Shown: positions 1 through 34,823, numbered from the stretch's first letter. The stretch is DNA of 34,823 nucleotides from Deltaproteobacteria bacterium ADurb.Bin207 (GCA_002070115.1 MWCO01000066.1:1-34823), one strand, 5' to 3'. Notes: generated from the letters alone by a model not told the origin. Numbers and translations are program-made.

Positions 1-1046
1 GGCTTGGGGGGTGGTGCGACCGCCTGCGATGAACTCGATGGCACGGGCCCCGGAGCGGGAAGCGGAGCCGGGATAGGATGTTGTACCTCGGCGCCGGAGA
101 TGCGCGCGACACGTTCACGAACGGAAGCAGGGGCCACGCGATGCACCCAATCGGCGACTTCTTCGGCGGGAGCAATTCCCACGGCTTCTTCGATCGCGTT
201 GATCATTTCGAGCGCCGTGTGGAAGCGCCCGGTCGGATCCGCTCGAAGTCCCTTTAAAATAAGCCATTCGAGAGCTGGCGAGACGCTCGGATCCACGGCA
301 CGAAGGGATGGTACCGTACCTTCGAGGACCATCATCATCATGCTTCCCGCGTTATCCGCATCGAACAGCGGACGTCCGGCAATCATTTCCCAATAAAGGA
401 CGCTGGTCGAATAGATGTCGGCGCGTCGGTCGACAGGGCGGCTTCGGATTTGTTCGGGCGCCATGTATTGCAAGCGTCCTTTGAGTTGCCCGGCGCGCGT
501 GGTTTGGAATCGTACAGACGCTTTGGCGACGCCGAAGTCGAGAACGCGAGCGACTCCATCGAATCCGACCATGATATTTTGGGGAGACACATCGCGGTGG
601 ACGATATGCAAGGGCTGGCCATCTTGTCCCAGGACTTCATGGGCGGCATGCAACCCCTTAAGAACGTCGGTGATGATGGCGGCTACGACGCGATGGGGGG
701 GATACAGCTTTGCTTCGTGCGCGGATTGGATGAGGCTGCCCACGGTATCGCCCGCGAGGTATTCCATGACGATGATCAGGTCTTCGCCTTCGGCTGCGAA
801 GTCGAGGACCGGAACGACATTGGGGTGTCGAATGCGTGCCGCGAGGTTGGCCTCATCGAGGAACATGGCCACGAAGTCCGCATCACGCGCGCAATGGGGA
901 TGCATTCGCTTGATGGCCACCGGTTTGGCAAATTGGTTTTCGTCGACTCGACGTCCGTAATACACGGTCGCCATACCGCCGGATGCAATCTGTCCCTCCA
1001 GCACATAGCGTCCAATGACGAGGGGCAGTTTGACAGCGGGGAGCAC
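1..1046 (-). CDS. Ser/Thr protein kinase, C-terminal part missing at window edge
   Basis: Hanks-type protein kinase read on the minus strand and truncated by the left edge. About 348 residues are visible. The glycine loop (ASGGMATVYYG) lies near residues 21-31, the ATP lysine in VAIKRM is about residue 46, the catalytic loop HRDVSPQN is about 150-157, and the VLDFGVAK motif follows with the DFG Asp near 170, then YMAPEQ. All catalytic residues are present, so it should be active. HRDVSPQN, with Ser where most kinases have Lys, is common in myxobacterial kinases. The visible 3' part turns Pro-rich, like a linker to a membrane segment or sensor region beyond the edge. The start is a GTG because an in-frame TGA sits three codons upstream (1053-1055). 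Divergent from murA. Substrate unknown. Confidence 0.9.
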   Translation of the reverse strand, partial: MLPAVKLPLVIGRYVLEGQIASGGMATVYYGRRVDENQFAKPVAIKRMHPHCARDADFVAMFLDEANLAARIRHPNVVPVLDFAAEGEDLIIVMEYLAGDTVGSLIQSAHEAKLYPPHRVVAAIITDVLKGLHAAHEVLGQDGQPLHIVHRDVSPQNIMVGFDGVARVLDFGVAKASVRFQTTRAGQLKGRLQYMAPEQIRSRPVDRRADIYSTSVLYWEMIAGRPLFDADNAGSMMMMVLEGTVPSLRAVDPSVSPALEWLILKGLRADPTGRFHTALEMINAIEEAVGIAPAEEVADWVHRVAPASVRERVARISGAEVQHPIPAPLPAPGPVPSSSSQAVAPPPK

Positions 1047-1290
1047 GGCGGCTCATCATACCTCGTACCGCGAGGAATCGTAGACATGATCGCGCCATGA
1101 AGCGGTTGATGGATGCGAAGGGACCGGGCTATCCGTTTTTGTCTGGGTAAATGATCTGAGTTTTTCTTCGGGGGCAGCCGCGCCCCGCAGGGGGGCACAA
1201 TCGGTTCGACGATGGGCTAAGGCGGCGAGGGGGACTTGTTCTGGATGTGCTCTTGGGGCAGGCTGCGCCCACAAAGGAATTTGCGATGTC

Positions 1291-2574
1291 ATGGACGCCA
1301 TAAGAATTCGGGGCGGCCGTCCCCTTCATGGCCGAGTTCGCGTCAGTGGAGCAAAAAATGCGGCGCTGCCCATTCTATGCACGGCGCTGTTGTCGAGCGG
1401 GGAAAGCCGTTTGCGCAATGTCCCAAACCTACGTGATATCAATACGTTAGCGGCGCTTTTGCGGTTCCTTGGCAGGGATACCGAGGTAAGCGAGGGGGTC
1501 GTTCGTGTGGGAGCGGAACAAGGAACGATTCGGCCGGAGGCGCCGTACGAGTTGGTCAAACAAATGCGAGCGAGCGTGTTGGTACTCGGACCGCTTTTGG
1601 CTCGATATGGGAAGGCGAAGGTATCTCTTCCGGGGGGGTGCGCGATTGGCGCCAGGCCGATCGATCAGCATCTCAAAGGGTTGGAAGCCATGGGGGCAAA
1701 CATCGAGCTGGACCGTGGTTACGTCATCGCCAAGGGCCCGAAAGCGATGGGGGGCCGATTGCATGGCGCGGAATACCGATTCGATGTCAATACCGTCACG
1801 GGAACGGAAAACCTGATGATGGCGGCCGTATTGGCAAAAGGCCGGACGGTGTTGGACAATTGTGCGCGAGAACCGGAAGTCGAGGAGTTGGCACACACGC
1901 TCAACAAGATGGGAGCCAAGGTTCAGGGGGCCGGGACGAGTCAGATTCGAATCGAAGGGGTGGAAGCGCTCGAAGCTTTTGATCATGCCATCGTGGCCGA
2001 TCGAATCGAGGCGGGAACGTTCATGGTGGCAGCGGCGGCCACCGCGGGCAATGTACTCATAGAACAGGCTCCGATGGAGCACTTGGAAGGATTTATATCA
2101 AAACTGCGAGATGCGGGATGCCGGGTGGAACGTGAAGGCGATGGAGTGCGAGTGACACGACAAGGGCCGTTGCATCCTGTCGACGTCACCACGGCTCCCT
2201 ATCCGGATTTTCCCACGGATATGCAAGCGCAATTCATGGTGTTGATGTGTTTGGCACAAGGACGAAGCGTCATCACGGAAACCATCTTCGAGAATCGATT
2301 CATGCACGTGTCGGAGCTGGCTCGTATGGGGGCCAACATCGAGGTTCGCGGCAATGCAGCGATCGTGCAGGGGGTTGCCGCCTTGAGTGGAGCCAGCGTC
2401 ATGGCAACGGATTTGCGCGCGAGTGCTTCGCTCGTGATCGCTGGTCTCGTGGCATCGTCGCATGAGACGGACGTGCTGCGTGTGTATCATTTGGATCGGG
2501 GCTACGAGCATATTGAAAAGAAGTTGGCGGGACTTGGTGCGGACATCGAGCGGATATCGGGTGTGCGTGCATGA
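1291..2574 (+). CDS. murA: UDP-N-acetylglucosamine 1-carboxyvinyltransferase
   Basis: MurA transfers enolpyruvate from PEP to UDP-GlcNAc, the first committed step of peptidoglycan synthesis, in the cytoplasm. The 427-residue length fits the family. Lys22-Asn23 sit in SGAKNAALP, and the catalytic cysteine Cys117 sits in [11 protein letters not shown] (Cys115 in E. coli), so the enzyme should be of the fosfomycin-sensitive Cys type. The loop [11 protein letters not shown] carries the conserved acid/base Asp. Two inside-out alpha/beta domains are expected. AAAGGA lies 12 bases before the ATG, a loose ribosome-binding site. The gene stands alone, divergent from the kinase and convergent with the next gene. 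No second murA is visible. Confidence 0.97.
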
Positions 2575-2629
2575 GTCGTGTAGGGAAGCTACTGCGCATG
2601 AAATGGATGGGCGCGAGGCATGGGTGGCG

Positions 2630-3097
2630 TCATGATCGTTTCTTTCTGGTCGTAACGCCGCGTTTGTGCGGATGAATGAGCCGCAGGGAAGGACGTTGGG
2701 GCCATGGCACCGTTCGGCTGCGATGCCCATCGATGATTTGTCGTACGGCGGGTGGCATGAAAACCGAGTCGGTATCGAGGCGAGCGGCGGCGGCGGCGAG
2801 CACCGCGATGCGGTCGGGCAAAGTCGCACGAGCATCGACGAAAACGATGGTTTGATCATGCAATCGGCACAACCCTCCTCGCGCGGAGGCATCGCCGAAA
2901 ACGTGGGGGTCGAAAGATTCTGAACGAACGACGACACCGAGTCTGGCGAGCAACTCTTCGAGGTGTTGGAGTGTTCGTTCCGGAGTCATGCCGGATGCTG
3001 CGAAAAAGTTCGAAAGGTCAGTACAAAGCAGTGTAGCGCACAACGGATCGGACGAGGGGGTGGAGGGCGGCGATGGCGCGTCAATGAAAAAAATCAA
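2630..3097 (-). CDS. Conserved hypothetical protein
   Basis: A 155-residue protein with no recognised domain. It has an acidic-to-neutral core with a helix-like N-terminal stretch (TPERTLQHLEELLARLGV), a central segment with FDPHVFGD and GGLCRLHDQTIVFVDA, then a helix containing PDRIAVLAAAAARLD, a VFMPPAVRQII segment, and a basic tail ending in TRKKRS. The patterning looks like a real folded protein, not a shadow frame: the opposite strand has only fragments. The first ATG (3097) is used. Met37 (2989) is an alternative that would remove a Ser/Pro-rich extension, and neither has a clear ribosome-binding site. I recall similar unnamed proteins in Myxococcota but cannot confirm this. Convergent with murA. 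Confidence 0.7.
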   Translation of the reverse strand: MIFFIDAPSPPSTPSSDPLCATLLCTDLSNFFAASGMTPERTLQHLEELLARLGVVVRSESFDPHVFGDASARGGLCRLHDQTIVFVDARATLPDRIAVLAAAAARLDTDSVFMPPAVRQIIDGHRSRTVPWPQRPSLRLIHPHKRGVTTRKKRS

Positions 3098-3285
3098 ATC
3101 ACGGTTTGACGAATACGAAAGCCGGTGGTATGGGGCTTGCTTTGAGCGGTATGGTCTGAGAGGGAGTGATGAGGCTTCCCGGGCGATATCGCAAGCGGTC
3201 GGGGGGATGGCGCGAGTCCCGATCGTTTTCCCTGGATGGATTGGTGCTTAGATTGCGCCTACCTAGAACATCTGGACAGGTTGTC

Positions 3286-5037
3286 ATGACGTTCACTGAA
3301 GCCGCAGCGGAGGTGCTGCGCCAGGTTGGTCGGCCGTTGCATTACAAGGAAATCACGGCCTATGCGATTGAAAAGAGCCTTCTGAGTCACGTGGGAAAGA
3401 GTCCCGAGGTGACGATGGGAGCGCGTTTGGCGGCTTTATTCAAAAAGCCGACAGATGAAAATCCCATGGTGCGGGTTCGTCCTGGCGTATTTGCGCTCAA
3501 ATCTTGGGAAGAATCAGGGCTGCTCAAAGATATGGTAGCCAAAGCCAAACCGACGGCGCGGACGGTTACGGCGCCGGCTACGCCCGAGCCGATGGTGGAG
3601 CCAGAGCCGCCGCCAGTTGCCCCGGCTCAAGAAAAAAAGCAGGAAAAACCGGTAGAAACCCAGCCCCTTTCTCCCCCTCAACCCATTCGTCGCCGAACCA
3701 AAAGCGTGGAAGCCAAACCGGCTGCCATCCCTGAGACGGCCACGGTTTCGGAGCCCCCGGTGACGCAAGAAACAGCGACGGCAGCGCCGGCCCAAGAAGC
3801 GCAATCGCCTGTTTCCCCCACTGTTGCAGAAAAATCGGAGCCTCCGCCGCGAGCCGTGATTGACGCACAACCAGACAAACCGCCAGCGCCCCAACGCGAA
3901 ACAATCGCTGACGATGATGCACAAGCGGCGAGCACGGAGAACGAAGAAACGCAACGGGCCGACGCAACCGTGGGTACTCCCCTCGCCGTAGAAGACGACG
4001 ACGATGACGATCAGCCGGTTTTCTCCAACCACGACGCCGATCGGGACAGCTCTCGCCGTCGACGGCGCCGACGGCGTCGTCCCAAAGGACCGGAAACCAA
4101 CGGCATAGCGTATTCCGCGATGCCCGCGGGAACCGGCAGCCCGGAAGTTGTCGCGGAGAGCCGTGCTTTGCCAACAGCCACCGCGGGGCCCCATCCGGTC
4201 GTGCTGGAGGTGGGAACCACGAGTTTGGATCATGTGGCGTTGGACGATTTTGGCGGCAAGGACATGGCTGACGCCATTGCGTTGGCTCTTTCGGCGGCCG
4301 ATCGCGCCTTGGGTCCCGTATCGCTCCGACAACTCGCGGAAACCGCACAGCGTCGCGGACGCCTTTCCGGGGATTTGCAGCAACTCCAATCCCAAATCGC
4401 CGCTTCGGTTCGAGCCGACAATCTTCGACGAGCCGCCTCGGGCCAGCGACCGCGATTCCGTTTCGTGGCCGGCCGCATTGCCCTGACAGACTGGCTTCTC
4501 AACAGCGACCTGAGCCGCCTGGAACAAGAGGCCATCGCCGCGGTCGAGCGCTACCGCGAGGCAGCCCGAAAAGCTTTCGTCCGCAAATTGCAAGAACTGC
4601 CCGGGCACGCTTTCGTCGAGTTGGTCCTGCTGGTATTCGAAAGGCTCGGTTTCCATCACATCCGAGCGATTCGACGCGCCGGAATCCCCGGGCAAGAATC
4701 GCATTTCACCGCCTTGCACGACACAGGTGTCGGACAACTCCCCTCCGCCCTCGTCATCCGTCGCGATGGCCGAGAAATCGGACGCGAGCGTGTCGCGGAA
4801 TTCCGCGGAGCCTTCCACCATTTCGGCTCTGCCGACGCCGGTTGGCTCGTGACCGCTGGTTCCGTACTATCCGGTGCCCGCGAGGAAGCTGCCGCTTCCA
4901 ACGCCGCCACTGTCGCCCTTTACGATGGCTCCGGAATCGCACGCCTTTGCGAACAACACGATATCGCCGTCATGCGCGCCACCTTACCCATCTGCATCCC
5001 AGACCTCGACGTTCTCGAGGCCCTTCGTTCTTCGTGA
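3286..5037 (+). CDS. HARE-HTH domain protein with restriction-endonuclease-like C-terminus
   Basis: 583 residues in three parts. Residues about 1-75 form a HARE-HTH winged helix (TFTEAAAEVLRQVGRPLHYK onward, ending GVFALKSW), a fold tied to DNA or modified-DNA recognition. Residues about 85-290 are a Pro/Glu/Ala-rich low-complexity linker containing a run of six Asp closely followed by nine Arg (about 236-268). Residues about 440-570 resemble an Mrr-type nuclease domain (FVELVLLVFERLGF, VAEFRGAFHHF, GWLVTAGS, LCEQHDIAV), but I do not see the QxK catalytic pair, so it may bind rather than cut. The start at Met41 of the longer frame is chosen because HARE-HTH proteins begin with this motif; AGG lies 6 bases upstream. 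Its stop overlaps the Nudix gene start. Confidence 0.85.
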   Translation: MTFTEAAAEVLRQVGRPLHYKEITAYAIEKSLLSHVGKSPEVTMGARLAALFKKPTDENPMVRVRPGVFALKSWEESGLLKDMVAKAKPTARTVTAPATPEPMVEPEPPPVAPAQEKKQEKPVETQPLSPPQPIRRRTKSVEAKPAAIPETATVSEPPVTQETATAAPAQEAQSPVSPTVAEKSEPPPRAVIDAQPDKPPAPQRETIADDDAQAASTENEETQRADATVGTPLAVEDDDDDDQPVFSNHDADRDSSRRRRRRRRRPKGPETNGIAYSAMPAGTGSPEVVAESRALPTATAGPHPVVLEVGTTSLDHVALDDFGGKDMADAIALALSAADRALGPVSLRQLAETAQRRGRLSGDLQQLQSQIAASVRADNLRRAASGQRPRFRFVAGRIALTDWLLNSDLSRLEQEAIAAVERYREAARKAFVRKLQELPGHAFVELVLLVFERLGFHHIRAIRRAGIPGQESHFTALHDTGVGQLPSALVIRRDGREIGRERVAEFRGAFHHFGSADAGWLVTAGSVLSGAREEAAASNAATVALYDGSGIARLCEQHDIAVMRATLPICIPDLDVLEALRSS

Positions 5038-5456
5038 CCGGTCCCATCATCGGTGTCGGCGCGCTCATCGTTCGTGCCGATGGGCATGTTCTCATCGCAC
5101 GACGGGGTCATCCGCCCGGTTGTGGCTCATGGACTCTTCCTGGTGGAAAAGTTCGTAAAAACGAGAAGCTCCATGACGCTCTTCGCCGTGAGATCCTCGA
5201 GGAAACGCGGCTATCGATCATGGTTCACGACCTGCTCGAGGTCGTGGAGATCATGAGGGAGGGCTATCATTATGTGGTGCTCGACTACTTATGCACGCCG
5301 ATCGGTGGCGAGAATGCCCAGGCGGGCGACGACATCACCGCGGTTCAGTGGATCGAGCCGGAACTGGAAACGATGCGGTCGTTGGCGTTGACGTCGGACG
5401 TATTGGGTATCGTGGAACGTGGGTTGGCGCGTTGGGCTCAGTTGTCGACACGATGA
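5034..5456 (+). CDS. Nudix hydrolase
   Basis: A 140-residue Nudix-fold pyrophosphohydrolase that would hydrolyse a nucleoside diphosphate linked to another moiety. The Nudix box is near residues 39-61: GKVRKNE, seven residues, then REILEETRL. It keeps the metal-binding REXXEE core, but Arg replaces the usual Gly near its end. The N-terminus TGPIIGVGALIVRADGHVLI is a typical first strand pair. The start is GTG at 5034, sharing bases with the TGA of the HARE-HTH gene (GTGA overlap), which implies translational coupling. The longer open frame upstream is only antiphase reading of that gene. Substrate cannot be told; the compact size and APGCGSWTLPGGK-like region (here PPGCGSWTLPGGK) fit MutT/ADP-ribose-type enzymes. 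Confidence 0.9.
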   Translation: MTGPIIGVGALIVRADGHVLIARRGHPPGCGSWTLPGGKVRKNEKLHDALRREILEETRLSIMVHDLLEVVEIMREGYHYVVLDYLCTPIGGENAQAGDDITAVQWIEPELETMRSLALTSDVLGIVERGLARWAQLSTR

Positions 5457-5511
5457 GTTTCCTACGCGCGGGTGGTTTCTTCTGGAAAGCTATACTAGGC
5501 TACGAGTTGTC

Positions 5512-6390
5512 ATGGCATCGTTGAAACGATGGTCGTATTTGCTGTTGCTAGGCTCGCTGGGGTGTTCCAAGGCACCGCCGCCATCGCAGTTTCCGACAGC
5601 ACAAGCCGCGCTTGCGCGAATGAAAGCGGTATATGCTTGCACGCGGGGCGTGCAGGGAGATGGCAAGCTCGATCATATGAACGAGGCCGGACGCATTCGT
5701 GGTGATGTGATGCTCTTGGCGGTAGACCCCGCTCGTGTTCGCTTCGATGTCGTATCTCCGTTTGGAGTTACGCTTGCCACGCTCACCTCCGATGGCCAAC
5801 GCTTCTCGTTTTTTGACATGAAAAACAGTGCGTTTCTCGAAGGACCGCCGGAACCTTGCAATATCGCACGGCTGACACAGGTGCGGATGCCAGCCCATGC
5901 GTTAGTGCAGTTATTGCGTGGAGAAGCGCCGATATTGGTTCACAAGCCGGAGGCCGCAACGATTCAATGGAACGGTTCGGGGTATTATCGGGTTCAGATC
6001 CCGAGTCGGCATGAGGCGATGCAAGAGCTGCATCTGGAGCCAAACCCTTCGGACTATGCTCTTCCCTACCAGCAGCAGCGTGTTCGCGTTTTGTATGTAC
6101 GCGTTACCCAGCGGGACTACGTTCACTTCGAAGCCTCGTTATTCGATCACGCCGACGCGGTCACGATGCAAGCCAGGGTCGACGAGTTGGGCATCGATCC
6201 ACCGATTCCTCCAAGCGGTCCCGCATGTCGCGCGGAGATACCTCGTCGCATTCAGGTGCAAGTACCGTATACACACGATGATATGCGTTTTCGTTACGAG
6301 GAGGTGGGTCTCAACCCGCCTTTACCTGACGATATCTTCACACAACCAATTCCCGGAGGCGTTCGACGACAGTACGTGCAGTGCCGATAA
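5512..6390 (+). CDS. Lipoprotein, LolA/LolB-like fold possible
   Basis: A 292-residue exported lipoprotein. The N-terminus MASLKRWSYLLLLGSLGC ends in a lipobox (GSLGC), so the mature protein starts at Cys18. The body has alternating hydrophobic strands (GDVMLLAVDPARVRFDVVSP, GVTLATLTSDGQRFSFFD, SAFLEGPPEP) resembling the antiparallel sheet of the LolA/LppX/DUF4292 family, where cell-envelope lipoproteins hold acyl chains; this is inference from pattern only. Four Cys lie in the mature part besides the lipid-bearing one. The start at ATG 5512 is chosen because the signal peptide begins there. It lies 55 bases after the Nudix stop and just ahead of the pseudokinase gene, so the three may be cotranscribed. 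Confidence 0.8.
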   Translation: MASLKRWSYLLLLGSLGCSKAPPPSQFPTAQAALARMKAVYACTRGVQGDGKLDHMNEAGRIRGDVMLLAVDPARVRFDVVSPFGVTLATLTSDGQRFSFFDMKNSAFLEGPPEPCNIARLTQVRMPAHALVQLLRGEAPILVHKPEAATIQWNGSGYYRVQIPSRHEAMQELHLEPNPSDYALPYQQQRVRVLYVRVTQRDYVHFEASLFDHADAVTMQARVDELGIDPPIPPSGPACRAEIPRRIQVQVPYTHDDMRFRYEEVGLNPPLPDDIFTQPIPGGVRRQYVQCR

Positions 6391-6431
6391 GCTCTCATTC
6401 GTCCACGGTTCGTGACAAGGAGTTGCGATTG

Positions 6432-8009
6432 ATGGCAGAGGGTTCGACCGAACCATCCCGTTTGTTTTGCATGCACTGTGGAGGCACGCATCCGCCCGGA
6501 TTGCGCAGGTGTTCTTCCACGGGACGAAGTCTTGGGGGGGACCCACGTCTCATCGGCCAGTTCATTGCGCGTCGCTATCGTATCGTTCGAGTCCTCGGAG
6601 ATGGGCCTTTCGGGGCATCCTACAAGGCCGAGCACGTTGCGGTAGGAAGGTTCGTATCCCTTCGCATTCTTCATGCGGGATTGGTCACGAGTCCCGACGT
6701 GCTCCATCGTTTCTTTCGCGAAGCCCGTCTCGTGGGTTCCGTAACGCATCCGCGTTTGCAGCCTGTCGTCGACGCGGGGCTAAGCGACGACGGGATAGCG
6801 TACGTGGCGTATCAATACGAGCGAGGCCGAAGTCTGGCGAGGGCCTTTGCGCACAATACGGTGTTTTCGCTCGAGCAAGCAGCAACTTTGACGAGCGAGA
6901 TTCTTCATGGACTCGAGGCGATTCACAACTCGGGGTTTGTCCATCGAGCGTTGATTCCAGATTCCGTTTTGCTACAGCGGGGCGCATCGGGAACGGAGCA
7001 TGCCATGCTCACCAATTTTGGCGCGGCGACTTTCGAAAACCGTGAAGAAAACAGTCCCGTGTCAACCGTTGGCCTTCCTCCCTTTTCCCGCGGCCCCTAT
7101 CTGCTTGCTCCCCACGCCTATTGTTTGAAACCGGATCGTCGGGAGGATCTTTTCGCCGCGGGTGTTTTGCTTTCGGCCATGCTTTGTCCAGGAGGCATCC
7201 CGCGTTTCGGAGGTGATCTCATCGCTCTCGGCGTACCTGCGGCCCTCGAAGCGCTCATAGCACGGGCTACCCATCCTCGCATTGACGCTCGTTATTCGTC
7301 CGCAAGCGAAATGCTGGCACAGCTTCGTTCCTTTTCGGAGTTGGTCCACGACGATGTGGCATCGGTGACAGAAACGGTGATCAATGACCTGCGCGCTCTT
7401 CGCAATCGGGAGCGGGTGTTGGATGTCATTCCGGCGCGTCTTCGATTGGGCAGCGCAACGTCGATGATGGCATCGGCGTTGGCCGCGCCACTCGTGCGAG
7501 CATTGAAAAAAGAGTCCGCGCAGCGTTGGACCGAAATCGTTCACCGCGTACCGGGGATTGACAAAGTGCTCGATCTCACGGCGGACATCGGGCCCATTGC
7601 CGCAACGCCCATCATGGCGGCCCTGGAGGAAGCCGATGCCTTATGCGGCGTAGATGACCGATTATTCTGTGTCATCGTGGGGGAACGTGCGGGCAAAGAA
7701 GAGTTGAACGAGTGGTTTCGGACGATGTTGGACGCTCCTACTCCCGAATGTTTATTTGATGGGCTTTCGCGTCTATGGCCTAGCATGGTGGGCCAGGGCA
7801 TCGCTCGCGTGCGACAGGTTGGGCGGGGATATGGTCGGTTCGAGATTCGCGATCAACTCGAACCATCTTTCGCCATCTGCACGGCACTCGCGGGTGTGAT
7901 CAAAGCCGGTCTCGAGCACCTGGGCGCAAGATCCATTGAAGTATCCAAGACGGCTTGTGAGGCGGTGGGCGATCCTGCCTGCGTGTTCAATGTCACCTGG
8001 CTGAGTTGA
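6432..8009 (+). CDS. Pseudokinase with N-terminal Cys motif and V4R/DUF2378-like C-terminus
   Basis: 525 residues. Residues 13-27 hold a CxxC and a third Cys (FCMHCGG...RC), a remnant zinc ribbon. Residues about 50-310 have a protein-kinase fold, but every catalytic element is altered: the glycine loop is LGDGPFGASY, the VAIK lysine is Arg78 (VSLRIL), HRDxK reads HRALIP (Asp to Ala173), and DFG reads NFG (Asn195). It should not phosphorylate. The C-terminal 190 residues end in CEAVGDPACVFNVTW, matching the Cys-bearing end of V4R or myxobacterial DUF2378 domains, which bind small ligands. A clear AAGGAG at 6417-6422 supports ATG 6432 over the upstream ATG 6381. Likely a ligand-sensing scaffold; partner unknown. 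Confidence 0.85.
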   Translation: MAEGSTEPSRLFCMHCGGTHPPGLRRCSSTGRSLGGDPRLIGQFIARRYRIVRVLGDGPFGASYKAEHVAVGRFVSLRILHAGLVTSPDVLHRFFREARLVGSVTHPRLQPVVDAGLSDDGIAYVAYQYERGRSLARAFAHNTVFSLEQAATLTSEILHGLEAIHNSGFVHRALIPDSVLLQRGASGTEHAMLTNFGAATFENREENSPVSTVGLPPFSRGPYLLAPHAYCLKPDRREDLFAAGVLLSAMLCPGGIPRFGGDLIALGVPAALEALIARATHPRIDARYSSASEMLAQLRSFSELVHDDVASVTETVINDLRALRNRERVLDVIPARLRLGSATSMMASALAAPLVRALKKESAQRWTEIVHRVPGIDKVLDLTADIGPIAATPIMAALEEADALCGVDDRLFCVIVGERAGKEELNEWFRTMLDAPTPECLFDGLSRLWPSMVGQGIARVRQVGRGYGRFEIRDQLEPSFAICTALAGVIKAGLEHLGARSIEVSKTACEAVGDPACVFNVTWLS

Positions 8010-8033
8010 GCCCATCCAGTACACGGACGGAAT

Positions 8034-8060
8034 GCGCCTTCCGGCTGGTCGTGAGGGCGC
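8034..8060. terminator. Hairpin at convergent junction, possible bidirectional terminator
   Basis: GCGCCTTC (8034-8041) can pair with GAGGGCGC (8053-8060) through eight pairs including one G-U wobble, with an 11-base loop. It sits in the 66-base gap between the pseudokinase gene and the convergent ychF-like gene. There is no T-run on either side, so factor-independent termination is uncertain. Confidence 0.35.
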
Positions 8061-8075
8061 GGACCTTACGGCAGA

Positions 8076-9116
8076 TCAGACATTGAAACGGAAGTTGAGG
8101 ATGTCGCCATCTTCCACCACGTAGTTTTTCCCTTCGACGCGAAGTTTCCCTTGTTCTTTCACACGCTGTTCGCTTCCCAACGCGAAAAACTCATCGAGTT
8201 TCATGACCTCGGCGCGAATGAATCCTCGTTCCATATCCGAATGAACGCGCCCCGCCGCATGGGGCGCTCGATCGCCGCGTCGGGTAGTCCATGCTCGAAC
8301 CTCATCGGGTCCGACGGTAAAGAAGCTGATGTAGTCGAGCAGCGCGTAGGCATGACGAATGAAGCGAGCGGACGCGGGTTCCGAAAGACCTAGGCTATCC
8401 AAAAACTCACCTTGTTCATGGACCGGTAACGCGGCGATTTCAGCCTCGATGGCTGCACAAACGGACATCACTTCCACGCTCCGGGCGGCTCCCGCTTGCA
8501 CCAACCCGGACGGCGGCTGCTGCGTGGATTTTTCTTCCGGCACATTCAATACCGCCAGCATGGGACGACGTGACACGAATCCGTATGAGGCGATCACGGG
8601 TTCCTGCTCCACACGCAATGGCATGGTACGCAGGGGACGCCCTTCGGAAAGCCAGGCAAGACAAGCCTCCAGCGTTTCCGTCTCGATCCCCAAGGCATGT
8701 TCCTTATGGAGACGTTCGAGCCGCTTTTCCACCACGATCTGGTCGTTGATCAATAGTTCTGCTTCGAAATCATCCAGTTCCCGAACAGGGTTCGGCTCGC
8801 TGCCATCGCTGCCTTCAAACCCACGCAACACGACAGCCAACGCTTCTGCCTCGCGCAAGGATTGCAACGTTGGCCCATCCAATCCTCCCCCTTTCGTTCG
8901 CGGTCCTGGAACATCCACGAAGCGAAGCTCCGCATACACGGTTTTTTTCGGCTTGTAGATCGCGGATAGCTTGTCGACGCGCGGGTCGGGTACCTTGATC
9001 ACGCCAAGATTAGGCTTATCTTGACGACCTGCCCCCGTCGTGGCTGCCTGTCCCGTCAGCGCGTTGAACAGTGTCGTTTTTCCCGTCTGTGCATACCCGA
9101 CCAATGCTGCTTTCAT
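8076..9116 (-). CDS. ychF: YchF-family P-loop NTPase (variant)
   Basis: A 346-residue member of the Obg/YchF family. It carries a P-loop GYAQTGKT at residues 7-14, the family signature VPDPRVDKLSAIYKPKKTV, a Walker B-like FVDVPG, and a C-terminal TGS/DUF933 module (VRAWTTRRGDRAPHAAG ... GKNYVVEDGDILNFRFNV). Canonical YchF binds ATP or GTP and associates with ribosomes, acting in translation and stress control. This copy is atypical: the P-loop is QTGKT instead of NVGKS, and the switch region is altered. It may therefore be a paralogue beside a standard YchF elsewhere. The start at Met5 of the open frame fits the family N-terminus (MKAALVG); ATG 9128 is the alternative. It lies 110 bases downstream of trmFO, probably in the same transcript. 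Confidence 0.88.
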   Translation of the reverse strand: MKAALVGYAQTGKTTLFNALTGQAATTGAGRQDKPNLGVIKVPDPRVDKLSAIYKPKKTVYAELRFVDVPGPRTKGGGLDGPTLQSLREAEALAVVLRGFEGSDGSEPNPVRELDDFEAELLINDQIVVEKRLERLHKEHALGIETETLEACLAWLSEGRPLRTMPLRVEQEPVIASYGFVSRRPMLAVLNVPEEKSTQQPPSGLVQAGAARSVEVMSVCAAIEAEIAALPVHEQGEFLDSLGLSEPASARFIRHAYALLDYISFFTVGPDEVRAWTTRRGDRAPHAAGRVHSDMERGFIRAEVMKLDEFFALGSEQRVKEQGKLRVEGKNYVVEDGDILNFRFNV

Positions 9117-9226
9117 GTTCCCTGACATCCTCAGATCGAACGAGTCCTCTGTCTCCTACTTCACACGCCCAGGGTTCGTCGAGGTTTCGATCCATGGCGC
9201 GATGCGGTTCTGCTTCACGTCGCCGA

Positions 9227-10549
9227 TCACCGCTGCGCATCTCGCCACACTTCGATGTCACGCAGAGCCCTTGCGGCCAAAGCGGCTTTTTTCTCGTGTT
9301 TTTTGAATCGCCCTTCGAGCGGCGGAACATGGGCCCATGTGATATTCGAAGGCTGGAATGGTTTACGCGATTGGCTTAGATATCGAAGCAATCCACCCAT
9401 GGTCGTGGTTTCGGGAGGAAGACAAGGAATTCGCCCGTTCAGCCGATCGACAAGCAGGCGCGCGCACAGCAGTCCGCACGCGCAAGACTCCACATAACCT
9501 TCCACTCCCGTGATTTGCCCCGCAAGGAAAACTCCGTCCAGCGCGCGAAGTTGTAGCGTCTCATCGAGTACGGCAGGAGCATCGACAAATGTATTTCTAT
9601 GGATGGCTCCCCATCGGAGAAACTCGGCATTTTCGAGACCCGGGATCATTCGAAAGACTCGATTTTGCTCCGGGCGTGTCAGCCGCGTCTGAAAACCGAC
9701 GATGTTATATGCGGTTTTTTCACGATTCTCGAGCCGCAGTTGAACGACCGCGTACGGACGCTCGTGGGTGCGCGGGTTCATGAGCCCCACGGGTTTCATG
9801 GGCCCGAAAGCCAAGGTCATCGGTCCCCGTTGAGCCATTTCTTCAATCGGCAGACAGCCTTCGAAAAACTGTGATTGTTCGAACGCGTGGGGGCGAACCC
9901 GATCGGCCTGTTGCAATGCCGAAACGAACGTTTCGTATTGTGTTCTATCGAGAGGGCAATTCACATACGCTTGCGCGTCTTCCTCACTTTGCCGATCGGA
10001 TCGGTCATAGCGGGATTGCTTGAATACGATGTCCCAATCGATGGAATCGGCAGCTACGATGGGAGCAATGGCATCGTAGTAATGAAGATTGTCCGAACCC
10101 AACACACGGGACAAATCCGAGGCCAATGCATCACTGGTAAGAGGACCCGTCGCAAGAACGCAGGGTCGAGCCTTGGGAATGGCATCGAGGTGTTCCTGCA
10201 CGACTTCGATCCGGGGGTGCGAACAGATGGCATGAGTGACGGCTTGGGCAAAAGACAAGCGGTCGACCGCAACTGCGCCCCCCGCTGGCACACGATGCTG
10301 ATGAGCCAACCGAACGATGAGTGAATCACAAGCGAGAAGCTCTTGTTTGAGGGTTCCCACCGCGTTGGCGACATCCCCGCTTCGAAGCGAATTGGAGCAA
10401 ACCAATTCCGCAAACAATCCGGTTTGGTGGGCGGCGGTGGTTCGTGCGGGACGCATCTCGACCAAACGCACTGCGAATCCTTGTTCGGCGAGTTGCCACG
10501 CGCATTCCGAGCCGGCCAACCCCGCTCCCACGACCGTCACGATATTCAT
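9227..10549 (-). CDS. trmFO: Methylenetetrahydrofolate-tRNA (uracil-5-)-methyltransferase
   Basis: TrmFO makes 5-methyluridine at position 54 of the tRNA T-loop using methylene-tetrahydrofolate as carbon donor and reduced FAD. The 440 residues match the family. The FAD-binding motif VVGAGLAGSECAWQLAEQG is at residues 6-24, LVEMRPARTTAAHQT follows, Cys51 lies in AELVCSNSLRS (equivalent to the active-site Cys53 of the Bacillus enzyme), and another conserved Cys lies in YVNCPLDRTQYE. The C-terminal HITG-type region reads FLAGQITGVEGYVES. The start is the ATG 16 bases after the dprA stop, so the two are surely cotranscribed. TrmFO beside a DNA-processing gene is a common arrangement (topA/dprA-trmFO) in several phyla. 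Confidence 0.96.
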   Translation of the reverse strand: MNIVTVVGAGLAGSECAWQLAEQGFAVRLVEMRPARTTAAHQTGLFAELVCSNSLRSGDVANAVGTLKQELLACDSLIVRLAHQHRVPAGGAVAVDRLSFAQAVTHAICSHPRIEVVQEHLDAIPKARPCVLATGPLTSDALASDLSRVLGSDNLHYYDAIAPIVAADSIDWDIVFKQSRYDRSDRQSEEDAQAYVNCPLDRTQYETFVSALQQADRVRPHAFEQSQFFEGCLPIEEMAQRGPMTLAFGPMKPVGLMNPRTHERPYAVVQLRLENREKTAYNIVGFQTRLTRPEQNRVFRMIPGLENAEFLRWGAIHRNTFVDAPAVLDETLQLRALDGVFLAGQITGVEGYVESCACGLLCARLLVDRLNGRIPCLPPETTTMGGLLRYLSQSRKPFQPSNITWAHVPPLEGRFKKHEKKAALAARALRDIEVWRDAQR

Positions 10550-10565
10550 GAAACTTCGACAGCCA

Positions 10566-11429
10566 TCATCGTTGTTGTTGTTGCCTTGCTAGATGATAAA
10601 AACCGTCGGCGCTTTCTAGCAGCAAGCCGTCGAGGGTCAAGGTAAGGACGGCAGCGGAGACTTGTCCCGCACTCAAACCCGTGAGTTCACATATCGCATC
10701 CAGGTTGTTCGCGCTCGAGGACAACGTATCGACGACCGCCTGTTCATGATTTGACAGCACTCGGCAGGGCGAGAGCCGTTTCATCGCTCGTCCAAGAAGT
10801 TGCGTGGGACTAGAAAGCACGCGCGCTCCGGCGGCAATCTCGAGCAAACAGCCTTCCGCGACATTTTCCCACGGGCTTGCAGGAACGGCCCAAATCGTTT
10901 TTCCCATGCGCCGCGCCGCCGCCACCGTCGATCGCGCGCCGGATCGTGCAGGAGCCTGGACAAGTACGACATGGTCGACGAGCGAAGCGAGCAATTCATT
11001 TCTTGCCAAAAATGACCACCGTGTTCCCACTTGCGATGGGGGATAGAGGGAAAGCCAAGCGCCACCAGTTTCGAGCAGTTGGTGAAACAAAGCGGTATTG
11101 CACACGGGATAAAGATGGTCGAAGCCGGTGCCCATCACGACGACGGATTTCCCATTGGCGCGCAACGCTCCTTCGTGGGCGGCGGTGTCGATGCCGGCGG
11201 CTCCCCCGGACCAGACGGACCAGCCAGCTTCGCAGAGCCGTTGCGCAAGAAGGGTTGTGAATCGAAGGGCTGGCGCGGTGGCGCGACGTGTTCCTACGAT
11301 GGCGACCGCCCGGGCTTGAGGGAGGGTGCCGCGCACGAACAGGCGAGCCGGTGCTTTGGCCATGGCGCGCACGGCGATGGGATAATCGGGGTGTAAGGGT
11401 GTAAGGACGAAGGGATCGTCAGGAGCCAT
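10566..11429 (-). CDS. dprA: DNA-processing protein DprA
   Basis: DprA binds incoming single-stranded DNA and loads RecA during natural transformation. This 287-residue version lacks the N-terminal SAM-like domain and starts directly at the extended Rossmann region (LTPLHPDYP). Signature motifs are AIVGTRRAT (43-51), WSGGAAGIDTAAHEGAL (73-89), RNELLASLVDHVVLVQAP, and SGARSTVAAARRMGK. The last 65 residues (CRVLSNHEQAVVDTL onward) form a winged helix like the usual DprA C-terminal domain. It ends in a short Gln run encoded by CAA/CAG repeats. First gene of a dprA-trmFO-ychF-like run. Presence of dprA does not by itself show competence, since it is widespread. Confidence 0.94.
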   Translation of the reverse strand: MAPDDPFVLTPLHPDYPIAVRAMAKAPARLFVRGTLPQARAVAIVGTRRATAPALRFTTLLAQRLCEAGWSVWSGGAAGIDTAAHEGALRANGKSVVVMGTGFDHLYPVCNTALFHQLLETGGAWLSLYPPSQVGTRWSFLARNELLASLVDHVVLVQAPARSGARSTVAAARRMGKTIWAVPASPWENVAEGCLLEIAAGARVLSSPTQLLGRAMKRLSPCRVLSNHEQAVVDTLSSSANNLDAICELTGLSAGQVSAAVLTLTLDGLLLESADGFYHLARQQQQR

Positions 11430-11481
11430 AGCCCTGCTTCGGCCATGGCGGCGAAAAGTTGTGGCAGAAGTGAGTACGCCG

Positions 11482-12090
11482 CTATTTCACGTACAATTGA
11501 GCACCAACGGGACCGGAGCCGGTTTTGGCCGTGACGATGATCTTGACCTGAATGGGCAAGGGCAACACGTGTTTGTAGCAGTCGGGAGCCGGGGCCATGG
11601 TGGCCTGGGCACCTGTTTTCAGGTCTTGCGCCATCGGCAGATTGGGTGCTCCAGGCAGCGGAATGAGTGGTGCCATGACGATATCCAGTTCTTGGACCAT
11701 GGGCATTCCGAGGCCCACCACGGTGTAGCACTTACCGGGTTGAAGCATCGCGATCTGTTCGAGGGATTGTCCCTCCTGCAGCACCCCGCTGATGATTTCC
11801 CCTTCCTTTTTCATCCCTTTGGCATCGGTCTGGGCGATGGGTACAAGCTGTGCGGCTAGCAGTTGTTGAACTGCTGGGTCGAAAATGGTCGGCGAAGGCT
11901 GGGTGGAGGTCGCCGAGGCGGTCGGAGCGGTCTGAGTCGTTGTAGGTGCCGTGGTTTGGGGCTGTGTATCGGTCGGCGCCGTTGTGGTGGGAACGAACGG
12001 TTGAGGTGATTCAGGTTCTTTCCTGCAGGCGAGCGGGACGGTAACGATGGCAAGGACGGCCGCTATGGCCAACGCGTTGCGTTGATTCAT
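11482..12090 (-). CDS. Lipoprotein, paralogue of its upstream neighbour
   Basis: A 202-residue lipoprotein. The signal peptide ends in a lipobox (TVPLAC), with mature Cys22 followed by RKE. Residues about 30-66 are a Thr/Pro/Gln/Ala-rich unstructured linker, and the C-terminal 120 residues form a small domain. That domain shares LQPGKCYTVVG, a second Cys-Tyr pair (CYKH), and an ending of the form K-T/S-G-x-G-x-x-G-x-Q-x-Y-x-K with the protein encoded at 12229-12987. Two Cys at equivalent sites suggest a disulfide in the periplasm. GGAG about 7 bases before ATG 12090 supports the start. The pair is a tandem duplication that has diverged. Function unknown. Confidence 0.82.
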   Translation of the reverse strand: MNQRNALAIAAVLAIVTVPLACRKEPESPQPFVPTTTAPTDTQPQTTAPTTTQTAPTASATSTQPSPTIFDPAVQQLLAAQLVPIAQTDAKGMKKEGEIISGVLQEGQSLEQIAMLQPGKCYTVVGLGMPMVQELDIVMAPLIPLPGAPNLPMAQDLKTGAQATMAPAPDCYKHVLPLPIQVKIIVTAKTGSGPVGAQLYVK

Positions 12091-12228
12091 GAATGACTCC
12101 GTTGTGATATCCGAGGGGTACGAAGCATGGTCCTACTAGGATTCGCGAGACAATTTCTCGTAAGGGCAAGTGATGTCAAGTCGCAGAGGCGACGACACCT
12201 TTGCCGTTTTTAGGCGAGTCATGCGAAA

Positions 12229-12987
12229 TCACTTGGAATAAGCCTGGATTCCAATCGTTCCGGCACCGCTTTTCATGGTGACTTCGAGTCGAACGGGCAT
12301 GGCAATGGGCGAGGGGCTTCGATAGCAGTTGCCGCCACCCCAAACGACCGGCATGGGGTTCATACCGGCGGCGTTTTGGCCGAGAACCTGCTGGGTGAGC
12401 GGGGCGGGCATGGTGACTTTGATCTCCGTTTCGAGCACACCAATGCTGGAGGCACCGACGAGGGTATAACACTTGCCCGGCTGCAGGGTGACCTGTCCTT
12501 CCGAGGTTTGGCCTTGTTGCAAAGACAATTTGACCATGGAGCCATCGGGGTTCATACCCGGCGCGTTTTGACTAGCATTGTTTCGGATACCGATGGCGAT
12601 GGGGTCGGCCGCGTTGGTGCCATCACCTCCCGTGCCGCCACCGATTCCACCAAGAACCGCGCCGACCATGCCGGTCAACTGGCCGAAAGGATCGTTGGCC
12701 GCTGGTTGCGTGGTCGTTCCGGTTGGCTGGGTGGGTTGCGTTCCAGGCTGGTTGGGATCCGTGTAGCCGGGCTGTCCGGGTTGCGTGTACCCCGGCTGAC
12801 CATAACCCGGCTGGCCGTAGCCGGGTTGGCCGTATCCCGGTTGCCCATAGCCCGGCTGGCCGTAGCCATATTGCCCTTCGAAATTGTTGGGCGTATTGGG
12901 CTCATCCTTTTTGCAGGACGTTACAGCCAAAGGAAGCGCCGCAATCACGGAAACCGCGGCCAGAGAAAGAAGCACTCGCTTGCTCAT
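12229..12987 (-). CDS. Lipoprotein with GYGQP tandem repeats
   Basis: 252 residues. Signal peptide with lipobox (AVTSC, mature Cys25), then five consecutive GYGQP pentapeptides and degenerate copies (about residues 41-78), a Thr/Pro/Gln linker, a Gly-rich stretch (VLGGIGGGTGGDG), and a C-terminal domain paralogous to the next gene: LQPGKCYTLVG, CYRSPSPIAMPVRLEV, and a final KSGAGTIGIQAYSK. The Tyr/Gly/Pro/Gln repeat is typical of flexible surface or cell-wall-spanning tethers. AGGAGG 8 bases before the second ATG (12987) favours it over ATG 12993, which is only 2 bases from the same site. Separated from its paralogue by 138 bases. Exported to the envelope; ligand unknown. Confidence 0.83.
   Translation of the reverse strand: MSKRVLLSLAAVSVIAALPLAVTSCKKDEPNTPNNFEGQYGYGQPGYGQPGYGQPGYGQPGYGQPGYTQPGQPGYTDPNQPGTQPTQPTGTTTQPAANDPFGQLTGMVGAVLGGIGGGTGGDGTNAADPIAIGIRNNASQNAPGMNPDGSMVKLSLQQGQTSEGQVTLQPGKCYTLVGASSIGVLETEIKVTMPAPLTQQVLGQNAAGMNPMPVVWGGGNCYRSPSPIAMPVRLEVTMKSGAGTIGIQAYSK
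12775..12867 (-). repeat. 15-base in-frame tandem repeat encoding GYGQP units
   Basis: Five near-identical 15-base units plus partial copies inside the lipoprotein gene, read on the minus strand as GYGQP with decayed GYTQP and GYTDP ends. Third-position differences between units show they are not a very recent expansion. Such units can expand or contract by slippage. Confidence 0.85.
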
Positions 12988-13203
12988 ATCCATATCCTCC
13001 TGAGAAGCCTGATGGCCGCTCGATGCACCAAACGTATCACGGAAAACTTATCTTACACCTGATATCCTTATGGACCGCAACAGCACAATGGCCCGATGGG
13101 GTGGAAGCAGACTTCAATTGGACGGCATCTTGCCATAATTTATGCACGCTTTCGAATCGGATCCTCACAACGGGCGGTCATTATTCTGTCCACCACCATA
13201 CAG

Positions 13204-14187
13204 ATGCATAAGGTCAATGAACGTAGAGCCAAGCGTGTGGTAGTTGCCACACACGGGCATTGTTTCGATGGCGCGGCATCCGCTGCGGTTTTCACTCGAT
13301 TTTTGCAGTCCTTCTGCGCGGAACCCCTCGAATTCTCCTACGTTGCCTGCGGCTATTCCCCCCAATCGAGGTGCGACCCAAACGTGCTGCTCACGGGAGA
13401 CATCAACGCCATCCTTGATTATCGCTACACACCCCACCCCAACCTACATTGGTACTTCGACCATCATCCCACGGCTTTTTCGACCGATGAAGACCGCGCC
13501 CATTTCCTGCAGCATCAAAACCATCGCAGGTTTCATGACACCTCCTACGGAAGTTGCGCCAAACTCGTTTTCGACATCGCCGCCCAACCCTTCGGAATCG
13601 ACTTACCTGAACTGGCACCTCTCGTTTCCTGGGCAGACCGAATCGATACGGCCACGTTCGAAAGCGCCGAACAAGCCATCGCCCGCGAACACCCCGTGCT
13701 CCAACTCATGACGGTCCTCGAGCATGCGGGCCACAGCACAACCCTCAACCAACTCATCCCTCGTCTTGCCGCAAACCCCATCGAACAAGTGGCGTCCGAA
13801 CCGGCCGTGCGACGTTCCGCGAAACGTTTTCTCCGATACCACCGCGAATTCGTCAAAGCAGTCCGGCGCAACTGCCTATCCTTCGATACGGTCGTGCTGG
13901 CCGATCTCTCCAGCGAATTGCATGAAGTCGCTGGAAAATTCGTCACCTATGCCTTGTTTCCACGCAGCGTATACTCCGTGATGCTCACGCGGGGTCGTCA
14001 TCATACGAAAATATCGGTTGGATATAATCCCTGGTCTCCGTTTCCTCGACGCCATCACATCGGAATGATTTGCACCCGATACGGCGGCGGAGGACACGCT
14101 ACGGTTGGCGCAATAGCTCATCCCGCATCTTGCGTTGACCAAGCGAAAACGGTGGCACGACAAATCGTCGCAGAACTCGCGTCTTGA
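13204..14187 (+). CDS. DHH family phosphoesterase
   Basis: A 327-residue DHH/DHHA1 phosphoesterase, a family that hydrolyses phosphodiester or phosphoanhydride bonds with Mn2+ (NrnA-type oligoribonuclease, c-di-AMP phosphodiesterase, exopolyphosphatase). Motif I is THGHCFDGAASAAV (residues 16-29), an acidic motif lies in ILDYRYTPHPN, the DHH triad is Asp86-His87-His88 in WYFDHHPTAF, a further Asp lies in LVSWADRID, and the DHHA1 substrate motif is RYGGGGHATVGAI near the C-terminus. Motif I differs from the classic HxDxDG and matches a less studied subgroup with CFDG. ATG 13204 is used because the upstream 36 codons of the open frame have no homology-like pattern. Only 4 bases separate it from the convergent lipoprotein gene. 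Exact substrate unknown. Confidence 0.87.
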   Translation: MHKVNERRAKRVVVATHGHCFDGAASAAVFTRFLQSFCAEPLEFSYVACGYSPQSRCDPNVLLTGDINAILDYRYTPHPNLHWYFDHHPTAFSTDEDRAHFLQHQNHRRFHDTSYGSCAKLVFDIAAQPFGIDLPELAPLVSWADRIDTATFESAEQAIAREHPVLQLMTVLEHAGHSTTLNQLIPRLAANPIEQVASEPAVRRSAKRFLRYHREFVKAVRRNCLSFDTVVLADLSSELHEVAGKFVTYALFPRSVYSVMLTRGRHHTKISVGYNPWSPFPRRHHIGMICTRYGGGGHATVGAIAHPASCVDQAKTVARQIVAELAS

Positions 14188-14191
14188 AAGA

Positions 14192-14692
14192 TCATAATGG
14201 GGTCGACGGGGGTCGGAGCTGACCAAGCCCGGCTGGAGTTGGCACCTTGGCTTCCACGTTTCGAACACGCTTGGCGAGCGCTTCGAGAACCCGCAAGCTT
14301 TCTTCCTCCCCCGCGGCATGGGTGACATCGAGGCCCTCGTAATAAAGACCATATTTTTCGGTTCGGACGGGAGGCCGTGGGGTGTCGGAGATCAAGGCAA
14401 TCACCAGTCGCATTCGCTGACCTCCAGCCTCCAAACGAATTTCCATTCCTCCATCGGCGCGCACGGCCCCGATCCACACCACCTCATAGCCTTCGAGTTC
14501 ATCGCCCACCCCAAGACCATCGAGAAGAGCGAGTTGCTGCGCACTTGCAGGCGCCGATGACGAACGAACCATGGGAATCGTCTCGTTTCGCACGGTCGGC
14601 TCGTTAGCCCCGTCGGCTTGATTCGATTGGGGTCGGCACGCGAAGAGCATGACCGCGACCGCAAAGCTCGATAGCCACGAATAGCTCCTCAT
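14192..14692 (-). CDS. Small lipoprotein
   Basis: 166 residues. Starting at ATG 14692 gives a signal peptide ending in a lipobox (AVMLFAC), then a polar linker and a compact C-terminal part with strand-like segments (DELEGYEVVWIGAVRADGG, MEIRLEAGGQRMRLVIALIS) and an acidic helix (GEEESLRVLEALAKRVRNVE). The longer open frame would put 14 charged residues before the signal peptide, so it is not used. It is divergent from the kinase at 14750 and shares its upstream region, so the two may be coregulated. No family recognised. Confidence 0.72.
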   Translation of the reverse strand: MRSYSWLSSFAVAVMLFACRPQSNQADGANEPTVRNETIPMVRSSSAPASAQQLALLDGLGVGDELEGYEVVWIGAVRADGGMEIRLEAGGQRMRLVIALISDTPRPPVRTEKYGLYYEGLDVTHAAGEEESLRVLEALAKRVRNVEAKVPTPAGLGQLRPPSTPL

Positions 14693-14749
14693 CCTATGGC
14701 ATCCTGTCCTTGTGCTACGCCAAGCCGAAGTCAAAAATTAGCAGAAACG

Positions 14750-15685
14750 ATGTTCTCCAACCAGGAATCAGCCGAGCCATCGGCGCAACAAACCCTTGAA
14801 AATGCGAAGAAACGCTTGGGTCAAATCGTCGACAACAAATACAAACTCATCTCCGTCATAGGAATTGGAGGGATGGGTATCGTTTACGAATCGGAGCATC
14901 AATTCCTGGGACGACACGTTGCCATCAAGATTTTGCATCCGCGATATGCGGATCGGTTGGAGGAATACCAGCGATTTTGTCGGGAAGCACGAGCCGTGGG
15001 GGCTCTATCTCATCGAACGATCGTGCAGGTTTTCGATGCTGGATTTCTCGATGGCACCACGCCGTATTTCGTGATGGAGCGACTGATTGGAGAAAACCTC
15101 GAGCAAACCCTTCGTCGCAACAAGATGCTGACCGCACGGCGAGCCTTTTGGATCGCCAATGAAGTTCTTCGCGGCCTAGCGGTAGCACATTCGAAAAACA
15201 TCCTGCACTGTGACATGAAGCCGGCAAACATCTATGTGGTTCGCCAAAACGATCGTAGAGAAAGCATCAAATTGCTCGACTTTGGAGTGGCCAAACTCGC
15301 CGTGGAAGGCTCCGCGGCATCGGTGGACGAGCGCACGGGACTCGTTTTCGGTACTCCACAATACATGGCTCCCGAGCAAGTCACGGGAGCCGAACTCGAT
15401 CCGAGAACGGATATCTATGCGGTAGGAACCATTCTTTACGAAAGCTTGATGGGCGAGCCCGCGTTCCAGGGTTCCACAAGGGAAAAAGTATTTCGAAACG
15501 TTCTTCAGGGAAAACCCAAAGCCCTCATTCCACCGACTGGCCGTCTTGCACCCGCGTTACAACAACTCGTCTCGAGCATGATGGCGAAAAATCCAGCAAA
15601 TCGGCCGTCAAGCGCCAAGGAGGTGTCCCGGTTCATCCTTGCACAAGGAGTGATCGATTCACCAAACGATCACGACTACCGATGA
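14750..15685 (+). CDS. Ser/Thr protein kinase, cytosolic, non-RD
   Basis: A 311-residue protein consisting of little more than a kinase domain. The glycine loop is GIGGMGIVYE (38-47), VAIK lysine is Lys60, the catalytic loop is HCDMKPAN (153-160), with Cys in place of the usual Arg, the DFG Asp is 177, and YMAPEQ follows. The Arg-less loop makes it a non-RD kinase, usually not controlled by activation-loop phosphorylation. No transmembrane segment or sensor domain is visible, so it should act on cytosolic partners. Met19 of the open frame is used because ATG 14696 would leave only 3 bases to the divergent lipoprotein gene. Neither start has a strong ribosome-binding site. Confidence 0.9.
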   Translation: MFSNQESAEPSAQQTLENAKKRLGQIVDNKYKLISVIGIGGMGIVYESEHQFLGRHVAIKILHPRYADRLEEYQRFCREARAVGALSHRTIVQVFDAGFLDGTTPYFVMERLIGENLEQTLRRNKMLTARRAFWIANEVLRGLAVAHSKNILHCDMKPANIYVVRQNDRRESIKLLDFGVAKLAVEGSAASVDERTGLVFGTPQYMAPEQVTGAELDPRTDIYAVGTILYESLMGEPAFQGSTREKVFRNVLQGKPKALIPPTGRLAPALQQLVSSMMAKNPANRPSSAKEVSRFILAQGVIDSPNDHDYR

Positions 15686-15864
15686 ATCATCCTGGCGATT
15701 CAGCCAGAAGCGCGAAAATGGAGCGGGCGCTTTCAAGAAGGCGGAGGTCCCCTGCGCGGAAGGAAAAGACACTTCAATCCGGCCTTATCGTCCGAACAAG
15801 GCGATCGTGACAAATTGCTTCGAACGGGTTGACGAACGGCACGCACTCATCGAACATTCCCGCC

Positions 15865-16248
15865 ATGCACGAGCAGAACAAAGCAATTCTCATGTCATTG
15901 GTTCCGGTAGCGTGGGCGGATGGCAACTTCGCGGACCAAGAGAAAGAAGTCCTGGAAGCCTTGCTCGAAGCGTTCGAAGCCAACCCCGAGGAAGCGGAAG
16001 AACTGCGAACGTACGCGGCCACTCCGAAAACGGTCGACGATATCCCCGTCTCCGAATTGAGTTTCGACGATCGTCGCGTGTTGCTGCAACACGCTGTTTT
16101 GCTCAGCTTCGCCGACGGAGATCCATCGGAGACGGAGCATAAAGTAATTGATGCGATGGTCGAGAAGCTACGCATTCCTCAAGATGAGGCATCGGCTCTT
16201 CGACAAACCGCCACGGAGCGTGCCAAGCGATATCTGAATATGCGCTAA
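15865..16248 (+). CDS. TerB-like/DUF533-type helical protein
   Basis: 127 residues, all helical in pattern, with the TerB-like signature of acidic EF-hand-like turns: VAWADGNFADQEKEVLEALL near residues 15-34 and SFADGDPSETEHKVIDAMV near 81-99. The two halves are related, giving the pseudo-twofold repeat of tellurite-resistance TerB proteins, which bind metal through such Asp/Glu clusters. Its role is not known; stand-alone TerB domains occur in stress and membrane contexts. ATG 15865 is preferred to a TTG at 15829, which would add 12 residues. The 179 bases between the kinase stop and this start contain no gene. Convergent with the receiver gene, 27 bases apart. Confidence 0.82.
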   Translation: MHEQNKAILMSLVPVAWADGNFADQEKEVLEALLEAFEANPEEAEELRTYAATPKTVDDIPVSELSFDDRRVLLQHAVLLSFADGDPSETEHKVIDAMVEKLRIPQDEASALRQTATERAKRYLNMR

Positions 16249-16275
16249 ACCGCGATTGTCGACAGTGTAGGCGTA

Positions 16276-16653
16276 TTAGTTTTTTCCGATTTGCACCTTG
16301 AGGGTCTCGATTTCTTTGAGCAGGGCAATCGGACTAAATGGCTTGGTGTAATAGGCGGTCGCTCCCGCATTGGCCGCCTTCTCACGGGATGCAAGGTCAT
16401 CCAACGCGGAAATGATCACAATCGGAACATCGCGTGTCGATGGATCCATGCGAAGCCGACGACACACCTCGAAGCCGTCATAATGGCCGGGAAGGTTGAG
16501 ATCGAGCAATACGATATCGGGGCGGTCATGCATGCATACTTCCAAGGCTTTGGCACCATTGGCAACGCCAACGACGTCATGCCCTCGGCCCGTGACCAGA
16601 GCCTCGATCATTCGTCGGATGGAGTCTTGATCCTCCACGACAAGGATCTTCAT
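16276..16653 (-). CDS. Single-domain response regulator (CheY-like receiver)
   Basis: A 125-residue stand-alone receiver domain. Acidic pocket Glu7-Asp8 (VVEDQ), phosphoacceptor Asp51 in IVLLDLNLPG, the switch Ser82 in IVIISALDD, and Lys104 in YYTKPFSP are all present, so it should be phosphorylated. No output domain: it probably acts by protein-protein contact or as a phosphate relay. ATG 16653 is chosen because the receiver fold begins at MKILVVEDQ; the longer frame would overlap the preceding gene. It starts 58 bases after the stop of the histidine-kinase-like gene on the same strand, so the two form a likely pair, although that kinase lacks an obvious phosphodonor histidine. Confidence 0.92.
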   Translation of the reverse strand: MKILVVEDQDSIRRMIEALVTGRGHDVVGVANGAKALEVCMHDRPDIVLLDLNLPGHYDGFEVCRRLRMDPSTRDVPIVIISALDDLASREKAANAGATAYYTKPFSPIALLKEIETLKVQIGKN

Positions 16654-16711
16654 ATCATCTGCTTGTATAGGAAAACGAACCCGCAAGCGAGCTTTTCGGT
16701 AACAGACGGCG

Positions 16712-18130
16712 TCACGGGGCGGGAATTCGCGCAAGGACACGCGTCCCGCCTTCTGGAGAATCCGCTATTTCTAAATTTCCTCGAACAGAAGATAAAATTG
16801 AATATAGGCTCAACAGGTGCACGCCACGCGGTCTTCCTACGGTAGACGGGTCGATTCGAAGCCAAATCAGCGCATCACGAATGCCTGAAGGCACCGAGGC
16901 CCCTCCATCATCCACAACGAAAACCAGGTGCCGCTGCTCGATACAGGCTTCGAGATGGACGACTCCGCCGCGCGGGGTAGCGGCGATACCGTGGTCGAGG
17001 AGCAAACGGATGATGGTTTCGGTGGCCGAAGGCGGAACGACGGCATCGAGTTTGTCGGCGAGGGAGGATTGGAGTTGGACACCATGGCGGTCGGCGCGAA
17101 CGGAAGCATGCTCCACAAGGTTGTGGACGATGGGCCGCACGTCCACAAGCGCGGGAAACTCGTCGGGCTTGACTTGCATGACCCGCGTTACGTCGGAAAG
17201 AAGTTCATGCAGTTGTGCGTAACAGGTTTGGGTCGCTTCCAAAAAGCGAGACTCCGCTGATCGTCCTTTGACCGATGCGTTTTCGATTTCTTTCGAGAGG
17301 CTGGCGAGTGTGGTTTTGAGTTGGCTTGCCACACCAGAAGCGAAAGCGATGATGGGGGACAACGCATCTTGAGGAGGAGGCACCGTGGAAGGTGCCACCG
17401 AAGCGTATTCCGCGGAATCTCCGGCGGCAAAAACCGCGGCGAGTTCGCGAGCATAGGCTTCTCCCTGCTGTTGAGCGGCGTGCAATTCTTTGCGAAGCGC
17501 TTCCATTTCCTTGCGGTCATGAAGGTCTTCGGCGGGCAAAATGAGAGATTCCTGCCCCCCCTCCAGTTCCAAACGTCCGCCATAGCGGATTGCCATGCGT
17601 CCAAGCCATGCTCGTTCTGTTCGGTCCCCAGAGAGAGTTTCGGGACCGAGAGCGACAGACACGCGCACTTCATCACCTTCACGGCTGATGGTGACTTCAG
17701 GAGCTTGTACTTCCCCGGCGAGCAAGCTGGTTTGTCCGACGAGGATTTGAACCATGCGTCGTAGATCTCCCTCATCGCCAAACACTTCCGTTCCACTTCC
17801 CGGCTCGAGGCGCACCCTGGCGGAAGGGATGATTTCTACGATGAGAGCGGCCAGGTCGACTCTTCCTCGAGAACCCCGCTTGCTCATACTCGCATTGAGG
17901 GAGTCGAGCATGCGCATGGCATCATCCAAAGCATCCAGCGAAGATTCGATTTCGGTGGGCGCCTCTTCGATGGTGATTTCCGGCGGGCTATGCGACAGCC
18001 GGGCCACGCCTTTTCGAAGCGTTTTTGCCGCTGCTCGAGCCTCTTGGGTGAGCAGCCAGCTCAGTTCTTGTTTCGTCAAGCGGTCACCCTGAGACACGGC
18101 TCCTCCTCGTTCTATCCCGTTGCCGGGCAT
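16712..18130 (-). CDS. Degenerate histidine-kinase-like protein with two ATPase-like modules
   Basis: 472 residues without a transmembrane segment. The protein looks like an internal duplication. First module: helical pair (about 20-85), then GDEGDLRRMVQILVG (118-132) and a terminal MAIRYGGRLELEGG (179-192). A coiled-coil-like stretch follows (205-235). Second module: helical pair (258-320), then SATETIIRLLLDHGIAATPRGG (368-389), VVDDGGASVP (405-414), and SILSSVRGNLEIADSPEGGTR (444-464). The usual N-box Asn is absent (LLLDHG) and there is no His-Glu phosphoacceptor motif in either helical pair. It may act as a scaffold or phosphatase, or use an unrecognised histidine. GCGGAG 6 bases before ATG 18130 supports the start. 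Upstream of the receiver gene. Confidence 0.75.
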   Translation of the reverse strand: MPGNGIERGGAVSQGDRLTKQELSWLLTQEARAAAKTLRKGVARLSHSPPEITIEEAPTEIESSLDALDDAMRMLDSLNASMSKRGSRGRVDLAALIVEIIPSARVRLEPGSGTEVFGDEGDLRRMVQILVGQTSLLAGEVQAPEVTISREGDEVRVSVALGPETLSGDRTERAWLGRMAIRYGGRLELEGGQESLILPAEDLHDRKEMEALRKELHAAQQQGEAYARELAAVFAAGDSAEYASVAPSTVPPPQDALSPIIAFASGVASQLKTTLASLSKEIENASVKGRSAESRFLEATQTCYAQLHELLSDVTRVMQVKPDEFPALVDVRPIVHNLVEHASVRADRHGVQLQSSLADKLDAVVPPSATETIIRLLLDHGIAATPRGGVVHLEACIEQRHLVFVVDDGGASVPSGIRDALIWLRIDPSTVGRPRGVHLLSLYSILSSVRGNLEIADSPEGGTRVLARIPAP

Positions 18131-18322
18131 CAAAGACTCCGCTGCTTATCATGCCAGACCTGCTCGTCAGGGGGAACGGGCTTACAGTCTTTCTCTAGCA
18201 AACGCCCCGGCCCTCTCGAACCCCATATCCCACCGCTCCATTTTTTTCGCCCGTTCGAACACGCAAACCCAAGCCGTTTCGCCACGTCGACGACGCTCGC
18301 TGCTCATGCTAACGACCCTTTC

Positions 18323-19858
18323 ATGCATCGTCGCTGTAGCGAACGGACCCATAACGATTCTTCCTTACCGACTAGCTCGATACGCTCAACCCGTCGAAGT
18401 TGCCCGAGCGGTTTGACACATCCGCTGTGGTGGAGCGCACTTTTGCTGCTGGTGCTAAACGACCATGTTTTCAAGGGCTCGGGAGTCATTCCGAGCGTGC
18501 TGACAGGAAAACTCAGCGATTTTGCCGGAATGATCGTGGCTCCCGTCGTGTTATGCGCCCTGTTTCGAATTCGAAGCCGCCCCGGAACCATCGTCGCCTA
18601 CGCCGCGGTAGGCATCCTATTTTCTGCCTTGAACACGATCCCTGCCCTGGCCGACGCCTTCACTCATTGGCTGGCGCTCATCGGCATCCCCTTCCGGATC
18701 TGGTCCGATCCCTCCGATCTCGTCGCTCTTCCCGCGCTGGCCATTGCCTATGCACTGTTCGGATCGCGTCCTTCAACGGCACCAGCCTGGTGGATTCCCA
18801 AAGTCAACACCGCGGTGGCGGCGATCGCTTGTGTCGCATCGTCTCCCTGGCCCAGCGTATCTCCTGCCACGGTGGCCCAAAATCAAGTGCTCATGGAGCA
18901 TCATGCCGGAGTCGTTTTCGTTCTCGATGCCCCCTCTGGCACCATGGTGCGAAGTTTTCGCGCATCCATCACCGATCGATTGCCTCCTGCCATTCACGAC
19001 CGAATTCTCTATCAAGTTCAACCCCAAGGACGCATCACCGGCATCCATATCGACAATCCGCAGGAGCCCTTCGAGGTGTGGAAACATCCAGAACAAAGCG
19101 CTCGGATTCGCATCAGGGCCGTCGACGCGTTTCGCCTGTACGTGGCGGGACCAGAAGATCGGCTCTATGCCATCGATCGTGTGTTTGGCTCGTTGCGTTG
19201 GACCCTGCCCATCGACACGTGCCGTTTGCAGGACTTGACCATCACCGATGATACCCTGATCGTAACCGACGGACCGCGTTGTCGGTCCGTGGATGCTCGA
19301 ACGGGAAGAGTCCTTTGGGAATACCTCGCGCCAAACACGGTGGGAGCCGCAACGATCCACCGCGAGCACGTCTATATCGCGAGTTCAGACGGTATCTTGT
19401 GGGGGCTCGACGTGAGCAGCGGTCGGCAGCGATGGCGCTATGATGGTGGCGCGGATGCTTGCGATTCCTACCATCCATCGGTTTTCGCCCAGGACAACTC
19501 CGTGTTTGCCTGTTTCGATGGACAAACGCGCGCGATATCAGTGCAGGACCGTTCGGTAACGTGGAAACAGCAGGGTCAACCCGTGGCTATCGCGCCATCC
19601 TTGTTGCTCCTTCAATCTTCCAACGACACCTTGCATGGTGTGCTAACGACGACTGGCAAGATCGCCTGGACAACTCGGTTCGACGAATCCGTTTCGGCTC
19701 GACCTGTGATTTGGCAGTCGCTTGCATTCGTTCGTGATGATGAGGGACGGCTATTTGCCCTGGACTTGCGTTCGGGAACGAAGCGATGGAATTTTCTTTG
19801 GCCGGATGACGCTACCTCATCGGCCTCGGGCACGTCGCTGGTGGTGACGACTCCATGA
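18323..19858 (+). CDS. Membrane protein fused to PQQ-like beta-propeller
   Basis: 511 residues. The first 180 contain about five hydrophobic segments (near 34-48, 66-82, 88-105, 132-147, 160-175) with the conserved-looking HPLWWSALLLLVLNDHV and LTGKLSDFAGM. The remaining 330 residues are a propeller of about seven PQQ/pyrrolo-quinoline-like repeats of the form A-x-D-x-x-x-G-x-x-x-W, for example SVDARTGRVLWEY, WGLDVSSGRQRWRY and FALDLRSGTKRWNF. These repeats usually form protein-binding platforms (as in BamB) and only sometimes bind PQQ. The last membrane segment should place the propeller in the periplasm. ATG 18323 is the only Met after the divergent kinase-like gene start. Stands alone on the plus strand. 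Confidence 0.8.
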   Translation: MHRRCSERTHNDSSLPTSSIRSTRRSCPSGLTHPLWWSALLLLVLNDHVFKGSGVIPSVLTGKLSDFAGMIVAPVVLCALFRIRSRPGTIVAYAAVGILFSALNTIPALADAFTHWLALIGIPFRIWSDPSDLVALPALAIAYALFGSRPSTAPAWWIPKVNTAVAAIACVASSPWPSVSPATVAQNQVLMEHHAGVVFVLDAPSGTMVRSFRASITDRLPPAIHDRILYQVQPQGRITGIHIDNPQEPFEVWKHPEQSARIRIRAVDAFRLYVAGPEDRLYAIDRVFGSLRWTLPIDTCRLQDLTITDDTLIVTDGPRCRSVDARTGRVLWEYLAPNTVGAATIHREHVYIASSDGILWGLDVSSGRQRWRYDGGADACDSYHPSVFAQDNSVFACFDGQTRAISVQDRSVTWKQQGQPVAIAPSLLLLQSSNDTLHGVLTTTGKIAWTTRFDESVSARPVIWQSLAFVRDDEGRLFALDLRSGTKRWNFLWPDDATSSASGTSLVVTTP

Positions 19859-19939
19859 TCGGTATTTCCCATTCTGATTGATGCATGAACTCGCTTTACG
19901 CCCGCCGCCTTCCACGACCGGCGCACCTGTCATAACATA

Positions 19940-19969
19940 TTGAAATCACATCACAAATAGGTCTACTTT
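19940..19969 (+). promoter_or_regulatory. Predicted sigma70-type promoter ahead of dusB
   Basis: TTGAAA (19940-19945) and TACTTT (19964-19969) are separated by 18 bases in the 253-base gap before dusB. The -35 box is good, the -10 only fair. It would give a leader of about 135 bases that includes the AGGAGG and the short frame at 20015. Confidence 0.35.
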
Positions 19970-20014
19970 CCTTTTGTTCAAGCCTTGATCCGCGTTGCTT
20001 TAGGAGGCCTCCCG

Positions 20015-20251
20015 ATGCAGGCAGCTACAGCGACGAGCCTCGGATGCACGAACGATGAATGTGCCTCGAGTCTTGCCAACCCCAGCTTCGTGAAGCAAAT
20101 GGCAAGCCGTCATGGCATTTCGGATCGGTCCCCTGAATTTCGAAGGAGCGGCCTGGCTTGCGCCTCTTGCCGCGGTAAGCAGTGCTCCGTTCCGTCAGAT
20201 ATGCCTCGAGCATGGCTGCGAGCAAGCGGTCACCGAAATGGTGTCCAGTGA
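20015..20251 (+). other. Short reading frame with strong ribosome-binding site overlapping dusB
   Basis: AGGAGG (20002-20007) lies 7 bases before an ATG that opens a 78-codon frame running out of phase into dusB until a TGA at 20249-20251. The dusB start at 20112 has no comparable ribosome-binding site. The encoded peptide has no recognised domain and its second half is simply dusB read in another frame, so it is more likely a leader that feeds ribosomes to dusB than a protein gene. Confidence 0.3.
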
Positions 20252-21140
20252 GGCATTGGTGCGTGAGGTTCGTAAGATCGCGCGACGTATGACACGCGCG
20301 CAAGGCGAGCGGGCACTCATTGTCCAGCTTTTTGGCAGCCATCCTTCCGTGATGGCCCAGGCCGCGACCCTGGCAGTGCAGACGACCCACGCGGATGCGG
20401 TGGATATCAATATGGGGTGTCCCGTTCGTAAGGTGTTGGGAACGGGAGCTGGGGTTGCGTTGATGCGCGATCCCGATCGCGCCGCTGCGATTGTCGAAAG
20501 CGTGTGTCGTGCGATTGCCCCGGTTCCGGTGACTGTCAAGATGCGTGCCGGCTGGGACGACGAACTCAACGCGGTCCAGGTCGCACGGAGCGTGGTGCAA
20601 GCCGGAGCAAAATGCATCACGGTGCATGGCAGAACGCGCGAGCAATACCACAAAGGCGAAACACGCTGGGACATCATCACCGCCGTCAAACAAGCGGTTG
20701 CTGTTCCCGTGATCGGCAATGGCGGGGTGCGTTGCGCCTCGGATGCGCAGGCCATGCTCGAGCAAACAGGCTGTGATGCGGTGATGATCGGTCGCGGAGC
20801 GCTGGGTAACCCATGGGTGTTTCGAAATGTGGCTCGTGGTGTGGACCAGGAACCTTCCCTCGAACAACGCTTTCAAGTCATTCGGATACACGTCGCGAGG
20901 CAAGTGGCCTATGCGGGTGAATTCATGGGGATACGGGAGATGCGAAAGCATCTTGGCTGGTATCTACGAGGCTTGAAAGGAAGCGCGATGGTACGCGAAA
21001 AACTTCATTCGATGAAAACCGAACAAGACGTGCTGTCCGCGCTTTCTGCCTATCAAGAGGCTCTGACGAGCGGTCGCGCCACCGCTTCCCAAAGAGACTT
21101 CGAGCCCGACGCCTTCCCTCACTCACGTTACGGTGTCTGA
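20112..21140 (+). CDS. dusB: tRNA-dihydrouridine synthase, DusB type
   Basis: Reduces selected uridines of the tRNA D-loop to dihydrouridine with FMN and NADPH. 342 residues, typical length. TIM-barrel start MAFRIGPLNFEGAAWLAPLA with the APL-type flavin contact; catalytic Cys103 in INMGCPVRKVLGTGAG; VTVKMRAGW, TVHGRTREQYHKG and VIGNGGVRCASDA carry the FMN-phosphate contacts; MIGRGALGNPWVF is the terminal barrel motif, followed by the helical tRNA-binding domain with FMGIREMRKHLGWYLRG. The start is set by homology, since an in-frame TGA (20091) lies seven codons upstream and the nearby sequence has no good ribosome-binding site. Probably cotranscribed with the aminopeptidase gene 30 bases downstream. 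Confidence 0.95.
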   Translation: MAFRIGPLNFEGAAWLAPLAAVSSAPFRQICLEHGCEQAVTEMVSSEALVREVRKIARRMTRAQGERALIVQLFGSHPSVMAQAATLAVQTTHADAVDINMGCPVRKVLGTGAGVALMRDPDRAAAIVESVCRAIAPVPVTVKMRAGWDDELNAVQVARSVVQAGAKCITVHGRTREQYHKGETRWDIITAVKQAVAVPVIGNGGVRCASDAQAMLEQTGCDAVMIGRGALGNPWVFRNVARGVDQEPSLEQRFQVIRIHVARQVAYAGEFMGIREMRKHLGWYLRGLKGSAMVREKLHSMKTEQDVLSALSAYQEALTSGRATASQRDFEPDAFPHSRYGV

Positions 21141-21170
21141 TACCCCAACACGTGTGAAGTCCTGGTCAGG

Positions 21171-22562
21171 ATGGATAGCAGTGTTTATTCTTCTCGAATG
21201 AGATCGCCCCGAGAATACGCACTGCAATTGCTAGAGTACATCGATCATTGTCCCACGGCGTTTCATGCGGTCGAGCGTTCGGTCGCGTGGCTGTCCTCCG
21301 CGGGATTCGAACCATTGCGCGAACAAGACAAGTGGCAACTCACGCCGGGAGATCGCCGCTTCGTCATCCGAAACGGCAGTACCATCGTGGCGTTCGTGGT
21401 CGGCAGCGCACCACCGTCCGAAGCGGGATTTCTTTTGGTGGGAGCGCATACGGACTCACCAGCCCTCAAACTCAAACCCAACGCATCTCATCAACGGTTC
21501 GGATACCAACAGCTTGGCGTGGAAAAGTACGGTGGACTCCTATTGTCCACCTGGTTCGATCGCGATCTTGGACTCGCTGGGCGTGTGGTATTGGACCGTC
21601 CGGGGGCTGACCTCGAAACCCAATTGATTCACATTCAACGACCCATCCTGCGTATTCCCACGCTTGCCATTCATCTCAACCGTGACGTCAATTCCAAAGG
21701 TTTCCTCATCGACGAGCAGAACCATTTGCCTCCCATTTTTGGTTTTGCACAAAGCGCGGATGAAGATGCTTTGCGCAAGCTGCTTGTTCACGAATTCGGA
21801 CGACAAGGATTGGCCGTGAAGCCCTCCGAGATCGCGGCATTCGATCTTCAACTTGTGGATTTGCAACCTTCGAGTCTCGGGGGAAAAGACGAGGAATGGG
21901 TTTTCGCGCCACGTATCGATAATTTGGCTTCATGTCATGCGGCCTTGTCATCGCTCGTCGAAGCCGCATCGCAGGTCCCCATGCTTGAACCGACACGAGT
22001 GGTCGCTCTGTGGGATAACGAAGAATGCGGGAGCACGAGCATGCAAGGGGCTCGAGGCACCCTGCTGCGCGGGATACTGACGCGTGTGATATCGGCGCGA
22101 GGAGGGAATATCGCGGAGGACGTGGATCGTAGCCTTTCGAGATCGTTGCTCGTTTCCGTCGATATGGCCCATGCGATTCATCCCAATTACCCGGACCGAC
22201 ACGATCGCGAACACGCCCCTGTGCTCGGCAAAGGACCGGTCATCAAATCCAACGCCAACCAATCGTATGCCACCGACGCCGTATCGTCGGCACGGTTCGT
22301 TCGCGCGTGCCGAAGCGCAGGGTTCACACCACAACGGTTCGTCGTACGTTCGGACTTGCCTTGTGGCTCGACCATCGGTCCGATCGTTGCAGCGCTTACA
22401 GGCATCAAAACCGTGGATGTAGGCAATCCCATGCTGAGTATGCATTCGATTCGAGAGATGGCGGCCTGCGCGGATCACGCCATGCTGATCGACGCGATCG
22501 GTCACTTGCTTCGACTGGATGAAAAGAAACGAAAGGGAAGAAAAATTCGATTGGTTTCTTGA
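21171..22562 (+). CDS. M18 family aminopeptidase
   Basis: A 463-residue cocatalytic zinc aminopeptidase (ApeB/aspartyl aminopeptidase type) that removes N-terminal residues in the cytoplasm. Zinc ligands and catalytic residues sit in VGAHTDSPALKLKP (His93), WFDRDLGLAG, LWDNEECGSTSMQGARG (the Asp-Asn-Glu-Glu cluster), LVSVDMAHAIHPNYPDRHD and a closing NPMLSMHSIREM. Family length is about 430-460, so it is full size, with a 20-residue basic tail after the last motif (KKRKGRKIR). ATG 21171 is used; Met10 (21198) is possible and neither has a strong ribosome-binding site. Follows dusB by 30 bases. Confidence 0.95.
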   Translation: MDSSVYSSRMRSPREYALQLLEYIDHCPTAFHAVERSVAWLSSAGFEPLREQDKWQLTPGDRRFVIRNGSTIVAFVVGSAPPSEAGFLLVGAHTDSPALKLKPNASHQRFGYQQLGVEKYGGLLLSTWFDRDLGLAGRVVLDRPGADLETQLIHIQRPILRIPTLAIHLNRDVNSKGFLIDEQNHLPPIFGFAQSADEDALRKLLVHEFGRQGLAVKPSEIAAFDLQLVDLQPSSLGGKDEEWVFAPRIDNLASCHAALSSLVEAASQVPMLEPTRVVALWDNEECGSTSMQGARGTLLRGILTRVISARGGNIAEDVDRSLSRSLLVSVDMAHAIHPNYPDRHDREHAPVLGKGPVIKSNANQSYATDAVSSARFVRACRSAGFTPQRFVVRSDLPCGSTIGPIVAALTGIKTVDVGNPMLSMHSIREMAACADHAMLIDAIGHLLRLDEKKRKGRKIRLVS

Positions 22563-22674
22563 ACCTCACAAGCCTTGAAACGAATCGACACCTTCGCCAC
22601 CACCGCAACCCAACCCATCGCAACTAGACGAAATTATAGATCTTTATACCTAGCCGGTGGTGCAGACCACACCG

Positions 22675-22691
22675 TTCGAGGCCCCCTCGAA
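22675..22691. terminator. Perfect 7-bp hairpin in convergent gap
   Basis: TTCGAGG (22675-22681) and CCTCGAA (22685-22691) form a perfect stem with a 3-base loop in the 231-base gap between the aminopeptidase gene and the convergent Cys-rich lipoprotein gene. A second weak pairing (GGTGGT with ACCAC) lies just to its left. No T-run on either side. Nothing else was recognised in this gap. Confidence 0.35.
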
Positions 22692-22793
22692 GGCTGGATG
22701 CTTCGGCTGCGCATCACGAATTTGAGTGGGAGTCCGGAGATCGTAGGAACGTGCGGAACAAGTTTTTCCATTCGGCGCTTTGCCGGCCCATGG

Positions 22794-23537
22794 TCAATCG
22801 TACGTACATACGTTCGAAGCGACAGAAGAGGTTACGCAGGAAGTTCCTTGTGGGCATCCGACGCACGCACCCGTCGAGCAATCGCTCGCGGCACAACGCC
22901 TAATTGGCATGAAGGACTCGGAACAACAACCTGACCAACACTTGGCGCTCGCTTGGCATCCTTCACAATAATAACGGTTGTTCGCGGGATTTCGTTTACA
23001 GCTTTGCCCATCGGACGTATCGCACTTGATTCCACACACGCCACAGTCGTCGTTGGTGTTGACCATGCGTGGTTCTCCCTTGCAACACCGAGCGAGATTA
23101 TCGCCCGGTTTCCAATTGTAACCATCGGGGAAAGCCACGGGGAACGTACACTGCCCGCTTTCACAAACTCCCGGCTTCCAGCACGCATTGGGAGCTTGTT
23201 CGCATTCTACGCCATCGGGGATGAGAACTAGTTCGCATACGCCAGCGACACAGACCTTCTCATCACAAATACCGGATTCGCCACAAACCGTTCCTTCTGG
23301 ATGAGTTTCGCAAAAGGATGCATCGATATCGACATCCGGCTCGGCCTCCATGGCGATATCCTCTTCGGAATCCGGTCCGGAATCGAACTCCGGCCATTCG
23401 GATACCACATCTTGTTGCGTACCCCCGCCCGTATGGGGTGACGGTCCAACACCATTGTCGAAGTCCGGAAGCACACAGCCGATGACACCGATCGGAGCCA
23501 GCATGCAGGCAAGAGGCGGAAGGAGCCGACGCCACAT
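22794..23537 (-). CDS. Cys-rich lipoprotein
   Basis: 247 residues. Signal peptide with lipobox (APIGVIGC), an acidic Asp/Glu/Ser linker (about 30-70), then roughly 30 Cys in the last 175 residues in short spacings such as CETHPEGTVC, GICDEKVCVAGVC, CGVCGIKC and CSGCC-like clusters (CWSGCC). This is the style of myxobacterial extracellular disulfide-rich proteins; no catalytic motif is seen. ATG 23537 shares its A with the TGA of the upstream TPR gene (TGATG), and GGAGG lies a suitable distance upstream, so translation is coupled. The 57 extra residues of the longer open frame are that gene read out of phase. Final gene of the kinase-TPR-lipoprotein operon. Confidence 0.8.
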   Translation of the reverse strand: MWRRLLPPLACMLAPIGVIGCVLPDFDNGVGPSPHTGGGTQQDVVSEWPEFDSGPDSEEDIAMEAEPDVDIDASFCETHPEGTVCGESGICDEKVCVAGVCELVLIPDGVECEQAPNACWKPGVCESGQCTFPVAFPDGYNWKPGDNLARCCKGEPRMVNTNDDCGVCGIKCDTSDGQSCKRNPANNRYYCEGCQASAKCWSGCCSESFMPIRRCAASDCSTGACVGCPQGTSCVTSSVASNVCTYD

Positions 23538-24511
23538 CAGAACTCTCCTCCGAATCCCGCGGTCGTAGCACCAAACCACGGCTTGAGAGAAAAGCGACCG
23601 GTCGCGGTCGGGGCGGGTTCCGTCGAAGGCTCGGTAAGCAAAAGGAGCGTTCCCAATCCCAAAGCGATCGTTCCTCCCACAAAACCGGCTGTCGATGCGG
23701 TGCGCCAACGGTCATAGGATTGGTTGTCCTCCCACGCCGTGGGAGGACAAATCCGTTTGGGACATCGAACCTCGAGATCGTTTTTTTTCTCGTACGCCAC
23801 ATATCCCGTCACGGAACCAACCAACACACCCGTTACTCCAAGCGCTATACTGACCCAACCGACGGTTCCATGCAGCGATGATGATGATGGTGGGAAATCC
23901 GTGGGGGGACGCAGGGTGAATCGTTCCGTTCTGTGCTCTGCTTCGGCCACTTGAAAACGTCGCAAGTCAGAAGTGGTTCCATGGATGAGTTCGAGCACGT
24001 GCTCACCAGGGTTCAGCAAGACGGTGGAAGTGGAATCCAAGTCGACGGGAGCCGCATCGAGTTTGAGGGAATACTGTGCATCAGGGGGTCCCACGACAGA
24101 GACCTCGAGTCGAGCCACACGATGTCGCAACGCTTCTGCTCGAACACGCGCTTCCTGTTGTGCTTTGACATGGATTTCAGGCCACGAAGGATCCACGCGG
24201 ATGGCTACGACCTGCTCATACCGATGGATTGCCTCGACCCAGTGTCCCATTTTTTCGAGACACATCGCCGCTCGAACGCCAAACGTGGGCGCGGGGATCA
24301 ACTCATCGGCAGCATCGAATTTGCGTAACGCCGCCGCATACTCCCCTTGATCGAGCAACGCCAACCCTTCCTCACCAAGCGCGATCGCGGCCTCCCTATG
24401 CGTTCGGGAAGGCGTCTGCGCGTGGATGGGAGCGCAGACAATCGAGAACGCAAGCACAGTCGCAAACACACAGTGCATGCGAGATATGCTTCGCGAAACT
24501 CGACTTCCCAT
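23537..24511 (-). CDS. TPR protein with PEGA-like domain and two C-terminal membrane segments
   Basis: 324 residues. Signal peptide ending near PIHAQ, then TPR-like helices (ALGEEGLALLDQGEYAAALR, then AAMCLEKMGHWVEAIHRYEQ), a beta-rich stretch resembling PEGA (RLEVSVVGPPDAQYSLKLD ... VLLNPGEHVLEL), and two hydrophobic segments (about residues 218-242 and 274-296) separated by a Cys-containing loop. This architecture is frequent next to myxobacterial kinases, where it is thought to contact their periplasmic tails. It starts 5 bases after the kinase stop and its own stop overlaps the next gene. ATG 24511 is used rather than an upstream TTG (24520) that overlaps the kinase stop. Confidence 0.82.
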   Translation of the reverse strand: MGSRVSRSISRMHCVFATVLAFSIVCAPIHAQTPSRTHREAAIALGEEGLALLDQGEYAAALRKFDAADELIPAPTFGVRAAMCLEKMGHWVEAIHRYEQVVAIRVDPSWPEIHVKAQQEARVRAEALRHRVARLEVSVVGPPDAQYSLKLDAAPVDLDSTSTVLLNPGEHVLELIHGTTSDLRRFQVAEAEHRTERFTLRPPTDFPPSSSSLHGTVGWVSIALGVTGVLVGSVTGYVAYEKKNDLEVRCPKRICPPTAWEDNQSYDRWRTASTAGFVGGTIALGLGTLLLLTEPSTEPAPTATGRFSLKPWFGATTAGFGGEF

Positions 24512-24516
24512 ATCGG

Positions 24517-26259
24517 TCAAAGTCCAAACACCTCGTGCGGTTTTCGTCGCTTATCAATAGGTTTAGGATAACGGCGAGGGGGCGCTTGCGATGGCACAGG
24601 CGTTGAGGATGACCCTTCCGTATCCGTTATCGGTAAACGTTCCACATCCAGTACCGGCGGTACAACCGACAATGCCGGAGGCGATGATACACTCGCGGGA
24701 GCCGCGGTGACTACTGGCTCAGTCACCGCTAACGAAGCCTCCGGGTCCAATTCTTGAACAGAAGCCGTGAGGAGCTTGGGAGCGGCCAGCCAAACCGACG
24801 ATGCCCCGACACCGGCAGCAACAAACATGGTCAAGACCGCAAGCGCGTACAATCGCCACCGCCGACGAGGCCGCGCCTCGGACCATTCCGTCCCCGGAGC
24901 CCGAATGGAAACGATGGAACCATCCACCGTCGATGCCGAGCCCGACACAGGGTTCGTTGTCGTATCGTTCCAATCGTCAGAACGTAACGCCACGGCAACA
25001 TCACGCATAATCCGCGTCGGCTCGTCGGTATCTTCCGAAATAGAAAGCGATTTGGGCTGGTGCGGCTCCTGCCGAACGGTGGGTACCGCACCATCGAGTT
25101 CAGCAAAATTGACAGGATTGGTGGCTGGTTCTACCTCGACAGAGTGAGACTCTCCCCCCGGATCGTAACGTCGAAGCTGAGGTTGGGTGGCAAAGGCCTC
25201 CGGCAGTGGAGAATACTCGGGCGAGGAAGGATCGTGATCGAGGGATTGCTCTGTGGAACTGGCCTGACTGCAGTCGACCGAAATGCCGGTCTCCGTCACG
25301 GATGACATCGAAGGTGGCCGCATTTCCGGTTCAAGAGCCTCGAACGCCATGCCCGTGAGCGACGATACGGTTCCAGGAAGGAGGGCTTCTCGCAAGGCGG
25401 CTGCCATTTCGGCAGCGTTTTCAAAACGGCGATTCGGATTTGGATTCAAAGCTTGATCGGTCCAAGCATCAAACTCCGGGGGAATGGGACGCAAGGTGGA
25501 TGGGGGAGGATAATCCACTTCGGCAATGGCTTTGAGCAGCCCGAGCAGATCATCCGCGTGTTCATCGAAAGGCCGCCTACCCACGACGCATTCGTACACA
25601 ACGACCGCCAAAGCCCATAGGTCCACCTTGGCATCGATCGGTTTTTTCCCCCGTGCACGCTCCGGACTCAAATAATGGGTGGTGCCGATGACCGCATCCG
25701 TTCGCGTCAACGCTTGCTTGTCATCACTCTGAATCAACTTCGCAATTCCGAAGTCAACAAGTTTGGGAACCTCTCCATCATCGGTTCTGTGCAAGAAAAT
25801 GTTGTCCGGTTTGATGTCCCTGTGAATGATGCCCTTGGCATGCGCCTTGTCCACGGGGCGAGCTATTTGCTCCACAATCCAAACGACGGAGACGGCATCC
25901 AGGGTCTTGCGTCGTTGCAGTCTTTTCGCGAGGGTTTCGCCTTCGAGCAGTTCCATCGCGAAATACGGAACCTCGCCATGCACACCGTATTCGAGGATAT
26001 GGACCACATTTGGATGCTTGAGAGCAGCAACCACCCGCGCTTCCGCCTCGAATCGCGCGCGAGCCACTTGCGAATGAGCATCCACCGACCTCAGCATCTT
26101 CAAGGCGACAGGAATCCCCAATACGAGGTGCTCCGCCCGCCAAACGATGGCCATGCCCCCCGAACCAATCGGTTTGATGAGTTTGAATCGTTTGGACAAA
26201 ACGGTTCCCGGCCCGATGTTGGCCGGAAGACGAACCGCATTGTCCGATTGGGATCCCAT
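24517..26259 (-). CDS. Transmembrane Ser/Thr protein kinase
   Basis: 580 residues. Kinase domain near 25-290: glycine loop IGSGGMAIVW (31-40), ATP lysine Lys54 in VALKML, catalytic loop HRDIKPDN with Asp148, DFG Asp169 in LVDFGIAKL, then YLSPERARG. All catalytic residues present. An acidic, Ser/Thr-rich juxtamembrane linker of about 200 residues follows, then an RRRWR stop-transfer and one membrane helix (LYALAVLTMFVAAGVGASSVWL), and a Pro/Val/Ser-rich periplasmic tail ending in RRKPHEVFGL. Met48 of the open frame is used because the preceding 47 residues are Gly/Arg-rich without domain character. First gene of an operon with the TPR and Cys-rich lipoprotein genes. Confidence 0.92.
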   Translation of the reverse strand: MGSQSDNAVRLPANIGPGTVLSKRFKLIKPIGSGGMAIVWRAEHLVLGIPVALKMLRSVDAHSQVARARFEAEARVVAALKHPNVVHILEYGVHGEVPYFAMELLEGETLAKRLQRRKTLDAVSVVWIVEQIARPVDKAHAKGIIHRDIKPDNIFLHRTDDGEVPKLVDFGIAKLIQSDDKQALTRTDAVIGTTHYLSPERARGKKPIDAKVDLWALAVVVYECVVGRRPFDEHADDLLGLLKAIAEVDYPPPSTLRPIPPEFDAWTDQALNPNPNRRFENAAEMAAALREALLPGTVSSLTGMAFEALEPEMRPPSMSSVTETGISVDCSQASSTEQSLDHDPSSPEYSPLPEAFATQPQLRRYDPGGESHSVEVEPATNPVNFAELDGAVPTVRQEPHQPKSLSISEDTDEPTRIMRDVAVALRSDDWNDTTTNPVSGSASTVDGSIVSIRAPGTEWSEARPRRRWRLYALAVLTMFVAAGVGASSVWLAAPKLLTASVQELDPEASLAVTEPVVTAAPASVSSPPALSVVPPVLDVERLPITDTEGSSSTPVPSQAPPRRYPKPIDKRRKPHEVFGL

Positions 26260-26613
26260 CAGCAACAACCTTGCCAGAACGGAGCGCAACGCGCTACGGG
26301 AACGGCGCCCCTGAATCGGCCAAGGCCCGTGCCGTCTCCCGTCGACACCGAGACGGTACCTTTCCCAATCTCCAAAGCCTCCGCCCCATCCATTGCCCAA
26401 GTAGGCTTGAAAACCGGGTCATGCCCCCCCGCCCCCCCTCCGCCAACGAACGGGTGCGCTCGAATTCGGGTGTGTATCCCCGATCTTCGACCCCACCACC
26501 CTCCACGAATTGTCGACATTACGCATCACGTCAACCACACACCGAACCGTTAGAAACGCCCCCACCCGTCGTTTCTTCCTTGCTTCCGTGGTGGTGTCAT
26601 GAAGAGGGCGAGG
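26260..26613. other. 354-base gap between dsrP and the kinase gene, with one inverted repeat
   Basis: No gene was recognised. CCGTCTC (26332-26338) and GAGACGG (26350-26356) form a perfect 7-base inverted repeat with an 11-base spacer, 73 bases upstream of the kinase start; it could be an operator or a leader hairpin. A C-rich tract lies at about 26422-26442. I see no terminator with a T-run after dsrP, so read-through into the kinase operon is possible. Confidence 0.4.
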
Positions 26614-27768
26614 TTAGACGATGCTTTCGCGAACCCCGAGATAGATCTTGTAAAAGACCGTGATCATCAAAAAACCAAAGGCGTAAATGCCAAGGCTTAT
26701 CATCATCTCCGGCAACGTCGGCATGTATTCGGTGATATGCCCCACCGGGTTCGGGATGAAACCCGTCACGACCATGCCCATGCCCTTGTCAATCCAGATG
26801 GAGGCAAAGACGAGAACACAAGCCCAGGGCAGGATTTTCAGGTCGTTGCGAGTTTTGGGGTTGACGAGTATCGCAATGGCGATGATCGCCATGACCGCGG
26901 ATGTCCACATCCAAGGAACGAGCGCTTTGTGCTCATCGAGACCCACGTACAAATATTGGAAGGGAATCGTGTGGTGATGGCTTCCGCTATAAAACGCGGT
27001 GAACATCTCCATGGCCACGAAAAACACGTTGATGAGCATGCCGTAGGTCACGATTTGCGCGAGCTTGAGGATAGGCTCCTTGCCCACATCGTAGTTGCCG
27101 AATTTTTTGAGCGCGAACAGCAACAGGATGAGAAACGAAGGACCAGAGGCAAAGGCCGAAGCCAAAAAGCGCGGCGCAAGGATGGCGGTCAGCCAGAACG
27201 GGCGCGCGCCAAGTCCCGCATACAGAAATGCCGTGACGGTGTGAATGCTAACCGCCCAGGGGATCGATAGGTAGATAACGGGCTTGATCCAAGTGGGAGG
27301 AGCCTCCCCTTTTCGTTCCGCCACCAGCGAGACCCGCGTGACCAACGCATTGATCAACAGGTAACCGTTGATCACCACCGCATCCCAAAACAGGATCGAA
27401 TTGGGTGTGGGATGGAAGAAAAGGTTCATCGCTCGCTGCGGACTCCCGATGTCCACCACCACGAATAGAAGACACATCGTACAGGCGGAGACGGCAAGAA
27501 ACTCACCCAAGACCGTCATCTTGCCGAACGCCTTGTAGTTATGCAGGTAGTACGGCAGAACCACCATCACCGCCGAGGCCGCCACGCCCACCAGAAACGT
27601 AAGCTGCGCGATGTAAAACCCCCAGGTGACGTCTCTTCCCAGGCCCGTTATCCCCAAGCCCGTTTGAAGTTGTTGAAGATAAAAGACCGCGGCAATGCCA
27701 ATCAAAACGAGCAAAGCCCCCACCCATGCATAATACCGAGAGCTTCCTTGGAATACTTTCTCGAACAT
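26614..27768 (-). CDS. dsrP: DsrP, NrfD-type quinone-interacting membrane subunit
   Basis: Integral membrane subunit of DsrMKJOP that exchanges electrons with menaquinone. 384 residues with about ten hydrophobic helices, first at AWVGALLVLIGIAAVFYL. NrfD/PsrC-family features include VTWGFYIAQLTFLVGVAASAV and the conserved-looking PWAVSIHTVTAFLYAGLGARPFW-type segment, here split by Pro and Gly turns, and a late EMFTAFYSGSHHH region near the predicted quinone site. It is last in the dsrMKJOP order, 8 bases after dsrO, with GAGG 6 bases before the ATG. Position and size separate it from stand-alone NrfD or PsrC. No downstream dsr gene follows. Confidence 0.93.
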   Translation of the reverse strand: MFEKVFQGSSRYYAWVGALLVLIGIAAVFYLQQLQTGLGITGLGRDVTWGFYIAQLTFLVGVAASAVMVVLPYYLHNYKAFGKMTVLGEFLAVSACTMCLLFVVVDIGSPQRAMNLFFHPTPNSILFWDAVVINGYLLINALVTRVSLVAERKGEAPPTWIKPVIYLSIPWAVSIHTVTAFLYAGLGARPFWLTAILAPRFLASAFASGPSFLILLLFALKKFGNYDVGKEPILKLAQIVTYGMLINVFFVAMEMFTAFYSGSHHHTIPFQYLYVGLDEHKALVPWMWTSAVMAIIAIAILVNPKTRNDLKILPWACVLVFASIWIDKGMGMVVTGFIPNPVGHITEYMPTLPEMMISLGIYAFGFLMITVFYKIYLGVRESIV

Positions 27769-27776
27769 GGGCTACC

Positions 27777-28541
27777 TCACACGACGTAATAGACCTCAGG
27801 CTCCGTGCCCAGGTCGGGTTTTCTTCGAATGGTAAACTCCGTGGCGACGATCTTCGCCACCTCGGAGTTAGGATCCTCGAGATTGCCGAAAGCCAACGCG
27901 CCATGCGGGCAGGCTTCGACGCAAGCTGGCAATAGATTTTGCGAAAGACGCTTCTCACACAGCGTGCATTTCTCGACCACGCCCTTCATCCGTGTGGGAA
28001 AATCCGGTGTCATTTCCTTCACATACGGACGAGGGTTGACCCAGTTGAAACTCCTCGAACCGTAAGGACATGCCACCACGCAATACCGACATCCAATGCA
28101 CCGGTGCCAGTCCATCATCACGATGCCGTCTTCTCGACGCCACGTGGCCTTGGTGGGGCAAACCCGCACGCAAGGCGGATTGTCGCAATGATTGCAAAGC
28201 ACGAGCACGGGCTTTTTGCGAATGTGAGCAGGAAGCGGATGATTTTCAAACGATGGGAACACGTGGTCGAACTTCGGCTCCTTCCAGATCCACTTGATCT
28301 CGTGCAAAGGGTCGCCTTCGAAGTCGGGCACGTTATGCGTTTTATGACAGGCCTGGGTACATGCCCGGCAGTCCTCATGCTCCGCACATTTTCGCAGGTC
28401 GACAACCATCGCCCAACGCGTTCCACCCTTGCCCGGTTCGTAATGACCGGTGTCGGCGCAAGACGTCAGAGCAGCACCGGATGTGACCACCATGGCTCCA
28501 GCGGCCGCGTTACCCAAAAACGCTCTTCTGTCGTGTCGCAT
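27777..28541 (-). CDS. dsrO: DsrO, periplasmic ferredoxin-like iron-sulfur subunit
   Basis: 254 residues. A twin-arginine signal (RHDRRAFLGNAAAGAMVV, Arg5-Arg6) shows export of the folded protein by Tat. Sixteen Cys form four [4Fe-4S] binding sets: 52/58/61/65, 116/119/124/128, 148/151/154/158 and 192/195/207/211, as in the NrfC/PhsB/DsrO family. It passes electrons between the triheme DsrJ and DsrP on the periplasmic face. Its ATG shares one base with the dsrJ stop (TGATG), so it is translationally coupled. The longer open frame upstream of this Met is dsrJ in another phase and is discarded. Confidence 0.95.
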   Translation of the reverse strand: MRHDRRAFLGNAAAGAMVVTSGAALTSCADTGHYEPGKGGTRWAMVVDLRKCAEHEDCRACTQACHKTHNVPDFEGDPLHEIKWIWKEPKFDHVFPSFENHPLPAHIRKKPVLVLCNHCDNPPCVRVCPTKATWRREDGIVMMDWHRCIGCRYCVVACPYGSRSFNWVNPRPYVKEMTPDFPTRMKGVVEKCTLCEKRLSQNLLPACVEACPHGALAFGNLEDPNSEVAKIVATEFTIRRKPDLGTEPEVYYVV

Positions 28542-28930
28542 CACTTGTCCTCCGGCGCCACGTGACAGTCCCAACATGCGGGCGCCACACCCGCTGGGGT
28601 ATGACAACTGTCGCAGAACTTTTCCTTGTTCGAATGACAGTTCATGCACGTCTTGGACAGACTGTAATCGTAGTGAACCCCATCGACCGTCACCTTCGGT
28701 CGCTTCCCATCGCGAACGACCATGTTGCGCCACTCATCAAGAATATGCATGTGCTCGGCGCGCATGTAGCCATTGGCCGTTTCAGCCACGCATTGCTTGG
28801 TGCCATTGGGCGGAGGTTCGAGTTGCACCGCATACGCCCCTTTGCCCGCGGCAATGTTGTACCAAATGGGAAAGGCACTCACCCCAACGAAAACCGCAAG
28901 GCCAAGGACGATCTTGCCCGCATCATACAT
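28541..28930 (-). CDS. dsrJ: DsrJ, triheme cytochrome c
   Basis: 129 residues. An uncleaved-looking membrane anchor (IVLGLAVFVGVSAFPIWY, residues 7-24) is followed by a periplasmic part with exactly three CxxCH heme sites: CMNCH (95-99), CDSCH (106-110) and CWDCH (119-123). The only other Cys is Cys47 in GTKQCVAE, matching the position of the unusual Cys heme ligand reported for DsrJ of purple sulfur bacteria. MRAEHMHILDEWRNMVVRDG is the conserved central stretch. It overlaps the dsrK stop by 8 bases and has GGAGG 5 bases upstream, so both ends of the gene are translationally coupled to neighbours. Confidence 0.95.
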   Translation of the reverse strand: MYDAGKIVLGLAVFVGVSAFPIWYNIAAGKGAYAVQLEPPPNGTKQCVAETANGYMRAEHMHILDEWRNMVVRDGKRPKVTVDGVHYDYSLSKTCMNCHSNKEKFCDSCHTPAGVAPACWDCHVAPEDK

Positions 28931-30557
28931 CGCCGCCTCCTTCCGATTCGTCGTCATCCTCTTCCGCGCGAAGGTTGATCTTGCCCGCTTTGCGCTCCTC
29001 ACTTTCGCCCGGCATGATGAGGGCGTTGCCCAATAGCTCATGCACACCGCAGACTCCCACGCCCGGCGCCCAATACTCGACCAAAGGCGGAAGAGTTGCC
29101 TTGTCGATCGCGCAGATGCACGCGAGCATGTTCACACCGTGCTTGTCTCGCACATACGAGACCGCATTGCCGCGCGGCAAACCACCTCGTAACCTCATCT
29201 CCATGTTCTCGTCGTTGCCGAGCCCCGCGCCTCCCGCACAACAAAACGTCTGCTCGCGGATCGTGTTCTCCGGCATCTCGTAGAACTGCTCGCATACGTT
29301 GCGAAGGATGTATCGCGGCTCCTCGAACAACCCAAGCGCCCGCGCGGGGTTGCAGGAATCATGAAAGGTCGGAATGACCTTACGGTTGCGCCGCGGATCG
29401 AGCTTCAGTTTGTTGTGCTTGATCAAGTCCGCCGTGAACTCGCAAATATGGACCATTTTGGTCGATCGGGTGTTTTCGAAAACAGTGCCGGTGATGGGAG
29501 AACGAGGCACCTCGAGGTGGTTGGCAGGACCGTTGAGCGTGTCCATGTATTGATGGACCACACGCCACATATGCCCGCATTCACCTCCCAAAATCCACTT
29601 GACCCCCAACCGCTCCGCCTCGTGATACATCTTTGCGTTCAAGCTTTTGATCGTATCGTGAGACGTGAACAAGCCGAAGTTGCCACCCTCGGATGCGTAG
29701 GAGCTGAACGTGACATCGAGATCGAGGTACTTGAAGAGCAACAGGTACCCCATCAAGGTATAAATCGCAGGCTCCGCAAATACGTCCGCCGAGGGCGTGA
29801 TGAACAGAATCTCCGCACCCTTGCGGTTGAACGAAGGCATCGCGTTGATGCCCGTGGCCGTCTCGAGTTCATCGACCACGAACTCGATGTTGTCCTTGAA
29901 CGTGTGCGGCTGCAGACCGAGATGGTTGCCCGTCCGAAAGCAATTGGCAGCAGGTTCGAGCGCCCAGTTGATGCCAAGACCAAGCTCATAAAGAAGCTCA
30001 CGCCCGATCATCGTGATCTCGGCGGTATCGATGCCGTAGGGGCAAAACACGGAACACCGACGACATTCCGTGCATTGGTAGAAGTAGTAGTACCACTCCT
30101 TGATGACGTCTTCGGTGAGTTCGCGTCCTCCCGCCAAACTGCCAAGGAGCTTGCCCGCGACCGTGAAGTTCTTTCGGTAGATGGAGCGCAGCAATTCGGC
30201 GCGCAGCACGGGCATGTTTTTCGGGTCGCCCGATCCCATGAAGAAGTGACACTTGTCCGCGCACGCGCCGCAACGGACACAAATGTCCATGAACAAGGAA
30301 AAGGATCGGAACTTTTGCAAGCGGTCCGAGATGCCGTCGAGTATCTTTTCCTTCCACTTGTCGCCGAGCATCCAATCCTTGTCATCCACCGCCCAGGCGT
30401 GTGGATTGGGCATTTTGAGATACTCGACATTCTTTTTTGCGGCCGGGAAGTTGTAGGTTCCTGACTTGAACTGGACAGGCGTGTCCATCCAGTCGCTTTC
30501 GGGCGGCTGAAAGCTGACGCGTGCCAACTCTTCCGGTTTGGGCATGTCGCTAGACAT
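28923..30557 (-). CDS. dsrK: DsrK, HdrD-like iron-sulfur subunit
   Basis: Cytoplasmic catalytic subunit of DsrMKJOP, related to heterodisulfide reductase HdrD, thought to reduce or oxidise the DsrC trisulfide/disulfide. 544 residues. Two ferredoxin-type [4Fe-4S] sites: Cys93/96/99/103 (CVRCGACADKC) and Cys162/165/168/172 (CTECRRCSVFC). The C-terminal half holds CCG-type motifs for the noncubane cluster: GGECGHMWRVV, FHDSCNPAR and TFCCAGGAGLGNDE. The tail ends in an acidic EEDDDESEGGG. ATG 30557 is chosen over the first ATG (30575) because GAGAGG lies about 7 bases before it. It follows dsrM after 60 bases and overlaps dsrJ. Confidence 0.96.
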   Translation of the reverse strand: MSSDMPKPEELARVSFQPPESDWMDTPVQFKSGTYNFPAAKKNVEYLKMPNPHAWAVDDKDWMLGDKWKEKILDGISDRLQKFRSFSLFMDICVRCGACADKCHFFMGSGDPKNMPVLRAELLRSIYRKNFTVAGKLLGSLAGGRELTEDVIKEWYYYFYQCTECRRCSVFCPYGIDTAEITMIGRELLYELGLGINWALEPAANCFRTGNHLGLQPHTFKDNIEFVVDELETATGINAMPSFNRKGAEILFITPSADVFAEPAIYTLMGYLLLFKYLDLDVTFSSYASEGGNFGLFTSHDTIKSLNAKMYHEAERLGVKWILGGECGHMWRVVHQYMDTLNGPANHLEVPRSPITGTVFENTRSTKMVHICEFTADLIKHNKLKLDPRRNRKVIPTFHDSCNPARALGLFEEPRYILRNVCEQFYEMPENTIREQTFCCAGGAGLGNDENMEMRLRGGLPRGNAVSYVRDKHGVNMLACICAIDKATLPPLVEYWAPGVGVCGVHELLGNALIMPGESEERKAGKINLRAEEDDDESEGGGDV

Positions 30558-30617
30558 CGCTCTTCCTCTCTGCAAGGACCCGCTCGCGACCCAAAGGCCG
30601 CGGCCGAATCACCGCGA

Positions 30618-31658
30618 TCAATCGTCGACTTTCTTTTCCCCCGCCTTGGCCTTTTTCGGCTCTTCGGTTTCTTTTTTGTCCACGGGAAGCCCGCAGGCGA
30701 TCATCTTGTCGCGGAATTCATCTTCGTATTCCGCGTACGTATGCACGCGTACAGGATGGTTCCACGGATTGATATGACGCACCTCGCGACTGTTGCAGCG
30801 CAGGTTGCGGGTGGGACTCATGAATACGCCCGCCATGTGGGTGAGCTTGCTAAACGGAAAGTACGCGAGCAGCACGCAAACCAAAAACATGTGCGCAAAG
30901 AAAATCGGCCCAACACCGTCGGGCACCACCGGCTTGAACGTAGCCAGTCCCGTCGCCATCTCCTTCACACTCACGATGTCCGTCTTCATGAAGTGGCGCA
31001 TCAAAATGCCCGTGATGGCGATGCCCATCACCAAAAACAGCGGGAAATAATCCGCCATCAAGGAGATGTAGCGGACCTGTGCATCGAGCATACGACGCAA
31101 AAATAGGACGCTGGCGGCGAGCAACAATCCGACACCGGTCAAGTACAAGGCGGGAATGCCGATCTCGAAAAAGCCGTCGACCGCCTGAAGCAAAGGAACG
31201 AAAAAAGGAACCGGCTCGGTGAAAAAGCGCATGTGTCTCAACACGATGACGAGAAAAGACCAATGAAACAGCATCGCCGCAGCCCACAGAACCCACTCGC
31301 CATCGTAGGTCACGCGAGGGCCATCCTTGACGGCCACCCGGGTGTTTCGAAATAGAGAGCGGAAGGTGAGCACTTCGAAGGCCATGCGCAGAATCACTCC
31401 GCCTGTCGTGGACGGATTTTCGAGGGAGGCATGTTTGATCCACGGCAGCGATTTTTGCTGGCCACAGGTGGTGGCGATGGCAAAGGGTACGGGTGCCTTG
31501 CCCCACTTGAAAGCAACCCGATAGATGATGCCGCCAAGGAAAACCGCCATGGCCGCGTAGGGCACGGCAACACCAAAGACAAACTTCGCGCTCGGTCCGA
31601 CCATGTACGCGATGGCGAACAGCACGATCACAGCCACGAGGGCGGATACCGCTTTCAT
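30618..31658 (-). CDS. dsrM: DsrM, NarI-like membrane cytochrome b
   Basis: 346 residues. Membrane cytochrome b of DsrMKJOP, expected to bind two hemes b and exchange electrons between menaquinol and DsrK. An N-terminal hydrophobic helix (ALVAVIVLFAIAYMVGP) and further helices include AAAMLFHWSFLVIVLRHMRFF, PLFLVMGIAITGILMRHFM and PIFFAHMFLVCVLLAYFPF, whose His residues are the likely heme ligands. The C-terminus is a long, charged cytoplasmic tail ending in KKAKAGEKKVDD. The start codon overlaps the stop of the RsbRD-domain gene by 4 bases (ATGA), so they are translationally coupled. Order and size fit dsrM rather than narI. Confidence 0.95.
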   Translation of the reverse strand: MKAVSALVAVIVLFAIAYMVGPSAKFVFGVAVPYAAMAVFLGGIIYRVAFKWGKAPVPFAIATTCGQQKSLPWIKHASLENPSTTGGVILRMAFEVLTFRSLFRNTRVAVKDGPRVTYDGEWVLWAAAMLFHWSFLVIVLRHMRFFTEPVPFFVPLLQAVDGFFEIGIPALYLTGVGLLLAASVLFLRRMLDAQVRYISLMADYFPLFLVMGIAITGILMRHFMKTDIVSVKEMATGLATFKPVVPDGVGPIFFAHMFLVCVLLAYFPFSKLTHMAGVFMSPTRNLRCNSREVRHINPWNHPVRVHTYAEYEDEFRDKMIACGLPVDKKETEEPKKAKAGEKKVDD

Positions 31659-32200
31659 CCTTCGTCACCCCTGTCGTTGGGTTCCCATTCGGAAGAACCG
31701 TTGGATCGAGCGTGCGTCGCAGGACGATTTGCGCGTTCCAACATCACGTGGTTCAGCTTCTTGAGTTGGTTGTAACGGACTTCATACACTTTCTCGCGAC
31801 AGCGCATGTACACATCGAAGGCAACGAGCGCCAAAGCATCGATGCGCGTGTCCCATCGTTCCCAGGAAGGGTCGCCCGCCGGCAAGCTCAGTTCTTCTCG
31901 TAAAATGGTCTTGGCGATGAACACGAATTGAACGGCCTGCGCAGGCGTGAAGTCCTGCAACGCCCGCAGTTTCAATAGGCCCTCCAAAGCCGCATCGACC
32001 TTGGCCACTTCCACACCTTGCTCGAGCGCGTCCACGAGCGCCTCGATGCATTGACGCACGAGGTGGCCCCCAGGATTGGCAAAAGCATCCTTTTGACGTC
32101 GCATGAACCTGGCGCTGTCAGCCGGATACGTATTGAGCACGGCATCGGTCCAGCGCTGCGTGAGCGTGGCGCGCTTGTGCGTGAGCAACGGCTCCTCCAT
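31655..32200 (-). CDS. RsbRD N-terminal domain protein of the dsr operon
   Basis: 181 residues, all-helical in pattern, matching the RsbRD_N family: QRWTDAVLNTYPADSARFM (about 15-33), FANPGGHLVRQCIEALVDAL, then LLKLRALQDFTPAQAVQFVF and AFDVYMRCREKVYEVRYNQ. In sulfate reducers small proteins of this family are encoded just before dsrM; their role is unknown and they may sense redox state or regulate the complex. No STAS domain follows, so it is not a full RsbR. ATG 32200 is preferred because the predicted promoter just upstream would start the transcript near 32241, at or inside the alternative TTG (32242). Overlaps dsrM by 4 bases. Confidence 0.88.
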   Translation of the reverse strand: MEEPLLTHKRATLTQRWTDAVLNTYPADSARFMRRQKDAFANPGGHLVRQCIEALVDALEQGVEVAKVDAALEGLLKLRALQDFTPAQAVQFVFIAKTILREELSLPAGDPSWERWDTRIDALALVAFDVYMRCREKVYEVRYNQLKKLNHVMLERANRPATHARSNGSSEWEPNDRGDEG

Positions 32201-32247
32201 GGTAGACGTCCGGGGGCACGAAAGGTGAGGCCCACGGGTCAATCACC

Positions 32248-32276
32248 CGTATATGCAAGGCTTGATTGCAGGTCAA
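32248..32276 (-). promoter_or_regulatory. Predicted promoter for rsbRD-dsrMKJOP with inverted repeat in spacer
   Basis: On the minus strand TTGACC (32276-32271) and TATACG (32253-32248) are 17 bases apart. The spacer is itself a near-operator: TGCAA and TTGCA at its two ends (32254-32258 and 32266-32270) form a 5-base inverted repeat. Transcription would start near 32241. Confidence 0.5.
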
Positions 32277-32309
32277 CCATGCAAGCGAGAGGGACTGAGA
32301 TTGGTCACA

Positions 32310-32334
32310 ACGTCATAGTGCTGACAAATGACGT
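32310..32334. promoter_or_regulatory. Inverted repeat ACGTCAT-N11-ATGACGT, candidate activator site
   Basis: Perfect 7-base arms (32310-32316 and 32328-32334) with an 11-base spacer, centred about 80 bases upstream of the predicted rsbRD-dsrM transcription start. Half-sites 18 bases apart, nearly two helical turns, suit a dimeric regulator. Its identity is unknown. Confidence 0.4.
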
Positions 32335-32426
32335 AAGCGGTAGAGTATTTAACTCACAATATATTCGTTAGCATAGGCTACGACACAGTCAATGAGCGGG
32401 CATCCATGATGAGGGGATAAGGTGTA

Positions 32427-32457
32427 GCCCAACGAAAGAAGGGATTTATCGTTGGGC
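32427..32457 (-). terminator. Perfect 9-bp hairpin downstream of dsrC
   Basis: GCCCAACGA (32427-32435) and TCGTTGGGC (32449-32457) form a perfect stem with a 13-base loop, 30 bases after the dsrC stop. No T-run follows on the minus strand, so it may act as an mRNA-stabilising or attenuating hairpin rather than a full terminator. It separates dsrL-dsrC from the downstream unit. Confidence 0.5.
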
Positions 32458-32486
32458 GTGAGAAGGGAAGGTCTATTGGGACGACA

Positions 32487-32804
32487 TCAAACGCAGCCGG
32501 TTGGCTTGGGCAGTCCGGCGACTTTGCAGGCTCCCTTTGCCGGGCCGCTCGGGAAAAGCTCGTAGATTTGCTTGAGGGAGTACTTGGACTCCTTGCAGAG
32601 CTTGCGGATCATCGGAGCCACACCGAATTTGAGGTAGTAATCCCGAAGGTAGTTCACGACTTTCCAATGGTCTTCGGTCAATTCCGTGACTCCTTCGGTA
32701 GAAGCGAGCGCCTTCGCTACTTCCTCGTTCCACTTCTCGGGCTCTTCCATGAAGCCGTCTTCGTCGACTTGAATGCTCACACCCTCGTACTCAAAGGTTG
32801 CCAT
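32487..32804 (-). CDS. dsrC: DsrC, sulfur-carrier protein
   Basis: DsrC carries the sulfite-derived sulfur between DsrAB and DsrMKJOP as a trisulfide on its flexible C-terminal arm. 105 residues, standard length. Both functional cysteines are present: Cys93 and the penultimate Cys104 in GACKVAGLPKPTGCV, with the required 10-residue spacing between them. This separates it from TusE, which has only the penultimate Cys. GFMEEPEKWNEEVA, HWKVVNYLRDYYLKFG and APMIRKLCKESKYSLKQIY match the family core, and a third Cys (Cys70) is non-terminal. GGAGGAG lies 10 bases before the ATG. It follows dsrL by 54 bases, in the same transcript. Confidence 0.97.
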   Translation of the reverse strand: MATFEYEGVSIQVDEDGFMEEPEKWNEEVAKALASTEGVTELTEDHWKVVNYLRDYYLKFGVAPMIRKLCKESKYSLKQIYELFPSGPAKGACKVAGLPKPTGCV

Positions 32805-32858
32805 GACGTGTTTTCTCCTCCACTAGCAGCTTCGTTGTTGCGAAACAGGTCCTTACGA

Positions 32859-34547
32859 TTACGCCATTTCGATATAACCGCAGGGGCATTGCTCCGCGCA
32901 CTTCTTGCAGCCCTGGCAGAACTCTAGCTTGAAAGCATAGGGCTCGCCCTTGTTCAACGGACGGATAATGGCACCATCTCCGCACATCGTCCAGCAGTGT
33001 CCGCACTCGAAACACAAACCGCAACTCATGCAGCGTTTGGCCTCTTCAAAAGCCTCATCTTGTGTCAATCCCTTTTCGACCTCGAGTTCGGGTTGCGCGA
33101 GGCGCGTGGGGACATCCGCGCCGGGCTGAGGCACCACACGGTCTTTTTTCTCAAACCAGGCCCGATTCATCTTGTCTTTGTGAATGATCGGTGCCATCGG
33201 CGTGATCGACACCTGCTCACAACGCAACACTTGGTGAATCGTTGCCGCGGCGCGACTCCCTTGCGCTATGGCGGTCGTCACCAGCGCCAGGTCCAGAACG
33301 TCGCCTCCCGCGTAAACCCCCTCTTGATTGGTCCGGTGGAACTCATCGACCTTCACCCAATCCCGGCCCGTATGCAAATCATCGAATCCTTCGAAGTCCG
33401 GCTCCTGACTGATGGCCGAAACCACGGTGGTGCAATCTAGCGTAAACACCGCGCCTTCGATGGGTACGGGGCGACGACGTCCGCTGGCATCGGGCTCTCC
33501 CAATTCGGTTCGTTGGAACTTCATCGCGACAGCACGGTCGCCTTCTTTGATGACTTCCAACGGCATGACGAGAAACTCGAAGTTCACCCCTTCCTCTTTG
33601 GCTCCCTCGATTTCCGGCTCGATCGCGGGCATTTCGTGAATGGTGCGACGATACACGATCCAGACTTCCGCGCCGAGACGCCGGGATACCCGCGCGGCAT
33701 CGATGGCGGCATCACCACCACCAATGACAAGCACCTTGTTGCCCACGTCGACCTGCTTGCCAGACATCACCGCATTCAAAAAGGTCGTGGCCGTCCATAC
33801 GTTGGCCGCATCCTCACCAGGAATGCGCAACGCCTTACCCTTATGCGCACCAATTCCCACGAAAATGGCAGCATAGTCTTTTCGCAGATCCGTATAGGGG
33901 AAGTCACGCCCCACAGCCGTGTTGAGCTTAATCTCCACCCCCAACTTTTCGATACGCGCAATCTCACCGTCGAGCACGTCCGCAGGCAATCGATAGCGCG
34001 GGATACCATAACGCAACATCCCACCGGTCTGGCTGAAAGCCTCGAATACCGTCACCCGATACCCGCGTCGCGCCAATTGGTAGGCGCAGGAAAGGCCCGC
34101 CGGACCCGCACCAATCACGGCAATCTTCTCGGGATGGACCTCGTCGGTCAACTTCTTGAGGGCAAGCCCCTTCTGCAAACCGAAGTCACCGATGATACGC
34201 TCCAATTGGTTGATGGAAACCGCCCCTTCCATGTCTGCACGATTGCAAACCGTCTCGCAGGGATGCGGACAGACACGCCCACAGACCGCCGGGAATGGAG
34301 AGGTTTCGGTAAAACGTTCCCAGGCAAGCTCCAACGACTCTTCCCGCGTTCGACCATAATCCTCGGTCTGCGCCATGATTTGCAAGGCGCCGCGAATGTC
34401 GTTGTGAATGGGACACCCATCGGTGCATGGTGGAGTCTTGAGTACGTGCTTCGGGCGGAGCGCCGATGTCTCGCCGCCTCCCCGTGGCCCTCCCGACCCT
34501 ACCGCCCTAGTCTGCAACTTCTTTTTTTGCTTGAGTACGAGCGCCAT
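32859..34547 (-). CDS. dsrL: DsrL, iron-sulfur flavoprotein NAD(P)H:acceptor oxidoreductase
   Basis: 562 residues, related to glutamate synthase small subunit. N-terminal iron-sulfur Cys: 41, 45, 89, 93, 97, 101 (CTDGC, CGRVCPHPCETVC). FAD Rossmann motif VIGAGPAGLSCAYQL (144-158) and a second NAD(P)H motif VIGGGDAAIDAA (274-285) followed by IVYRRTIHEMPA. A C-terminal ferredoxin-like part (506-556) has many Cys (CMSCGLCFECGHC, then CQGCKKCAEQCPCG), a feature of DsrL absent from plain GltD. DsrL exchanges electrons between NAD(P)H and DsrAB. GGAG about 6 bases before ATG 34547 fixes the start; the frame also has a TTG one codon earlier. First gene of the cluster, no gltB nearby. Confidence 0.9.
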   Translation of the reverse strand: MALVLKQKKKLQTRAVGSGGPRGGGETSALRPKHVLKTPPCTDGCPIHNDIRGALQIMAQTEDYGRTREESLELAWERFTETSPFPAVCGRVCPHPCETVCNRADMEGAVSINQLERIIGDFGLQKGLALKKLTDEVHPEKIAVIGAGPAGLSCAYQLARRGYRVTVFEAFSQTGGMLRYGIPRYRLPADVLDGEIARIEKLGVEIKLNTAVGRDFPYTDLRKDYAAIFVGIGAHKGKALRIPGEDAANVWTATTFLNAVMSGKQVDVGNKVLVIGGGDAAIDAARVSRRLGAEVWIVYRRTIHEMPAIEPEIEGAKEEGVNFEFLVMPLEVIKEGDRAVAMKFQRTELGEPDASGRRRPVPIEGAVFTLDCTTVVSAISQEPDFEGFDDLHTGRDWVKVDEFHRTNQEGVYAGGDVLDLALVTTAIAQGSRAAATIHQVLRCEQVSITPMAPIIHKDKMNRAWFEKKDRVVPQPGADVPTRLAQPELEVEKGLTQDEAFEEAKRCMSCGLCFECGHCWTMCGDGAIIRPLNKGEPYAFKLEFCQGCKKCAEQCPCGYIEMA

Positions 34548-34564
34548 CAAACTCTCCTACCGAC

Positions 34565-34584
34565 CCCCTAGAGTGTTGTAGGGG
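34565..34584. promoter_or_regulatory. Inverted repeat CCCCTA-N8-TAGGGG overlapping the dsrL -10 box
   Basis: Perfect 6-base arms (34565-34570 and 34579-34584) with an 8-base spacer. The repeat covers the predicted -10 box and start point of dsrL, the classic position for a repressor operator. Confidence 0.45.
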
Positions 34585-34603
34585 ACCAGTCTTATAGTGT
34601 CAA
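34575..34603 (-). promoter_or_regulatory. Predicted sigma70-type promoter of dsrL-dsrC
   Basis: On the minus strand TTGACA (34603-34598, perfect consensus) and TACAAC (34580-34575) lie 17 bases apart. Transcription would begin near 34568, about 20 bases before the dsrL start, giving a very short leader. The remaining 220 bases to the right edge hold no recognised gene. Confidence 0.55.
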
Positions 34604-34823
34604 GGACTTCACCGGAAGGATTCCATCGTTGCATGGGTATTTGGACTCACATTCACGGTTGAGCCGCGCATACGAATTCATCGCGCCATTGATACGTTAG
34701 CCTTGGCTTGATTCGACAGCTATCCTTGATATTCCCATCCTTGCAGCTCGCAGCATCCCCTCCGCCCATATCGGCGCCCCCAACGCATGAATATGAACGT
34801 ATGTACCCAACACCCGCCCAACC

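Follow-up and report, generated by a model that had tools for sequence, protein, structure and literature searches.

The window that we analysed, a whole contig of 34,823 bp (C66), very probably holds the right-hand half of a complete sulfate/sulfite-reduction locus of the reductive type, in which DsrL is of the DsrL-2C kind and NADPH the most likely electron donor, and which was probably acquired laterally. It belongs to a draft genome of 6.55 Mb in 220 contigs (completeness 97%, contamination 4.4%). An earlier note on this DNA had placed dsrL in one locus with a gene for an RsbRD_N-domain protein, the latter before dsrM, and both ORFs are indeed present, with Pfam or NCBIfam matches that chance does not explain. 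The genes lie on the minus strand at the right end of the window, beginning with the 3' end of dsrN (34700-34823, truncated by the contig end), which encodes a cobyrinate a,c-diamide synthase-like protein of siroheme amidation. This is followed by dsrL (32859-34550, 563 aa), dsrC (32487-32804, 105 aa, with its two C-terminal cysteines kept, GACKVAGLPKPTGCV) and, after a spacing of 244 bases, the stand-alone RsbRD_N gene dsrT (31655-32242, 195 aa). The dsrC gene falls inside the span that the earlier note covered and was not mentioned there. The stop of dsrT overlaps the start of dsrM by 4 bases, and dsrMKJOP is directly 3' of it. Three of its products exceed their NCBIfam cut-offs, namely DsrM (30618-31658; NF038037, 506 bits against 300), DsrK (28923-30575; NF045796, 707 against 400) and DsrJ (28541-28930; NF038038, 151.5 against 100, over residues 40-162 of the long ORF at 28541-29047). 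The dsrJ start was picked by inspection as a Met ahead of the signal-anchor, and that of dsrO (27777-28541, within an ORF at 27777-28733), which encodes a ferredoxin-like protein with a twin-arginine (RRAFLG) leader, was also chosen by inspection. The row ends with dsrP of the NrfD family (26614-27768).

The DsrL reading frame is complete with start and stop. The protein matches Pfam Fer4_20 and Pyr_redox_2, scores above the NCBIfam NF009410 cut-off (584.8 vs 516 bits) and has the domain order of DsrL, in which an N-terminal [4Fe-4S] domain is followed by an FAD domain that encloses the NAD(P) domain, a linker of ~100 aa and a C-terminal 2x[4Fe-4S] ferredoxin, here with its cysteines at Cys 507-557. 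The pLDDT of its structure model is 89.5. The type of DsrL can be judged from features described by Loeffler 2020 (PMC7596348): DsrL-2 carries YRR, associated with NADP preference; DsrL-2 found with reductive DsrA has Arg replacing Cys at the NfnB Cys42 position; and DsrL-1A has an extra loop, an insertion of ~32 aa in the NAD(P) domain and a longer linker. The earlier note had suggested inspecting the residues after IVYRR. This motif occupies residues 298-302 (YRR 300-302), Ser29 and Arg32 align with NfnB Cys39 and Cys42, and neither the DsrL-1A insertion nor the longer linker is seen in the alignment of the window protein. Among relatives drawn from 80 genome contigs and five genomes of the same phylum, position 32 is Arg in all 23 that adjoin reductive-type dsrAB and Cys in all ten that adjoin oxidative-type dsrAB. 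The residue at this distal cluster ligand thus tracks dsrAB type in 33/33 cases and can serve as a simple annotation aid. The YRR trait of DsrL-2 says little by itself, since the reductive- and oxidative-associated groups both have it and almost every outgroup row does too; it is probably ancestral and without information on direction.

The DsrL tree agrees with position 32. The window protein falls inside a set of 24 rows (SH-aLRT 98) together with Zixibacteria, Calditrichota, Ignavibacteria and Acidobacteria, and the ten oxidative-associated proteins form a separate group (support 97). The latter includes Desulforhopalus IMCC35007 and Nitrospirae RBG_19FT_COMBO_42_15, both of which have DsrL-2 with oxidative rDsrA according to Loeffler 2020 (PMC7596348). 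By these comparisons we assign the window DsrL to the reductive DsrL-2 kind, the DsrL-2C of Diao 2023, with the split between DsrL-1 and DsrL-2 drawn by motif only, as the tree rows are DsrL-2 of both kinds plus outgroups, without certain DsrL-1. DsrL-2C beside reductive DsrAB indicates a reductive metabolism (Diao 2023, PMC10591310).

The remainder of the locus is found on other contigs. The genome holds a single dsrAB pair, on contig C129, and no oxidative dsrAB; in the DsrAB tree it stands in the reductive half (100) with Zixibacteria and Calditrichota (96). The gene order on C129 is aprA (3' part), a zinc-ribbon protein, a CxxCxxCC protein, qmoA, qmoB, dsrA, dsrB, an 83-aa 'dsrD' and dsrN (5' part). 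When a Zixibacteria DsrN was used as query against the genome only two pieces were returned, at C129:12-422 (residues 11-147) and C66:34739-34807 (residues 441-463), the second weak by itself in this search (E=0.47). In a small comparison the dsrN end of the window is 50% identical over 28 aa to the DsrN of L038 (E=1.6e-7), and it is 60% identical over 20 aa to that of L056. With dsrN halves on C129 and C66, the two contigs would be parts of one locus. The aprA gene is likewise split, as C170 stops ~218 residues into AprA and C129 begins at model position 221. The ends of C66, C129 and C170 share no 19-mers, so the adjacency of the contigs rests on split dsrN and split aprA. The arrangement is most simply read as one locus across C170, C129 and C66, in the order aprBA-...-qmoAB-dsrABD-dsrN-dsrL-dsrC-dsrT-dsrMKJOP.

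Other genes of sulfate reduction are present as well. The genome has sat on C90, aprB, aprA and qmoAB, and a second, divergent qmoAB pair adjoins aprBA; qmoC was not located in the genome. The small 'dsrD' directly after dsrB is winged-helix-like and kept in relatives. It scores below the cut-off of Pfam DsrD, which one of 12 homologues matches at E=0.095, and neither the single sequence nor a profile matched the solved DsrD structure in the PDB. We use the name in quotes for its position, published usage and winged-helix resemblance; for the acidobacterial DsrD, Hausmann 2018 (PMC6018796) describes conserved hydrophobic residues shared with D. vulgaris DsrD. The earlier note pointed out that the window has no dsrEFH, and at the sensitivity of our searches the rest of the genome has none either: there was one DsrE-family match, adjoining a cysteine desulfurase, and no DsrH over the cut-off. 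The DsrC of the window (Pfam, E=2e-40) scores 126-135 bits against the structures that accompany dissimilatory sulfite reductases (2xsj, 1ji8, 2v4j) and 93 bits against 1yx3, which points to the reducers' kind.

The combination of one reductive-type dsrAB, DsrL-2C, sat/apr/qmo, a DsrC like that of reducers and no DsrEFH leads us to sulfite/sulfate reduction. In the general pathway of sulfite reduction, electrons reach sulfite at DsrAB, the sulfur passes to a DsrC trisulfide, and DsrMKJOP acts on this with menaquinol. Here, DsrAB would reduce sulfite and load the sulfur on DsrC, and the trisulfide would then be reduced with menaquinol by DsrMKJOP. The electrons for DsrAB would come from NADPH by way of the FAD and FeS clusters of DsrL, NADPH being the most likely donor judging from the published kinetics of the Desulfurella amilsii DsrL-2, a type described as using NADP(H) (PMC7596348). 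Gene content, phylogeny and motif are direct observations; the NADPH donor and the direction in the cell are what we infer. Desulfurivibrio has been proposed to oxidise sulfide using reductive-type genes (discussed in PMC6018796), so sequence alone cannot prove direction.

Other readings of the locus have to be weighed. The earlier note had offered a DsrL-2-like reductive system or a reversible one. In the latter, the same DsrAB, DsrL and DsrC would reduce sulfite under anoxic conditions and oxidise sulfide under oxic ones. This possibility has been discussed for the Acidobacteria of peatland, whose gene set is the same (PMC6018796), and DsrL, as an NAD(P)H oxidoreductase, could work both ways. 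However, the published bidirectional candidates have two dsrAB sets, one of them oxidative, often with dsrEFH (PMC10591310), and this genome has one reductive dsrAB and no dsrEFH that we could find, together with the Arg32 that all 23 reductive relatives carry. With no specific support for it, we consider reversibility improbable. Still less probable is a sulfur oxidiser in which DsrL passes electrons from a reverse-acting DsrAB to NAD+. Allochromatium does require DsrL for oxidation (PMC7596348), but this genome has reductive-type DsrAB, its DsrL lies outside the oxidative-associated group with Arg32 rather than Cys, and the pairing of oxidative-type dsrAB with dsrEFH, named in the earlier note as a finding that would refute its own reading, was not found.

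The remaining alternative, which we would give the least chance of all, is that the protein is not DsrL but a GltD/NfnA-type oxidoreductase that adjoins dsrC by chance. The oxidoreductase family is large, with six more matches in this genome, and the nearest solved structures are NfnABC/NfnI. Against this, the protein sits within the dsrL group of the tree, separate from NfnA-like rows, so the GltD-like grouping that the earlier note had allowed for is not seen; it has ferredoxin architecture at both ends; and its position beside dsrN and dsrC is kept across phyla. In the window these two are its neighbours, and it is not linked to genes for a pyruvate/ketoisovalerate:ferredoxin oxidoreductase. 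Searches of plasmid records with DsrL and DsrB returned distant oxidoreductases only. The DsrL-2-like reductive system is therefore the option that YRR, Arg32, the DsrL and DsrAB trees, the single reductive dsrAB, the lack of dsrEFH and the presence of sat/apr/qmo bear out.

The note's reading of the locus as a mix of oxidative and reductive signatures goes back to an older view of DsrL as a marker of oxidisers. It does not hold, as DsrL of this type adjoins reductive dsrAB and DsrT occurs in both directions, and DsrL plus DsrT should not be taken as evidence of mixed or reversible sulfur metabolism. The apparent mix is already described in many uncultured bacteria, and its kind is known (Hausmann 2018, Loeffler 2020, Diao 2023). 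The known DsrL-2C systems with reductive DsrAB (PMC7596348; PMC10591310) share with the window protein YRR, Arg at the NfnB Cys42 position and the short form, and have, as here, reductive dsrAB with a dsrD-like gene adjoining and no dsrEFH. We see no functional difference from them. What is new is the host lineage, with 56-61% identity to the nearest relatives, by which the DsrL-2C reducers gain one host lineage, and the predicted globin-like (RsbR-type) fold of DsrT.

The closest systems are those of Zixibacteria (L028, L056) and Calditrichota (L033), which have the same order, dsrA-B-D-N-L-C-T-M-K-J-O-P, on one contig, with DsrL 59-61% and DsrA 71-73% identical. Compared with these, the locus of the present genome is split over contigs, adds the zinc-ribbon and CxxCxxCC proteins between aprA and qmoA and has the second, divergent qmoAB beside aprBA. 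The peatland Acidobacteria SbA1-7 (PMC6018796) also have a dsrL-dsrC pair with dsrAB, dsrD, dsrN, dsrT and dsrMKJOP, although the DsrL and DsrAB of the window genome lie on a different branch from those of the Acidobacteria compared. Within the phylum, only six of 377 genomes have DsrL at E<=1e-120, this genome included; the other five have only the phylum in common with it and lie outside its class, and three of them, with dsrABDL, are placed elsewhere in the DsrL and DsrAB trees. The TrmFO encoded on C66 has its closest counterparts in genomes that share family and order with this one, and C66 thus belongs to the host lineage. The same similarity makes mis-binning of the contig unlikely. Since DsrL and DsrAB group with Zixibacteria and Calditrichota while the flanking chromosome is that of the host lineage, lateral transfer from a source like these probably brought in the locus. 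The partial 16S of the genome gave the impression of being Myxococcota-like.

The RsbRD_N protein between dsrC and dsrM can be identified as DsrT from its domain (Pfam, E=4e-19) and position. It is the sole RsbRD_N protein of the genome, and homologues with 26-40% identity lie directly ahead of dsrM in more than 12 relatives, of which those tested carry RsbRD_N. The earlier note took such a protein as typical of sulfate reducers. DsrT is not confined to these and is present in both directions, as it also lies beside oxidative-type dsrAB in L059, Chlorobi carry it (PMC10504309) and it is required for sulfide oxidation in Chlorobaculum tepidum (reported in PMC6018796). It was not found in the genome of L068, which has reductive genes, or in viral contigs. 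The AlphaFold model (pLDDT 87) is an all-helical bundle. Structure comparison puts 2bnl, the N-terminal domain of RsbR, at the top together with related sensor-inhibitor domains of Bacillus (Z 11-12); for 2bnl the VIA Z is 11.6 over 126 residues at an rmsd of 3.7. Phycobiliproteins and globin sensors come next, with Z about 9-10. As a Z near 12 can be unspecific for helical proteins and Foldseek E-values are weak (best 0.08), the fold is supported mainly by the Pfam match. A DsrT profile gave nothing credible against PDB sequences.

DsrT would share the Pfam domain and globin-like fold of RsbR, and differs from it in that its C-terminal helix is long and a STAS domain is lacking. The DsrT alignment has no invariant His, which suggests a haem-free sensor or a partner-switching role, and the function of this globin-like RsbR-type domain without STAS is probably sensory or regulatory. 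We would tentatively extend this to a fuller picture, possible although we would not bet on it, in which a lineage without other known DsrL in its class took the whole locus from a Zixibacteria/Calditrichota-like donor and DsrT, with its globin fold but no haem, serves the DsrMKJOP branch as a sensor. The predicted RsbR-like fold offers a testable idea for DsrT function.

The small gene 3' of dsrB (contig C129, L010, 721-470), which papers on non-Desulfobacterota name dsrD, was aligned with its homologues (alignment A4), and the Pfam DsrD model matched only 1 of these 12 homologues, with an E-value of 0.095. The gene gave no match to the solved DsrD structure and weak matches to winged-helix domains. 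The sole DsrE-family protein of the genome (C137, L017, 1501-1854) is encoded directly upstream of a cysteine desulfurase, and the two could be a sulfur-relay pair unrelated to DsrEFH.

A Thermoleophilia contig (L036, 1717-10500), where a reductive dsrAB-D-L set adjoins an oxidative dsrAB-L set, resembles in this the published dual-direction Actinomycetota MAG. Three DsrL-like proteins of Deltaproteobacteria/Desulfobacterales MAGs (L048, L051 and L054), nearly identical to one another (branches of 0.04-0.13), form a long branch of their own just outside DsrL and have Met at position 32 (window DsrL numbering), which in the relatives compared is Arg beside reductive and Cys beside oxidative dsrAB; their genes have no dsrAB close by.

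Beside aprBA on C170 (L024), a second, divergent qmoA/qmoB pair (2-2094, minus strand; 53% and 43% against the first pair) points away from aprBA, which is flanked by a Qmo set on either side. No qmoC was seen in either piece. C133 (L025), another contig of this genome, encodes a 1158-aa NfnA/StnA-like flavoprotein next to a CCG protein that resembles HdrD/DsrK and to proteins like QmoA and QmoB; this gene set is possibly a bifurcating Hdr-type electron-transfer module.

The 35-kb window contig itself has four Ser/Thr protein kinase genes (3-1046, 6381-8009, 14696-15685 and 24517-26400), the second of which ends in a V4R-like domain scoring below the Pfam cut-off.
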